From the NCBI GenBank assembly GCA_036003045.1, contig DASYSS010000099.1, positions 1-64,000 of the forward strand: a stretch of DNA of 64,000 nt, written 5' to 3'. The notes beneath the pieces were generated by a model. That model made no database searches. It was given only the letters and a program-made list of their open reading frames with translations, and was not told where the DNA came from. The DNA is from Gemmatimonadaceae bacterium. GTDB taxonomy: Bacteria; Gemmatimonadota; Gemmatimonadetes; Gemmatimonadales; Gemmatimonadaceae. Below, piece after piece: positions 1-64,000 of the stretch (positions within the stretch are counted from its first letter, which is position 1; each line of letters starts with the position of its first letter). The position numbers were made by a program, and so were the translations under genes.

Positions 1-1
1 G

Positions 2-337
2 GCCGAAGCCTGGGGGCGGGGCGCGAGCCTCGACGTCGAGGCCGAAGTCCTGCGCCTCGCCGAGGGCGCGGCGGAGGCCGGCATCGACGGAGTGGTGTGT
101 GGCGGCAGCGAGGCCGGCGCGGTTTCCCGGCGCTTCGGCGACCGTTTGTCGATCCTCGTACCTGGGGTCCGAGCCGCCGGGGAAGGTTCGCAGGACCAGG
201 CGCGTGTCGTCACGCCGAGAGAGGCCGCGACCGCTGGAGCGCGGTATGTCGTGGTCGGGAGGATGGTGACTGGAGCCCCCGACCGTCGGCAAGCAATGCG
301 GGCCGTCGCCCTCGAGCTGGGCTCAGGCGTCGCCTGA
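2..337 (+). CDS. pyrF: Orotidine 5'-phosphate decarboxylase, C-terminal part
   Basis: Partial gene: the window starts inside it, leaving 111 residues and the stop. The product would decarboxylate OMP to UMP, the last step of de novo pyrimidine synthesis in the cytosol. The C-terminal block PGVRAAG, then DQARVVTPREAATAGA and YVVVGRMVTGA, matches the phosphate-binding end of the OMP decarboxylase TIM barrel, where a Gln/Arg pair grips the substrate phosphate. The catalytic Asp-Lys-Asp region lies outside the window. Another pyrimidine gene, carB, lies 5.6 kb downstream but in a different operon. The assignment rests on this C-terminal signature only. Confidence 0.85.
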   Translation, partial: AEAWGRGASLDVEAEVLRLAEGAAEAGIDGVVCGGSEAGAVSRRFGDRLSILVPGVRAAGEGSQDQARVVTPREAATAGARYVVVGRMVTGAPDRRQAMRAVALELGSGVA

Positions 338-406
338 GACACGGCGATCCGGAGCGGCTGGACACGGTGGGGTGCCCCGGTTGCGTCCGGCTCCGCGTTC
401 TTCCCC

Positions 407-435
407 TTGATCGAAGTTACGGTCCTATTTACTGT
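407..435 (+). promoter_or_regulatory. Possible sigma-70 promoter for the rpmJ-rpmB operon
   Basis: TTGATC (407-412) is followed after 17 bases by TACTGT (430-435), in the short AT-richer gap between pyrF and rpmJ. The -35 box is good and the -10 box is poor (3 of 6 consensus bases). If used, transcription would start near 442 and run through the hairpin at 462-488. Confidence 0.3.
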
Positions 436-461
436 TAAGGTCTGTCCCGAAACGTCTATCT

Positions 462-488
462 CGACGCACAAGGCGTGCGTCGTTTTTT
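462..488 (+). terminator. Perfect hairpin plus T6 in the rpmJ leader (terminator or attenuator)
   Basis: CGACGCAC (462-469) and GTGCGTCG (475-482) form a perfect 8-bp stem with a 5-base loop, followed at once by six T residues (483-488). This is a textbook intrinsic terminator shape. The next bases are the GGAG ribosome-binding site (489-492) and the GTG start of rpmJ (498). It could end pyrF transcripts or act as an attenuator inside the ribosomal operon leader; the sequence alone does not decide. Confidence 0.7.
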
Positions 489-497
489 GGAGCGTCC

Positions 498-614
498 GTG
501 AAAGTTCGCACCAGCGTGAAGCCGATCTGCGAGCACTGCAAAGTCGTCAAGCGAAACGGCGTGACTCGCATCATCTGCAAGCGCAACCCCAAGCATAAGC
601 AGCGTCAGGGCTAA
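498..614 (+). CDS. rpmJ: 50S ribosomal protein L36 (bL36)
   Basis: A 38-residue protein starting at GTG 498, with GGAG five bases upstream. It begins [17 protein letters not shown] and ends KHKQRQG, the universal L36 pattern. The zinc ligands Cys11, Cys14, Cys27 and His33 are all present, so this is the zinc-binding form. It binds 23S rRNA in the large subunit. It opens the rpmJ-rpsM-rpsK-rpsD-rpoA-rplQ string, as in many bacteria, and ends two bases before rpsM. No infA or secY lies directly upstream here, unlike the classical spc-alpha arrangement. The gene is very short but unambiguous. Confidence 0.97.
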
Positions 615-616
615 TC

Positions 617-994
617 ATGGCTCGTATTGCTGGCGTCGATCTCCCTCGCGACAAAAAGGTCGAGATCGGTCTCACGTACATCTACGGCATCGGCCGCAAG
701 AACGCCGCCGAGATCATCAAGAAGAGCGGCGTCGATGCGGCACTGCGCGTGCGCGATCTCACCGACGCGGACGTGAACAAGATCCGCGGCGCGATCGAAC
801 GCGAGTACAAGGTCGAAGGTGCGCTCCGCACCGAAGTCGCGATGAACATCAAGCGGTTGATGGACATTGGTTCGTACCGCGGCATCCGGCACCGCAAGGG
901 TCTGCCGGTCCGCGGTCAGCGCACGCACACGAACGCGCGCACGAAGAAGGGTCCGCGCCGCGCGATCGCCGGCAAAAAGAAAGTCACCAAGTAA
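617..994 (+). CDS. rpsM: 30S ribosomal protein S13 (uS13)
   Basis: 125 residues, the usual length. The N-terminus [20 protein letters not shown] and the basic tail [13 protein letters not shown] (residues 91-103), followed by a lysine-rich end, are diagnostic of S13. It sits in the head of the small subunit and contacts the P-site tRNA and the large subunit through its C-terminal tail. It starts two bases after rpmJ and is followed by rpsK after 27 bases, so all are expected on one mRNA. The ATG start is fixed by the conserved N-terminus. Confidence 0.98.
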
Positions 995-1021
995 TCCCGA
1001 CACACAGAGACATCCTTTCGT

Positions 1022-1399
1022 ATGGCGACAGGGAAGAAGGCAAAGCGGGTGGTGGAGGCTGAAGGCATCGCGCACGTGAGCGCGACCTTCAACAACACCA
1101 CCATCACGATCACGGATTCGCACGGGAACGCGGTGTCGTGGGGCTCGTCGGGCAAGGCGGGCTTCAAGGGCTCCAAGAAGAGCACACCGTTCGCGGCGAC
1201 GGTCGCGGCCGAGCAGTGCGCGCGCGAGGCGTTGACCGCCGGCGTGAAGCGTGTGCACGTCCGCGTGCAGGGTCCGGGCTCCGGACGCGAATCGGCGATC
1301 CAGGCGCTCGCGACCGCGGGCCTCCAGGTGAAGTCGATCAAGGACGTGACGCCGATCCCGCACAACGGCTGCCGTCCCCCGAAGCGACGGAGAGTCTGA
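1022..1399 (+). CDS. rpsK: 30S ribosomal protein S11 (uS11)
   Basis: 125 residues, a normal length. The core [20 protein letters not shown] and the C-terminal [13 protein letters not shown] are signatures of S11, which lies on the platform of the small subunit near the mRNA exit and the 3' end of 16S rRNA. It lies 27 bases after rpsM and three bases before rpsD, in the conserved alpha-operon order. The ATG start is supported by the lysine-rich N-terminus typical of the family. Confidence 0.98.
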
Positions 1400-1402
1400 G
1401 CC

Positions 1403-2038
1403 ATGGGTCGCTACACGGGGTCCAGCTGCAAGCAGTGCCGCCGGGAAGGCACGAAGCTCTTCCTGAAGGGCAGCAAGTGCTACACGGAGAAGTGCCCGGT
1501 CGAGCGTCGTCCGTACGCGCCTGGCCAGCACGGCCAGAGCACGGCGCGCCGCCGCAAATCGTCGGAGTACTCGAAGCAGCTCCGCGAAAAGCAAAAGATC
1601 AAGCGAATCTACGGGCTCAGCGAGCAGCAGTTCCGCAACACGTTCGAGAAGGTCACGACGCTGCCCGGGATCACGGGCCACAACCTTCTCGCGGCACTCG
1701 AGAGCCGTCTGGATAACATGATCTACCGCATGGGTTTCGCCGCGAGCCGTAAAGGAGCGCGTCAACTCATTCGGCACCGCCATGTCGAAGTCAACGGCAG
1801 GACGGTGGACATTCCCAGCTTTGCCGTGGCGCCCGGACAAGAGGTGCGCATTCGGCAGAAGTCGCGCGAGATCGTGCCTGTCCTTCAGTCGATGGAGCAG
1901 TCGTCGCGCGCACCGTCGCTGTCGTGGCTCGCCGTCGATCGCGACACGTTCAGTGGCCGGATGTTGGAGCGCCCACAGCGCCCGAGCATCCCCATCGCGG
2001 CGCAGGAGCAACTGGTCGTCGAGCTCTACTCGAAGTAG
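1403..2038 (+). CDS. rpsD: 30S ribosomal protein S4 (uS4), zinc-binding form
   Basis: 211 residues. The N-terminal part carries four cysteines (Cys9, Cys12, Cys26, Cys31), the zinc-binding form of S4. The middle has GLSEQQFRNTFEKV, and an S4 RNA-binding domain follows (LESRLDNMIYRMGFAASRKGARQL and on). S4 is a primary 16S rRNA binder that nucleates the small subunit body; in E. coli it also represses its own operon by binding the mRNA leader. A 135-base gap separates it from rpoA, the longest spacing in this operon, with no clear terminator. Confidence 0.98.
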   Translation: MGRYTGSSCKQCRREGTKLFLKGSKCYTEKCPVERRPYAPGQHGQSTARRRKSSEYSKQLREKQKIKRIYGLSEQQFRNTFEKVTTLPGITGHNLLAALESRLDNMIYRMGFAASRKGARQLIRHRHVEVNGRTVDIPSFAVAPGQEVRIRQKSREIVPVLQSMEQSSRAPSLSWLAVDRDTFSGRMLERPQRPSIPIAAQEQLVVELYSK

Positions 2039-2173
2039 ACCGGACGAGCGCCGCAAGCAGTACCGCAGTACCGAAGCACGGTCGGGACCCTTACTCCCCC
2101 TCGAGTCTGCCGCGCGTAAGGGGCGGGGCAGAGCGATGCCGGGCAACCGGCAAGACCACAGGAATGTCATCAC

Positions 2174-3247
2174 ATGCCTAACACGATTGATCTCCGCGGG
2201 CTCGTTCGCCCGCAGCTCGTTGAGTCCACCAAGCGCGACGACAACCCGAACGTCGCTGAATTCCGTCTCCAGCCGCTGGAGCGCGGGTTCGGCCACACGC
2301 TCGGCAACTCGATGCGTCGCATGCTTCTCTCATCGCTCCGCGGCTCTGCCGTCTGGGCGTTCCGCATCGACGGCGTCGTGCATGAGCACCAGACCATCCC
2401 GGGTGTCGTCGAGGACGTCCACCAGATCATCGCCAACCTCAAGTCGTTGACGCTGATCCTGGCCGACGACGTCGAAGAAGTCGTCCTCCACATCACGCGG
2501 ACCGAGGCCGGCCCGGTCACCGCGGGCGACATCAGTGCCTCGGGCGGCGCGCGCATCATCGAACCCGGGCACCACCTGTTCACGCTCCAGGACGACCGCG
2601 ACCTCAACGTCGACCTGTACGTCAACAAAGGACGCGGCTACATCGAGGCCGACCAGCACCCGGTCGACCGCGGCCTTCCCGTCGATCTCGTTCGCATCGA
2701 CTCGATCTACAATCCGGTCCGCCGCGCCAACTTCACCGTCGCCGAAACGCGCGTCGGGCAGCGCACGGACTACGATCGCCTCGTCCTCACCGTCGAGACC
2801 AACGGCACGATCTCGCCGGAAGAGGCGGTCAGCTACGCCGCCGCGCTGGCGCAAACGCACTTCCAGTACTTCGCGGACTTCGGCACGCACGCGCTCGCCC
2901 CGATCGGCTTCGACGGCGATTCGGCGTCGGGCGACGGTGCGCGGCTCGGCAGCCTGCTCCGTACCGCGATCGACGACCTCGAGCTGTCGGTCCGCTCGGT
3001 GAACTCGCTCAAGAATTCGAACATCCGGACGCTCGGCGACCTGGTTCGCCAGACCGAGAGCCAGATCCTGCAGGTCAAGAATTTTGGAAAGAAGTCGCTC
3101 CAGGAGATCGCCGATCTGCTCGAGCGCGAGAGCCTGAATTTCGGGATGCGGTTCGAGGAAGGCGGTGACGGCAGCGTTCGCGTGCTCGATCAGGGCACGC
3201 CGCCGAGCCGGGCCGCCGCCGCCGCGCCTGACGACATGGAGGAGTAA
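2174..3247 (+). CDS. rpoA: DNA-directed RNA polymerase alpha subunit
   Basis: 357 residues, slightly longer than E. coli RpoA (329). The N-terminal domain (about 1-235) holds ERGFGHTLGNSMRRMLLSS, the alpha-dimer interface that nucleates RNA polymerase assembly. The C-terminal domain (about 266-330: LKNSNIRTLGDLV, then QVKNFGKKSLQEI) binds UP elements and activators. A short Ala/Pro-rich tail follows. It starts after a 135-base gap with a weak GGAA upstream and is followed by rplQ after five bases, the usual rpoA-rplQ pair. Confidence 0.98.
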   Translation: MPNTIDLRGLVRPQLVESTKRDDNPNVAEFRLQPLERGFGHTLGNSMRRMLLSSLRGSAVWAFRIDGVVHEHQTIPGVVEDVHQIIANLKSLTLILADDVEEVVLHITRTEAGPVTAGDISASGGARIIEPGHHLFTLQDDRDLNVDLYVNKGRGYIEADQHPVDRGLPVDLVRIDSIYNPVRRANFTVAETRVGQRTDYDRLVLTVETNGTISPEEAVSYAAALAQTHFQYFADFGTHALAPIGFDGDSASGDGARLGSLLRTAIDDLELSVRSVNSLKNSNIRTLGDLVRQTESQILQVKNFGKKSLQEIADLLERESLNFGMRFEEGGDGSVRVLDQGTPPSRAAAAAPDDMEE

Positions 3248-3252
3248 GAGCA

Positions 3253-3621
3253 ATGCGGCATCGCAAAGCGGGGCGGCAGCTTCGCCGAACCAGCGAACAG
3301 AAGCTCGCGCTTCTGCGAAACCTCGCGTCGTCGCTCATCGAGCACGGCGCCATCGAGACGACCGAGGCGAAGGCCAAAGAGCTCCGCCCGTTCGTCGAGA
3401 AGCTCATCACCAAGGCGCGGTCGGGCACCCTGCACGACCGTCGCCTCGCGGTCCGCCACATTCACAAGCGCGAAACCGCCGACAAGCTGTTCCAGGAAGT
3501 CGGTCCGGCGTTCGCCAAGCGAAAGGGCGGCTACACCCGAATTCTCAAGACCGGTCACCGGAAGGGCGACGGCGCTGAGATGGCGCGCATCGAGCTCGTC
3601 CCCGCCGCGAAGGAGAGCTAA
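3253..3621 (+). CDS. rplQ: 50S ribosomal protein L17 (bL17)
   Basis: 122 residues. The opening [20 protein letters not shown] and the motif [20 protein letters not shown] are classic L17. The protein sits near the exit tunnel of the large subunit. It lies directly downstream of rpoA, as in most bacteria, and four bases before rpmB. No unusual feature is visible. Confidence 0.98.
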
Positions 3622-4968
<1,347 letters not shown>

Positions 4969-5941
4969 ATGCGCGCATTGCTGACCGGCGGAGCCGGCTT
5001 CGTCGGTCAATGGCTCGCGCGGTCACTCATGCAGCGTGGTGACGACGTCGATCTGGCGGGGATGGGCGCCTCGTTCGAGGGACCGGCGATTCTCACGGCG
5101 GAAGAGCGGCGTGCGGCGCGTTGGTTCGCCGCCGACGTTCGAGACGGCGCGGCGCTGGACGCCGCGATCGAGGCAAGCAGGCCCGACGTCGTGTTTCACC
5201 TTGCCGGCGTGAGCTTTCCCCCCGACGCCGACCGATCGCCGACGGCCACGCTCGACGTCAACGTGCTCGGCGCGGTGCGCCTGCTCTCGTCCGTCGTTCG
5301 CCGTCGCGCAGCCGGCGCTCTGGATCCCCTGATCCTGATCGTCGGCAGCGGTGTTCAGTACGGCCGTCACGACGACTCCGAGATGCCGCTCGACGAGTCG
5401 GCCGAACAGCGGCCGGTCAGCACGTACGGCGCATCGAAGGCAGCTCAAGAGACGATCGCTCTCCAGATTTTCCGCGAGACCGGCGTGCGCGTCGTCTGCG
5501 TCCGGAGCTTCAATCACTCCGGCATCGGACACGGCGGCCAGTACTTGCTCCCGTCGCTCGTCGCCCGCGCCCGCGGCGTCGGCGCGGGCGCTGCGCCGGC
5601 CGTCGCGTTGGGCAACGACGTCGTGCGCGATTACGTGCACGTCGACGACGTCGTGACCGCGTACCTGTTGCTCGCCGAGCGTGGGCGACCGGGCGAGTCG
5701 TACAACGTGGCGAGCGGGCGCGGCGTGAGCGCGCGGCAACTCGCGACCGACGTCTTGCACCGAGCGGGCGTGCGCGCCGACATTTCGACGGACGCGGCGC
5801 TCGTGCGCCCAACCGACATCCCGACGCTCATCGGATCGCCCGCGAAGCTGTCGCGCGAGACCGGCTGGGCGCCCCGCAAGACGCACCTCGACATCATCGA
5901 CGACTTGCTTCGCTCCTCCGGCCCAGGCCCGGTTACCGCAC

Positions 5942-5958
<17 letters not shown>
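4969..5958 (+). CDS. rmd: NAD-dependent epimerase/reductase, probably GDP-4-keto-6-deoxymannose reductase
   Basis: 329 residues; an extended SDR with TGGAGFVG (residues 6-13) and the catalytic YGASK (Tyr153, Lys157). [10 protein letters not shown] and [15 protein letters not shown] match the RMD/epimerase group. Placed immediately after gmd, it most likely reduces GDP-4-keto-6-deoxymannose to GDP-D-rhamnose. A GDP-fucose synthase would need an additional epimerase activity; the sequence alone does not settle which product is made. Its last 17 bases overlap the start of carB, so the two may be translationally coupled although they act in unrelated pathways. Confidence 0.75.
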
Positions 5959-9207
<3,249 letters not shown>

Positions 9208-9211
<4 letters not shown>

Positions 9212-9825
9212 CCGATGGGCGGGAGGGCGTGTTCATCCACGAGTCGGCGTACGTGGACGAGGGAGCGGTGGTCGGCGCCGGCACCAAGATCTGGCACTTC
9301 TGTCACGTCATGCCCGGTGCCGTGATCGGCGAGCGCTGCAGCCTCGGCCAGAACGTCGTCGTGATGAACGGGACGAAGATGGGACGGAACTGCAAGATCC
9401 AAAACAACGTGTCGATCTACGAGGGCGTGGAGCTCGAGGACGACGTGTTCTGCGGCCCGTCGATGGTGTTCACGAATGTGATGAATCCGCGGAGTCACGT
9501 TCCGCGGCGCAACGAATATCGCCGGACACTCGTGCGACGGGGCGCGTCGATCGGCGCGAACGCCACGATCGTCTGTGGCGTCACGCTGGGCGAATACGCG
9601 TTCGTCGGCGCGGGCGCCGTCGTGACGAAAGACGTACAGCCGTACGCGCTCATGGCCGGAGTCCCGGCGCGGCGCATCGGCTGGATGTGTCAATGCGGAG
9701 AGCGCTTGTCCGACCGCGGCGAAGGACGCTGCGCGGCGTGCGGCACGACGTACGAGAGGGCCGGCGACGGAATCCGCGAGATAGCCCGAGGAACACCGGT
9801 AGGGGCAGGGGAGAACAGACAATGA
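9208..9825 (+). CDS. wbpD: Left-handed beta-helix acetyltransferase, WbpD-like, with C-terminal zinc ribbon
   Basis: 205 residues from a GTG start overlapping the carB stop. Residues about 8-155 are hexapeptide repeats ([20 protein letters not shown] and on, then [16 protein letters not shown] and [13 protein letters not shown]), the trimeric acyltransferase fold. By family and neighbours it should N-acetylate the 3-amino group of UDP-GlcNAc3NA, giving UDP-2,3-diacetamido-2,3-dideoxy-glucuronate. The C-terminus adds Cys161, Cys163, Cys175 and Cys178 in a CxC/CxxC arrangement that looks like a zinc ribbon. It overlaps the following oxidoreductase by four bases (ATGA). Substrate assignment is inferred from context. 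Confidence 0.85.
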
Positions 9826-10904
9826 GCGGAGACGACCTGTCCAACCGATCGTTCCGCGTCGCGCTGGTCGGCTGCGGGCGAATCAGCAAGACGCACTTCG
9901 AGGCGCTGAAGAAGGTCGAGGGGCTCCCGGTGACCGCGGTGTGCGACATCGACGCGACTCGCGCGCAAAGCGCCGGCGAGGCGTTGGGGGTGCCGTGGTA
10001 CCGCACGCTCGACGAGATGCTCAAGACGTCCGGTCCCGAGATCGACATCGTGTCGATCTGCACGCCGTCCGGTTTGCACGCGGCGCAGGGCGCGGTGGTC
10101 GCGCGCGCGGGCAAGCACGTCGTGAGCGAGAAGCCAATGGCGTTGTCGCTCGCGCAGGCGGACAGCCTCATGCGCGCGTGCGAGGCGGCGGGCGTGCAGT
10201 TGTTCGTCATCAAACAGAATCGCCTCAACCCTCCGGTCCAGCTCCTCAAGCGCGCGATCGACAAGGAGCGGTTCGGACGGATCTATCTCGCGAACGTGAC
10301 GGTGCGCTGGCAGCGGCCGCAGGAGTACTACGACGCCGAGCCGTGGCGCGGTACCTGGGAATTCGACGGCGGCGCGATCATGAACCAGGCGTCCCACTAC
10401 GTGGACCTGATTCAGTGGCTCGTCGGCCCGGTCGAGAGCGTGATGGCGAAGACCGCGACGCAGGCGCGGCGCATCGAAGCCGAAGACTCCGGCGTCGCCA
10501 TCCTCAAGTTCCGCTCGGGAGCGCTGGGCGTCATCGAAGTGAACGTCCTCACCTACCCGAAGAACCTCGAAGGATCGATCACTATCCTCGGGGAGCGAGG
10601 GTCGGTGAAGATCGGCGGAACCGCGGTGAACAAGATCGTCCATTGGGACTTCGCCGATGCCGATCCGGACGACGCGTTGGTCGAGTCGGCGAACACGAAT
10701 CCGCCGAACGTGTACGGATTCGGCCACGAAGGGTACTACCGCAATGTGCTCGCGGTGCTGCGCGGCGAAGCACGGCCGGAGACCGACGGGCGGGCGGGGC
10801 GCAAATCGCTCGAGTTGATCCTGGGGATCTACGAATCCGACCGCATGATGCGCGAGGTGCTGATCCCCCGGCGCGACGAGAGCTCGGGGGGGGGCATTCG
10901 TTGA
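9822..10904 (+). CDS. wbpB: GFO/IDH/MocA-family oxidoreductase, WbpB-like
   Basis: 360 residues from ATG 9822, chosen because it gives an ATGA overlap with the upstream gene and puts the Rossmann motif VGCGRI at 16-21; the frame is open further upstream but only as overlap. EKPMA (103-107) is the family's conserved Lys-Pro motif, and [18 protein letters not shown] is the typical GFO/IDH/MocA C-domain segment. WbpB oxidises C3 of UDP-N-acetylglucosaminuronate and is coupled to the WbpE aminotransferase. The gene's last codons contain a run of nine G residues (10886-10894). Confidence 0.85.
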
Positions 10905-10964
10905 CTCGCGTCTTCGGCCCCGTGATCCTTCAAGTCTGTCCCTGATACACTCGAACATTTCACG

Positions 10965-12086
10965 ATGGAAGTCATGCCGGTTCCTTTGCTGGATTTGCGG
11001 GCGCAGCACGAGACGATTCGCGCGGAGATCGCACAGGCCATCGCGGGCATCGTCGAATCGCAGCTCTTCATTCTGGGTTCGCCCGTCGAGCGGCTGGAGC
11101 GCGAGGTCGCCGCACTGTCGCATACGAAGTACGCCGTCGGTTGCGCGAGCGGCACCGACGCGCTTTTGCTGGCCTTGCGCGCGCTGGACGTAGGTCCCGG
11201 CGACGAGGTCGTCACGACGCCGTTCACGTTCTTCGCCACCGCGGGCACGATCCACAACGTCGGCGGCCGAGCCGTGTTCGTGGACATCGATCCCGACACC
11301 TTCAACATGCTGCCGGAAGCCGCGGCGGCCGCGCGGACCTCGCGCACGAAAGCGGTCGTACCCGTCGACCTGTTCGGTCAGATGGCGCCGATCGAGCGCG
11401 TGATGACGGCGATGCGCGGCGTGCCGGTGATCGAGGACGCGGCGCAGACGATCGGCGCCCGCCGCTCGATCGACGGCGAATGGCGCATGGCCGGTGAAGT
11501 CGCCACGATCGGCACGTTCAGCTTCTTCCCGTCGAAGAACCTCGGCGCCTTCGGCGACGGCGGGATGATGGTGACGCAGGACGAAGCGATCGCCACGCGC
11601 CTCAAGCGTCTGCGCATGCACGGCGGCGCGAAGATGTATTTCCACGACGAGGTCGGTTTCAATAGCCGTCTCGACGCGCTGCAAGCCGCCATTCTGAGCG
11701 CCAAGCTGCCGCACCTCGAGGCGTGGAGCGACAAGCGGCGGAGCAACGCCGCGTATTACGATGAAGCGCTCCGAGGCGTCGACGGCGTCGTCACGCCGGT
11801 CGTCGATCCGGCCAACGAGTCGATCTTCAACCAGTACACGATTCGCGCCGACCGCCGGGACGCGCTTCAGAGCTTTCTCAAGGACCGCGGCATCGGCAAC
11901 GCGATCTACTATCCGCTGCCGCTGCACCTGCAGCCGTGCTTCGAGTACCTCGGCTACAAAAAGGGCGCATGCCCTGAATCCGAGCGCGCGGCGAACGAGG
12001 TGCTGTCGCTCCCGATCTACCCCGAGCTGACGCGCGCGCAGCTAGACGAGGTCGTCTCCACGATCCGAGCGTTCTATGGCCGCTGA
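10965..12086 (+). CDS. wbpE: DegT/DnrJ/EryC1 sugar aminotransferase, WbpE-like
   Basis: 373 residues; a PLP-dependent sugar aminotransferase. The PLP lysine is Lys191 in SFFPSKNLGAFGDGG, and GCASGTDALLLALRALDVG plus the FxDIDPDTFN segment are typical. In the proposed pathway it transfers an amino group from glutamate to C3 of the 3-keto sugar made by the upstream oxidoreductase. A 60-base gap separates it from wbpB, the largest within this block, without a convincing promoter. The last 11 bases overlap the next dehydrogenase gene. Confidence 0.88.
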   Translation: MEVMPVPLLDLRAQHETIRAEIAQAIAGIVESQLFILGSPVERLEREVAALSHTKYAVGCASGTDALLLALRALDVGPGDEVVTTPFTFFATAGTIHNVGGRAVFVDIDPDTFNMLPEAAAAARTSRTKAVVPVDLFGQMAPIERVMTAMRGVPVIEDAAQTIGARRSIDGEWRMAGEVATIGTFSFFPSKNLGAFGDGGMMVTQDEAIATRLKRLRMHGGAKMYFHDEVGFNSRLDALQAAILSAKLPHLEAWSDKRRSNAAYYDEALRGVDGVVTPVVDPANESIFNQYTIRADRRDALQSFLKDRGIGNAIYYPLPLHLQPCFEYLGYKKGACPESERAANEVLSLPIYPELTRAQLDEVVSTIRAFYGR

Positions 12087-13428
12087 GCGGACCACGAAGG
12101 ACACGGTGCTCGCCAAGATCCAGGACCGCAGCGCCGTCGTCGGCGTGATCGGCTTGGGATACGTCGGGCTGCCGCTGGCCGTCGAATTCGCCAAGGCCGG
12201 CTTCCGCGTGATCGGCTACGACGTCAGCGAACGAGTCGTCGGCCTTCTCACGCGCGGCGAATCGCACATCCAGGACGTCGCCGCCGCGGACGTCGCCGCG
12301 CTCGTGAAGAGCGGCAAGTTCCAAGCGACGACCGACGAGGCCCGCCTCGGCGAATCGGACGCGATTTCGATCGCCGTCCCGACGCCGTTGAGCAAGACGC
12401 GCGATCCCGACATGAGCTACGTGATTTCGGCCGCCGAAGCGGCCACGCGGCAGGCTCGCAAGGGAACGCTCGTCGTGCTCGAGAGCACGACCTATCCGGG
12501 CACGACGCGCGAGATCCTCATGCCGGCGCTCGAGGCCAGAGGGTTCGTCGTCGGCAAGGACGTCTTCGTCGCGTTCAGTCCCGAGCGCGTGGATCCGGGA
12601 AATCCCGTCTATCAGACGAAGAATACGCCGAAAGTCGTCGGCGGCATCACGCCGAACTGTACCGAATTGGCGATGGCGCTCTATACGAGCTGCATCGATC
12701 GCACGGTGCGCGTGTCGTCGCCGGAGGCCGCGGAGCTTACCAAGCTCCTCGAGAACACGTTCCGCTCGGTGAACATCGGCCTCGTGAACGAGATGGCGAT
12801 CGTCTGCGACAAGCTGGGCGTGGACGTGTGGGAGGTCATCGAGGCCGCGGCCACGAAGCCTTTCGGGTTCATGAAATTCACGCCGGGGCCGGGGATCGGC
12901 GGGCACTGCATTCCGCTCGACCCGCACTACCTCGCCTGGAAGATGCGCACGCTGAACTACAAGACGCGCTTCATCGACCTGGCGAGCGAGATCAACAGCC
13001 AGATGCCGGCGTTCGTCGTCGAGAAGGTGTCGCAGGCGCTCAACGTCGACCGCAAGCCGGTCAACGGCAGCCGCGTGCTGGTGCTCGGCGTCGCGTACAA
13101 GCGCGACATCGACGACGTTCGCGAGAGTCCGGCGCTCGACGTGATCCGCTTGCTCGAAGAGCACGGTGCCACCGTCGAGTTTCACGACCCGCACATCGAC
13201 AGCGTCCGCGAGGACGGCCACGTTCGCAAAGGCGTTCCGTTGACGAAGGACCGGCTGGCGGCCGCCGACGCCGTCGTCATCGTGACCGACCACCGGGACG
13301 TCGACTACCAGATGGTCATGGACAACGCGTCGCTGATCGTCGATTCGCGCAACGTCACGGCGAATCTCAACTCGTCGAAGGCCCGCGTGGTTTCGCTTTC
13401 GGCGCGCTCCAACGGGACCGACCACTGA
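12076..13428 (+). CDS. wbpA: UDP-N-acetylglucosamine 6-dehydrogenase, WbpA-like
   Basis: 450 residues; a nucleotide-sugar dehydrogenase with GLGYVGLP (26-33), central domain and C-terminal UDP-binding domain. The catalytic cysteine is Cys278 in GPGIGGHCIPLDPHYL; this GGHCIPLDP form marks the WbpA/WecC N-acetyl-sugar group rather than UDP-glucose dehydrogenase. It oxidises C6 of UDP-GlcNAc to the uronic acid, the first step of the pathway completed by the three upstream genes. It overlaps wbpE by 11 bases. A UDP-ManNAc dehydrogenase role is possible but less likely with wbpB/E/D beside it. Confidence 0.88.
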   Translation: MAAERTTKDTVLAKIQDRSAVVGVIGLGYVGLPLAVEFAKAGFRVIGYDVSERVVGLLTRGESHIQDVAAADVAALVKSGKFQATTDEARLGESDAISIAVPTPLSKTRDPDMSYVISAAEAATRQARKGTLVVLESTTYPGTTREILMPALEARGFVVGKDVFVAFSPERVDPGNPVYQTKNTPKVVGGITPNCTELAMALYTSCIDRTVRVSSPEAAELTKLLENTFRSVNIGLVNEMAIVCDKLGVDVWEVIEAAATKPFGFMKFTPGPGIGGHCIPLDPHYLAWKMRTLNYKTRFIDLASEINSQMPAFVVEKVSQALNVDRKPVNGSRVLVLGVAYKRDIDDVRESPALDVIRLLEEHGATVEFHDPHIDSVREDGHVRKGVPLTKDRLAAADAVVIVTDHRDVDYQMVMDNASLIVDSRNVTANLNSSKARVVSLSARSNGTDH

Positions 13429-13440
13429 GGACGGGCTGAC

Positions 13441-14751
13441 ATGAATATCGCGGTGGTCGGCACGGGGTACGTCGGTCTCGTCGTCGGCGCTTGCCTCGCC
13501 GAAACCGGCAATCAGGTCACGGGTGCCGACGTCGACGAGGCCAAGATCGACGGGCTCCTCAAGAACGTCTTGCCGATCTACGAGCCGGGGCTCGACCACC
13601 TCGTCGCGCGCAATCAGTCGGCGCGGCGATTGGCGTTCACGACCGATGTGGCCTCGGCGATCGCCGGCGCCGAAGTCGTGTTCATCGCCGTGGGCACGCC
13701 GCCCGACGAGGACGGATCCGCCGACCTGCGATACGTGCTCAACGTCGCCGAGACGATCGGCAGGAGCATGGCGCGCGAAACCGTGGTCGTCACGAAATCC
13801 ACGGTGCCCGTCGGAACGGCGGCGAAGGTTTCCGACGCCGTCGGCCGACACGCCCGTTTTCCGTTTCACGTCGTCAGCAATCCCGAGTTCCTCAAGGAAG
13901 GCGCGGCCGTCGACGACTTCATGAAGCCGGACCGCGTCGTGCTCGGCGCGGAAACGGATCACGCGCGCAGCGTGATGGCCGAATTGTACGCGCCGTTCGT
14001 GCGTACCGGGCGGCCGATCATCTTCATGGACCTGCCGTCGGCGGAGATGACGAAGTACGCCGCGAACGCGATGCTCGCAACGCGCATCTCGTTCATGAAC
14101 GACATCGCCGAGCTCTGCGAGCGCGTCGGGGCAAACGTCGACGTGGTGCGAAAGGGCATCGGCAGCGACGAGCGGATCGGATCGGCCTTCCTGTTCCCGG
14201 GTCCGGGGTACGGCGGCTCGTGCTTCCCCAAGGACGTGAAGGCGCTCGTGAAGACCGCCCGCGACCAGGCGACGTGCCTGCGCATTCTCGAGGCGGTCGA
14301 GGCCGTGAACCAGGACCAGAAGCACCGCATGTTCGAGAAGCTGACGACGGCGCTCGGCGGCGACGTCTCGGGCGCGCGCATCGCCGTATGGGGACTGGCC
14401 TTCAAGCCGAACACCGACGACATGCGCGAGGCGCCGGCACTCACGCTGATCGAAGAGCTTCTCGCCGCCGGAGCGACGGTCGCCGCCCACGACCCCGTCG
14501 CGATGGACGAAGCCGCGCGCCGGCTCGGCTCGCGCGTCGAGTTCGCGACGTCGGGCTATCAGGCGGCGACGGGCGCCGACGCGCTCGCCGTCGTGACCGA
14601 TTGGAACGAGTACCGCCATCCGGATTTCGCCCGCATCAAGCAGGTGCTGAAGCAGCCGATCATCGTCGACGGGCGAAACCTGTATCCGCTCCACCGCATG
14701 ACGGAACTCGGCTTCAAGTACTACTCGATCGGGCGCCGGGCGATCGCGTGA
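13441..14751 (+). CDS. ugd: UDP-glucose 6-dehydrogenase
   Basis: 436 residues. The N-terminal Rossmann motif VGTGYVGL (6-13), STVPVGT, the FLKEG segment and the catalytic Cys261 in GYGGSCFPKDVKAL are the UDP-glucose dehydrogenase pattern, distinct from the neighbouring GlcNAc-type enzyme. It makes UDP-glucuronate from UDP-glucose with two NAD. It follows wbpA after 12 bases and precedes an epimerase after 25 bases. UDP-glucuronate could feed capsule or LPS core sugars or be epimerised to galacturonate. Confidence 0.93.
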   Translation: MNIAVVGTGYVGLVVGACLAETGNQVTGADVDEAKIDGLLKNVLPIYEPGLDHLVARNQSARRLAFTTDVASAIAGAEVVFIAVGTPPDEDGSADLRYVLNVAETIGRSMARETVVVTKSTVPVGTAAKVSDAVGRHARFPFHVVSNPEFLKEGAAVDDFMKPDRVVLGAETDHARSVMAELYAPFVRTGRPIIFMDLPSAEMTKYAANAMLATRISFMNDIAELCERVGANVDVVRKGIGSDERIGSAFLFPGPGYGGSCFPKDVKALVKTARDQATCLRILEAVEAVNQDQKHRMFEKLTTALGGDVSGARIAVWGLAFKPNTDDMREAPALTLIEELLAAGATVAAHDPVAMDEAARRLGSRVEFATSGYQAATGADALAVVTDWNEYRHPDFARIKQVLKQPIIVDGRNLYPLHRMTELGFKYYSIGRRAIA

Positions 14752-14776
14752 ATCGCCTCGGCGCCGCGCGAACGCC

Positions 14777-15661
14777 ATGACCGCGCGGACGATTCTCGTT
14801 ACGGGCGGCGCGGGTCACGTGGGCTCGCACGTGGTCGAGTTGCTCGTCGGCGATCCGGAGAATCGGATCATTTCGCTCGACAACTACTCGACGGGCCGCC
14901 GGGAGAACCACGTCGTCGGCGCCGAGTATCGCGAGGGGCACACGAAGGAGATCGCGCGTGTGGTGCCCGAGACACCGGACGTCGTCTATCATCTCGGCGA
15001 GTACGCGCGCATCGCGCCGAGCTTCGACGACGTCGCGACGGTCTACGACTACAACATCGTCGGCACGTTCGCGGTCGCGGAGTTTTGTCGGCAGCGAGGT
15101 GTGGGCAAGCTCGTCTACTCGGCCTCGAGCACCAAGTTCGCCATCGAGGGCGACGGGCGGCATCAGAACCCGTATTCGTTCACGAAGGCCACCAACGTCG
15201 ACCTCATCAACGACTATGGTCGATGGTTCGACCTCGACTACGCCATTTGCTATTTCTACAACGCGTTCGGCCCGCGTGAAGTCGGCACCGGCCGATACGC
15301 GACGCTGATCGCGAAATTCCAGGAGCTTCACCGAGCGGGAAAGCCGCTCGAGGTCGTTGCGCCTGGAACCCAGCGCCGAGCGTTCACCTTCGTGCGCGAC
15401 CTGGCGCGAGGCATCGTCATGGTCGGCGAGCAGGGACACGGCGACGGTTACGCGCTGAGGGCGGCCAATTCGTACAGTGTCCTCGACATCGCCAAGGCCT
15501 TCGGCGGACCGATCACCATGGTCGAGGGGTACCCAGGCCGCCACGACGTCACCGATGACCCGACGCGGGCGCGCGACGAGCTTGGCTGGGAGGCGACCGT
15601 GGACGTCATGGAGTGGATCCGGGAGTTCACGGGCGGCCGCCAAGCAGCTCGCAGCGTGTAG
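14777..15661 (+). CDS. NAD-dependent epimerase/dehydratase (nucleotide-sugar epimerase-like)
   Basis: 294 residues; an extended SDR. TGGAGHVGSH (9-18) binds NAD, and YSFTK (Tyr133, Lys137) is the catalytic pair. The usual HLAAxxxV segment is replaced by HLGEYARIAPSF, which marks a divergent epimerase subgroup rather than classical GalE. The position after ugd suggests it may act on a UDP-sugar or UDP-uronic acid, but the substrate cannot be read from sequence. It ends the nucleotide-sugar operon; the 99 bases after it hold a GC-rich imperfect hairpin and no gene. Confidence 0.8.
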   Translation: MTARTILVTGGAGHVGSHVVELLVGDPENRIISLDNYSTGRRENHVVGAEYREGHTKEIARVVPETPDVVYHLGEYARIAPSFDDVATVYDYNIVGTFAVAEFCRQRGVGKLVYSASSTKFAIEGDGRHQNPYSFTKATNVDLINDYGRWFDLDYAICYFYNAFGPREVGTGRYATLIAKFQELHRAGKPLEVVAPGTQRRAFTFVRDLARGIVMVGEQGHGDGYALRAANSYSVLDIAKAFGGPITMVEGYPGRHDVTDDPTRARDELGWEATVDVMEWIREFTGGRQAARSV

Positions 15662-15760
15662 GGCCCGGTGCACGCCCGCACGGGGCTTGCCGGTTATCTT
15701 TGACGGTTCGCGTAAGTTCGCGTCCGAACCGATGCCACATTCCCGGGGTACGATCCGGAT

Positions 15761-16585
15761 ATGCACCGATTCCCTCGCAGACTCGTCGCGGCGCTGGTCG
15801 TATTGGGCGGCGTCGTGGCGTGCCGGCCGGAATTTCAACTCAAGAACTTCACGAGCAACGAGGCGCTCTACACCGCCTCGTTGAATGCGTACAATCGGCA
15901 TCATTGGGACGACGCAGTCGCCGGCTTCGAGAAGCTGACGACGGATCTGCCGCCCCGCGATACGCTGTTGCCCCGGTCGTACTGGTATCTCGCGTCGGCG
16001 CACGATCACATGGACGAGCACCTGCTCGCCGCGCAGAGCTACGACCGTCTCGTCCAGACGTTTCCGGAAGACTCGCTGGCCGACGACGCCGCCCTGGAAA
16101 CCGCGCGCTCGTACCGCCGAATGTGGCGGAAGCCTCAGCTCGACCCGACGTATGGTGAGACGGCGTTGGCGTCATACAACACGCTCATCGGGCTCTACCC
16201 GTCCTCTCCGCTCGTGACGGTCGCGCAAAAGGAGATCGCCGAGCTCGAGAATTGGTTCGCGATCAAGGACTATGATGCCGGGATGTACTACATCCGCCGC
16301 AAAGACCCGTACTCGGCGATCATCTACCTCAAGGACATCCTCACGAAGTTCGCGAACACGCCGAAGGCCTACGACGCCGCGCTTCGCTTGGTGGAAGTGT
16401 ACAAGGACGTGAAATACAAGGACGACGCGAGCGACATGTGCACCCAGGTGCGGCAGCGGTATCCGAAAGACCAACGCGCCCTGGACATATGCAAAGGAAT
16501 TCCGGACACGCCCGCGGCGAGGGCCGATTCGGGGCAGACAGCGGCCGTGAAGCCCCCGCCACCATCGGCGCCAACTGGGCGCTGA
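15761..16585 (+). CDS. bamD: Outer membrane assembly lipoprotein BamD
   Basis: 274 residues. A short basic N-terminus and hydrophobic stretch end in GGVVAC, with Cys21 as the lipidation site. TPR-like helices follow across most of the chain (YTASLNAYNRHHWDDAVAGF; SYWYLASAHDHMDEHLLAAQSY; AIIYLKDILTKFANTPKAYD), the BamD arrangement. BamD links BamA to the other Bam lipoproteins in folding outer-membrane beta-barrels. The last 25 residues are Pro/Ala-rich and probably disordered. The start follows an upstream stretch with TTGACG but no clear -10 box. It is followed by nadD after three bases. Confidence 0.88.
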   Translation: MHRFPRRLVAALVVLGGVVACRPEFQLKNFTSNEALYTASLNAYNRHHWDDAVAGFEKLTTDLPPRDTLLPRSYWYLASAHDHMDEHLLAAQSYDRLVQTFPEDSLADDAALETARSYRRMWRKPQLDPTYGETALASYNTLIGLYPSSPLVTVAQKEIAELENWFAIKDYDAGMYYIRRKDPYSAIIYLKDILTKFANTPKAYDAALRLVEVYKDVKYKDDASDMCTQVRQRYPKDQRALDICKGIPDTPAARADSGQTAAVKPPPPSAPTGR

Positions 16586-16588
16586 CCG

Positions 16589-17167
16589 GTGCGGATCGGA
16601 CTCCTTGGGGGGAGTTTCGATCCCCCGCACAACGGCCATCTGCTGGCCGCCGGCGATGTCTACGACGCTCTCTCGCTCGACCGCTTGGTGTTCATTCCCG
16701 CGGCGTCTCAGCCTCTCAAGGCCGGGCTCACCGAGGCGAGCGCGGCGCAACGTTTGGCCATGACGCGCCGACTCGTTGAGGGGGACCCGCGCTTCGAGGT
16801 CGATTCGATCGAGATCGATCGCGGCGGGTTATCTTACACGGTTGACACGCTGGCGGCCCTGGGCGGACGGTGGCCCGGAGCGGAGTTGTTCTGGCTCGTC
16901 GGGGCCGACGTCACGCACTCGTTCGCCAAGTGGCGAGCGCCGGAGCGTGTCGCGGCGCTCGCGACGATCGTCGTGATGGTCCGGGCTGGGGACGCGGCCA
17001 ATCTGACGGCGATCCCGGGGGGGGGCGCGTTGAAGTCGCTGGAAACGCGGCGGATCGACATCTCGTCCACCGAGGTGCGACGTCGCGTGCGGGAAGGAAA
17101 GTCGATTCGAGGGTTCGTGCCGGACGCGGTCGCCGCGTACATCGCGGCCGAGCGTCTGTACCAATAG
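16589..17167 (+). CDS. nadD: Nicotinate-nucleotide adenylyltransferase
   Basis: 192 residues from a GTG start three bases after bamD. GGSFDPPHNGH (7-17) is the nucleotidyltransferase HxGH motif, and ISSTEVRRRV near residue 158 is the second signature. It adenylates nicotinate mononucleotide to deamido-NAD in NAD synthesis. A run of nine G residues (17017-17025) encodes a Pro-Gly-Gly-Gly stretch in a variable loop; a one-base slip there would truncate the enzyme, so it is a likely point of sequencing error or slippage. secA begins six bases after the stop. Confidence 0.95.
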   Translation: MRIGLLGGSFDPPHNGHLLAAGDVYDALSLDRLVFIPAASQPLKAGLTEASAAQRLAMTRRLVEGDPRFEVDSIEIDRGGLSYTVDTLAALGGRWPGAELFWLVGADVTHSFAKWRAPERVAALATIVVMVRAGDAANLTAIPGGGALKSLETRRIDISSTEVRRRVREGKSIRGFVPDAVAAYIAAERLYQ

Positions 17168-17173
17168 AGGAAC

Positions 17174-20100
17174 ATGCTCAAGTCAGTCATCGGCGCCGTC
17201 TTCGGAACGCGGCATGAACGCGAACGCAGGAAGATCCAGCCGGTCGTTGACGAGATCAACGCCGAGTACGCTCGGCTGCACGATGTTTCCGAAGACGAAC
17301 TGCGCGGCCAGACGGAGAAACTGCGCACCATCATCCGCGGCCGGACTCACGAGCTCGAGACCAGGGTCGCCGAGCTGCGCGAGGCAAAACGTGTCGCGGC
17401 CGATCCGGTCGAGCGCGAACGCATCGACGCGGAGCTGAGCGGGAGCGACGGACGCGGCGGCGCCGAAGGCAAGCTGCGCGAGGAGATCGCGGAAATTCTC
17501 GACGAGATTCTGCCCGAGGCGTTCGCGACCGTTCGCGAGGGCGCGCGCCGCCTCCTCGGCTCGAGCGTCGTCGTCACCGGCCACGAGATGACGTGGGACA
17601 TGGTGCACTACGACGTGCAGCTCATGGGTGGCATTCAGCTGCACTTCGGGAAGATCGCGGAAATGGCCACCGGCGAAGGCAAGACGCTGGTGGCCACGCT
17701 CCCGCTGTATCTCAACGCGCTTCCGGGTAAGGGAGCGCACCTGGTCACGGTCAACTCGTACCTCGCCCGCCGCGACTCGCAGTGGATGGGGCACCTGTAC
17801 AAGTACCTCGGACTGACCGTCGGCTGCTTGGACGACACCGAACCGGGAACGCCGGACCGCCGCGGCGCGTACGCGGCCGACATCACGTACGGCACGAACA
17901 ACGAGTTCGGCTTCGACTATCTGCGCGACAACATGGTCGTGTCGCTGGAGCAGCGCGTCCAGCGGGCTCACGTCTACGCGATCGTCGACGAAGTGGACTC
18001 GGTGCTGATCGACGAGGCGCGCACGCCGCTCATCATCTCGGGCCCCGTGGGCAACGAGAACGACGCGATGTACTTCCAGCACAACTCGGCCGTCGCGCGG
18101 CTTTTCCGCCGACAGACCGAGTTGGTCAACGCGTTGGTCGGCGAAGCGGAGCGCGACATGTCGAAGGGCGACACCGCGTCGGCTGCGCTTCGCCTCTACA
18201 AGGCGCAGCTCGGAAGCCCGAAGAACAAGCGGCTGATGAAGCAGATGCAGGAGCCGGGGAACAAGCAGCTCGTGCAGAAGCAGGAGCTGGATCACATCGC
18301 GGATCGGCGGTTGCCGTCCTCCAAGCAGCAATACCGCGACATCGAGAACGACCTGCTGTTCGTTCTCGACGAGAAAGGCCAGTCGGTGCACCTCACCGAC
18401 GAAGGCGTGGCCTTCATGTCGCCGAGCGAGCAGGAGGCGTTTGTCCTTCCAGACCTCGCGCTGGAGATCGGGCGTCTCGACCACGACCACTCGATGTCGC
18501 CCGAGGAACGGATCGAGGAGCGTAGCAAGGTTGAGCTGGCGTACGCGCAAACGGCCGAACGGCTGAACATCGTCCACCAGCTGCTGAAGGCGCACGCGTT
18601 GTTCGAGCGCGACGTGAACTACGTCGTGCAGGACGGCGAGGTGCTGATCGTCGACGAATTCACCGGCCGCACGATGCCGGGCCGGCGTTGGTCGGAGGGA
18701 CTCCACCAGGCCGTCGAAGCGAAGGAAGGCGTGACCGTGAAGGGCGAGACGCAGACGCTCGCCACGATCACGATCCAGAACTACTTCCGCATGTACGACA
18801 AGCTGGCCGGCATGACCGGCACGGCCGAGACGGAAGAGACGGAGTTCTTCCAGATCTACAAGCTCGAGGTCGCGGTCATCCCGACCAACAAGCCGATGGT
18901 CCGCGACGACCGCCACGACCTCGTCTACAAGACGCGCCGCGAGAAGTACAACGCGATCGTCGAGGAGACGCGGCGGCTCTACGATCTCGGATTCCCGGTG
19001 TTGATCGGTACGACGAGCGTCGAGGCGTCCGAGACGCTGTCGAAGCTCTTCAGCCGCGCGGGGCTCGTGCACAACGTCCTCAACGCGAAGTACCACCAGC
19101 GCGAGGCGGAGATCGTCGCGCTCGCCGGGCAGCCGGCCGCGGTCACGATCGCGACGAACATGGCCGGCCGCGGAACCGACATCAAACTCGGTGCGGGCGT
19201 CACTCAGTCGAAGCCGTCGAAGGTCAAGGATCCCGAAGGCAAGGAGATCGACATCGTCGAAGACGGCGGTCTCCACATCATCGGATCGGAGCGACACGAG
19301 TCGCGCCGAATCGATCGCCAGCTTCGCGGGCGTTCGGGACGTCAGGGCGATCCCGGCGCGTCGCAGTTCTTCTTGTCGCTCGAAGACGACTTGATGCGTC
19401 TCTTCGGGTCCGAGCGCATCGCCGCGCTCATGGACCGCATGGGCGCGCAGGAGGGCGAGGTCCTCACGCACCCGCTCATCACGCGGTCGATCGAAGGCGC
19501 GCAGAAACGCGTCGAGCTCCAGCATTTTCAGTCGCGCAAACGACTGCTCGACTACGACGACGTGATGAACCAGCAGCGCGAGGTGATCTACTCGCTGCGC
19601 ACGTTCGCGTTGGAGGGTGGGGAAGAGCTGAAGGGCGAAGCCCTCAAGATGATCGAGAAGGCGATCACCTTCCGCGTCGAAACGAATCTCGAGGAGTTCC
19701 AGGAAGGCGAGCAGTGGGATTTCGACCTGCTCCGCCAGGATCTCCTGATGCACTACCTGTTGCAGGTGCCGGAGTTCGAGAAGCACGATCTCCGCCCGAC
19801 CGACCAGACGGGCGCGATCAACGCGTCGGTCGAGGCGTCGCGCAAAGCATTCCACGCGAAGCTTGCGAGCCTCGACACGGTCCGCGACGAGTTCGGAACG
19901 CCGTACGGCGACCGGCTACTCTCGCTCGTGATGCTCAACGTGCTGGACGAGAAGTGGAAGGACCATCTCTACGATCTCGACCAACTGCGCAACACGATCA
20001 CGTACCGCAGCTGGGGTCAGAAGGACCCGCTCATCGAGTACAAGCAGGAAGCGTACACGATGTTCGTGGACCTCATGAACGACATTTACAACACGTTCGC

Positions 20101-20506
20101 CGACCGTTTCCTCAAGGTGCAGATCGTGTTCGAGGCGCCGCCGCCGCCGCCGCCGGCTGCGAGCGGTGGGGGGCCGGGCGGTCCGGCGGGCGGCGGTCCG
20201 ACGCGCCCGACGAAGCGCTACAACGCGCTCGGCATCCTCGAGGACGTGCCGTTGGACGACGGCACGCAGCCGGCGACCAACGGGACGAACGTGGCGCTGG
20301 ACAACGGTCCGGCCGAAGAGCCTTCCGAAAAGCCGGTCGCGGCCCGCAAGGATCCGGTCATCGTCGGCGCCGGCAGGACCCGTTCGCTTTCGGGGGCCAC
20401 GCCACAAGGCGGCGGCAGCGGCGACTGGACGAACGTCGGGCGCAACGATCCGTGTCCCTGCGGCTCCGGCAAGAAATACAAGAAGTGCCATGGAGCGCAC
20501 GTGTGA
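17174..20506 (+). CDS. secA: Preprotein translocase ATPase SecA, extended form
   Basis: 1110 residues, about 200 longer than E. coli SecA (901). Walker A is EMATGEGKT, with GEGKT at 167-171 instead of near residue 105, because about 60 extra charged residues are inserted after the N-terminal helix. DEVDSVLIDEA carries Walker B. A second insertion lies in the preprotein cross-linking region (about 320-400, Lys/Gln-rich). The helicase motif TNMAGRGTDIKLG and the C-terminal zinc segment NDPCPCGSGKKYKKCHG, which binds SecB and lipids, are intact. A Pro/Gly-rich linker (APPPPPP, then GGPGG) precedes the tail. It drives Sec export at the inner membrane. Confidence 0.97.
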   Translation: MLKSVIGAVFGTRHERERRKIQPVVDEINAEYARLHDVSEDELRGQTEKLRTIIRGRTHELETRVAELREAKRVAADPVERERIDAELSGSDGRGGAEGKLREEIAEILDEILPEAFATVREGARRLLGSSVVVTGHEMTWDMVHYDVQLMGGIQLHFGKIAEMATGEGKTLVATLPLYLNALPGKGAHLVTVNSYLARRDSQWMGHLYKYLGLTVGCLDDTEPGTPDRRGAYAADITYGTNNEFGFDYLRDNMVVSLEQRVQRAHVYAIVDEVDSVLIDEARTPLIISGPVGNENDAMYFQHNSAVARLFRRQTELVNALVGEAERDMSKGDTASAALRLYKAQLGSPKNKRLMKQMQEPGNKQLVQKQELDHIADRRLPSSKQQYRDIENDLLFVLDEKGQSVHLTDEGVAFMSPSEQEAFVLPDLALEIGRLDHDHSMSPEERIEERSKVELAYAQTAERLNIVHQLLKAHALFERDVNYVVQDGEVLIVDEFTGRTMPGRRWSEGLHQAVEAKEGVTVKGETQTLATITIQNYFRMYDKLAGMTGTAETEETEFFQIYKLEVAVIPTNKPMVRDDRHDLVYKTRREKYNAIVEETRRLYDLGFPVLIGTTSVEASETLSKLFSRAGLVHNVLNAKYHQREAEIVALAGQPAAVTIATNMAGRGTDIKLGAGVTQSKPSKVKDPEGKEIDIVEDGGLHIIGSERHESRRIDRQLRGRSGRQGDPGASQFFLSLEDDLMRLFGSERIAALMDRMGAQEGEVLTHPLITRSIEGAQKRVELQHFQSRKRLLDYDDVMNQQREVIYSLRTFALEGGEELKGEALKMIEKAITFRVETNLEEFQEGEQWDFDLLRQDLLMHYLLQVPEFEKHDLRPTDQTGAINASVEASRKAFHAKLASLDTVRDEFGTPYGDRLLSLVMLNVLDEKWKDHLYDLDQLRNTITYRSWGQKDPLIEYKQEAYTMFVDLMNDIYNTFADRFLKVQIVFEAPPPPPPAASGGGPGGPAGGGPTRPTKRYNALGILEDVPLDDGTQPATNGTNVALDNGPAEEPSEKPVAARKDPVIVGAGRTRSLSGATPQGGGSGDWTNVGRNDPCPCGSGKKYKKCHGAHV

Positions 20507-20572
20507 GGGGTCGCCGCACCCGGTTGATTCGATTCGAGCCGATTTGGTGAGGCTTTCGCCAGCCTAACCGTA

Positions 20573-20594
20573 CAGTTTGGCGGTTCACAAACTG
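20573..20594. promoter_or_regulatory. Inverted repeat upstream of radC
   Basis: CAGTTTG (20573-20579) and CAAACTG (20588-20594) are perfect inverted arms separated by eight bases, 14 bases before the radC ATG. The spacing and symmetry suit a dimeric repressor site as well as a small hairpin covering the ribosome-binding region. No regulator can be named from sequence. Confidence 0.35.
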
Positions 20595-20607
20595 CGACGG
20601 TTTCGGA

Positions 20608-21312
20608 ATGCCTGGCCAGGATCCCGAGAAATCATTAAGTATTCGAGAGTTGCCCCGATCGGAGCGGCCTCGAGAGCGGCTCATCGATCTCGGAGCGCAA
20701 GCGCTCAGCAGTGCCGAGTTGCTCGCGATTCTGATGGGGTCGGGCGGCGTAGGCCGGACGGCGGTGCAGTTGGGACACGCCATCCTCGCCGACGCCGGAG
20801 GAGCGCTGCGCCGCATTGCTCGCCAGCCGGTTGCCGCGCTCACGACGATTCCAGGGGTGGGAATGGCTCGTGCGGTGACGATCCACGCGTCGTTGGAGCT
20901 CGGGCGACGCATGGCTCTCGAAGGTCGGCAGGACGGCGCGCCGGTCCGCTCACCGCGCGATGTCGTGGAGTATTTCGCGCCGCGCATGGAGGATTTGCCC
21001 GTGGAGGAGTTCCACGTCGCCGTGTTGGACGCGCAGCATCGCCTCGAGCGTGACATCACCGTCACGCGCGGGCTGCTGTCGTCGTCGCTCGTCCACCCCC
21101 GCGAAGTTTTTCGCGAGGCGATCGCCGAGCGCGCCGCGGCCGTGATTCTCGTCCACAACCACCCCAGCGGCGATCCGGTTCCGTCCGCCGACGACCGTTC
21201 GATCACCGAGCAGCTCGTCGCCGCGGGGCGCCTCCTCGACATTCCGGTCCACGATCACGTCATCATCGGGCGCGGCCGCTACACGAGCTTCGCCGAGGCG
21301 GGTCTCCTGTGA
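20608..21312 (+). CDS. radC: RadC family JAMM-domain protein
   Basis: 234 residues, the family's usual length. An N-terminal helix-hairpin-helix-like part (about 1-90, with TTIPGVGMARA) precedes a JAB/MPN metalloprotease-fold domain; HNHPSGD (His183, His185) and the following acidic residues form the JAMM zinc motif. RadC was once linked to DNA repair, but its molecular role remains unclear. The GTGA overlap with the downstream rel gene suggests coupled translation. The ATG start gives the normal N-terminus (SIRELPRSERPRERLI). Confidence 0.92.
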   Translation: MPGQDPEKSLSIRELPRSERPRERLIDLGAQALSSAELLAILMGSGGVGRTAVQLGHAILADAGGALRRIARQPVAALTTIPGVGMARAVTIHASLELGRRMALEGRQDGAPVRSPRDVVEYFAPRMEDLPVEEFHVAVLDAQHRLERDITVTRGLLSSSLVHPREVFREAIAERAAAVILVHNHPSGDPVPSADDRSITEQLVAAGRLLDIPVHDHVIIGRGRYTSFAEAGLL

Positions 21313-23480
21313 CGGCCGCGAGCGCGACGCTCCGAGAGCTGATGCCGGGTTGGCGCGAGGACCAGCTGCCACTCCACGACAAGCTCGATCGCGACCTGCT
21401 CGTCCGCGCATACCGATTCAGCGAAGAGGCGCACCGCGGCCAGCGGCGCAACTCGGGCGAGCCGTACATCACGCACTCGGTCGAGGTCGCGAAGATCCTC
21501 GCCGAGCTGCAGCTGGATTCGGTGACGGTCGCCGCCGGTTTGCTGCACGACGTCGTCGAAGACACGAAGCTCACGATCGCCGACGTCCAGAAGGAATTCG
21601 GCCGGCCGATCGCCGAGATCGTCGACGGTCTCACGAAGATCGCCAAGCTGCCGACGGGCGGATCGACGCAGGAACGTCAGGTCGAGAGCTACCGGAAGCT
21701 GCTGCTCTCGATCGCCAAGGACGCGCGCGTCATCATCGTGAAGCTCGCCGACCGGCTGCACAACATGCGGACGCTCGAGTATCTCCCGCCGGAGAAGCGC
21801 GTGCGCATCGCGCAGGAGACGCGCGACCTGTACGCGCCGCTCGCCCACCGCTTCGGTATGGCGAAGCTCCGCTGGGAGCTCGAGGATCTCGCCTTCAAGC
21901 ACATCGAGACCGATGAGTACAAGGCGCTCGCGAAGAAGGTCGCGCAGAAGCGCGGCGAGCGCGAAGCGCTGATCAAGCAGATGGCCGACCCGCTCATCGC
22001 CCGCCTCACGCAATCGGGCATCAAGGACGTCGAGGTCACCGGACGGCCGAAGCACCTCTGGTCGATCTACAAAAAGATGAAGCAGCGCGAGAAGCCGTAC
22101 GAGGAGATCTACGATCTCCTGGCGATCCGCTTGCTGGTGAATTCCGTGCCCGACTGCTACCACGCGCTCGGCGTGATCCACGACGGGTGGACGCCGGTGC
22201 AGGAGCGCATCAAGGACTACATCGCGCAGCCGAAGTCGAACGGCTACCAGTCGCTGCACACGACGGTGTTCGGACCCGGAAAGCAGCTTTACGAAGTGCA
22301 GATCCGAACGCGCGACATGCACCGCACGGCGGATTACGGCATCGCGGCGCACTGGCGCTACAAGGAGGACGCGAAGAGCGACGAGCTCGATCGGCATCTC
22401 TCCTGGTTCCGGCAGGTGCTCGAGCTGCAGATGGACGCCAAGACGCCGGACGAGTTTCTCGAGTTCCTGAAGCTGGACCTTTACCAGGACGAGATTTTCG
22501 TCTTCACGCCGACCGGCGACGTCATCCAGCTTCCGAAGGGCGCGACCCCGCTCGACTTCGCGTTCGCCGTGCACACCGAGATCGGTCTCCACTGCGCGGG
22601 CGCCAAGGTCAATGGTCGCATCGCGCCGCTGTCCCGGCCGCTCCGCAACTCGGAAACGGTCGAGATCATCACGTCCAACACCGCGCGTCCGACGCGCGAC
22701 TGGCTCGCGCACGTTCGGACGGGGCGCGCGCGCCACAAGATCCGCCAGGTCCTCAAGCGCGAAGCGCAGTCGTCGGCCGAGAAGCTCGGCCAGGACATGC
22801 TCGATCGAGAGATCAAGCGCCGCCGCCTCGCGCGCTTGGACGACGACCAAATGCTCGTCGCCGCCAAGGCGCTCGGCTTGACCGACGCGACGCACTTGCT
22901 GGCGTCGATCGGGCAGGGCGACGTCAACGTCACGCTGGCCCTCAAGCATCTGTATCCCGACGCGCACGAGGTCGAGCCGCCCAAGCAGAGCGTCTTCGAG
23001 CGGTTCGTGGACCGGGTGCGCGGCTCGAAGGGCGTACGCATTCAGGGCCAGGACGGCCTCATGGTGCGCTACGCACAGTGCTGCCAGCCCGTCCCCGGCG
23101 ATCTGGTCGTCGGCTACGTGACTCGCGGTCGCGGAGTGAGCATCCATCGGGCGGACTGTCCCAACCTGTTGATCCTCGCCCATGAGCCCGAGCGACGTCT
23201 CGAGATCGATTGGCAGGAGGCGCAGGGTGAGCGCTTCGGGATTCGCTTGGCGCTCGAGGGGAACGATCGCCGCGGGCTCTACGCCGACATCGCCGCCGCC
23301 GTGAGCTCCACGGGCACCGACATCAAGAGCATGGACCTGCGCAGCACCGACGGCCGCCTGACCGGATCGCTCCTGGTCGAGGTCGAGAACCTCGCCCATC
23401 TCGAGAAGATCATCCGTGCGGCGCGCCGGGTGAAAGGCGTCACCGAGGTCGCCCGCCGCGAGCGAGTGGTCGCCGAGTAG
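21309..23480 (+). CDS. rel: Bifunctional (p)ppGpp synthetase/hydrolase
   Basis: 723 residues from GTG 21309, overlapping the radC stop. The N-terminal HD hydrolase domain is intact (His56; LLHDVVED with His80-Asp81 and Glu84-Asp85), so ppGpp hydrolysis is expected. The synthetase domain follows (EEIYDLLAIRLLV, then QPKSNGYQSLHTTVFGP), then TGS (IFVFTPTGDVIQLPKGATPL), a zinc-finger-like CCQPVPGD segment and a C-terminal ACT domain (GLYADIAAAVSSTGTDIKSM). It looks like the Rel type that both makes and degrades the alarmone. No second rel/spoT gene is present in the window. Confidence 0.95.
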   Translation: MTAASATLRELMPGWREDQLPLHDKLDRDLLVRAYRFSEEAHRGQRRNSGEPYITHSVEVAKILAELQLDSVTVAAGLLHDVVEDTKLTIADVQKEFGRPIAEIVDGLTKIAKLPTGGSTQERQVESYRKLLLSIAKDARVIIVKLADRLHNMRTLEYLPPEKRVRIAQETRDLYAPLAHRFGMAKLRWELEDLAFKHIETDEYKALAKKVAQKRGEREALIKQMADPLIARLTQSGIKDVEVTGRPKHLWSIYKKMKQREKPYEEIYDLLAIRLLVNSVPDCYHALGVIHDGWTPVQERIKDYIAQPKSNGYQSLHTTVFGPGKQLYEVQIRTRDMHRTADYGIAAHWRYKEDAKSDELDRHLSWFRQVLELQMDAKTPDEFLEFLKLDLYQDEIFVFTPTGDVIQLPKGATPLDFAFAVHTEIGLHCAGAKVNGRIAPLSRPLRNSETVEIITSNTARPTRDWLAHVRTGRARHKIRQVLKREAQSSAEKLGQDMLDREIKRRRLARLDDDQMLVAAKALGLTDATHLLASIGQGDVNVTLALKHLYPDAHEVEPPKQSVFERFVDRVRGSKGVRIQGQDGLMVRYAQCCQPVPGDLVVGYVTRGRGVSIHRADCPNLLILAHEPERRLEIDWQEAQGERFGIRLALEGNDRRGLYADIAAAVSSTGTDIKSMDLRSTDGRLTGSLLVEVENLAHLEKIIRAARRVKGVTEVARRERVVAE

Positions 23481-23571
23481 CCGTAGAGCGGGGTCTGATA
23501 CGGGAAACGCCGGATCGTCGTCCTACAGAGAGCACCGGACTTCATCCGCCCTCTCCGACCGCCTGCATCCA

Positions 23572-24387
23572 GTGACCGCCGCGCCCTTTCTCTGTGAGCA
23601 CACGCTCGATCGCGCCACGCGCCGGGCGTTTCGTCTCGTCTGTCCCGCATGCCAGTCGTATTGGGATCTCGATTCGCGGGATCAGGTGGTGCCGTACGAC
23701 GAGAGCTATCCGACGCAGCGAGGCCACTACGATCCTCGCATCGGCGCGCTCAAGGTGCGCACCCTGAGGCATTGGCTGCGCAAGGGCGACGTTGATTTTG
23801 CCGGCAAACGGGTGTGCGAGGTCGGGTTCGGCGGCGGCTCCTGCCTGCCGCTGCTCGCCGAAACGGCTCGCGGCGTCGTCGCGCTGGAAGCGAACGATTC
23901 GGCGATCGAGCACGCGAAGGCCGCGGGCCACAAGGCGGAGTATCTGCTCGTTCAGCGGCTTCCGCCTCGTCTCTCGGCGCCGGTCGATCTGTGGATCTTC
24001 CAGGACAGCTTCGAGCACATTCCGGATCCCGCCGCCTTCGTCGCGTGGATGTGCGAGAACAGTTCGGCGCGAGCGGAAATCCTGCTCGTGGCGCCCCGCG
24101 CCGATTCACTCTCCCAGCGGCTGCTCGGACGTCTCTGGCCCCACAAGCTGCCCGATCACCAGTTCCAGTGGTCGCGCGCCGGCGTCGTGCAGTTCATGGA
24201 GCGCCGTGGCTTCACGCTGCGGAATGAGTTCTTTCCGCTCAAGTTCGCGTCGCCGCAGATGGTGGTCGCGCACTTCCTGCACAAAGCGGGTGCGCCGCCG
24301 AGCGTGAAGAAATGGCTAGGGGGTGCCGCGCTCGCCGTGCCCATCAACTTTGGCGAGATGGGCCTCGTCTTTCGCCGCAGCGCCTGA
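23572..24387 (+). CDS. SAM-dependent methyltransferase (class I), substrate unknown
   Basis: 271 residues from a GTG start. Motif I is VCEVGFGGGSCLPLL (from residue 81), followed by an acidic VALEAND at the end of strand 2 and the DLWIFQDSFEHIPDP segment typical of class I methyltransferases of the Methyltransf_11/23 kind. The N-terminus has a lone CPAC pair. It converges with a minus-strand glycosyltransferase-like gene and their 3' ends overlap by 72 bases. The context suggests it modifies a glycan or lipid of the envelope, but nothing in the sequence fixes the substrate. Confidence 0.8.
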   Translation: MTAAPFLCEHTLDRATRRAFRLVCPACQSYWDLDSRDQVVPYDESYPTQRGHYDPRIGALKVRTLRHWLRKGDVDFAGKRVCEVGFGGGSCLPLLAETARGVVALEANDSAIEHAKAAGHKAEYLLVQRLPPRLSAPVDLWIFQDSFEHIPDPAAFVAWMCENSSARAEILLVAPRADSLSQRLLGRLWPHKLPDHQFQWSRAGVVQFMERRGFTLRNEFFPLKFASPQMVVAHFLHKAGAPPSVKKWLGGAALAVPINFGEMGLVFRRSA

Positions 24388-26121
24388 CGGGTTCGCGGAT
24401 CCGGTCGCGTTGCCCGTGACCGGATCCAGACGCCACAGCGTGTAGAACGGCGTCTCGTACAACTTCCGGCCGCGAGCGGCGACGGCCGCGGTGAGCTGCG
24501 CATCCCGCTCGTTGACCAGCGAGTCGATCAACGGCCGATAGGGAGCCGGGTTCGCCCAGAGCTGCCAGAGTCGGTATCGGGCAATCACGTAGTAATAGCC
24601 CTTGTCGAACATCTCGTCGGCGAGGTGTTTGTGCTGGACGAATATCGCGCCGCGCGCGGTCGCCGATGGCGCGCGTCCGGGCTCCGCGTAGTACGCCAGG
24701 GCGCTCGACATGCGACTCGGCGGCGTGGCGATCAACGCGATCGTGAACCGGTTGAAGTAGTACCGGTACGCTCCGTCGAAGACGTGATTCACCAGGATGT
24801 GCTGGCCCGGCGCGCTGACGGAATCCAGTTCGGTTTTCAGTGACGCGATGGCGCTGGGCTCGAAGAACGCTTTCTTGAACGTGACGTCCTCGTCGAGCGA
24901 GTTGGCCATGAGTGCCACGAAGAGCCCGACACCGACGATGGCGAGCGCCCGAGCGCGCGCTCCGACCAGCACGACGACCAGCGCTCCGCAGGCGATCGAG
25001 TAGAAGGGAATCAGCAGCAGCGTGGGATAGACCTGCTCCACCCACAGCTCGGTGAACAGGCAGAGGAAGGGAAGCGTCGCCGCGAGAATGACGAGCGGAT
25101 TCGCCGACGGCAGGGCGACCTTCAACGTGTGCTCGACTCGCCGGCGCCAGAGCGCCGCGACGAGCCATGCGGCCGTCACGACGAGAAACAGGATCGAGAA
25201 ATAGCGCTCGATCCGGCCGAACGCCGTCGGCGCGATGCCGCTCTCGTAGGCCGTCTTGACGGCGTCGTTCGTCGAACGCTCGGTCACCTGATAGCGCAGG
25301 TCGGCCAGCCAGCCGTGAATCCCGCCGAGTGCCCACGCGTTGGTGCCCCACTTGAACAGAATTGCCGCGACGGCGCACAACCCGAGCGTCGCCAGCAACC
25401 GCAGGCCGGCGAGGTTCACCCCGCGATGGTGCGCGATGGTGACGGCGGCGAGAAGCAACGGCACCAGAAACCAGAAATCGTACGACGACAGAAAGGCGAG
25501 AAAGAGAAACACGCCCGCCAACACCGCGTACCGGGTCGGGCGTCCTTTCGCGCGAAGGTGACGCGTCAGGAAATACACGCAGCCGGCGCCGAAGAAGAAC
25601 GCCAACGGCGCATGGTGCAGGTAGTCGGCGTGCTGGATCCACAGAGGGTTCACCACCCAGAGCGCCAGCGCGCACTCCGCCGTCGGCTTCGACCAGTAGC
25701 CTGCGACGAGCGCGTACACGAAGAACAACGCGCCGAATGAGAAGCACAGCGCCACGAGCCGAAACTGCGCCAGCTCCGACATCCCGAAGACGGTTCGCTC
25801 GACGCCGTTCACCAGATCGGGGAGCTGGGGGTAGTGCGTGTAGATGAGCACCCGATCCGCCGGCGTCATCGATGCCGCGTCGAGCAGGTGCGGCGTGAGA
25901 TGCAGTTTCAGAAATCCGTACCGCTGGAAATTCCGCCCGGCCGTCATGACGTTGTAGTCCGATCCGGGGTCCCCCCAATTCAAGCGCGGCGGATCGAACG
26001 CGTGAATCGCGCAGTACACGAACACCGCCGCCGCGCAAACCACGCCCAAGTGCTCACGCAGCCAGGCGAAGCTCTGTCGCCGCGGCGAATTCCTGGCCGG
26101 CGTTGTCGCCTCGGAAGTCAC
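24316..26121 (-). CDS. GT-C-like multispanning membrane protein, paralogue of the domain fused to GT9
   Basis: 601 residues from GTG 26121, which overlaps the upstream stop (GTGA). About 10-12 hydrophobic segments alternate with short loops. The first large loop contains RLNWGDPGSDYNVMTAGRNF with acidic residues near the first membrane segment, as in GT-C glycosyltransferases of the PMT/ArnT kind. Other marked segments are YTHYPQLPDLVNGVERTVFG and NPLWIQHADYLHHAP. It is strongly similar throughout to the C-terminal half of the preceding gene, so the two arose by tandem duplication. A lipid-linked sugar transferase acting outside the inner membrane is the best guess; donor and acceptor are unknown. 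Confidence 0.75.
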   Translation of the reverse strand: MTSEATTPARNSPRRQSFAWLREHLGVVCAAAVFVYCAIHAFDPPRLNWGDPGSDYNVMTAGRNFQRYGFLKLHLTPHLLDAASMTPADRVLIYTHYPQLPDLVNGVERTVFGMSELAQFRLVALCFSFGALFFVYALVAGYWSKPTAECALALWVVNPLWIQHADYLHHAPLAFFFGAGCVYFLTRHLRAKGRPTRYAVLAGVFLFLAFLSSYDFWFLVPLLLAAVTIAHHRGVNLAGLRLLATLGLCAVAAILFKWGTNAWALGGIHGWLADLRYQVTERSTNDAVKTAYESGIAPTAFGRIERYFSILFLVVTAAWLVAALWRRRVEHTLKVALPSANPLVILAATLPFLCLFTELWVEQVYPTLLLIPFYSIACGALVVVLVGARARALAIVGVGLFVALMANSLDEDVTFKKAFFEPSAIASLKTELDSVSAPGQHILVNHVFDGAYRYYFNRFTIALIATPPSRMSSALAYYAEPGRAPSATARGAIFVQHKHLADEMFDKGYYYVIARYRLWQLWANPAPYRPLIDSLVNERDAQLTAAVAARGRKLYETPFYTLWRLDPVTGNATGSANPSGAAAKDEAHLAKVDGHGERGTP

Positions 26122-29051
26122 CGATTGCGGCGCACGTCGCCGTCGGAAGTGGCCTTCGCGCCTGGAGGAGGTACCGGGCCGTCGGCGATGTTCGTCGAAG
26201 GCCGCGGCATGATGCGCCAGACGACGTACGAGTCGGTCTCCTGAATCTTCTGCCCGCCCATCGCCGCGACGTCCGCGACCAACTCCGAGTCGCGGGCCGT
26301 GATGAAGCGATCGATTTCGGCGTGGTATTGATCGGGATGACCCCACGGAACCCACAGTCCCTCACGGCCGAGCACATAGTACAAGCCCTTGTCGAACAGT
26401 TGGTCCGCAAGATGCTTGTGCTGTACGAAGATCGCTCCGCTCGGCGGCGCCACGACCGGGCGCTTCGGATCTGCGTAATAGCGGAGCGCGCCCGCGTAGT
26501 GCCAGGGCGGATTCAGAATCAGCGCGACGGTGTTGTGATTGAAGTAGTACCGATAGGCCGCGTCGAAGACGTGGTCGACGAGAATGCGCTGTCCCGGCTC
26601 AGTGACCGCGTCGATCTCTTTCTTCAACGCCGCGATCTCGCTGCGAGGCAGAAAGGCCTTCTTGAACTTCGCGTTCTCGACGATCGAGTTCGCGGCTAGG
26701 GCGGCCACGAGCACGAACCCAACCGGATGCCAAACCCGTTGGCGTGCGCCGATGAGCATGATCGCAAGTACCGCGCAACCGATCGCATAGAACGGCAGCA
26801 CGAGCAGCGTTGGGTAGTACTGGCCGACCCACAGCTCGGTGAACAGCGCTAGGAAGGGCAGCGCCGCGAGGAGGATGAACACCGGATTGATCGTCGCGCG
26901 TTCGCCGTCGCCTGGCAGAGCGACGCGGCGGCGAACCGCCGGGTATAGCGCCCAGAACGCGGCGACCGGGAAGAGGAGCAACGTGAACGACCGCTCGACA
27001 CGCCCGACGAGTGTCGTGGCGATGCCTTCGTCGTAAGCGACGCGCACGGCCTGGTTCGTCGCGCGCTCGACCATCTGGAAGCGGAGGTCGCGAACGAACG
27101 CCGCGACGCCGCCGAGTGCCCAGGCGTTCGTCGCCCACTTCGCGAGCAGGGCCGCCACCGCGCATCCGGCGAGCGCGCCGAGCACGCGCACCGCCGGCAC
27201 GCTGACTTTCCGATAATGCCCGAACGTCATCATCGCCAACAACAGCGGCACGAAGATCCAGAAGTCGTACGACGCCATGAACACGAGGAACACGAACGCG
27301 CCCGACGCAAAGAGGAAGCCGAGCCGCCGCTCGTTCAGATGGCGGAACAGGAAGTACAGCGCGCCGAAGCCGAAGAAGGCCGCGTATGGCGCGTGGTGCA
27401 GGTAGTCGGCGTGCTGGATCCACAGCGGGTTGATGACCCACAGCGCGAGCGACAGCTGTGCGGCCTGTCGCGACCAGTAGAAGCCGACCAGCCGGTAGAC
27501 GAAGAAGAGCGCGCTGAACGAGAAGATGAGCGCGACGAGTCGGAACTGGACGAGATCCGTGAACCCGAACACCGTGCGTTCCAATCCGTTCATCAAGTCC
27601 GGCAACTGCGGATAGTGCGTGTAGACCATCGCTGAATCGGCGTTGGTCATGTACGCGGGATCGAGCACGAACGGCGTGAGTCGAAGGTGCAGGAATCCGT
27701 ACTTCGCGAAGTTCCGCCCCGACGTCATCACGTTGTAGTCGGACGCCGAGTCGCCCCAGTTGAGCCGCGGCGGATCGAACGCGTGAACGAGGCAGTAAAC
27801 CAGCACGAAGGCGACGCAGATGAAACCGAGGTTCTGCCACGCCGCGGTCAGGACTTTCTTCGGGAGCGCGGGGTACGTCGTGCGCTGAGGAGGGTACTCC
27901 ATCGGAGTCCAGTTGGATGGTGAGACGGCGGCATCCTCGAACAGCCCCTTGATGCACCGATTGTCGCCTCGGCACGGCGGCGACTCGCTCGTGTGGACGC
28001 AGGGCGAGCACGCGATCTTGCGGTAGTACTGTCGCTCCTCGACATCCGTCCACGCCTCGCGCGTCAGCGTCGACGGGTCGGTCGGTCCCCAGTAGGACAC
28101 ACAGTGCAGTCCGGCCGTGCGCGCCAGATGCAGTAGACTGGAATCGATTCCCCAGAATTCGGCCGATTCGAACAGCGCCTCGACCGATTGTTTGATCGAG
28201 AGGTCGCCGCACGCGTTGCGGAACGTCAGCGCCGGATACGCGTCACGCAGCGCATCGATGATCGCGTCGCCCTTCGCGCGATCACTCGGCGCGCCGAGAA
28301 AGATGAATGTCTGGTGCTCGGGTCGAAGGTGGTCGCGGAACGCGCGCGACCACTGCTCGGGCGACAGCATGCGTTCGAGCGCGAGGTCCGAGCAGGCGAA
28401 CCCGACCGCCACTTGTCCCGGCACCTTGGCCGTCGACGCGGATTGGCCGATCGCGCCGCCCAGCGCGCGCTCGCAGTCGGCGCGCGACGCGGGCTTCACG
28501 CCGAACAGATCGCCGATGCGGTCATAGAAGTAGAAGGATCCGGACGAGCGGTTGAAGAACACGAGGTGCGACGCCAGCCCGCGTCGCCAGAAGATGTGGT
28601 CCAGCCAAAACGCGACGCGGTTTCGCGCCATCGTGAGCGTCGTGAAGACGGTCGTCAGGCGGCTGTGCACCTCGAGGTCGACGATGCAGTCGGCGCGAAA
28701 CGTCGTGATGAGCGCAACGAGGGCGGTCCAGAGCAGCGCGAACGAGCTGCGCGTGTCGATGATCCGGTACTCGTCAAACACGCCGAGCAGTTCAGCGAAC
28801 GGCTGTACCGCCGGCGTCGTGACGAGGACCATGCGGACGTTCGGGTGCGCCTTGCGAAACCCCAGCAGCATCGGCATCGCGAGCACGAGGCTGCCGCCGC
28901 CCAGCATCTTCACCCAAACCACTTCCTGTCCGACCGTCAGCTCATGGTTGCGGCGAAGGAGGGCGCCGAGAAGCATCGTCGCCGGACGCAGCACGGCGAT
29001 CGCGGCGCCGCCGGCGTAGTTGTCGATGAGCTTTTGGGTCCGGAGGTGCAT
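26118..29051 (-). CDS. Fusion of GT9 (heptosyltransferase-type) domain and GT-C-like membrane domain
   Basis: 977 residues in one uninterrupted frame. Residues about 40-375 are a GT9 domain: VVWVKMLGGGSLVLAMPML at the start, then WGIDSSLLHLARTAGLHCV, WGPTDP and the Cys cluster CSPCV...CRGDNRC, as in LPS heptosyltransferases. From about 395 on the protein is a multispanning membrane domain with LNWGDSASDYNVMTSGRNF, YTHYPQLPDLMNGLERTVFG and IQHADYLHHAP, closely similar to the downstream gene. GT9 enzymes normally work in the cytosol on nucleotide-sugar donors, GT-C enzymes on lipid-linked donors from the outer face; joining them is unusual. Probable role: LPS core or other envelope glycan. Confidence 0.8.
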   Translation of the reverse strand: MHLRTQKLIDNYAGGAAIAVLRPATMLLGALLRRNHELTVGQEVVWVKMLGGGSLVLAMPMLLGFRKAHPNVRMVLVTTPAVQPFAELLGVFDEYRIIDTRSSFALLWTALVALITTFRADCIVDLEVHSRLTTVFTTLTMARNRVAFWLDHIFWRRGLASHLVFFNRSSGSFYFYDRIGDLFGVKPASRADCERALGGAIGQSASTAKVPGQVAVGFACSDLALERMLSPEQWSRAFRDHLRPEHQTFIFLGAPSDRAKGDAIIDALRDAYPALTFRNACGDLSIKQSVEALFESAEFWGIDSSLLHLARTAGLHCVSYWGPTDPSTLTREAWTDVEERQYYRKIACSPCVHTSESPPCRGDNRCIKGLFEDAAVSPSNWTPMEYPPQRTTYPALPKKVLTAAWQNLGFICVAFVLVYCLVHAFDPPRLNWGDSASDYNVMTSGRNFAKYGFLHLRLTPFVLDPAYMTNADSAMVYTHYPQLPDLMNGLERTVFGFTDLVQFRLVALIFSFSALFFVYRLVGFYWSRQAAQLSLALWVINPLWIQHADYLHHAPYAAFFGFGALYFLFRHLNERRLGFLFASGAFVFLVFMASYDFWIFVPLLLAMMTFGHYRKVSVPAVRVLGALAGCAVAALLAKWATNAWALGGVAAFVRDLRFQMVERATNQAVRVAYDEGIATTLVGRVERSFTLLLFPVAAFWALYPAVRRRVALPGDGERATINPVFILLAALPFLALFTELWVGQYYPTLLVLPFYAIGCAVLAIMLIGARQRVWHPVGFVLVAALAANSIVENAKFKKAFLPRSEIAALKKEIDAVTEPGQRILVDHVFDAAYRYYFNHNTVALILNPPWHYAGALRYYADPKRPVVAPPSGAIFVQHKHLADQLFDKGLYYVLGREGLWVPWGHPDQYHAEIDRFITARDSELVADVAAMGGQKIQETDSYVVWRIMPRPSTNIADGPVPPPGAKATSDGDVRRNR

Positions 29052-29105
29052 ACCCCCAGGGACTGCCTCGAGGCATTCAAGGTATCAAACGGGAGGCAGT
29101 GCCAA

Positions 29106-31268
29106 TCACTGGCCGGATTGCTGCTTGACCAGGTCCGCGAGCCACTCCTGATTGGCCCTGTTCACGGAGACCTGCCAGACCCGGATGTGTCGCACGTCGA
29201 TGGACGCCCCCGGAAGCAGCGAAAAGGTCCGAAAGGCGAGTGTCGGCGTGGCTCCCGGCGCGGCGACGAGAGGAAAACGCGCCTTGGTGGCGTACGGATC
29301 GAGTGTGACGGGGACGCGAGGCAGCCCACCCGTAATGCCGACGAGGAAACGCGGATTCGATCCGATGAGCGGGATTCGGGCGAGTGGATTTCTCGTCTGG
29401 TATTCGACCTCGACGGTCATGAGAGTTACGGGCATGCCGGGCGATGCCGGCACCGGTCCGAGCGCGGCGATTTGCGTCCCCCCGTCCACCGTTGGCTCGC
29501 CGAGCAGTTGATTCGACGGAGCTTCTCCCACTTGGCGCTCCCAAAACAGAGACCACGGAGTCCTCTGAACGATCGCGTAGCGCTTGAGCAGCTCCTCGTA
29601 AAACTCCCAGCTCGTCTGTTCCAGCCAAGTTTCGTACTGCGTGTACGAAGGGAGCACCGTCTGCACGAGCTGAGGAGACGTCGCCCGAAAGCGCTCGATG
29701 TATTGGGCGCGATTCGCCGGGCCGAGCGCGTGAATGATGTAGTCGAACGACGGGTGAAAGAGTCCGTAACGCGCCTCGAGCCACCCGGAGTAGGTGGACC
29801 ATATCGACGGGAGCTGACCGGTGGGACTCGTTCGCGAGGCGACCACCGCTTCGTCGTCGTGCATCGTCTCGGGCCAGATCCCGGCGACGCCGAACTGCGC
29901 GTGCCCCAACAAATGCTCGGTGACGACGTGCGGTGAGGATCGCAAGATTCCCAAGGCACTCGGGGTGGCAATCGCCGCCCAAACGATGGCCGCGAGCGCT
30001 GCCGCCGGCATCCAGACCGGCACCGCGGCCGGCGCATTCTCTTCCGAGCGAATCTTGGCGGAGTCTCCGGCACCGGTGAGGCCGATCAAGCCGAGTACGA
30101 TCAGAACGCGCCAACACGGTTGGACATACGCAGCCGCGAAAATTCCGAGGAGCGATGCGCAGGATACCAGACCGTAGACGGCGAACAACGCGAGCGCGTC
30201 GGCTCGCTGCTCCGAGCCCGTTCCTCGCACTCTGGCAACGCGCGTGAGACATACAGCCACGGCGACGAGGATCAGCGCGACCGCCGCTCCCACCGGCCAC
30301 ACGTGAACGAGCATCCCCGGAAGCCGGCCCCACGACGAGATGAACACGTTGGGCGGGGCGCCGAAGTACCAGTACTGGTCCATCGGCACGGCTTCGAGGT
30401 TGTAGCTCAAGACTCCGAGCGTTCCTCCACGTGCCACAAGGAGAATCAGGAGGAGAAACGTCGCGACGCCGACGGCGACCGTGCCCACCGCATCCGCGAT
30501 GCGTTCGCCACGAGTCGACGGCCGCGTCAGCGCGACGCCCGACACGACGCAAAAGGCCAGGACGATCGCGATGCCTTGCTCCGTGCTCAGAAAGAGAGCG
30601 AGTCCGAGGCACAGGCCCGTGACCAGCGTTCGCTGCGCTCCCGCGCGTGATAGATAGAACGCGACCGGGACCAGCATCGGCATCGTCGAACGGAGGCCGA
30701 GCATTCCGTTCAGCGGATTGGTGAGTGCCGTGAGGTGGAGCGCGATCGAAGCCGCGAGGGCGGCCGTGGTGAGCCACCAGGCGCGTCGCCAGCCGCCCGT
30801 GAACGCGCGAAACACCGCGAGGAACACCACGGGGTACGCGAGCGTGCTCAGTAACTGCCGCGCGAGCTCGGACCCTTCGAGCCGTCCCCCGAACAGCAAG
30901 TAGAGGGGATAGTGCAGGAAAGGGATTCCGATTCCGTGAAAGAACTGAAAATCGATTCCCGGCCTGAAGCCGGCCTGAATGCGGCGAAGCGCGTTGTAGA
31001 GCTGGAAGGGTCCGTCGATCGCCACGCCGCTGAAGTGCCGTGCGGAATCGACGGCGATGGAAAACGGGATCGCGAAGACCAGCGCGGCCAGGACCACGGG
31101 AATTGCAGTGCCCGCGATTCGTGCCAGCGCCGGCGGTTCGGCGGCCCGGGTCGGGGATGACGACGGCGACGTGGGGGCGGGGGCAGGGGCGGGGGCGGTC
31201 AACGAGGGCGGGTCAGAAGGGCTGAAAACCGAACAAATCCCGAGAATGGCGTTATATTCCCGAACCAT
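29106..31268 (-). CDS. Large multispanning membrane protein, possibly GT-C type
   Basis: About 720 residues, not recognised as a named family. After a Pro/Ala/Ser-rich N-terminus come about 11 hydrophobic segments. The first extracytoplasmic loop has [16 protein letters not shown] and [19 protein letters not shown], with acidic residues in a GT-C-like position. A soluble C-terminal part (about 480-720) follows the last membrane segment. The start is uncertain: ATG 31268 shares the CCATGG palindrome with the uvrB ATG, ATG 31280 lies inside uvrB, and an in-frame TTG at 31202 lies downstream of a TATAAC box (31256-31251). It heads the minus-strand group, 54 bases before the GT9 fusion. Confidence 0.65.
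31231..31258 (+). promoter_or_regulatory. Putative uvrB promoter, suggesting a leaderless mRNA
   Basis: TATATT (31253-31258) is a near-consensus -10 box whose downstream edge is only eight bases before the uvrB ATG (31267). GAACAA (31231-31236) is a weak -35 at 16 bases spacing. Start of transcription would fall about one or two bases before the ATG, and no Shine-Dalgarno sequence is present. On the minus strand the same AT-rich spot reads TATAAC (31256-31251) and could serve the divergent membrane-protein gene. Confidence 0.5.
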
Positions 31269-33318
31269 GGCGACGGGCACCGCTCAATACGATCTCCAGG
31301 CTCCGTTTCAGCCCGCGGGCGACCAGCCAAAAGCGATCGCCGAGCTGACCGCTGGCCTCGAGCGCGGCGACCGCTTTCAGACGCTGCTCGGCGTCACGGG
31401 CTCCGGCAAGACGATGACCATTGCCAACGTGATCAAGCAGCACGGAAAACCGGCGTTGGTGCTGTCGCACAACAAGACGCTCGCGGCCCAACTCTACGGA
31501 GAGCTCAAGAGCTTCTTCCCGCACAACGCGGTCGAGTACTTCATCTCGTACTACGACTACTACCAACCCGAAGCCTACGTCCCGTCGAGCGACACCTACA
31601 TCGAGAAAGACGCGTCGATCAACGAAGACATCGATCGACTGCGGCTTCGGGCGACGTCGAGCCTCATGGAACGCGACGACGTGATCATCGTCGCCACGGT
31701 TTCGGCAATCTATGGCCTCGGCGATCCGGTGTCATACCGCGAGCAGATGGTCACGCTGCTCCGCGGACAGCGCATCGCGCGCGACGAGATTCTCCGGTCC
31801 CTCGTGCGCATTCAGTACAGCCGCAACGACGTCGCGTTCGAGCGCGGCACGTTTCGCGTCCGCGGCGACACGGTCGAAATTTTCCCCGCGTACGAAGAAC
31901 AGGGCGTCCGCGTCGAGATGTGGGGCGACGAGATCGAGCGGATCTCCAAGATCAACGTGCTCACCGGCGAGACGATCGCGACGCTCGAGCGGGCGGCGAT
32001 CTACCCGGCCAAGCACTTCGTCACCCAGCGGCCGACTCTCGAACGGGCCGTGAAGGTGATCCGTGCCGAGTTGGCCGAGCGGCTCACGGATTTGCGCGCG
32101 GCGGGCAAACTGCTCGAGGCGCAACGCCTGGAATCGCGCACGAACTTCGACATCGAGATGATGCTGGAGATCGGCACCTGCGCCGGCATCGAGAATTATT
32201 CGCGCCACCTCGCCGGCCGCGCCGAGGGCGAGCGGCCCGCGGTGCTGTTCGACTACTTCCCCGAGGACTTCCTCGTCGTCGTCGATGAGTCGCACGTCAC
32301 TCTCCCGCAGGTCGGCGGAATGTTCAACGGCGACCGCGCGCGAAAGCTCACCTTGGTCGAGTACGGCTTTCGGCTCCCGAGCGCGCTCGACAACCGTCCG
32401 CTGATGTTCGATGAGTTTCTCGGGCTGACGCCGCGCGCGATTTTTGTGTCGGCCACGCCGGCCGACCTCGAGCTCCGGCTCTCCGAAGGCGTCGTCGTCG
32501 AGCAGATCATCCGCCCGACGGGGCTGATCGACCCGGAGATCGAGGTCCGGCCGGTTCGGGGGCAGGTCGACGATCTTCTCAATGAGATTCGCATTCGCGA
32601 ACGGCGCGGCGAGCGCGTTCTCGTCACGACGCTCACGAAGCGGATGGCGGAAGATCTCAGCGACTATCTCCAACAGGTCGGCGTTCGCGTGCGCTACATG
32701 CATTCGGACATCGACGCCATCGAACGGATGGAAATCGTTCGCGGCCTCCGATTGGGCGAGTTCGACGTCCTGGTCGGCATCAACCTCCTGCGCGAGGGCC
32801 TCGACCTGCCGGAAGTCTCGCTCGTCGCCATCCTCGACGCCGATCAGGAGGGCTTCCTCCGGAGCGACCGGTCGTTGATTCAGACGGTGGGCCGGGCGGC
32901 GAGACATGTGCGTGGTCGCGCGATCTTCTACGCGGACCGCATCACGGGATCGATGCAGCGGTGCCTGGAGGAAACGGCGCGCCGCCGCGAGTTGCAGACC
33001 CGGTTCAACGTAGAACACGATATTACTCCGACCTCAGTGTCGAAGAGCGTGGACCAGGTTCGTTTCATTACCCGAGTCGCCGACGCGCGAGCGGAAAAGC
33101 AGGAGAAGAAGGTCGCGGAGCCGGCGCGCGGATACTCGGTCATGGAAGTGGAGTCGCTCGAGAAGATGCTCGAGGCGCAGATGCAGGAAGCCGCTGCCGC
33201 GATGGACTTCGAGCTCGCGGCGCAACTTCGCGATCAGCTCTTCGACGTCCGCGCACGACGCGATGCGAACGTCAAGCGACCCACCGCGGGGGCGGGACGT
33301 TGGGGTGGGGGTCGTTGA
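31267..33318 (+). CDS. uvrB: Excinuclease ABC subunit B
   Basis: 683 residues, normal size. Walker A is LGVTGSGKT (41-49), preceded by the [11 protein letters not shown] segment typical of UvrB. The beta-hairpin region [20 protein letters not shown], the helicase motif [24 protein letters not shown] and the C-terminal UVR motif ([19 protein letters not shown]) are all present. UvrB receives damaged DNA from UvrA and recruits UvrC for nucleotide excision repair. The frame extends upstream, but ATG 31267 matches the family N-terminus; it lacks a ribosome-binding site. tsaE begins at the base after the stop. Confidence 0.97.
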
Positions 33319-33786
33319 GTGTCGGACTCACCTTCGGGCGTCATTCCGCCGCTGGCGGGCCACGGTCATCTCGCGCTCGACGAGGCGGAGCTTGTCGAGT
33401 GGGGGGAGCGGTTCGGGCGAGCCGCGTCGCCGCCGCTTGTCGTCGGCCTGACCGGTGAGCTGGGCGCGGGGAAGACGACGCTCGCCCGCGCGATCTGTCG
33501 CGGGTTCGGTGTGACCGAGGACGTCACCAGCCCGACCTTTACACTCGTGCATCGCTATTCGTCGCCACGCGCGCCCGTGTACCACGTCGACCTGTATCGT
33601 CTGCGCGGCCCGCACGACCTCACGAACATCGGCTGGGACGACATGCTCGCCGAGGACGCGTTGGTGTTGGTGGAGTGGCCGGAGCGGGCGGGGGATCGGC
33701 TGCCGTCGTCTCACGTGTCGATCAGCCTTCAGCATCTTCCCGACGATCCGCAGAAGCGGCTTTTGTACGCAGGCGGTCACGCGTGA
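33319..33786 (+). CDS. tsaE: tRNA threonylcarbamoyladenosine biosynthesis ATPase TsaE
   Basis: 155 residues from a GTG that directly follows the uvrB stop. GELGAGKTT (46-54) is the Walker A motif, TSPTFTLVHRY and HVDLYRLRGPHDL complete the YjeE/TsaE pattern. With TsaB and TsaD it supports t6A modification of ANN-decoding tRNAs. It overlaps tsaB by four bases (GTGA), and rimI follows, the common tsaE-tsaB-rimI order. tsaD is not in the window. Confidence 0.95.
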   Translation: MSDSPSGVIPPLAGHGHLALDEAELVEWGERFGRAASPPLVVGLTGELGAGKTTLARAICRGFGVTEDVTSPTFTLVHRYSSPRAPVYHVDLYRLRGPHDLTNIGWDDMLAEDALVLVEWPERAGDRLPSSHVSISLQHLPDDPQKRLLYAGGHA

Positions 33787-34445
33787 TCACGCTCGCCCTC
33801 GACGCCTCGACGTACGAAGGCGACGTCGCCGTTCTTCGCGACGGCCGTGTGCTCGCGGAGCAGGCGGCCGCGATGAAAGGGCGCGAGAGCGAGCAGTTGA
33901 TGCCGGCCGTCGCCGCCGTTCTGCAACAGGCCGGTCTCGACCTCGGCGCCGTCGAGCGAATCGTTTGCGGGGCGGGGCCGGGGAGCTTCACCAGTCTTCG
34001 GATCGCGGGCGGGATCGCCAAGGGTATCGCGAGTGGTCTGTGCCTTCCGCTGTTCGCCGCGCCGTCGCTTTCGCTCGTTGTGGCGGGCGCTGACCTGAGC
34101 GCCGGTCGGTATCTCGGCGCGCTCGACGCGCTGCGCGGAGAGTTCTACGTGGCGCTGTACGACGTCGACGAGAAAGGCTGCGTCGCCGAATTGGAGCCCG
34201 CGCGGATCGTCGCAGCCGCGGAGGTCGCGGTCGTCGCCGGCGAGTATCGCGCGCGGATCGTCAGTCCGACGCAATTCGATGGCGGAGCGCGGTCGCGGCC
34301 GCGCGCGAGCGGTGTGGCACGTATCGAGGCGCTCCTCGTCGCTCGCGGTGAGGTCGACGTGCGAAGCTGGGAGCCGGCCTACGGCAGACTCGCCGAAGCG
34401 CAGGTGAAATGGGAGTCGGCGCACGGGCGGCCGCTGCCGCGCTGA
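33783..34445 (+). CDS. tsaB: tRNA threonylcarbamoyladenosine biosynthesis protein TsaB
   Basis: 220 residues from GTG 33783, chosen because it overlaps the tsaE stop and gives the expected start ITLALDASTYEGDVAVL. The motif GPGSFTSLRIAGGIAKGIA is diagnostic of TsaB (YeaZ), an ASKHA-fold partner that scaffolds TsaD. The C-terminal half is the variable part of the family. It overlaps rimI by one base (TGATG). Confidence 0.94.
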   Translation: MITLALDASTYEGDVAVLRDGRVLAEQAAAMKGRESEQLMPAVAAVLQQAGLDLGAVERIVCGAGPGSFTSLRIAGGIAKGIASGLCLPLFAAPSLSLVVAGADLSAGRYLGALDALRGEFYVALYDVDEKGCVAELEPARIVAAAEVAVVAGEYRARIVSPTQFDGGARSRPRASGVARIEALLVARGEVDVRSWEPAYGRLAEAQVKWESAHGRPLPR

Positions 34446-34915
34446 TGCCGCTCTCCATCGAGCCGGCCAAGCTCGCGGACGTCGCCGCGATCGTGGCCAT
34501 TGAGCGCGCCGTGTTCAGCGATCCGTGGTCGGCGCGCTCGTTCCGCGAGGCGTTGTCGAATCCATCGGTGTATTGCGCGTGCGCGCGTCGTGACGGACGC
34601 ACGCTCCAGGGTTATGTTGTCGCGTGGTTCGTCGCTGACGAGGGCGAAATCGCGAATCTCGCCGTGGCGCCGGGCGCGTGGGGAAATGGAATCGGCCACG
34701 CACTGCTCGACGCGTCGCTGCAGGAAGCGGCGGTGCGCAAGCTCAAGGCGGTGTACCTCGAGGTGCGGGATTCGAACGCGCGGGCGCGACATCTCTATGG
34801 ATCGCGCGGCTTTGTCGAGGTCGGACGACGGCGTTCGTATTACAGGCGGCCTGTGGAGGATGCCATCGTGCTCCGCCGGTCGATCGATGGCGATGGCGCG
34901 TGCGATGGGACGTGA
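34445..34915 (+). CDS. rimI: Ribosomal protein S18 alanine N-acetyltransferase RimI-like
   Basis: 156 residues; a GNAT-fold acetyltransferase. The start is set at ATG 34445 (TGATG overlap with tsaB), which gives the family N-terminus IEPAKLADVAAIVAIERAVF followed by DPWSARSF. The acetyl-CoA loop appears as VAPGAWGNGIGHALLDASL, and YLEVRDSNARARHLYGSRGF is the characteristic RimI C-terminal block. Usual targets are the N-terminus of S18; broader protein N-terminal acetylation is possible. It closes the uvrB-tsaE-tsaB-rimI string. Confidence 0.92.
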   Translation: MPLSIEPAKLADVAAIVAIERAVFSDPWSARSFREALSNPSVYCACARRDGRTLQGYVVAWFVADEGEIANLAVAPGAWGNGIGHALLDASLQEAAVRKLKAVYLEVRDSNARARHLYGSRGFVEVGRRRSYYRRPVEDAIVLRRSIDGDGACDGT

Positions 34916-34932
34916 GGTCGGCAACACAAAAC

Positions 34933-34964
34933 GTTGATGTGCGATGATTTGGTTGCGCATCAAC
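34933..34964. promoter_or_regulatory. Inverted repeat in the rimI-ssb gap
   Basis: GTTGATG (34933-34939) and CATCAAC (34958-34964) are perfect 7-base inverted arms 18 bases apart in the 110-base gap before ssb. The region also contains a TTGGTT (34949-34954) and GATCAT (34973-34978) pair at 18-base spacing that could be a weak ssb promoter, which would place the repeat over the -35 box. Confidence 0.3.
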
Positions 34965-35025
34965 ACGGACTGGATCATACCGTGAGCGGCGAGAGGCCGA
35001 ACACACTTTCTCGCCAGGAGGAGCC

Positions 35026-35526
35026 GTGAGCAGGAGCCTGAACAAAGTCACGCTGATTGGAAATCTCGGGAACGATCCCGAGGTTCGCTCGACCACCGGA
35101 GGCAGCCGGGTCGCCACCTTTTCGCTTGCCACGAGCCGTCAGTGGAATGACGCCGCCGGTGCGAAACAGGAGAAAACGGAGTGGCATCGCTGTGTCGTCT
35201 GGAACACGAAGGGTTCGCAGCTCGCCGACATCGTCGAGCGCTACGTGAAGAAAGGCGACAAGCTCTACGTCGAAGGACGCATCGAGTATCGCCAGTGGCA
35301 GGACAAGGATGGTCAGACGCGCTACAGCACCGAGATCAACGTGCGCGAGCTGATCATGCTGAGCCCGCGTAGCGGCGGCGGGGGAGACTTCGACAGCGAA
35401 GCGAGCTCGCGTCGCACGCCCGCGGCCTCGAAGGCGAAAGCCGCTAGTGGCGGGGGCGGCGGTGGAGACGACTTCGAGGATTTCCCGAACGCGTTGAACG
35501 ACGGGGACGACGACCTGCCGTTCTAG
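35026..35526 (+). CDS. ssb: Single-stranded DNA-binding protein
   Basis: 166 residues from a GTG preceded by AGGAGGAG, a strong ribosome-binding site that fixes the start. The OB fold occupies about 1-110 (SLNKVTLIGNLGNDPEVRST; WHRCVVWNTKGSQLADIVERY; YVEGRIEYRQWQDKDGQTRY). A flexible Gly/Ser/Ala-rich linker leads to the acidic tip ending DDDLPF, the partner-binding tail of SSB. It coats single-stranded DNA in replication, recombination and repair. Confidence 0.97.
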   Translation: MSRSLNKVTLIGNLGNDPEVRSTTGGSRVATFSLATSRQWNDAAGAKQEKTEWHRCVVWNTKGSQLADIVERYVKKGDKLYVEGRIEYRQWQDKDGQTRYSTEINVRELIMLSPRSGGGGDFDSEASSRRTPAASKAKAASGGGGGGDDFEDFPNALNDGDDDLPF

Positions 35527-35550
35527 GCGGCTCGAATCCCTCCGAACTCG

Positions 35551-35591
35551 TCGAAACGGAGCCCGGCGTTGTCGCGTCGGGCTCCGTTCGA
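35551..35591 (+). terminator. Hairpin after ssb, weak terminator
   Basis: CGGAGCCCG and CGGGCTCCG (35578-35586) form a 9-bp GC-rich stem with a 12-base loop; the flanking TCGAA/TTCGA pairs lengthen it with one bulged A. It lies 24 bases after the ssb stop. There is no T tract after it, so it may act as an mRNA 3'-end stabiliser or a weak terminator. The rest of the 258-base gap before the LysM gene shows nothing else clear. Confidence 0.5.
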
Positions 35592-35784
35592 CGCGGGCCG
35601 CGAGAGACCTAAAGTTTAGAAATCGGCCGCACCTGCTAAAAGCTGTATCGCTCGCCACTTGCGGCCGACGCCCTCATTGGGGCGCCCGTTCCCCTTTCGT
35701 CGCCGAATCGTCCAAACCGCAGAGGCTGGCGAGGTTCGCCGCCCTGTGAGTTTTGTCCTTACACGATTCGCCCGGAGTAACGCC

Positions 35785-36975
35785 ATGCTCGTGCGGCCTA
35801 CCAGTCGGCAGCGCGGGACGTTCGCCCGTTCCGTTGCCGCGGCGTCGATCGCGATCGCCGCGACGATTCCGCAAATCCTGAACGCGCAGCAGCCGACAAC
35901 TCCCGCTCCCGCTCCCGCGCCGGCGGCGGATTCCGCGAAGACGCACACCGTCAAGCGCGGAGACACGCTCTGGGACATCGCGAAAGCATACCTCGGCGAC
36001 GCGTTTCTGTGGCCCGAGGTCTATCGCCTCAACACCGGCACGATCGAAGATCCGCATTGGATCTTCCCCGGCGAGCAGTTGAAGCTGCCGGGTGATCACG
36101 CGAAGGTCGTCGCGGTAGCCGCGCCCGAGGCGCCGGCGGATTCCGCGGCGCTTCCGGCCGTCACGGACGCGATCCCGGCGAAGCCCGCGCTCGACTCGGC
36201 GGGGCCGGTGCCAATCGCGCTCATGCCGGAAACGGCGCACGACACCGCGACCCCGATGCTCGCGCCGCGCACCACGGCCGTGCGACCCGGCGAGTACATC
36301 GCCGCTCCGTGGGTCGATCGCGACGGCGGCCCGCGCAACCCCGGCGCGTTGATCGAAAGTGCCGACATTCCGGGAATCGCCTCGCATGAGAAGGGGCGTC
36401 TGCAGCTCAACGATCGCGTGTTCATCGCGCCGCCGCAGGGCGCGGCGCCCGCACAGCACGCACTCTATCTCACCTATCGTCTCGGGCCGATGATCGAAGA
36501 CTTCGGCCAGATCGTTATCCCGACCGGTGTTCTCGAGGTCACGCAGCCGGGCAATGCCGGCGAAGCGTCGGTCGCCCACGTCGTGAAGATGTTCGGCGAG
36601 GTCAGGCAGGGGCAGAAGCTGGTCATGCTCGACAGCGGCGCCGCCAACGTCGTCGGCCAGCCGGCGGCGGTCACCAACGGTCGCACCGGGAAAGTGCGTT
36701 GGATTCTCGAGTCGCCCGTGCTTCCCAGCCTCCAGAGCTACGTCGTCATCGACATCTCCGGCCGCGACGGTCTCACGACCGGCGACCAGATCGAGATCTT
36801 CAAGCCGCGGCAGAAGCCGAACGACGCGCACGACCTGACGTTGCCCGAGATTTCGATCGCGCACGCGCAGGTTCTCCGCGTCACGCCCTTCGGGGCCACC
36901 GCGGTCGTCACCGCGCAGGAGCAGCCACACATCGTGGAGGGCATCAAGGCGCGCGTCGCCGCAAAGATGCCGTAG
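35785..36975 (+). CDS. Secreted LysM-domain protein
   Basis: 396 residues from ATG 35785, chosen because GGAG lies nine bases upstream and the N-terminus is then a Sec signal peptide (basic RPTSRQR, hydrophobic core, ILNA before QQ). After a Pro/Ala linker a LysM domain spans about 54-102 (THTVKRGDTLWDIAKAYLGD; IFPGEQLKLPG), which should bind peptidoglycan. The remaining 290 residues resemble a periplasmic beta-rich region without a name I can give. A longer frame is open upstream but would bury the signal peptide. Probable periplasmic or outer-membrane-associated cell-wall protein. Confidence 0.8.
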   Translation: MLVRPTSRQRGTFARSVAAASIAIAATIPQILNAQQPTTPAPAPAPAADSAKTHTVKRGDTLWDIAKAYLGDAFLWPEVYRLNTGTIEDPHWIFPGEQLKLPGDHAKVVAVAAPEAPADSAALPAVTDAIPAKPALDSAGPVPIALMPETAHDTATPMLAPRTTAVRPGEYIAAPWVDRDGGPRNPGALIESADIPGIASHEKGRLQLNDRVFIAPPQGAAPAQHALYLTYRLGPMIEDFGQIVIPTGVLEVTQPGNAGEASVAHVVKMFGEVRQGQKLVMLDSGAANVVGQPAAVTNGRTGKVRWILESPVLPSLQSYVVIDISGRDGLTTGDQIEIFKPRQKPNDAHDLTLPEISIAHAQVLRVTPFGATAVVTAQEQPHIVEGIKARVAAKMP

Positions 36976-37050
36976 TGCGCGAGAGCGCGAGGGCCTGCCG
37001 GACTAAGATGCCGTAGGCTCTCGCGTTGCACTAAATTTTGGCGACCGCTC

Positions 37051-37857
37051 ATGATTGCGATCGCCCACTTCATCGCCATTTCGTGCTACCTGGGAGCCGC
37101 GGCCTTGGCCGCGGTTCCGTTCGCGCGTCCGGTGAAGGCCTCCGTCCGCGGGGTTGCGGCCCTACTCGCGGCCGGTGTCGTGGCGCACGTCGTCGCGCTG
37201 CTGGCGTTCGCGCTGCGGTCGAGCGCTGTCCCGCTCACCGGGCTGGGGCCGGCGCTGTCGTTTGCCGGCGTCGTCCTCGCTTTCACCCTGCTCGTGGTCG
37301 AGTTGTTAGCGCGCGACGTGAGTCTCGCCCTCGTCGCCGCGCCGCTGGCGGCCGTTCCGACGATTTGTGCGAACGTGATCGGGCTCACGCCCGGCCGAGC
37401 CGCAGAGGGGGCGCGCGGTGTTTGGCTCTTTGCGCACATCGCGTTGAGCTTCGTCGGGATGGCGGCGTTCGCGACGGCCGCCGCGGCGGGCGCGATGTAC
37501 TTGATGCAGCGGCGAGAGCTCAAATCGCGTCGCTTCGATACGATCTTTCGTTTCTTCCCGCCGCTCGCGACCCTCGATCGGGTGAACCACGTGGCGGCGA
37601 TCGCGGGGTGGCTGGGACTCACGCTCGGTGTGGTGCTCGCGTCCACGTACTCCGTGGAATACCACGAAATGAATCTCCCCCAACTCCTCTGGGGTGGGGG
37701 AGCGTGGCTTGCGGTGACCCTAGTCGCCCTCGGCCGCGTGACGCGCCACTGGCAGGCCCAGCGCGCCGCGAAGTACTCAGGGCTGGCGTTCGTGGCGGTC
37801 CTCCTTCTGTACGTGGCGTTCCGGGTCGCGGGGCCGGCGACAGGTCAGTTCCTATGA
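37051..37857 (+). CDS. hemX: HemX/CcsA-type membrane protein
   Basis: 268 residues with about eight hydrophobic segments. WLFAHIALSFVGMAAFATAAAAGAM and the C-terminal membrane helices resemble the cytochrome c assembly (CcsA/HemX) fold. It is followed by a siroheme dehydrogenase and hemA, and in Bacillus HemX lies next to hemA and lowers HemA levels, so HemX is the better name here. A role in heme handling or cytochrome c maturation cannot be excluded. It overlaps the next gene by four bases (ATGA). Confidence 0.75.
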   Translation: MIAIAHFIAISCYLGAAALAAVPFARPVKASVRGVAALLAAGVVAHVVALLAFALRSSAVPLTGLGPALSFAGVVLAFTLLVVELLARDVSLALVAAPLAAVPTICANVIGLTPGRAAEGARGVWLFAHIALSFVGMAAFATAAAAGAMYLMQRRELKSRRFDTIFRFFPPLATLDRVNHVAAIAGWLGLTLGVVLASTYSVEYHEMNLPQLLWGGGAWLAVTLVALGRVTRHWQAQRAAKYSGLAFVAVLLLYVAFRVAGPATGQFL

Positions 37858-38465
37858 GTGCATACCCGCTGACACTCGAGGGTACGTCCATCTCCGCGCT
37901 CGTCGTCGGAGCGGGCCGCGTCGCGACTCGAAAGGCCCTCGCGCTACTCGATGCGGGCGCGCGTGTGCGAGTCGTCGCGCTGGCGGGAACGACCGAACTC
38001 GAACACACCGCGGCGGACGACGATCGCCTCACGGTGACGCGTGCGCCCTATTCGCCGACGCAGATCGGCGACGCGACGCTGGTGGTCGCGGCGACCGACG
38101 ATCCGGCGCTCAATGCGTCGATCGCGCGCGACGCTCGCGAGAAAGGTCGTCTGGTGAACGTGGTCGACGCGCCGGATGTGGGAAACTGCACCACGCCGGC
38201 GGTGCTGCGCTCGGGCAGCTTGGTCGTGTCGGTGACGGCGGGCGGCGTGCCGGCGGCGGCGAAGCGGATTCGCGACGCGCTCGCGACGAAACTCGACGGT
38301 CGCTACGCGTCGGCGGTCGCCCATCTCGCCGCGCTGCGCCGCACGATGATCGACGACGGCCGCCGTGAACGGTGGAGCGAAGCGTCCGCCGCTCTCGTCG
38401 GCGACGACTTCTGCGAGTCGGTCGAGTCAGGGCGATTCGACGAACGGGTGGCCCGATGGCGCTGA
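37854..38465 (+). CDS. Precorrin-2 dehydrogenase/sirohydrochlorin ferrochelatase (Met8/CysG N-domain type)
   Basis: 203 residues from ATG 37854 (ATGA overlap with hemX). An NAD-binding motif VVGAGRVATRKALALLDAGA (17-36) and VNVVDAPDVGNCTTPAVLRS, with the family's conserved Asp, match the N-terminal domain of siroheme synthase. It oxidises precorrin-2 and may insert iron to make siroheme. It stands alone without the CysG methyltransferase domain. Its last 10 bases overlap hemA, so hemX, this gene and hemA form one tetrapyrrole unit. Confidence 0.9.
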   Translation: MSAYPLTLEGTSISALVVGAGRVATRKALALLDAGARVRVVALAGTTELEHTAADDDRLTVTRAPYSPTQIGDATLVVAATDDPALNASIARDAREKGRLVNVVDAPDVGNCTTPAVLRSGSLVVSVTAGGVPAAAKRIRDALATKLDGRYASAVAHLAALRRTMIDDGRRERWSEASAALVGDDFCESVESGRFDERVARWR

Positions 38466-39760
38466 CCGTCGTCGGCGTGAACCACCGCGGCGCGTCGCTC
38501 GACATTCGCGAGCGACTCGCGTATCGCGCGAGCGAAGCGCTTCCGGCGCTCGAGGCGCTGCGCGAGGCGTCCGCGGCGCGCGAAGCGGTGCTGCTCTCGA
38601 CGTGCAATCGCACCGAGGTCTACGTCGTCGAAGAGGAGCGAGACGCCGCGTCCGACGTGTGGTCGGCGTTTTCCGAGAGGCTCGGCCGCGACGCGTCGGA
38701 GTTCGGCTACGTGCGCCGCGACCGCGAGGCGGTCACGCATCTCTTCCGTGTGGCGAGCGGGCTCGATTCGATGGTGCTGGGCGAAGCCCAGATCCATGGA
38801 CAAGTGAAGGACGCATGGGAGGTGTGCCGCTCGCAATCGGGGCCGGTGCTCAATCGCCTCTTTCAAACCTCGCTCCTCGTCGCGGGCCGCGTGCGCAACG
38901 AAACGTCGATCGCGCGCGGTGCGGCGTCGGTGAGCTCGGCGGCGGTGCAGATCGCCAGACAGATCTTCGGTTCGCTCCAAGGCAAGCGCGCGATGGTTCT
39001 CGGCGCCGGCGAGATGGCGGAGTTGGCGCTCGAATGCCTGGTCGACCAGGGTGTGCGCGCGGCGATCGTCGCGAACCGTACCTTCGACCGCGCGAAGGAG
39101 CTCGCCGATCGTTACGGTGCCGCCGCGATGCACTTCGACGAGTGTTGGCCGGCGCTGGCCGACGTCGACGTGATGGTATGTTCCACGGCGGCGCCGCGTG
39201 CGGTGGTGTTCACCGAGCACATTCGTCCGGCGCTCGCCGTGCGGGGCGACCGGCCGCTGTGCATTCTCGACATCGCGCTGCCGCGCGACGTGGACCTCGC
39301 GGTGCGTCGCCTCGACAACGTGTTCCTGTACGATCTCGACGATCTTCAGGCGGTCGTCGCGGCGAACGTCGAACGCCGCCGCGGCGAGATGCCGAGCGCC
39401 GAGCAGCTGATCAGCAGGGAAGTGGATCGCTACTGGGATTGGCTCGCGGGGCTCGCCGCCGTGCCGACGCTGACCCAGATGCGCTCGCGTATGGAGGCGG
39501 TGCGCGAGCGGGAGTTGTCGGAGGCGTTGCGACGGCTGGACCATCTGGCGCCGGCCGAACGAGCCGTCGTCGAAGAACTTTCCAGGAGCCTCATGAACAA
39601 GTTTCTGCACGAACCAACGGTCCGCCTGCGGGCCGCCGCGGCGAACGGGCGCGGGCTCGGCGTCGTCGATGCTGTGAGATATCTGTTCGGCCTGGAGCGC
39701 TCCGGCGATTCGCGACACGAAGGCGCGAACGCGGAACCAGCTTCGGAGCCGCGCGAGTGA
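38456..39760 (+). CDS. hemA: Glutamyl-tRNA reductase
   Basis: 434 residues from ATG 38456, which gives the standard N-terminus LTVVGVNHRGASLDIRERLA. The catalytic cysteine is Cys50 in LLSTCNRTEVYV, the GEAQIHGQVKDAW block follows, and the NADPH domain has VLGAGEMAELALECL. The C-terminal dimerisation helix is present. It reduces glutamyl-tRNA to glutamate-1-semialdehyde, the first committed step of C5-type tetrapyrrole synthesis. It overlaps the siroheme gene by 10 bases and the following epimerase by four. No hemC or hemL follows, contrary to many genomes. Confidence 0.96.
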   Translation: MALTVVGVNHRGASLDIRERLAYRASEALPALEALREASAAREAVLLSTCNRTEVYVVEEERDAASDVWSAFSERLGRDASEFGYVRRDREAVTHLFRVASGLDSMVLGEAQIHGQVKDAWEVCRSQSGPVLNRLFQTSLLVAGRVRNETSIARGAASVSSAAVQIARQIFGSLQGKRAMVLGAGEMAELALECLVDQGVRAAIVANRTFDRAKELADRYGAAAMHFDECWPALADVDVMVCSTAAPRAVVFTEHIRPALAVRGDRPLCILDIALPRDVDLAVRRLDNVFLYDLDDLQAVVAANVERRRGEMPSAEQLISREVDRYWDWLAGLAAVPTLTQMRSRMEAVRERELSEALRRLDHLAPAERAVVEELSRSLMNKFLHEPTVRLRAAAANGRGLGVVDAVRYLFGLERSGDSRHEGANAEPASEPRE

Positions 39761-40722
39761 CGCGGCGGGCACTGGTCACTGGCGGCGCCGGCTTCATCGG
39801 CTCCCACGTCGCGGATCTCTTTCTCTCCAATGACTGGTCGGTCGACATCCTCGACAACCTGTCGAGCGGCCGGCGTGAAAACGTTTCCCAGGCTGCGAAG
39901 CTCCACGTAATGGACATCCGCTCACCCGAAGCGGCGGCACTGGTGAGCGACGGTTCCTTCGACGTGATCGCGCATTTGGCGGCGCAGATCGACGTCCGAA
40001 AAAGCGTGAACGATCCGGCGTTCGACGCCAGCGTCAACGTGCTTGGCGCACTGAATGTCGTCGAAGCGCTGCGGCGGTCCGACAAAGGCCAGCACACTCG
40101 CCTCGTCTTTGCGTCGACCGGCGGCGCGTTGTACGGCGACCACGCCACGCCACCGAACGTCGAGACAATCGCGAAGGAGCCGGACTCACCGTACGGCATC
40201 GCCAAACTCTCGACGGAGCTGTACCTCTCGTATTACGCGAGAGTGCAGGGGATGAACATGGCGGCCGTCCGTTTCAGCAACGTGTACGGACCGAGGCAGG
40301 ATCCGCACGGCGAGGCCGGTGTCGTCGCGATCTTCTGCCAGCGCATTCTCGCCGGGCGGCCCCTCACCGTGTTCGGCGACGGCACCCAGACCCGCGACTA
40401 TGTGCACGTGAGCGACGTCGCAGCGGCGACGTACGCCGCGGCGACAAAAGCACTGTCGCACCCGCGCCGCCTCGACGACCGCGCGTTCAACGTGGGCACC
40501 GGAATCCCCACGTCGGTCATCGAGCTCGCCGAGGTGCTGCGAAAGGCCGCGGGATCGACCACGCCGATCGAGTTCGCGCCCAAGCGTCCCGGCGAACAGC
40601 AGCAGTCGTTTCTGACGGTGGGGAAGGCGAAGGCCGACCTGGGATGGAGCGCGAAGATTTCGCTCGAAGAAGGACTTGCCGACACGTTCCGCTGGTTCAG
40701 CGCCAATCCCCGCACCCAATGA
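39757..40722 (+). CDS. NAD-dependent epimerase (UDP-glucose 4-epimerase-like)
   Basis: 321 residues from GTG 39757, overlapping hemA (GTGA). TGGAGFIGSHVADLFL near the start, HLAAQIDVRKSV, the SSR-like STGGALYG segment and the catalytic YGIAK (Tyr146, Lys150) are classic GalE-type. RPGEQQQSFL and the DYVHVSDVA motif also match. It probably interconverts UDP-sugars for envelope glycans; the exact C4 or C2 epimerisation substrate is not shown. It is attached to the heme genes only by overlap, and its 3' end lies four bases before tolQ. Confidence 0.85.
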   Translation: MTRRALVTGGAGFIGSHVADLFLSNDWSVDILDNLSSGRRENVSQAAKLHVMDIRSPEAAALVSDGSFDVIAHLAAQIDVRKSVNDPAFDASVNVLGALNVVEALRRSDKGQHTRLVFASTGGALYGDHATPPNVETIAKEPDSPYGIAKLSTELYLSYYARVQGMNMAAVRFSNVYGPRQDPHGEAGVVAIFCQRILAGRPLTVFGDGTQTRDYVHVSDVAAATYAAATKALSHPRRLDDRAFNVGTGIPTSVIELAEVLRKAAGSTTPIEFAPKRPGEQQQSFLTVGKAKADLGWSAKISLEEGLADTFRWFSANPRTQ

Positions 40723-40726
40723 GACC

Positions 40727-41485
40727 GTGACGCTCGCTCTCCTGCAGTTGCAGATGTCTCACGGGGCCGTTCCCTCGAGCCCGGTCGATCTCATTTTGAA
40801 CGCGACGCCCGTCACGCAGGCGGTGCTGCTGATTCTCGCGTTCCTCTCGCTGCTCAGTTGGTCGATCATGTTCGGCGTTTGGCGATCGATGAAGAAGGCG
40901 GCGAACTCGGCGGACAAATTCTGGTCCGAGTTCGAGCACATCTCGCGGCTCGAGGACGCGGCCACGCTCGCCAAGAAATCGAAACCGAGCGCGCTGCCGC
41001 GCCTCTTCATGCGCGCGATACGGTTCGTTGCCGATGCGCGCGTGGCGAATCAGCAAGTCCTCGAGCGCGTGACCACTCCAGTGGGCGGCGATGCGCCGGT
41101 GGCGGCGACGCTGAGCGGCTCGCAGATCGAAACGCTGCACCTCCTGCTCGACACCGAAGCGTCGGATGAGCGCGATCGCTTGGGGCGCTTCCTTCCGTGG
41201 CTCGCGACCATCGGCTCGGTCAGCCCGCTCATCGGTCTTCTCGGCACCGTGCTCGGCGTGATCGAGGCCTTTCTCGGGATCGCGACGAAAGGATCAGGCA
41301 ATCTTGCGGCGGTCGCGCCCGGCGTCGGCGAGGCACTCACGGCAACCGCGGCCGCGCTGGCCGTCGCGATTCCAGCCACGTTCGGCTACAACATCTTTGC
41401 CGCCCGGCTCAATCGGTTCGCCGGCCGCATGGAACGCTTCAGCACGGCCGTCATCGCGCTCCTCGTGCGCGAAGGGCGCATCTGA
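40727..41485 (+). CDS. tolQ: Tol-Pal system protein TolQ (ExbB family)
   Basis: 252 residues from GTG 40727 (ATG 40754 is an alternative). Three membrane segments: about 20-42, and a pair in the C-terminal half. The ExbB/TolQ signature LPWLATIGSVSPLIGLLGTV, followed by the AATAAALAVAIPA segment, is present. With TolR it forms the proton-driven motor of the Tol-Pal machine, which pulls the outer membrane in during division. tolR follows after two bases. Membership of ExbB versus TolQ is settled by the complete tolQRAB-pal order. Confidence 0.93.
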   Translation: MTLALLQLQMSHGAVPSSPVDLILNATPVTQAVLLILAFLSLLSWSIMFGVWRSMKKAANSADKFWSEFEHISRLEDAATLAKKSKPSALPRLFMRAIRFVADARVANQQVLERVTTPVGGDAPVAATLSGSQIETLHLLLDTEASDERDRLGRFLPWLATIGSVSPLIGLLGTVLGVIEAFLGIATKGSGNLAAVAPGVGEALTATAAALAVAIPATFGYNIFAARLNRFAGRMERFSTAVIALLVREGRI

Positions 41486-41487
41486 CG

Positions 41488-41901
41488 ATGAGGCGCGGGG
41501 GCCGGGGACACCGTTACGAGCTGAACGCCGACGTGAACGTCGTCAGTCTGATCGACGTCATGCTCCTCTTGCTCGTGATCTTCATGATCACCGCGCCGAT
41601 GATGCAGGGCGGCGTCGACATCACACTGCCGCAGGCGCAGTCGAAGCCGCTGGAGGCAAAAGACGGGCTCGCTGTGACCGTGAATAGCAAAGGGGAGATC
41701 TTCATTGGGAACGAGAAGTTCACCCTGGGCGACTTCCGGGTGTCCTTCAAGACGGTGGCGCAGAACCGGACGCGAAACGGCGTGTATCTCCGGGCGGACA
41801 AAGACGTCCCATATGGGATCGTGGTTCAAATCCTGGCCATCATGCGCGCCAACGGTGTGTCCGACGCCGGGCTCGTCACTGAGCCCGAGGTAATTCGATA
41901 G
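41488..41901 (+). CDS. tolR: Tol-Pal system protein TolR (ExbD family)
   Basis: 137 residues, one N-terminal membrane segment with the essential aspartate Asp23 in VSLIDVMLLLLVIFM, then a periplasmic domain (LPQAQSKPLEAKDGLAVTVN; VYLRADKDVPYGIVVQIL). TolR carries the proton through the TolQ ring and contacts peptidoglycan. It lies two bases after tolQ and one base before the next gene. Confidence 0.94.
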   Translation: MRRGGRGHRYELNADVNVVSLIDVMLLLLVIFMITAPMMQGGVDITLPQAQSKPLEAKDGLAVTVNSKGEIFIGNEKFTLGDFRVSFKTVAQNRTRNGVYLRADKDVPYGIVVQILAIMRANGVSDAGLVTEPEVIR

Positions 41902-41902
41902 C

Positions 41903-42616
41903 GTGAGCGCGATCGCCGAGCCGCGGTTGCGCGGCGGATTCGCGATATCCGTGATTCTTCACGGCGGGCTGGTGGCCGCGTTCTTTCTTCTTCGTCCTGG
42001 CCCGCCGCCGCCGATGCCGCCGTTGTACAAGGTGCAGCTCTTCGCGGCGCCGGCGGGAGAACGCGCGATCGGCGCGGTTCAGGAAACTCCCACGGCAAAG
42101 CCGCCGGAGCCCAAACCGGAGAAGATCAAGCCGCCGCCGAAACCGGTGGTCACGAAGCCGGTGCCCAAGCCGACCGCCAAGACGGTGCCCGCCGTAAAGC
42201 AGGTGACGCCGACGCCGCCCGAGAAGACCGCGCCTCCGAAGGAGGAAGCGCCTGCGCCAACCGCCGGCGGTGGTCCGACGGGCGGCAAGGGTGCCGACGT
42301 CTCGAACGTCGATACGGGCGGCCTCGAGTTCAATTACCCGTATTACATCAACAACATCATGCGTCAGTTGATTCTCGCGTGGGGACAGGGCGCCCCGCGG
42401 AAGGACGCTGTCGTGCGCTTCACCATCAAACGCGATGGTAGTGTCGATCCGGCGAGCATTCAGCTCGTGATGCACAATGACTACCGCAACGATCAACGGG
42501 CGATCGGCGCGGTCGAGCAAGTCGCTGACGCAAAGTTGTTCGGCGCCCTTCCGCCGGGTTTTCGCGAAGACATTCTTCCGGTGACGGTTCGGTTTACTCC
42601 AGCAATGTTCAAATGA
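41903..42616 (+). CDS. tolA: TonB/TolA-type energy transducer, TolA position
   Basis: 237 residues from GTG 41903. A short cytoplasmic end, one membrane segment (FAISVILHGGLVAAFFLL), a long Pro/Lys-rich spacer (PKPEKIKPPPKPVV and on), and a C-terminal TonB/TolA-like domain (YPYYINNIMRQLILAWGQG). It sits exactly where TolA is expected, between tolR and tolB, although it is shorter than E. coli TolA (421) and its spacer is Pro/Lys-rich like TonB rather than the long Ala/Lys helix. It should reach across the periplasm to Pal/TolB. It overlaps tolB by four bases. Confidence 0.82.
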   Translation: MSAIAEPRLRGGFAISVILHGGLVAAFFLLRPGPPPPMPPLYKVQLFAAPAGERAIGAVQETPTAKPPEPKPEKIKPPPKPVVTKPVPKPTAKTVPAVKQVTPTPPEKTAPPKEEAPAPTAGGGPTGGKGADVSNVDTGGLEFNYPYYINNIMRQLILAWGQGAPRKDAVVRFTIKRDGSVDPASIQLVMHNDYRNDQRAIGAVEQVADAKLFGALPPGFREDILPVTVRFTPAMFK

Positions 42617-43935
42617 CTCGCGCCGTACGTGTCGCTTCGATCATCTGTGGTTCGCTCGCCCTCGCCGGACGCGCCTTGCCCGCGCAGGGCGACACCACGT
42701 TCAAGGGCGGCATATCGCTCGTCGTGAACTTCGACCCGCTGCGCAGCAAGATTCCGGTCGTCGTGCTGCCGGTGTCCGGCGCGTTCGGCGATTCGGTCCG
42801 CGCGATCGTGCAGCGCGATCTCGACTACAGCGATCGCTTCGTCGTCATTGCCATCGACAGCGCGGATCCTGCCACGCTTCGCGCTCAAGGAGCCGGCGCG
42901 GGACTCAACTACGACGTCTTCCGCCATCTCAACGCCGCCGCCGTCGTGCAGATGACCATGGCCGGCACCGGCGTTCACGTCGCGCTCCACGACGTCGGTC
43001 ACACGCAGGTCATGAACGCCGGCGACTTCGAGCTCCCCGGCTCGGGTCTCGGCCGCGATTGGCGCCTCGGCGTCCATCGCGCGTCGGACGAAATCGAGCG
43101 ATGGATGACGGGGCAGCGCGGAATCGCGGCGACGCGGATCGCGTACATGCGAGGCAGGAACATTCGCGTCGTCGACAGCGACGGCGCCGACGAGATCACC
43201 GTACCCACCGACTCGAACGGCACCAGCCCCGCGTGGAATCCGGCGGGGACGATGCTCGCGTACTCGACCTACGGCGACGGTTCTCGGCTGGTCGTGATCG
43301 ACCTGGCGACGGGACGTTCGCGGGCGATCGCGGGACCGACGCGTAACGTGATCTACACGACTCCCGTCTTCTCCCCGGATGGCAACTCGGTCGCATTCGC
43401 GAGGACCGGAGAATCGCAGGGCGACATCTACGTCGTCGCGGCGGATGGATCCTCAGCGCCGAACCGACTCACTGTCGCACACGGGGCGCAGAACTCGAAC
43501 CCAGTCTATAGTCCGAAAGGACAAAGGATCGTTTACGTCAGCAACAGCCAAGGTCCGCCGGAGTTATATATTATGGACTCCGATGGAACTGGCGCCGACC
43601 AACTCACCAGATACGACTTTGACCCCAACAACTACCGGTCGGACCCGGACTGGTCGCCAGACGGGCGGTTGATAGCGTACCAGGAGATGCTGAACGGACG
43701 CTTCCAGATTCGCAGCATTCCAGCCGGCGGGGGCACGCCGAAATCGCTCACGGATGTCGGTCGCAACGAGCAGCCGTCCTGGGCGCCGGATTCTCGCCAC
43801 CTTGTCTTCACGTCGGACCGGACGGGGGTTCGGCAGCTGTGGGTGTTGGATACGGAATCGTTTCGTCTGCGTCAGCTGACGAAAGCGGAAGGCTCGCGAC
43901 TCGCGGCCTGGTCGGCGCGTCTATCGGGACAGTGA
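42613..43935 (+). CDS. tolB: Tol-Pal system translocation protein TolB
   Basis: 440 residues. A Sec signal peptide ends near ALPAQG, an N-terminal alpha/beta domain follows (VVVLPVSGAFGDSVRAIVQR), and from about 165 on there are WD40-like PD40 repeats: NGTSPAWNPAGTMLAYST, TTPVFSPDGNSVAFAR, SNPVYSPKGQRIVYVS, SDPDWSPDGRLIAYQE, EQPSWAPDSRHLVFTS. This beta-propeller binds Pal and TolA. Length and layout are normal for TolB. A 91-base gap with a pyrimidine-rich strand follows before pal. Confidence 0.95.
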   Translation: MTRAVRVASIICGSLALAGRALPAQGDTTFKGGISLVVNFDPLRSKIPVVVLPVSGAFGDSVRAIVQRDLDYSDRFVVIAIDSADPATLRAQGAGAGLNYDVFRHLNAAAVVQMTMAGTGVHVALHDVGHTQVMNAGDFELPGSGLGRDWRLGVHRASDEIERWMTGQRGIAATRIAYMRGRNIRVVDSDGADEITVPTDSNGTSPAWNPAGTMLAYSTYGDGSRLVVIDLATGRSRAIAGPTRNVIYTTPVFSPDGNSVAFARTGESQGDIYVVAADGSSAPNRLTVAHGAQNSNPVYSPKGQRIVYVSNSQGPPELYIMDSDGTGADQLTRYDFDPNNYRSDPDWSPDGRLIAYQEMLNGRFQIRSIPAGGGTPKSLTDVGRNEQPSWAPDSRHLVFTSDRTGVRQLWVLDTESFRLRQLTKAEGSRLAAWSARLSGQ

Positions 43936-44026
43936 GACAAGAACCTGAACGAGCGGACCACCAGCTCCATCCCACCTCTCCCTCCTCTTCCTCCCCTCAA
44001 GTCTCTCTCGCAGGAGATCCCCGAAC

Positions 44027-44647
44027 ATGACGAGTTCTCTCCGAATCGCGGGTGTGGCGACGGCGGTGCTGTCGATCGCCGCGCTCAATGCGTGTCACCA
44101 CAACCCTCCGGCGTCAGTGCCGGCGCCGGTGACTCAGGCCTCAGGACCCAACGCCGACAGCATTCGTAGAGCACAGGAGGACGCCGCGCGTCGCGCCGCC
44201 GAGGATGCCGCGCGCCGCCGCGCCGCCGATAGTGCCGCGGCCGCGGAAGCCGCTCGGCGGGCAGCCGCGGCTCGCGGCTCCTTGGCCGCGGCCCTGACCG
44301 CAATGGTTCACTTCGACTACGATCAGGCCGAGCTTCGCGCCGAGGACCGATCGATTTTGGATGCGAAGGTGCCGATCCTGCAGGCGAATTCCGGCGTGAC
44401 GATCCAGGTTGCGGGCCACACGGATGAGCGGGGTTCCGATGAGTACAACCTCGCGCTCGGGCAGCGTCGCGCCGCCGCCGTGAAGGCGTACCTCGTTCAA
44501 CACGGGGTCGCCGACTCGCGCATTTCCACGGTGAGCTACGGCGAGGAGCATCCAATCGCGCAGGGAGCCGACGAATCGGCCTGGGCACAGAATCGTCGCG
44601 CGGAGTTCGCGATCACGGCCGGCGCCAACAATCTGCGTTCCCCCTGA
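44027..44647 (+). CDS. pal: Peptidoglycan-associated lipoprotein Pal
   Basis: 206 residues. The signal peptide ends in the lipobox LNAC with Cys23. An Ala/Arg-rich spacer (about 45-90, RRAAEDAARRRAAD) precedes an OmpA-like domain with VHFDYDQAELRAEDR, GHTDERGSDEYNLALGQRR and RRAEFAI, which binds meso-diaminopimelate in peptidoglycan. AGGAG lies about 10 bases upstream of the ATG, a strong ribosome-binding site. The Ala/Arg spacer is longer than in E. coli Pal (173 residues). It overlaps cpoB by one base. Confidence 0.94.
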   Translation: MTSSLRIAGVATAVLSIAALNACHHNPPASVPAPVTQASGPNADSIRRAQEDAARRAAEDAARRRAADSAAAAEAARRAAAARGSLAAALTAMVHFDYDQAELRAEDRSILDAKVPILQANSGVTIQVAGHTDERGSDEYNLALGQRRAAAVKAYLVQHGVADSRISTVSYGEEHPIAQGADESAWAQNRRAEFAITAGANNLRSP

Positions 44648-45498
44648 TGCGCCTACATCCGTCGCTTCGAATAATCGCTCCCGTCGCCGCGTTTGCGGCG
44701 ACGGGCTGTCTCGCCACGCAAGGCAGCATTCAGACGCTCCAGGAAGAGATTCGTGCGTCGCGCTCCACGCTCAGTCAAAGCGATAGCGCGATCCTGCGCG
44801 CCGAAGACGCGCGCCGTCGTGAGATCGCCGCGCTCGCCGCGACCGTCGAGCGACTGAATGATTCCGTGAAGGTGCTGTCGACCAAGCTCGCGCAGTTCCA
44901 AGCGAACGCGGCCGGACAGTTCGATGCGATGGGCCAGCAGGTCATCAAGATCCAGGCGATCCTGGGTCAGAACACACGCGATCTCCAGGAGGCGCGGACG
45001 CAGCTCCGCGCAGTCGCCGAGCAAGGCGGCACGGGCGGAGGCGGCGGCGGGGCCAGTGCGCCGGCGCCGGCACCGACTCCCGGTTCGAACCCCGATACGA
45101 CGCAGCGTGCTCCGAACGGCATGCCTGGTCCCGCGACGATGTTCACATCCGCGATCGAGGAATACCGCAAGGGCAACTATCGAACGGCGCGCTCGGGCTT
45201 CGAGGACCTGATTAAGAATTACCCCGATTTTGACCAGAACGCGCACGCGCAGCTCTACATTGGAGATGCGTTCAAGGCCGAGGGGAACACGGCGGCCGCG
45301 GATTCAGTATACCAGCTCGTCGAGACGAGATACGCGAACAGCCCGGACGTAGCCGGCGCACTATGGCGACGCGGTAAGATGCTATGGGACGCCAACAAGA
45401 AGGGTGAAGCGCGGATCGTTCTCAACCGGCTGATCACCAAGTATCCTCAATCAGACGAAGCCGCCCTCGCCAAGGATCTCCTGAGCCCGAGCGAGTAG
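44647..45498 (+). CDS. cpoB: CpoB/YbgF-like tetratricopeptide protein, probable lipoprotein
   Basis: 283 residues. The signal sequence ends FAATGC with Cys21 placed as a lipobox cysteine; E. coli CpoB is soluble, so lipidation is a difference. A long coiled coil (about 25-120: QEEIRASRSTLSQSD; VERLNDSVKVLSTKLAQF) is followed by a Gly/Pro/Ala linker and TPR units (AIEEYRKGNYRTARSGFEDL; AQLYIGDAFKAEGNTAAADS; KKGEARIVLNRLITKYPQSD). It coordinates Tol-Pal with cell-wall synthesis. It ends the Tol-Pal set; tatC starts 25 bases later. Confidence 0.88.
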   Translation: MRLHPSLRIIAPVAAFAATGCLATQGSIQTLQEEIRASRSTLSQSDSAILRAEDARRREIAALAATVERLNDSVKVLSTKLAQFQANAAGQFDAMGQQVIKIQAILGQNTRDLQEARTQLRAVAEQGGTGGGGGGASAPAPAPTPGSNPDTTQRAPNGMPGPATMFTSAIEEYRKGNYRTARSGFEDLIKNYPDFDQNAHAQLYIGDAFKAEGNTAAADSVYQLVETRYANSPDVAGALWRRGKMLWDANKKGEARIVLNRLITKYPQSDEAALAKDLLSPSE

Positions 45499-45523
45499 GC
45501 TAGACGCCAAGCCTCGAGCCGGG

Positions 45524-46315
45524 ATGCCGATTCCGAAGTCCAACAATGGTGAGATGCCGTTCCTCGACCACCTCGAGGAACTGCGGTGGCGAATCATCTA
45601 TTCGCTGCTGGCGCTCGCCGTCTCCGCCGGGCTCGGGTTCTGGCTGGCGTATCAGTACGACGCGATCGGATTGCTCGCTCGTCCGATCCTGCCGCTGATT
45701 CCCGAGCACAAGCTCGCAATGCTCCATCCGAGCGACGGCTTCACGATCATCCTCGACACGGCGATGACGTTCGGCTTCGTGCTCGCGTCGCCGGTCATTC
45801 TGTATCAGGTCTGGGCCTTCCTCGCGCCCGCCCTCAAGCCGCACGAAAAGCGCGTCGGACTCGGCGTGTTGTTCAGCGGCTTGGTGCTGTTCGCCTCGGG
45901 CGCGGCGCTGGCGTATTTCGTCGTCGTCCCGCTCGCGCTGCCCTGGCTTTTCAGCTTCGCCGGGCCGTCGCTGGTGCCGCTGATCACGGCGGAAGATTAT
46001 TTCAGCTTCATCTTTGCGATGGTGCTGACCTTTGGCGTGAGCTTCGAGCTGCCGATTGTCATCCTGGCGCTCGCCGCGCTCGGGATCGTCACGCCCGCCT
46101 TCCTCACGAAGTACCGGCGACACGCGATCGTCCTCATCGTCATCGTCGGCGCATTCCTCACGCCAGGCGACATGGTTTGGACGACGATCGCGCTCTCGGT
46201 GCCGCTGTACGGCCTCTATGAACTGAGTGTGCTCGCGGCGTACATGATCCATCGCCGCAAGATGCGCCGCCGCGAAATGATGGACGCTCCTCCGCAAGGC
46301 GGATTGCCCGCGTGA
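45524..46315 (+). CDS. tatC: Sec-independent protein translocase TatC
   Basis: 263 residues with six membrane segments. MPFLDHLEELRWRIIYSLL is the conserved N-terminal TatC signature, and VAVLFT-like late segments are replaced by LVLFASGAALAYFVVVPLAL; the short C-terminal tail is basic (HRRKMRRREM). TatC binds twin-arginine signal peptides. Its partner tatA is 13 kb away at 59233 and not in this operon. It overlaps the lptD start (GTGA / TGATG). Confidence 0.95.
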   Translation: MPIPKSNNGEMPFLDHLEELRWRIIYSLLALAVSAGLGFWLAYQYDAIGLLARPILPLIPEHKLAMLHPSDGFTIILDTAMTFGFVLASPVILYQVWAFLAPALKPHEKRVGLGVLFSGLVLFASGAALAYFVVVPLALPWLFSFAGPSLVPLITAEDYFSFIFAMVLTFGVSFELPIVILALAALGIVTPAFLTKYRRHAIVLIVIVGAFLTPGDMVWTTIALSVPLYGLYELSVLAAYMIHRRKMRRREMMDAPPQGGLPA

Positions 46316-49302
46316 TGCGGGAGGCGCTTGCCGGCGCGATTCTCATCGCGTCGGCCGCCGGCTCGCTTCATGCCCAGATCATCCCGCGGCTCCCAGGCGG
46401 CCGCGGTGCGCAGCCCGCGCCGCGCGACACGATCAAGGACACCACTCGAATCAGGTTTGCGACGCCCGACAGCGTCGGCCAGCGCTTGCTGCAGATGCCG
46501 GGCTTCACCGTCACGCGATATCAGGGCGACACGGCGGTGTTCAACGCGCAAAACCACGCGCTCGACCTGCTCGCCGGCCCACCGATCAAGCAGCTGGGCG
46601 ATACGAGCAAGAAACCCGGCAAGAGACGGCTCGCGGCCGTCGATCGCGACCAGCAGATCATCCAGAGCGACAGCGGCATCTACTACACCGAGTCGAACCA
46701 CAGAGTGGTGTCGGGCGGCGCGTACATCGTCGTGCCGCCGCCCAAGAGCAACCAGGCGGACATCGTCGGCCATGGTCGGCTCGACTACAACCTGACGCAG
46801 CGCACGGCGCGCATCACCAACGCGCGTCTGCCGGTGAACAACGGCGAGATGTGGTACATGGACATCGCGCTCGCCGAGGTGATGCAGGATACGTCGGGGA
46901 AGGGAGTGACGGTGTGGGGAAAGGGCGCCATCGCCACCAGCTGCCCGGACTCGATTCCCGATTACCACTTCGAGCTCGGCGAGACAAAACGGACGTCGGA
47001 CAATACGATCGCGGGCCGTCCGGCGGTGCTCTACATCAAGGACGTGCCCGTTCTCTGGCTGCCGTTTTTCTTCAGCGACACGAAGGGCGGGCGACACAGC
47101 GGCATCATCACGCCGCAGTTCGGGCTCGGCGACATCGTGCGAAACAGCTCGACGTACCGGCGGCACGTGGACCACGCGGGATACTACTGGGCGGCGAGCG
47201 ACTACATGGATTTCGCGACGTGGCTCGACTGGCGGAGCTCCGCCGGCTCGACCCAAGGCGATCCCGGGTGGCTCAGGCTCAACACCGACATGAACTACCG
47301 CTGGCTCGACCGATTCCTCAACGGTCGCGTCGGCGTCGCGTACACGACGCAGCGCGACGGTTCGACGAACACGGCGGTCAGCTGGAATCACCAACAAGAG
47401 TTCTCGAAAGACAGCCACGTCCAGGCCAACCTGAACTTCGTCACGAGCACGGCACTCCAGCGGCAGAACACCTTCAACCCGTACACCGCGCTCGCCACGA
47501 TCGCTTCCGCGCTCGCCTACCAGACGAAGTTTGGTCCCGCATCGGTCACCGTCGGCGGAACGCGCACGCAGTATCCCGGCCGCCAGCAGATCGATCAAAC
47601 CGTTCCGACGGTCACCCTCACGTCGACGCCGATCACGCTCGGCGATTTCTTCAGCTGGACCCCGGGGTTCAGCTACTCGCAGCACGACGTGTTGAAGATC
47701 GACCAACCGGGCATCGGAGCGTTCGTCTTCACGACGAACCCCGTGACGGGCCTGCGCGACAGCTCACTCTCGAAGGATCGCAGCTCGCGCGACGAGACCA
47801 TGACCATCGGGGCGCCGATTCAGATCTTCGGCTGGTCGCTCAACAATTCGGTCAACATCCACTACACGCGCCAGAATTTCCCGCAGCTGTTCTCGATCTA
47901 CGACGTCGAAACGGGGCAAGTCACCGCGACGCGCATCTTCGCCAACACGTACCAGAGCCAGGTGGACTGGAATCCGGATTTCAGACTGCCGTCGATCTGG
48001 CAGAACAAGCTCAACATCACGCCGTCGATCAGCCTGCAGAACGCCGATCCCGGGCCGTACTGGGTCGCGTCCGAACGGACGAACGGCGTCTACGTGAGTC
48101 AGACGAAACGAATCACGGCCGGTCTGAGCGCGGCACCCACGCTCTTCGGATTGTTCCGCGGCTTCGGGCCGTTCCAGCGAATCCGCCATTCGATCACTCC
48201 GACCATCGGCTGGACGTACGGCCCGAAGGCCGACGTGAGCGACGAATACCTCGCCGCGCTCGGACGAACGCGGGCGAACTCGTTCGTCAACCTGCCGTTG
48301 AACAACGTGAACTTCGGCCTCACGCAGCTCTTCCAGGCCAAGCTGCGTTCACGGAACGATTCCAACCCCGACGGCGGGACGAAGATCGACTTGCTGGCCA
48401 TCTCCATGACGCCCCTCAGCTACGATTTTTCGCGCGCGCAAGAAGCGGATCATCGCGGTCTGAAGAACTGGAGAACGTCGGGATTCACGACGGACACCTG
48501 GGGCTACTCGCTCCGCTCCGACCTGCTCCCCGGCTTCGACTTCTCCAGCCAATACTCGCTCTTCCTCGGCAGCACGCTGAGTGACACGGCGGAGTTCAAG
48601 CCGTACCTCACGTCGATCTCGGCATCGTTCACGTTGAGCCGCGACCAGAACCCGCTGCAGACGTTCCGCAAGTTGTTCGGCGCGCCGCCGCCGACGGATT
48701 CGGCGAAAAAAGCCGCCGCGCTCGACGATGCCTCCAGAATACGGGCGGAAAACGCCGCGGCGCAGCCGGTCGCCGGCACGGTGCGCGGGCCGGAGCGCTT
48801 TCTCAACCAGACATCCGGTTGGCGCGCGCGATTCGACCTCACGCGTTCGAGCCCACGTCCGCCGAAGCCCGGCTCGACCAACGTCATCAACTTCGATCCG
48901 CAGGCGCAGTGCGCGCAGATCGCGGGTTCGAATCCTCTGTTGTTCGATGCGTGCGTCAACGCGAAACGCTTGCAGCCGACGACCGAGCAGCCGGTGACGT
49001 CGCTGACGGCGGGCGGCCCCGCGTACATCATCCCGCCGACGACCAACATCACGTCCGACATCGGGTTCAACCTGACGCCGCATTGGGGCGCGCACTGGAC
49101 GACCAGCTACGATCTCGAGCACCACGCGTTCGCCAGCCAGAACGTGCAATTGCAGCGCGACCTGCACGACTGGGAAGCCCTCTTCGGCTACACGCAGTCG
49201 CCGAACGGCAACTTCGCCTTCACGTTCACCATCCGGCTGAAGGCGGACCCCGACATCAAGGTCGACTACAACCGCGCGACGGTGCGGTCAGGCGTGTTCT
49301 GA
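46315..49302 (+). CDS. lptD: LPS-assembly outer membrane protein LptD-like
   Basis: 995 residues from ATG 46315; a GTG at 46312 is directly in front and could also serve. Signal peptide to SLHAQ, an OstA-type N-terminal jellyroll region (about 45-230: FNAQNHALDLLAGPP; QSDSGIYYTESNHRVVSGG), then a long beta-rich region of alternating amphipathic strands typical of a 26-stranded barrel. The sequence runs to a C-terminal aromatic/charged end. It inserts LPS into the outer leaflet. The N-terminal part VPVLWLPFFFSDTKGGRHSG is the LptD hallmark. No LptE is visible next to it. Confidence 0.82.
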   Translation: MREALAGAILIASAAGSLHAQIIPRLPGGRGAQPAPRDTIKDTTRIRFATPDSVGQRLLQMPGFTVTRYQGDTAVFNAQNHALDLLAGPPIKQLGDTSKKPGKRRLAAVDRDQQIIQSDSGIYYTESNHRVVSGGAYIVVPPPKSNQADIVGHGRLDYNLTQRTARITNARLPVNNGEMWYMDIALAEVMQDTSGKGVTVWGKGAIATSCPDSIPDYHFELGETKRTSDNTIAGRPAVLYIKDVPVLWLPFFFSDTKGGRHSGIITPQFGLGDIVRNSSTYRRHVDHAGYYWAASDYMDFATWLDWRSSAGSTQGDPGWLRLNTDMNYRWLDRFLNGRVGVAYTTQRDGSTNTAVSWNHQQEFSKDSHVQANLNFVTSTALQRQNTFNPYTALATIASALAYQTKFGPASVTVGGTRTQYPGRQQIDQTVPTVTLTSTPITLGDFFSWTPGFSYSQHDVLKIDQPGIGAFVFTTNPVTGLRDSSLSKDRSSRDETMTIGAPIQIFGWSLNNSVNIHYTRQNFPQLFSIYDVETGQVTATRIFANTYQSQVDWNPDFRLPSIWQNKLNITPSISLQNADPGPYWVASERTNGVYVSQTKRITAGLSAAPTLFGLFRGFGPFQRIRHSITPTIGWTYGPKADVSDEYLAALGRTRANSFVNLPLNNVNFGLTQLFQAKLRSRNDSNPDGGTKIDLLAISMTPLSYDFSRAQEADHRGLKNWRTSGFTTDTWGYSLRSDLLPGFDFSSQYSLFLGSTLSDTAEFKPYLTSISASFTLSRDQNPLQTFRKLFGAPPPTDSAKKAAALDDASRIRAENAAAQPVAGTVRGPERFLNQTSGWRARFDLTRSSPRPPKPGSTNVINFDPQAQCAQIAGSNPLLFDACVNAKRLQPTTEQPVTSLTAGGPAYIIPPTTNITSDIGFNLTPHWGAHWTTSYDLEHHAFASQNVQLQRDLHDWEALFGYTQSPNGNFAFTFTIRLKADPDIKVDYNRATVRSGVF

Positions 49303-49378
49303 TCGACGCGCGCGAATCGAGGCGCGCGCAATCCGCAATCCCTTGAATTGTCCCTAGGGGGCTTCGACCTTTCGCGCC

Positions 49379-50959
49379 ATGACGCACGAGGTCGTCATCG
49401 ACGGGAATTCCCTCACGGTCGAACAGGTGTCGGCCGTCGCGAGCGATCGCGCGCGCGTGACGATCGCACCCCGCGCCCGCCAGCGCGCGGCGACGACTCG
49501 CGGCGTGGTGGATCGCCTCGTCGCGAGCGGTGCGGTGGCGTACGGCGTGACAACGGGATTCGGCAAGCTGTCCGAGGTCGCGATCCCGGCGGATCGACTC
49601 GCCGAGCTCCAGGTGAATCTCGTACGCAGCCACGCGGCGGGCGTCGGCGATCTGCTCCCCGAGCGCGAAGTGCGGGCGATGATGCTCCTCCGCGCGAACG
49701 TGATCGCCAAGGGCTATTCTGGCGCGCGCATCGAGCTGGCGGAGCTGCTCGCCGGTATGCTGAACGCGGGGCTGTATCCGCCGGTGCCGGAGCAGGGCAG
49801 CGTGGGCGCGAGCGGTGACCTCGCTCCGCTCGCCCATCTGGCCCTGTCGCTGATCGGCGAAGGCCAACTGCGCCGCTCGACCGGAACGGGGGCGAGGGCG
49901 GGGGCGGGCGGTTTGCTCGATTCCGTGGGCGGCCCCGCCGACGGGATGCTCCGCTCGTCAGGGCTGGCGCCGATCACCCTCGCCAGCAAAGAAGGGCTCA
50001 CGCTGATCAACGGCACGCAGGCGCATACGTCCATCGGCGCGCTGGCGCTCGTCGACGCGAGGCGCTTGTGGCGCGTCGCGCACATCGCGGGGGCGATGTC
50101 GCTCGAGGCGCTGCTCGGAACACCCGTCGCGTTCGACGAGCGGATTCAGACGGCGCGCGGCCAGGTGGGCCAGTCGGTCTCGGCGGCGTACCTTCGCGTG
50201 TTGCTCGCCGAGAGCGAGATTCGCGAGTCGCACCGCTACAACGACCCGCGCGTGCAGGACGCCTACGCGCTGCGCTGTATGCCGCAGGTTCACGGGCCCG
50301 TGCTCGACGCGATCGAGTTCGCGGCCGGCGTCATCGGCCGGGAGTTGAACGCGGCGACGGACAATCCGCTCGTGTTCGACACCGGCGATCTGCTCAGCGG
50401 CGGCAATTTTCACGGGCAGTCCGTCGCAATGGCGCTCGACTTTTTGGCGATCGCCTTGACCAACCTGGCGACGATCGCCGAGCGCCGCATCGACCGCCTC
50501 GTGAATCCCGACCTGAACCAGGGGCTGCCGCCGTTTCTCACGCCCGACGCCGGCGTCAATTCCGGTTTCATGATGGCGCAGGTCACCGCGGCGGCGATCG
50601 CGAGCGAATGCAAGGTGCTGTCGCACCCGGCGAGCGTCGATACCATCCCGACCGACGGCAACAAGGAGGACGTCGTGCCGATGGCGATGGCGGCGGCGTG
50701 GAAACTGCGGCGTGTCGTGCGGAACGTACGCTACGTGCTGGCGGTCGAGCTCATGTGCGCGGCGCAGGGGATCGATTGTCGAAAACCATTAAAACCGGGG
50801 CGCGGCGTGGTGCGCGCGCATGAGGCGGTAAGACAGCTCGTCGCGCCGCTCGAGCGAGACCGTCCGCTTTCCGCGGACATCGAACGGTTGGCGCTGGCGA
50901 TCGCCAACGACGAAATCCCCGGGCCTCCGCCTCCTTCTCCATCGAACGTTCGGACGTGA
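49379..50959 (+). CDS. hutH: Histidine ammonia-lyase
   Basis: 526 residues, normal length. The MIO prosthetic group forms from Ala144-Ser145-Gly146 in [15 protein letters not shown]; Tyr55 in [11 protein letters not shown] is the conserved active-site tyrosine. [17 protein letters not shown] and [14 protein letters not shown] are other family blocks. It deaminates histidine to urocanate, the first step of histidine use as carbon and nitrogen source. A CCCTAGGG palindrome (49352-49359) lies just upstream and could be an operator, but no regulator gene is present. hutU follows after one base. Confidence 0.97.
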
Positions 50960-50960
50960 C

Positions 50961-52652
<1,692 letters not shown>

Positions 52653-52674
52653 GCGCGTTCTCGAGAACGCACGG

Positions 52675-53646
52675 GTGCTGTCCGCGCGCTTTCGGCCCTG
52701 GCACGTCGCGCTCTTCCTCGGGAAGTACGCGTGGCTCACCGCGCGCCGGCGCCCCATTCTCGTGCATTTCGAGGTCACGCTGCGGTGCAACGCGCGGTGC
52801 TCGTTCTGCGACTACTGGACGACCGACCCCTCGGCGCGTGCGTCGGAGTTGAAGAGCTACGCCGACGCGGCGCGGTTCTTCAATCCGATGCTCGTCACGT
52901 TCACGGGCGGCGAGCCCACGCTTCGGCGCGACCTCGAGGATTTGGTCGCCGGCGTCGCCGGCGCGATCTCGCTCAAATACATCACGCTCATCACGCACGG
53001 CGCGATGCTCACGATCGACCGCGCCCAATCGCTCTGGGACGCGGGAGTGAACCAATTCAACATTTCGCTCGACTACCTCGACGAGCGGCACGACCAAGCC
53101 CGCGGCATTCCCGGACTCACCGCGCGCATTCTGTCCACCGTCCCGGCGATGCGAGAGCGTGGGATCGACGGTATCCGGTTCAACACGGTCATCAAGAAGG
53201 ACAATCTCGATCAGATCCTGCCGATCGTCGCTCGCGCGCAGGAGCTCGGCGCCGGTGTGAACTTCAGCGTCTACACCGACGCGAAGAACGGAAACACCCA
53301 ATATCTCATCGGCGATCAGGAAATGGCGCAGGCCGACGAGGTCGTGCGCGAGTTGCTGGCGTTCAAGCGCCGCCGGCGCGGCGTCATTACGAACTCCGAC
53401 TACTACCTCGAGCAGATTCCTCGCTACTTGCGCGGCGAGATGCGCGAGCCGTGTCGATCTGGGATACGAACGATTCACATCGATCCGGCCGGCCAGGTGA
53501 AACGCTGCCCGGATTTTCCGACCGACTTTCACTGGCGCGATTTCCGGAACTACAAGCCGGTCGACTGCAACGCGTGTTATTACGCGTGCCGCGGTGAAGC
53601 GCAGGCCCCGCTCCGCCTGTCCCGCATTCGAGACGTGATGGCATGA
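52675..53646 (+). CDS. Radical SAM protein inside the hut operon, function unknown
   Basis: 323 residues from GTG 52675, the first plausible start after hutU; the frame is open further upstream within hutU. The cluster-binding motif is Cys38-X3-Cys42-X2-Cys45 (TLRCNARCSFCDYW), FTGGEPTLRRDL binds SAM, and the C-terminal third has extra cysteines (EPCRSG, VKRCPDF, VDCNACYYACRGE), like the auxiliary iron-sulfur or SPASM-type region of peptide- or sugar-modifying enzymes. It overlaps hutI by four bases (ATGA) and lies between hutU and hutI, so it is probably co-expressed. No step of the known Hut pathway needs such an enzyme. Confidence 0.85.
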   Translation: MLSARFRPWHVALFLGKYAWLTARRRPILVHFEVTLRCNARCSFCDYWTTDPSARASELKSYADAARFFNPMLVTFTGGEPTLRRDLEDLVAGVAGAISLKYITLITHGAMLTIDRAQSLWDAGVNQFNISLDYLDERHDQARGIPGLTARILSTVPAMRERGIDGIRFNTVIKKDNLDQILPIVARAQELGAGVNFSVYTDAKNGNTQYLIGDQEMAQADEVVRELLAFKRRRRGVITNSDYYLEQIPRYLRGEMREPCRSGIRTIHIDPAGQVKRCPDFPTDFHWRDFRNYKPVDCNACYYACRGEAQAPLRLSRIRDVMA

Positions 53647-54926
53647 ACGAGACGTCCGCCGCCGCCCGCGAAACGCTGATCTTCGCGAACGCCGCGCAGG
53701 TCGTCACCTGCCGCGGCCCTGCTCGCGCGCGGCGCGGCCCCGAGATGTCCGACGCCGCGATTCGCACCGAGGTCGCCGTCGCCGTCGAGGGAGACCGCAT
53801 CGCCGCGGTCGAGCGGCTCGCCGACCTCCGGGCGCGGTTCCCACGCGCTCGAGAGATCGATTGCCGCGGAGGCGTTCTGATGCCGGGTCTGGTCGATTCA
53901 CACACACACGGCGTGTTCGGCAGGCCGCGCTACGACGAGCCCGAGATGCGCGCCGCAGGACTGGACTACATGGAGATCGCGCGGCGGGGTGGGGGGATCC
54001 ATTCGTCGGTGCGCGACCTTCGGGCGCGCTCGGAGGACGAGCTCTTCGACCTCGCCAACAAGCGCCTGCGTCGTCTCATGGCGCACGGCACGACGACGAT
54101 CGAAGTGAAGTCGGGCTACGGGCTCACGCTCGAGGACGAGCTCAAAACGCTGCGCGTGATCGGGCGGCTTCGGAGCGAACTGCCCGCCCGCATCGTGCCG
54201 ACGTTCCTCGGCGCGCACGAGATCCCGCTCGATCATCGCGGGTCGGCCGCGGACCGGCGGCGCTATGTGGATATTCTCATTCGTGAAATGATACCCGTTG
54301 TGTCGCGCGAAGGCCTCGCGCGATTTGCCGACGTCTTTTGCGAAACGGGGGTCTACACCGTCGACGAGAGCCGCGAAATCCTGTTGGCGGCGCGGAACGC
54401 GGGCCTTTTGGTGAAGCTGCACGCTGACGAGCTGACGTCGTCCGGCGGAGCGGAGCTGGCGGCGGAGCTTGGGGCGGTCTCCGCCGACCATCTGGCGGCC
54501 ATCTCGGACGCCGGGATCGACGCCCTGTCGCGGGGGCCAACCGTCGCTACTCTGTTGCCGGGGACGATGCTGTTCTTGGGCAAAACCAAACACGCCCCAG
54601 CGCGCCGGCTCATGGAAAAGGGAATCCCTATTGCGCTCGCAACTGATTATAACCCAGGCACTTCGCCCACTTCGAACCTACCGCTCGTGCTGACCCTCGG
54701 GGTCAGCCAGCTCAAGATGAGCGTGGCCGAGGTGACCCTGGCGGCGACGATAAATGGGGCCGCGGCTCTGTCCATGGCGGACCAAATCGGACAGGTCGAG
54801 CCGGGCTATCTCGCTGACCTGGCATTGTTTGACGTTCCTGACCTTCGAGCCGTCCCATATTGGTATGGCGACAACTTTTGCTCCGCCACCTTCGTGGGGG
54901 GCAAACCTTGTCATTCAAGCACTTAG
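53643..54926 (+). CDS. hutI: Imidazolonepropionase
   Basis: 427 residues; an amidohydrolase. The metal-binding DSHTH (His87, His89) is followed by KSGYGLTLEDELKTL, FLGAHEIP, KLHADELTSSGGAELAAE and DYNPGTSPTSNLPL, all HutI signatures. It opens imidazolonepropionate to N-formiminoglutamate. The next enzyme (HutG, HutF or a formiminotransferase) is absent from the window. Overlaps the radical SAM gene by four bases. Its last 400 bases use rarer codons than its neighbours (for example CATTCAAGCACT), a mild change without other signs of transfer. Confidence 0.96.
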   Translation: MNETSAAARETLIFANAAQVVTCRGPARARRGPEMSDAAIRTEVAVAVEGDRIAAVERLADLRARFPRAREIDCRGGVLMPGLVDSHTHGVFGRPRYDEPEMRAAGLDYMEIARRGGGIHSSVRDLRARSEDELFDLANKRLRRLMAHGTTTIEVKSGYGLTLEDELKTLRVIGRLRSELPARIVPTFLGAHEIPLDHRGSAADRRRYVDILIREMIPVVSREGLARFADVFCETGVYTVDESREILLAARNAGLLVKLHADELTSSGGAELAAELGAVSADHLAAISDAGIDALSRGPTVATLLPGTMLFLGKTKHAPARRLMEKGIPIALATDYNPGTSPTSNLPLVLTLGVSQLKMSVAEVTLAATINGAAALSMADQIGQVEPGYLADLALFDVPDLRAVPYWYGDNFCSATFVGGKPCHSST

Positions 54927-54998
54927 CCCGCTCTACCCGGCAAATCAGGGGTTGGGCGGTGACCCCCAACAACGCCCTCGTCTGAACCCCACTGGCTG

Positions 54999-57929
54999 AT
55001 GTCCCAAGTCGCAAAGCTGAAGAAACAAGCCGCGGAGTTCGAGGCCAAGAAGCAGTTCGACAAGGCCATCGGCGTCTACATCAAGCTTCTCGAAGGCTAC
55101 GACTCGTATCCCGCCGAGCTGGACATCGGCCTCTTCAATCGGGTCGGCGATCTACTGATTCGGCAGGGCAACGTCGCTGACGCCGTCGACTGGTACGAGC
55201 GGGGCATCGACAAGTACGCGGACACCGGCTTCTTCAACAACGCGATTGCGCTCTGCAACAAAGTCCTTCGCCACTCGCCCGGGCGCGCGTCGATCTACTA
55301 CAAGCTCGGCCGCATCAGTGCCAAAAAGGGCTTCACCAACGAAGCCCGCACGAACTTCCTCGAATACGCCGACCGGATGCAGAAATCCGGAAAGGTCGAC
55401 GAGGCGTTTCGCGCGCTCGGTGAGTTCGCCGATCTCTGTCCCGACCAAGACGAAATTCGATTGACGCTCGCCGAGCAGCTCATGCGGGCGGGACGCAAGG
55501 ACGACGCGATCGAGCAGTTGCAGGTGCTGCACGAACGCCTCGACAGTGAAGGACGCGGCCACGACGCGCGCGCCGTCGTCGATCGCATGCGCGCCATCGA
55601 TCCGACGGTCGAACCCCGGAAGAGCCAATCGCACGGCAATCACAAGAGCTCGGAGTTGATCTACATCGACGTCGACGAGCCGACGTTCAGTCCGTCGATG
55701 CCGGGCGGTCTTCCGCTCGTGCCGCCTCCGCAGCCGCCGCTGGCGCCACCGCCGTCGAGCGCTCCGACGCCGGCGCGTCCCACCTCGGCCGAGCTGTCCG
55801 GTTTTCGAAGAACCCCGTCGATTCCCGACGAGAGCGCGTCGTCGATCGACCGATTCGCGCCGCCGCCCGAAATCGCGTCGCCTGTGATCGGCACGCCATC
55901 GGTCGCGCCGTCCGACAAGCCGCCTCTCACGCTGTCGAGCGCGATCGATCCGGACATCTACAGCGTCGAGGAAGCGTCGGCGATCTTCGGCGGAACGGTC
56001 GAGGGCTTCACCAGCACGCAGTTGGACGCGCCGGTCCCGGGGCCGTTGGACGGGTTGGGCACCGCTCGCGTGATTCCACAAGAGGCGCTTCCCGGCGCGC
56101 AGGGGGAACAAGTTCAAGCGGAGGAGCCACGCGAAGCAGTCGCCGAGGCCGGTCACGCAACTGGCGACGAGCTTCCCGAGGCGCTTCGCGACGACGCGAG
56201 CGACGAGATTGACACTGGGACCGAGCGGGCTGCGCGCGCGAGTGGCGCTCGCGCCGTTCATGACGTGGATCCCGAAGCGGAGCTGAGAGCTCTCATCGAA
56301 GAAGAACGGCGAGAGCGGGCCTCGACCCCCGTCGCGGCGATCGACATCATCGAAGGTCCGCCGCCGGAGCCGCTCGACGGCTCGATGGACGACCTCCTTG
56401 GCGACGTCGTCATGCCCGCGAGTCCCGCGCCGGCGAGAGCGTCGACCGGAACGTCGATTCCATCGCCGGTGTTGTCGCCGGCTCTGTCGGTCCCCGTCGA
56501 ACCGTCGTCCGTCGCCGAGCCGTCGCTCGAGCAAGGCGAGCTGCCGACCGCCGACGCCGCCGCCGAGAAATTCCCGAGTGATCTCGCACGGGCGTCGCGC
56601 CCGGCGAAGTCGATCGAAGAGCCAGCCGCGGCTCGCGCGTCCGGGACGAAGGCTCGGACACCCATCGACGCAGCCGGAAGTCTCGAGCGAAACCCGGCTC
56701 CTCCGCGCAATGCGCCGCCGGCGATTCCGGGAATCCTGCTCGCCGACGCCCTCGAGGCGAGCTCGCTCCCCGACGAGGCTCGCGACGGACAGCGGGCGCC
56801 GATCGACGAGGGAATCGACGAGCCGATCGCGTTCGCCACGCCGTCGCAGGCGCGCCGCTCGACAGCCGTCGCCGCCAAGTCCGTCGAATCGCTCAGCGCC
56901 GCGGTCCAGGCGGCGCCCGACGATTGGGTGCTGCAGAGGGACTTGGGCGAGGCCATGCTCGACGCAGGCGATCGAGAAGGTGGCATTCGACAACTCGAAT
57001 ACGCGATGGGGGGCGCCGAACACGCGGGCAAGCTGGACCTCGCGTCGTCGGTCGCCGAAGAGATCGCGCGCATCGACCCCGAGGCCGTGAAGCACCAGCA
57101 GAAGCGCGTCGAATATGCGTTCCGCACGAACGACCGGGCGCGACTCGTCGAGGCGTACCTCGGACTCGCCAACGTCTTGTTGCGCTCGGAGCAGGTCGAG
57201 AAGGCCCGCACGATTTACCAGCGAGTGCTCGACCTCGCGCCCGACGAGCCGCGCGCGCGGCTCGCGATCGGCTCGATCACGCCGTCGACCCCGCGCGTGG
57301 CCACGAGCGGCTACACGCCGATCGCGGCGGCGGCGGTGCGCCGAAGCGGCGCGATTCCAATGCCGAGGCGTTCGGGCGGGGCGGCGGTGCGTCCTCCCTC
57401 CGGTTCGTACATCAACCTCGGCGACGAGTTGCGAGTCGACGACGTTCCCCGCGACACACGGATGGTCGTTCCGGAGGAGGAGCCCACCGGCGACGAGCAG
57501 GCGGACTTCGCCGACATGCTGCGCAAGTTCAAGGCGGGGATCGCCCGAAACGTCGCGCCCGAGGATCATCAGAGCCACTACGACCTCGCCATTGCGTACA
57601 AGGAGATGGGATTGGTCGACGAGGCAATCGCCGAATTTCAAAAGGCGCTCGCCGGGCCCACGAACCGGCTACCGACGTACGAAGCGCTTGGCCAATGTTT
57701 CCTCGAGAAGGAGCAATTCAAGCTCGCGTCGTCGATTCTCAGTCGCGCGCTGAACGAACGTGCCAGCGAGGACCAGTTGGTAGGTATCTTGTATCTGCTC
57801 GGGCGCGCCGCCGAGCTGCAAGGCAAGGCGGACGAGGCGCTGGCCTACTATCAACGCGTATTCGTCGTGGACATTCAGTTCCGGGACATCGTCGATCGAA
57901 TGAGCGAAGTCGAGCAAACGCTTCGATGA
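54999..57929 (+). CDS. Large TPR protein with a disordered acidic/proline-rich middle
   Basis: 976 residues, no signal peptide. N-terminal TPR block (about 1-210: KKQAAEFEAKKQFDKAIGVY; IGLFNRVGDLLIRQGNVADA; KLGRISAKKGFTNEARTNFL). Residues about 215-620 are Pro/Ala/Ser/Glu-rich and likely unstructured (PPPQPPLAPPPSSAP and similar). A second TPR block occupies about 625-976 (LGEAMLDAGDREGGIRQLEY; YLGLANVLLRSEQVEKARTI; IAYKEMGLVDEAIAEFQKAL). It has no recognised catalytic domain and is probably a scaffold. The ATG at 54999 begins the first TPR. It overlaps the prenyl synthase by four bases. Confidence 0.85.
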   Translation: MSQVAKLKKQAAEFEAKKQFDKAIGVYIKLLEGYDSYPAELDIGLFNRVGDLLIRQGNVADAVDWYERGIDKYADTGFFNNAIALCNKVLRHSPGRASIYYKLGRISAKKGFTNEARTNFLEYADRMQKSGKVDEAFRALGEFADLCPDQDEIRLTLAEQLMRAGRKDDAIEQLQVLHERLDSEGRGHDARAVVDRMRAIDPTVEPRKSQSHGNHKSSELIYIDVDEPTFSPSMPGGLPLVPPPQPPLAPPPSSAPTPARPTSAELSGFRRTPSIPDESASSIDRFAPPPEIASPVIGTPSVAPSDKPPLTLSSAIDPDIYSVEEASAIFGGTVEGFTSTQLDAPVPGPLDGLGTARVIPQEALPGAQGEQVQAEEPREAVAEAGHATGDELPEALRDDASDEIDTGTERAARASGARAVHDVDPEAELRALIEEERRERASTPVAAIDIIEGPPPEPLDGSMDDLLGDVVMPASPAPARASTGTSIPSPVLSPALSVPVEPSSVAEPSLEQGELPTADAAAEKFPSDLARASRPAKSIEEPAAARASGTKARTPIDAAGSLERNPAPPRNAPPAIPGILLADALEASSLPDEARDGQRAPIDEGIDEPIAFATPSQARRSTAVAAKSVESLSAAVQAAPDDWVLQRDLGEAMLDAGDREGGIRQLEYAMGGAEHAGKLDLASSVAEEIARIDPEAVKHQQKRVEYAFRTNDRARLVEAYLGLANVLLRSEQVEKARTIYQRVLDLAPDEPRARLAIGSITPSTPRVATSGYTPIAAAAVRRSGAIPMPRRSGGAAVRPPSGSYINLGDELRVDDVPRDTRMVVPEEEPTGDEQADFADMLRKFKAGIARNVAPEDHQSHYDLAIAYKEMGLVDEAIAEFQKALAGPTNRLPTYEALGQCFLEKEQFKLASSILSRALNERASEDQLVGILYLLGRAAELQGKADEALAYYQRVFVVDIQFRDIVDRMSEVEQTLR

Positions 57930-58933
57930 GCGGCGCGGCCGCCCGCATGCGAACGCCGGTCACCGGCGCGCTGCGAGACATCCAAGCCCCGGTCCGACAG
58001 GGCCTCGACGACGTCGTCGCCGAGATGCAGCGAATCGTCACCGAAAACTTGCCGATCATCCGCGAAGTGAGCGCGCATCTCTTGCAGATGCGCGGCAAGA
58101 TGTTTCGCCCGACGCTGGCGCTGCTCTCCAGCGCCGCCGCCGGCACCCCCGAGTCTCGCGGAACGGTGTTGGCGGCGGTCGTGGAGCTGATGCATCTCGC
58201 GACGCTCGTGCACGACGACTCCGTCGATCACTCCGTGCTGCGCCGCGGATTGCCGACCGTGAACTCGATGTTCAGCCACCAGGTGTCGGTGATCATGGGC
58301 GACTTCCTCTATTCGCGCGCGCTCACGGCGCTCGTCGCGATGGGGGATCTCGAGATTCTGCGAATCGTCACCAACATCGCGAACGAGCTGACGATCGGCG
58401 AAATGCGCCAGTTGGCCGCCGTGGAGACGTTGTCCTTCGGCGAAGACGACTACTACATGCTGATCCGCGCCAAGACCGCGTCGCTGATCGCTGGCGCCTG
58501 CGAGAGCGGCGCGTTGTGCGGCGCGGCCGAGTTTCGCGAGCCCCTCGCCCATTTTGGCGATCGGTTGGGTATGGCCTTCCAGATCGCCGACGACATTCTC
58601 GATTACACCGAGGACGAGTCGGTGACCGGCAAGCCCGGCGGGCTCGACCTGCGCGAGCACAAAGTCACGCTTCCCCTGATCGCGGCCCTCCCGCGCCTCA
58701 ACGCCGTGGAGCGGGAGCGGGTGGAGGCCCTTTTTCGGACCGAAAGCCCGGCTGACGGGCTCGTTTTCGATACGATCGCCATTGTCGAAAAGGCCGGCGG
58801 GATCGAATATGCGAGGCGCCAGGGCGAGCGGTTTGCGCGGGAAGCCGAGGCGGCCCTCCGCGGTCTACCACCGAGTCCGGTCCGGTCCGCCCTGACCGAC
58901 TCGATCGCCTACGTCATGGAGCGACGGTCCTAG
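57926..58933 (+). CDS. ispB: Trans-polyprenyl diphosphate synthase
   Basis: 335 residues from ATG 57926 (ATGA overlap with the TPR gene). The first aspartate-rich motif is HDDSVD (Asp97, Asp98, Asp101), the second is DDILD (222-226), and MRGKMFRPTLALLSS is the isopentenyl-diphosphate binding region. Small residues (Ala, Thr) at the -5 and -4 positions before DDxxD are typical of long-chain (C35-C40) synthases, which make the side chain of menaquinone or ubiquinone. Product length is inferred. It abuts the following small membrane protein gene. Confidence 0.9.
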   Translation: MSGAAARMRTPVTGALRDIQAPVRQGLDDVVAEMQRIVTENLPIIREVSAHLLQMRGKMFRPTLALLSSAAAGTPESRGTVLAAVVELMHLATLVHDDSVDHSVLRRGLPTVNSMFSHQVSVIMGDFLYSRALTALVAMGDLEILRIVTNIANELTIGEMRQLAAVETLSFGEDDYYMLIRAKTASLIAGACESGALCGAAEFREPLAHFGDRLGMAFQIADDILDYTEDESVTGKPGGLDLREHKVTLPLIAALPRLNAVERERVEALFRTESPADGLVFDTIAIVEKAGGIEYARRQGERFAREAEAALRGLPPSPVRSALTDSIAYVMERRS

Positions 58934-59224
58934 ATGGCACAGCGCGGACAACGTGGATCATCCAAGCACCGACCGGGGTTTCACGCCCTGGTGCTGGCCC
59001 TGGGGTTCGTCGCCGGCGGCGCGATGCAGCAGGCAGCCCGCATCCTATTCCCGGCGGGAGCCGCCAAAGAATTCTTGACGGCCGGCGTCACGGCGTCGGT
59101 TGGGCCCCTTCCGGTCGACTTAGTGCTAATCAAGTTTGCGTTGGGGCCTGTCGCCATCGATGTTTCACTATTGAGCCTCGTGGGCGTGTTGTTGGCCTAC
59201 CTCATTGCGCGGTCGCTCTTCTAG
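58934..59224 (+). CDS. Small membrane protein, DUF4321-like
   Basis: 96 residues starting at the base after the prenyl synthase stop. A basic N-terminus is followed by two hydrophobic segments (about 17-35, FHALVLALGFVAGGAM, and about 68-93, VDVSLLSLVGVLLAYLIA-like region ending ARSLF) with an amphipathic link (FLTAGVTASVGPLPVDLVLI). Layout fits the DUF4321 family, which has no known function. It lies between the prenyl synthase and tatA, nine bases before the latter, which suggests a membrane-related task. Confidence 0.7.
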   Translation: MAQRGQRGSSKHRPGFHALVLALGFVAGGAMQQAARILFPAGAAKEFLTAGVTASVGPLPVDLVLIKFALGPVAIDVSLLSLVGVLLAYLIARSLF

Positions 59225-59232
59225 GAGACGGT

Positions 59233-59514
59233 ATGAATTTCGGGAACATTGGGTTCATGGAGTTGATGGTCATTCTGGTCATCGTGCTCGTGTTGTTCGG
59301 CGCGCGTCGTGTGCCGGAGATCGGGGCGTCGATCGGGAAGGGCATCCGCGAGTTCAAGCGGAACATCAACGAGGCGGACCAGCAAATCCGCGAGCCGATT
59401 CGCGACGCATTGAACGACGCTCGCTCGAACGATCGCTTGGCCCAGGGAGAAACGAACACGCGTCAGCGCGAGGCCGAAGAAGTGGCGCGCCCCGAACCCA
59501 AGCGGTTGATGTAG
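59233..59514 (+). CDS. tatA: Twin-arginine translocase TatA
   Basis: 93 residues. One N-terminal membrane helix (GFMELMVILVIVLVLFG) with the Phe22-Gly23 hinge, then the amphipathic helix ARRVPEIGASIGKGIREFKRN and a charged, polar tail. It multimerises into the Tat pore with TatC. The nearby TatC gene is far away at 45524; a TatB was not seen. An AGGAGAC sequence upstream of ATG 59233 fits a ribosome-binding site. Confidence 0.93.
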   Translation: MNFGNIGFMELMVILVIVLVLFGARRVPEIGASIGKGIREFKRNINEADQQIREPIRDALNDARSNDRLAQGETNTRQREAEEVARPEPKRLM

Positions 59515-59584
59515 TGGCCGACCGCGCCGCGTGAGCGGTGACGGGCGTCTCAAGTCGCGGCGGCCCTCGCCGAGACTCAACAAC

Positions 59585-60067
59585 ATGAGCATACGAAGGC
59601 CAGCGCCGGGGCGACGTGAGTCGTCCTGGCGCGTGTTGCGATTGGCGTCCGCGTGTTCCGCTGTCGTGTGCGGGGCCGCTGTCGCGTGCTTCGGCCCGAC
59701 CGACCCCGGGAAACTGGGCGTGCCTGTGGTCGGAAGTTGGAACTACGTGGCGACGCAGGGCGCGCCCTCCGCCGCTCAGCTCAGCGGATCACTGGCGTTC
59801 AGCGGGCAAAGCGGCTCCCAAATCAGCGGCACGCTCGACGTCGTTGAAATTGGTGCCGGAGGCTTGCAGCGGAGACTGGCCGGGCCAGTCTCCGGCCGCA
59901 CCGTCGATTCGACGACGCTTGATTTCGACCTGCTCCTCGGCGACGTCGCAAGGCGGCACGTCGGTCAGGTTCGCGGCGATTCGCTCACCGGGACCTGGAT
60001 AGAGACGCCGCTCGACGGCGGGCTCCCGTCTGCGAGCGGCACGTTCCGCGCGTCGAGACTGCGATAG
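59585..60067 (+). CDS. Small putative lipoprotein of unknown function
   Basis: 160 residues from ATG 59585; an ATG further up (59531) gives a longer basic leader that would hide the signal. A basic stretch and hydrophobic region end in CGAAVACFG, with a lipobox-like AVAC. The mature part has VVGSWNYVATQGAPSAAQLS, LAFSGQSGSQISGTLDVV and SLTGTWIETP, repeating beta-strand patterns that suggest a small beta-sandwich or barrel. No family is recognised. It is the last plus-strand gene before a 560-base intergenic stretch. Confidence 0.6.
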   Translation: MSIRRPAPGRRESSWRVLRLASACSAVVCGAAVACFGPTDPGKLGVPVVGSWNYVATQGAPSAAQLSGSLAFSGQSGSQISGTLDVVEIGAGGLQRRLAGPVSGRTVDSTTLDFDLLLGDVARRHVGQVRGDSLTGTWIETPLDGGLPSASGTFRASRLR

Positions 60068-60244
60068 ACTCTCGACCGAAGAACGAGTTGTGCGTGACGC
60101 GGGCACCACTGCGCCGGGCACGGCCACTGGCCGCGACAAGTCAGGGTGCCGCGATCACGCCATTCGACAGCACCCACCGGCGGAGTCGCGGCAGCAGGTT
60201 TTGCCGATCGCTCGAACTCACGGTTCACGACGACGAGCCGTCGG

Positions 60245-60260
60245 AGCCGCGATTGCGGCT
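60245..60260 (-). other. Small hairpin at the stop of the short ORF
   Basis: AGCCGC (60245-60250) and GCGGCT (60255-60260) form a perfect 6-bp stem with a four-base loop, overlapping the stop codon of the minus-strand short ORF. There is no T tract, so it is not a classical terminator. Confidence 0.35.
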
Positions 60261-60339
60261 ATATGTGAATGCGCTGCGCGAAAGCCAGCGAGACGAGGGC
60301 GAGCGCCGCCAACACGATGGTGAGCTTGTTGAGCTTCAT
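60259..60339 (-). CDS. Possible 26-residue secreted peptide
   Basis: Minus-strand ORF from ATG 60339 to TAG 60259. It begins MKLNKLTIVLAALALV and has a hydrophobic core followed by SLAFAQ and only a handful of residues, so it reads as a Sec signal peptide with an AFA|Q cleavage site and almost no mature part. No ribosome-binding site is visible. It may be a real tiny gene, the start of a decayed secreted protein, or chance; no related frame continues after the stop. Confidence 0.35.
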   Translation of the reverse strand: MKLNKLTIVLAALALVSLAFAQRIHI

Positions 60340-60628
60340 GTTAGAAGAGTTGGAACAGGCCGTTACAGGGAAAACTTCCTCGGAAGATCCGCCGATCGGC
60401 CGACCGAGAGGCAACCGACGCGCCACGTCGCTTCCAGCCCCGGTTGGGCGGACCTAACTCGTTGCCACGCGCGCACTCGGCGTCTCGACACGAGAATCCG
60501 GCGTGTAACGTGATTTTACATTTCTAGTTTGTAAGATTCTCCTGTTTCGTCGCGGAAAGCCGCGAGAATGGCGGCTCTGCTCGACACCTCGCGCCGCGGC
60601 GAGCGCGCAAGAGAACAATCTGTTGCCG

Positions 60629-60664
60629 AAAAAAAGAGACCGCGATCACATATCGCGGTCTCTT
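60629..60664 (-). terminator. Strong intrinsic terminator for ppiD
   Basis: AAGAGACCGCGAT (60634-60646) pairs perfectly with ATCGCGGTCTCTT (60652-60664) across a five-base loop. On the minus strand the hairpin is followed by a seven-U tract (complement of 60629-60635). It lies 40 bases after the ppiD stop and would end that transcript. Confidence 0.95.
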
Positions 60665-60703
60665 CACGAGATCGTCGTGGCCCCAACGGGCCATACCGAC
60701 TGG

Positions 60704-62521
60704 CTAGGCCTGCTGGCGACGCATGGCCGAGTTGATCTCCTTCCGGTGATCCTCGATCTTCGCCGCCTTTCGCAGATCGGCCATGAACATCTGAATTCGT
60801 TGTTGGCGAAGCTGGTTGAGGCGCAGGTCGCGCTGTGCGGCCTTCTGCTTCTCCCAGGCGGCGCTGTCGGCGACGACGCGCTTGTCGACGCGGAGCACAT
60901 ACGCGGCCTCGCTCGTCTTGACCGGCTGGCTGACGGCGCCAACCGGAAGCGCGAACGCGGCGCCGACGGCCTGCGTGAACTGACCGAGCCCCGGAACCAT
61001 CGAGCCGCGCGAGAACATCGTCGTCTGGTCGACCTTCTTGCCCGCTTCCTTGGCCGCCGCGTCGAGCGACGACGCGGCCGCGGCGGACGCCAGCTTTTGC
61101 GCTTCCGGCATGAGTTTGTCGATCGCGGCTTCCTTCGCGAGGATCGAGCGAATGTCCTCCCTCACACTGTCGAAGTTTCCTTCGCCCCCGGAACGCAACG
61201 TGTCGAGCCGGGCGAGATAGTAGCCGCGGTCATCGTCGAACAAATCGCTGGTCTCGCCGACGCGCGCACCGCCGAAGGCCCACGCGCTTACGCTCGGCAC
61301 AACCTGGCCGGCGAGGGCGGCGGGCTGGTCCTCGAACGCCGTGAGATGCAGGACCGGCAGCCCGAGATGTTTCGCCGCGGCATCGAGCTTGGTGCCGTCT
61401 TCGTTCGCGGCGGCGAGTCGAGACAGCGTGTCGGCCATGCGGTCGACGCGCGCCGAGGCGGAATCGCTTGCCTGAATCGGGACGAGAATGTGGTGCAGGG
61501 AAAGCGTGTCGCCCTTGCGGCTGTCGAGGCGGATGATGTGATAGCCGAAAGGCGAGAGCACGGGCGCCGAGATCTCACCGGGTTTCAGCGCGTCGGCGGC
61601 CTTCGAGAACTCGGCGACGTATGCCGTCTTCGGCGCCGCGCCGAGATCGCCGCCTTTGACGCCGGAAAGCGTGTCCGCGGATTCGCGCTTGGCGACGTCC
61701 TCGAACTTGGCGCCTTTGACGATCTCGTCGCGCAGCGATTGCGCCTTCGCCTTGGCGGCGGCGCTGTCCGCCGCCGTGACCGTGCGGGGAATCATTACGA
61801 GTGACAGGTACGCGCGTCCTACGCCCGCAAACTCGTCCTTGTGGTTGTTGAAGTAGGTGCGGATATCCGCGTCCGAGACGGACTTCTTGGCGGCGGCATC
61901 GACCGTCGGCGTGAACGTGACGTAGCTCACCTGTGCGCTGTCGTGTTGATCACGCCAGGCGCGCCATAGCTCCGCGTCCGAGACGTAAATGCCGGCCGAC
62001 ACCTGCTCCAGCAGCTTGTCCTTCGGGATTTCAGACCTGTAGTAGCTCTCGAGCTGGACGAGCAGGCCGCTGTTCTTCGCTTCGGCGGTCGAGAGGAAGC
62101 GCTGATATTTGTCCGCGTCGAACTTGCCCTCGGTCTGGAGCTCCGGCGCGCTCGTGATCCAGGGGGGCGGGGCGTAGCGCGCGAACTCGCGGATCTCGTC
62201 GTCCGTGACGACGATGCCGCGCTTCCGGTACTGCTCGTCGAGCAGCTCTTCGGTGACCATCTGGTCGTACACGTTGTTCTCGATGCGGCGCGTGTCGTCC
62301 TGAGTCAGCGACTTGCCGGCGCGACTCTGTTCGGTCTGAATCTCTTGCTGGACTCGGAGCTGAAAATCCCGATACGAGATTTCGTGGCCGTTGACCTTCG
62401 CGACCGCAGTGCTCGCGGTCACAGGTGTGCGGCCCATGAGGCCAGACGTCTGGTAGAGCAGGAAGCCGCCGACGAAGACGAGGGCCACGATGACCCAGAT
62501 GTACTTCGCCAGGCTTCGCAT
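60704..62521 (-). CDS. ppiD: Membrane-anchored peptidyl-prolyl isomerase, PpiD-like
   Basis: 605 residues from ATG 62521 (a GTG at 62533 is possible), similar in length to E. coli PpiD (623). An N-terminal membrane anchor (KYIWVIVALVFVGGFLL) is followed by a SurA_N-like segment (VNGHEISYRDFQLRVQQEI; YDQMVTEELLDEQYRKRGIV) and a parvulin domain (about 255-375: YLSLVMIPRTVTAADS; GDLGAAPKTAYVAEFSKAAD; LSPFGYHIIRLDSRKGD). It is a periplasmic chaperone near the Sec exit. Whether the parvulin site is catalytically active cannot be judged. Its promoter is at 62591-62620. Confidence 0.88.
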   Translation of the reverse strand: MRSLAKYIWVIVALVFVGGFLLYQTSGLMGRTPVTASTAVAKVNGHEISYRDFQLRVQQEIQTEQSRAGKSLTQDDTRRIENNVYDQMVTEELLDEQYRKRGIVVTDDEIREFARYAPPPWITSAPELQTEGKFDADKYQRFLSTAEAKNSGLLVQLESYYRSEIPKDKLLEQVSAGIYVSDAELWRAWRDQHDSAQVSYVTFTPTVDAAAKKSVSDADIRTYFNNHKDEFAGVGRAYLSLVMIPRTVTAADSAAAKAKAQSLRDEIVKGAKFEDVAKRESADTLSGVKGGDLGAAPKTAYVAEFSKAADALKPGEISAPVLSPFGYHIIRLDSRKGDTLSLHHILVPIQASDSASARVDRMADTLSRLAAANEDGTKLDAAAKHLGLPVLHLTAFEDQPAALAGQVVPSVSAWAFGGARVGETSDLFDDDRGYYLARLDTLRSGGEGNFDSVREDIRSILAKEAAIDKLMPEAQKLASAAAASSLDAAAKEAGKKVDQTTMFSRGSMVPGLGQFTQAVGAAFALPVGAVSQPVKTSEAAYVLRVDKRVVADSAAWEKQKAAQRDLRLNQLRQQRIQMFMADLRKAAKIEDHRKEINSAMRRQQA

Positions 62522-62590
62522 TTGTGTTAGCACAGAACCAACTCCCGAACGCGAAAAGGGAACGAAAACCGTTGGTGGAACGAGCCTGAG

Positions 62591-62620
62591 AACATACGGA
62601 CCGACGCGGGCTAAAATCAA
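62591..62620 (-). promoter_or_regulatory. Promoter for ppiD
   Basis: On the minus strand, TTGATT (62620-62615) and TATGTT (62596-62591) are spaced by 18 bases, giving a start near 62584 and a leader of about 60 bases before ATG 62521. It is back to back with the promoter for the TPR gene. Confidence 0.55.
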
Positions 62621-62639
62621 GTGAGAATGTGACTTCTGA

Positions 62640-62669
62640 TTGACTCCCGGCGTCCGGCTTATGTATTAT
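62640..62669 (+). promoter_or_regulatory. Promoter for the TPR gene
   Basis: TTGACT (62640-62645) and TATTAT (62664-62669) at 18-base spacing match sigma-70 consensus well (5 of 6 bases in each box). Transcription would start near 62676, leaving a leader of about 55 bases to ATG 62731. Confidence 0.65.
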
Positions 62670-62730
62670 GCGCTTCCAAACCTCCTCGGGCTTCGGCCCT
62701 CAGCCGCGCGCGTAAAAGCGAACGCAGTCC

Positions 62731-64000
62731 ATGGCCAATTCAGCCCGCATCGACGAGCTCAGAAAAAAGTTCGACGAGAATCCCCGCCGGTACTTTGCGC
62801 CGTTGGCCAACGAGTACCGGAAATCGGGCGATCTCCCGCAAGCGGTGTTCATTCTCGAGGAATACCTGCCTCAGCAGCCGGGGCACATCAGCGGCCACAT
62901 CGTTTACGGTCAGACGTTATTTGAGCTCGGCCGCGATGAAGAGGCGAAACGGGTCTTCGAAACCGCGCTCTCCTTAGACCCCGAAAACCTCATCGCGTTG
63001 CGCCACCTCGGCCACATCTCGCGCCAAGCGGGTGACTTCGACGCGGCGCGTTCGTGGTACCAACGATTGCTCGAGGCCGATCCACGCGACGCCGAAATCG
63101 AACAGCTTCTCGGATCGCTGGACGCCGCGGCACAGGCCCAGGCCGCGGAGTTGTCGCCGCCGTCGCAGTCCGCTCCGCTTTCGCCGCCGCCCTCGGGGCC
63201 GGAGGTCGACGATTCTCCGTTGACGGTAGAGCACCTCGTTCAGCAGGACGCGCCGGGCGCGCCGCCACGGGCGGAGACCCATCCTCTCGGCCCGCCCCCG
63301 CTGCCGACGCATGGACCGGCGGAATCCGGTGCGGAGGCAGCGGCTCCGGAGCCACCGCCGCTTCCAGTAGCCGAGGCCACCTCCGCGAGCGAAGAGGCTG
63401 AAGAACATCCGGAACCTGTCGAGGTCACCGAGGAACTTCTCGATCTCGACGACTTTTCGTTCGGCTCGCTCGCTGGCGCTTCCGCGCCGCCGGCCGACGA
63501 GGCAGGGCCGTCTCCGGCGTCGACCGACCACCACGAGGAAGCCGCGGAGCCAGAGCCCGTCGCGGCGTCCGACGCCGGCTGGAGTGAACCTCGACACTCG
63601 TCGGAGCCGACGGTCGAGGCGAGCAGTGACGCAAGCGACGTCGACGACGCCTCGTCGGCGGACCAGGCGGCGGGCGGGTTCGTTCCGTTTTCCGATCTTG
63701 CGCCGCCGGTCGTCGACGCGAGCACCGCCAACGTCGACGGTTTGGAGACCTACGCGTTCGAGTCGCCCGAGGATCCGATTGCCGAGAGTGAGAACGTCGG
63801 GTCGTTCTACTTGGACTCGCCGGACTTACCCGCGGCAGAGACGGAGACCGTTCCCCACGCCGAGGGCTTCGAGAGCGCGGAGATGGAGTTCGAGTCGGAG
63901 GCGAGCGGCGCCGCCGATGGTGAAGCTCACCACGAAACGACCGAAGGCGCCGGTGGGCGCGAGTATGTCGACGCGATCGAGGCGCACGAAGACAAGGCCG
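62731..64000 (+). CDS. TPR protein with acidic/proline-rich region, runs off the window
   Basis: At least 423 residues; no stop before 64000. The N-terminal part is TPR (about 1-125: RIDELRKKFDENPRRYFAPL; GHIVYGQTLFELGRDEEAKR; ALRHLGHISRQAGDFDAARS). From about 130 on it is rich in Ala, Pro, Asp and Glu with no regular fold. This mirrors the 54999 gene: TPR plus long disordered linker, perhaps followed by a further domain beyond the window. No signal peptide. The ATG start sits 55 bases after a good promoter. Function unknown; a scaffold is likely. Confidence 0.8.
   Translation, partial: MANSARIDELRKKFDENPRRYFAPLANEYRKSGDLPQAVFILEEYLPQQPGHISGHIVYGQTLFELGRDEEAKRVFETALSLDPENLIALRHLGHISRQAGDFDAARSWYQRLLEADPRDAEIEQLLGSLDAAAQAQAAELSPPSQSAPLSPPPSGPEVDDSPLTVEHLVQQDAPGAPPRAETHPLGPPPLPTHGPAESGAEAAAPEPPPLPVAEATSASEEAEEHPEPVEVTEELLDLDDFSFGSLAGASAPPADEAGPSPASTDHHEEAAEPEPVAASDAGWSEPRHSSEPTVEASSDASDVDDASSADQAAGGFVPFSDLAPPVVDASTANVDGLETYAFESPEDPIAESENVGSFYLDSPDLPAAETETVPHAEGFESAEMEFESEASGAADGEAHHETTEGAGGREYVDAIEAHEDKA

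Follow-up and report, generated by a model that had tools for sequence, protein, structure and literature searches.

The 64,000-nucleotide stretch of DNA analysed here (the window, G000) carried a putative glycan cluster between relA and uvrB at 23480-31057. The cluster was found between the same two genes in G002, G004, and G005. It comprised a ~700-aa multispanning protein, a GT9 glycosyltransferase, a GT-C glycosyltransferase (two in the window), and a convergent methyltransferase (Table 1). Direct adjacency of relA and uvrB was seen in G001 and G003, which belong to the window's genus, and in G014 of a different genus. Two species of the window's genus thus lacked the cluster at the locus, and the GT9 and GT-C genes were not found elsewhere in them, which weighs against the reading favoured below. 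By its placement, the cluster resembles an island that was inserted between two housekeeping genes.

The neighbours were compared among the four species with the cluster. The 724-aa multispanning protein showed 44-49% identity and carried the motif DGPFQLYN...GFxPGxDFQFFHG, with no Pfam match. It was considered as a further GT-C homologue and rejected, as no profile matched it. The methyltransferase was present in all four species at 60-70% identity. Its relatives adjoined the same GT9 in other phyla (L067, L068, L070, and L075; 42-49% identity), and the window has the trio of GT9, multispanning gene, and methyltransferase that also occurs elsewhere in the GT9 subfamily. The standalone GT-C paralogue differed from the fused GT-C about as much as the GT-Cs of other species did. 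Because of this distance, the GT-C pair of the window would be the result of an old duplication or of the import of one copy.

Table 1. Positions of the fused gene, its parts, and its neighbours in the window
Feature	Position	Strand	Basis or remark
Fused GT9::GT-C gene, 977 aa	26118..29051	-	Uninterrupted frame; ATG 29051, TGA 26118
GT9-type GT-B domain, aa 1-370, N-terminal helix aa 3-31	27942..29051	-	Pfam, model, Foldseek
Ser54 codon, at the position of Asp13, the catalytic base in WaaC	28890..28892	-	S vs D of 3tov, profile alignment
Four-cysteine cluster C348-S-P-C351...C360...C366	27954..28010	-	Invariant in 34-member alignment
Linker, aa ~371-405	27837..27941	-	Spans site of GTGA stop/start in sister species
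GT-C membrane enzyme half (predicted), aa ~406-977, with C-terminal alpha/beta domain	26121..27836	-	Model, PMT_2
First-loop acidic motif D434-S-A-S-D438-Y-N	27732..27752	-	GT-C alignment
YTHYP motif of GT-C family	27609..27623	-	Invariant in 10-homologue alignment
Standalone GT-C paralogue, 56% identical to fused GT-C	24316..26121	-	Its GTG overlaps fusion stop (GTGA)
Multispanning protein, 724 aa	29106..31280	-	Upstream, same direction; kept in 4/4 cluster species
SAM-dependent methyltransferase	23572..24387	+	Pfam Methyltransf_23; convergent with cluster

The earlier note had described one 977-residue frame joining a GT9 domain to a multispanning domain. This was borne out on the minus strand, and WGIDSSLLHLA, WGPTDP, and CSPC were all found in the frame. 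Read on the plus strand, 26118-29051 contained stops. The note had also named a frameshift or assembly join as a danger. The sequences used come from draft assemblies, largely MAGs, which would favour such an error. However, the fusion was present in two independent assemblies with 64% identity and linkers of similar length, those of the window and of G005 (JAICWO010000014.1, a Gemmatimonadaceae MAG of the window's genus). In addition, GC by codon position was 0.58/0.45/0.82 through the junction, which was coding-like. A missed frameshift or an assembly artefact was largely ruled out by the second fused genome and this coding signal, and we leave almost no probability to it. Reading by eye, the first in-frame ATG, GTG, or TTG of the junction region appeared only inside the first membrane helix. 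Since there was no start codon near the junction before this helix, a separate full-length GT-C product from the fused gene is unlikely.

The origin of the join was visible in the sister species. At the same locus, G002 (JAQBQB010000020.1) and G004 carried separate GT9 and GT-C genes, each read in a frame of its own. The GT9 stop and the GT-C start overlapped in a shared GTGA, and in the window the linker stands in the place of this overlap. Judged from these sequences, the fusion is the removal of a stop/start between translationally coupled genes. Trees of the locus disagreed. The relA tree grouped G004 with G005 (97/98), the GT-C tree grouped the two fused copies (88/89), and in the GT9 tree the grouping of the fused copies was neither shown nor rejected (p-AU 0.24). 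The fusion might have arisen once or twice. A search for the same architecture gave G005 as one further fusion and no third. All of the more than 40 other GT9 subfamily members in this limited sampling had frames of ordinary size. Likewise, no fusion appeared in the frames inspected when two other subfamily members were taken as the centre of profile searches, which covered 376 and 375 genomes.

We examined the GT9 half by profile and by model. Pfam Glyco_transf_9 (PF01075) matched aa 246-355 with 27.2 bits, compared to a cut-off of 22. The NCBIfam heptosyltransferase equivalogs fell far short, with 16.3 bits against a cut-off of 134.6. The AlphaFold2 model, built on 41 sequences, had a pLDDT of mostly 85-98 at aa 1-340 and fell toward aa 370; the model of the whole fusion was poor beyond aa ~370. 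The modelled first half had its helix at 3-31 followed by a Rossmann fold, with no N-terminal beta-barrel. Foldseek matched it with 3tov, 1psw (WaaF), and 2gt1/2h1h (WaaC), with a TM-score by target of 0.63-0.68. At the level of the model, these matches confirmed a WaaC/WaaF-like GT-B fold. The fold was also matched by chains of chloroplast NDH-PSI supercomplexes (9grx_1, 7wff_a, and 7f9o_6), in which a GT-B fold may possibly serve as a scaffold without glycosyl transfer.

The catalytic positions gave a different result from the fold. Ser54 occupied the place of the WaaC catalytic base Asp13 and was invariant in 34 of 34 aligned subfamily members. Arg227, aligned by eye with WaaC Lys192 on the 3tov alignment, was also invariant (34/34). 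D303 in the IDS motif corresponded to WaaC D261 and was kept in the subfamily alignment. K48, G51, G53, E127, S130, R143-N144-R145, H308, and WGPT were also invariant among the 34 members. The invariance of WGPTDP and CSPC was partly built in because they had served as search patterns, which was not the case for S54 and R227. In WaaC, the D13A, D261A, and K192A mutations lower activity 4688-fold, 2027-fold, and 926-fold, and all heptosyltransferases compared are said to have Asp13 (PMC5713226). The cytosolic-type GT9 domain described in the earlier note was borne out. Its heptosyltransferase-type label is doubtful, because the subfamily as a whole has other residues in place of the WaaC base and of a second catalytic residue.

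The GT-C half was modelled alone with low confidence (mean pLDDT 58.8, pTM 0.56). Its core was also bounded as aa ~406-950. Pfam PMT_2 (PF13231) matched aa 493-633 with 25.4 bits, just below the gathering cut-off of 26.1. In Foldseek, ranks 1-12 were all GT-C enzymes or complexes (oligosaccharyltransferase STT3, ALG12, ALG9, AftA, and ArnT). VIA-align with ArnT gave Z 11.9 and an rmsd of 6.0 over 360 residues, C-terminal domain included, and the model also matched OST, ALG12, PMT, and AftA. These comparisons of the model speak for a GT-C fold in this half. The acidic first loop that the earlier note had read as GT-C-type was present, with D434 and D438. In 10 GT-C homologues from four phyla, D44 (aa 434), S47, and N50 were invariant, and alignment position 48 was D or E in 10/10. 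LH, S204, and W351 were likewise invariant. Within the phylum, this GT-C family was found only in the window's genus among the 298 genomes searched (E <= 1e-5).

A single-protein scan of genome contigs gave no match, and the loci came from a profile of the GT9 domain, which gave 33 loci in named genomes. The subfamily was spread over at least ten phyla, and its members came from Gemmatimonadota, Nitrospirota, Planctomycetota, Omnitrophota, Thermodesulfobacteriota, Myxococcota, Pseudomonadota, Verrucomicrobiota, Acidobacteriota, Bacteroidota, and Bdellovibrionota. At most loci a multispanning gene adjoined the GT9, often with a stop/start overlap and sometimes with a methyltransferase too. A same-strand multispanning gene within 1.5 kb was found for 27 of 32 subfamily GT9 genes compared to 0 of 25 canonical ones, with slightly unequal flanks; with shorter, corrected flanks the counts were 22/32 and 0/25. 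In both counts the rows are interrelated and the canonical control comes from one phylum. Overlaps or near-contacts between the two genes included ATGA in L078, L083, and L090, and TGATG in L084 and L094. By these sequences, the fusion unites two genes that elsewhere form a widespread side-by-side, often overlapping pair.

Three types of membrane partner recurred. Homologues of the fused GT-C were found in Nitrospirota, Geobacteraceae, and Halobacteriovoraceae (HMM E 1e-13 to 7e-5). PMT_2-type GT-Cs were found in Acidobacteriota, Bacteroidota, and G057. In Alphaproteobacteria the partners were LPG_synthase_TM (PF03706) proteins, some of which were accompanied by a multispanning protein of ~1000 aa. 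The partner type tracked the GT9 tree, with 4 changes compared to 11.1 in shuffles. In the Alphaproteobacterial loci L071, L073, L076, L081, L085, L087, L088, and L089, the GT9 lay beside LPG_synthase_TM or a similar multispanning protein, and the ~1000-aa protein preceded in four of them. Two further loci were observed. In L090 6001-7207 (Geobacter sp. OR-1), an apparent frameshift, either real or a sequencing error, divided the GT9 gene between two frames. In L094 (IMGVR_UViG_3300014202_001517), a GT9/GT-C pair was located on a viral-collection contig with Bacteroidota-like neighbours; the contig is probably bacterial.

The two halves were compared with known systems. The GT9 half shares with WaaC and WaaF (HepI and HepII) the GT-B fold, the Pfam GT9 domain, the (I/V)D[ST] motif of D261, and a WGPTDP-like loop. 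It differs in the Ser and Arg at the D13 and K192 positions of every subfamily member, the N-terminal helix, the four-cysteine cluster, and the fusion or pairing with a GT-C. As in the GT9 half, the bacterial autotransporter heptosyltransferases TibC and AAH combine a GT-B fold with a CxxC...C...C cluster toward the end of the chain. TibC binds Fe3+ at C339, C342, C358, and C370 (PMC4358343). However, the cysteine spacing is x2-x15-x11 in TibC and x2-x8-x5 here. TibC also has an N-terminal beta-barrel in place of the helix and keeps the base (Asp110) where the GT9 half has Ser. The four-cysteine cluster of the GT9 half is possibly a metal site.

PimE, ALG6, ArnT, and similar GT-CA enzymes bind lipid-linked sugar donors and use an Asp atop the first juxtamembrane helix (PMC12041525). 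The fused GT-C resembles ArnT, PMTs, PimE, ALG9/ALG12, and AftA in a near-full-length model alignment and the acidic first loop. It differs from these lipid-donor enzymes in its ~12% identity, the YTHYP and SYD motifs, and the fusion to a GT-B domain. Outside the window's genus, the YTHYP/SYD family was remote and stood beside GT9 genes of other phyla. A similar fusion exists in mycobacterial Ppm1, where a membrane Lnt domain is fused to a cytosolic polyprenol-phosphate-mannose synthase and the two are separate neighbouring genes in some species. However, Ppm1 joins GT2 and Lnt, not GT9 and GT-C. The claim of the earlier note that no enzyme with this pair had been described agreed with the searchable papers, which gave no GT9/GT-C fusion and mostly lie outside subscription journals. 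We know of no enzyme that combines the two domains. Both are of known kinds; their combination is new.

Our preferred reading, plausible if a little short of probable, is that two translationally coupled genes of a conserved membrane glycosylation module have fused naturally and would act as a relay between the inner and outer faces. Of this, the results show the domain architecture, the folds, the coupled split forms, and the conserved pairing. At the cytosolic face, the GT9 domain would load a lipid-phosphate carrier with a sugar taken from a nucleotide donor. With a phosphate as nucleophile, a catalytic base may be unnecessary, which would fit the invariant loss of Asp13, and the GT9 is favoured as a maker of a polyprenyl-phosphate sugar because the missing base would be tolerable with a phosphate acceptor. 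Against this reading, GT9 enzymes are not known to make polyprenyl-phosphate sugars, and an inactive GT9 domain would explain the missing base just as well. The lipid-linked sugar would then be flipped across the membrane, and the GT-C domain at the periplasmic face would use it on a lipid-linked glycan or protein. The target is probably methylated, given the adjacent methyltransferase. A cytosolic GT9 with a periplasmic GT-C active site would be compatible with the GT-C fold, whose cytosolic N terminus would let a linker of ~35 residues join both domains. The fusion may hold the two enzymes together at 1:1, which does not require it to move the sugar itself. The hand-over of a glycan across the membrane that the earlier note had suggested would be reasonable; its donor, acceptor, and channeling are inferred, and the co-occurrence of GT9 and GT-C is no proof of direct transfer from domain to domain. 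That a single polypeptide holds both halves of the relay, with a so far unrecognised, base-independent GT9 branch making the polyprenyl-phosphate sugar inside and the attached GT-C consuming it outside, is possible but unlikely.

Other readings share part of this evidence. Where the activity of a GT9 enzyme is known, the sugar goes to a sugar hydroxyl on a lipid-anchored acceptor. This fits a model in which the GT9 adds a sugar to a growing acceptor in the cytosol, for example an undecaprenyl-diphosphate-linked glycan, and the GT-C adds the next after flipping. The GT-C donor would be made by another enzyme, and the fusion would couple two steps on one acceptor. The Alphaproteobacterial GT9 beside LPG_synthase_TM and the ~1000-aa multispanning protein also resembles an assembly pathway. 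However, transfer to a hydroxyl normally depends on the catalytic base, which this GT9 lacks, and the D13A mutation in WaaC lowers activity 4688-fold (PMC5713226). This objection holds unless H36, E127, or H/Y129 substitutes, and we regard two successive additions as somewhat unlikely, though worth keeping in view.

The replacement of two of the three WaaC catalytic positions (D13 by S, K192 by R) would also suit a catalytically dead GT9 domain that acts as a scaffold or regulator of the GT-C. The GT-B-fold chains of the NDH-PSI supercomplexes (9grx, 7wff, and 7f9o) found by Foldseek are in line with this. Against it, D303 and a dense set of residues are invariant over at least ten phyla, beyond the needs of a scaffold, and such a role is decidedly unlikely. 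Loss of the same two residues, with the NCBIfam equivalogs far under their cut-off, weighs against the GT9 domain being an ordinary ADP-heptose:LPS core heptosyltransferase with an attached GT-C that modifies LPS, despite a Pfam GT9 score above cut-off and the WaaC/WaaF fold. The genome has an HldE-kinase-like gene (338.8 bits against a 345-bit cut-off). However, no ADP-heptose epimerase HldD scored over the cut-off in five genomes, an enzyme that users of D,D-heptose would not need. We consider an ordinary core heptosyltransferase very improbable.

Cytosolic-face GT-B and periplasmic-face GT-C enzymes are usually separate. The fusion of genes that are paired across phyla is 'Rosetta stone' evidence for their joint action. 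Together with the adjacency of the same pair in many phyla, it suggests that the paired GT9 and GT-C genes work as one relay. The fusion also offers a single purifiable polypeptide for testing coupling across the membrane. It draws attention to a GT9 subfamily without the catalytic base, probably mislabelled as heptosyltransferase, and the uncharacterised GT9/GT-C pair behind the fusion is a more interesting result than the fusion itself. If the relay on one polypeptide is true, the widespread unfused GT9/GT-C pairs would supply lipid-linked sugar donors by a route that has not been described before.
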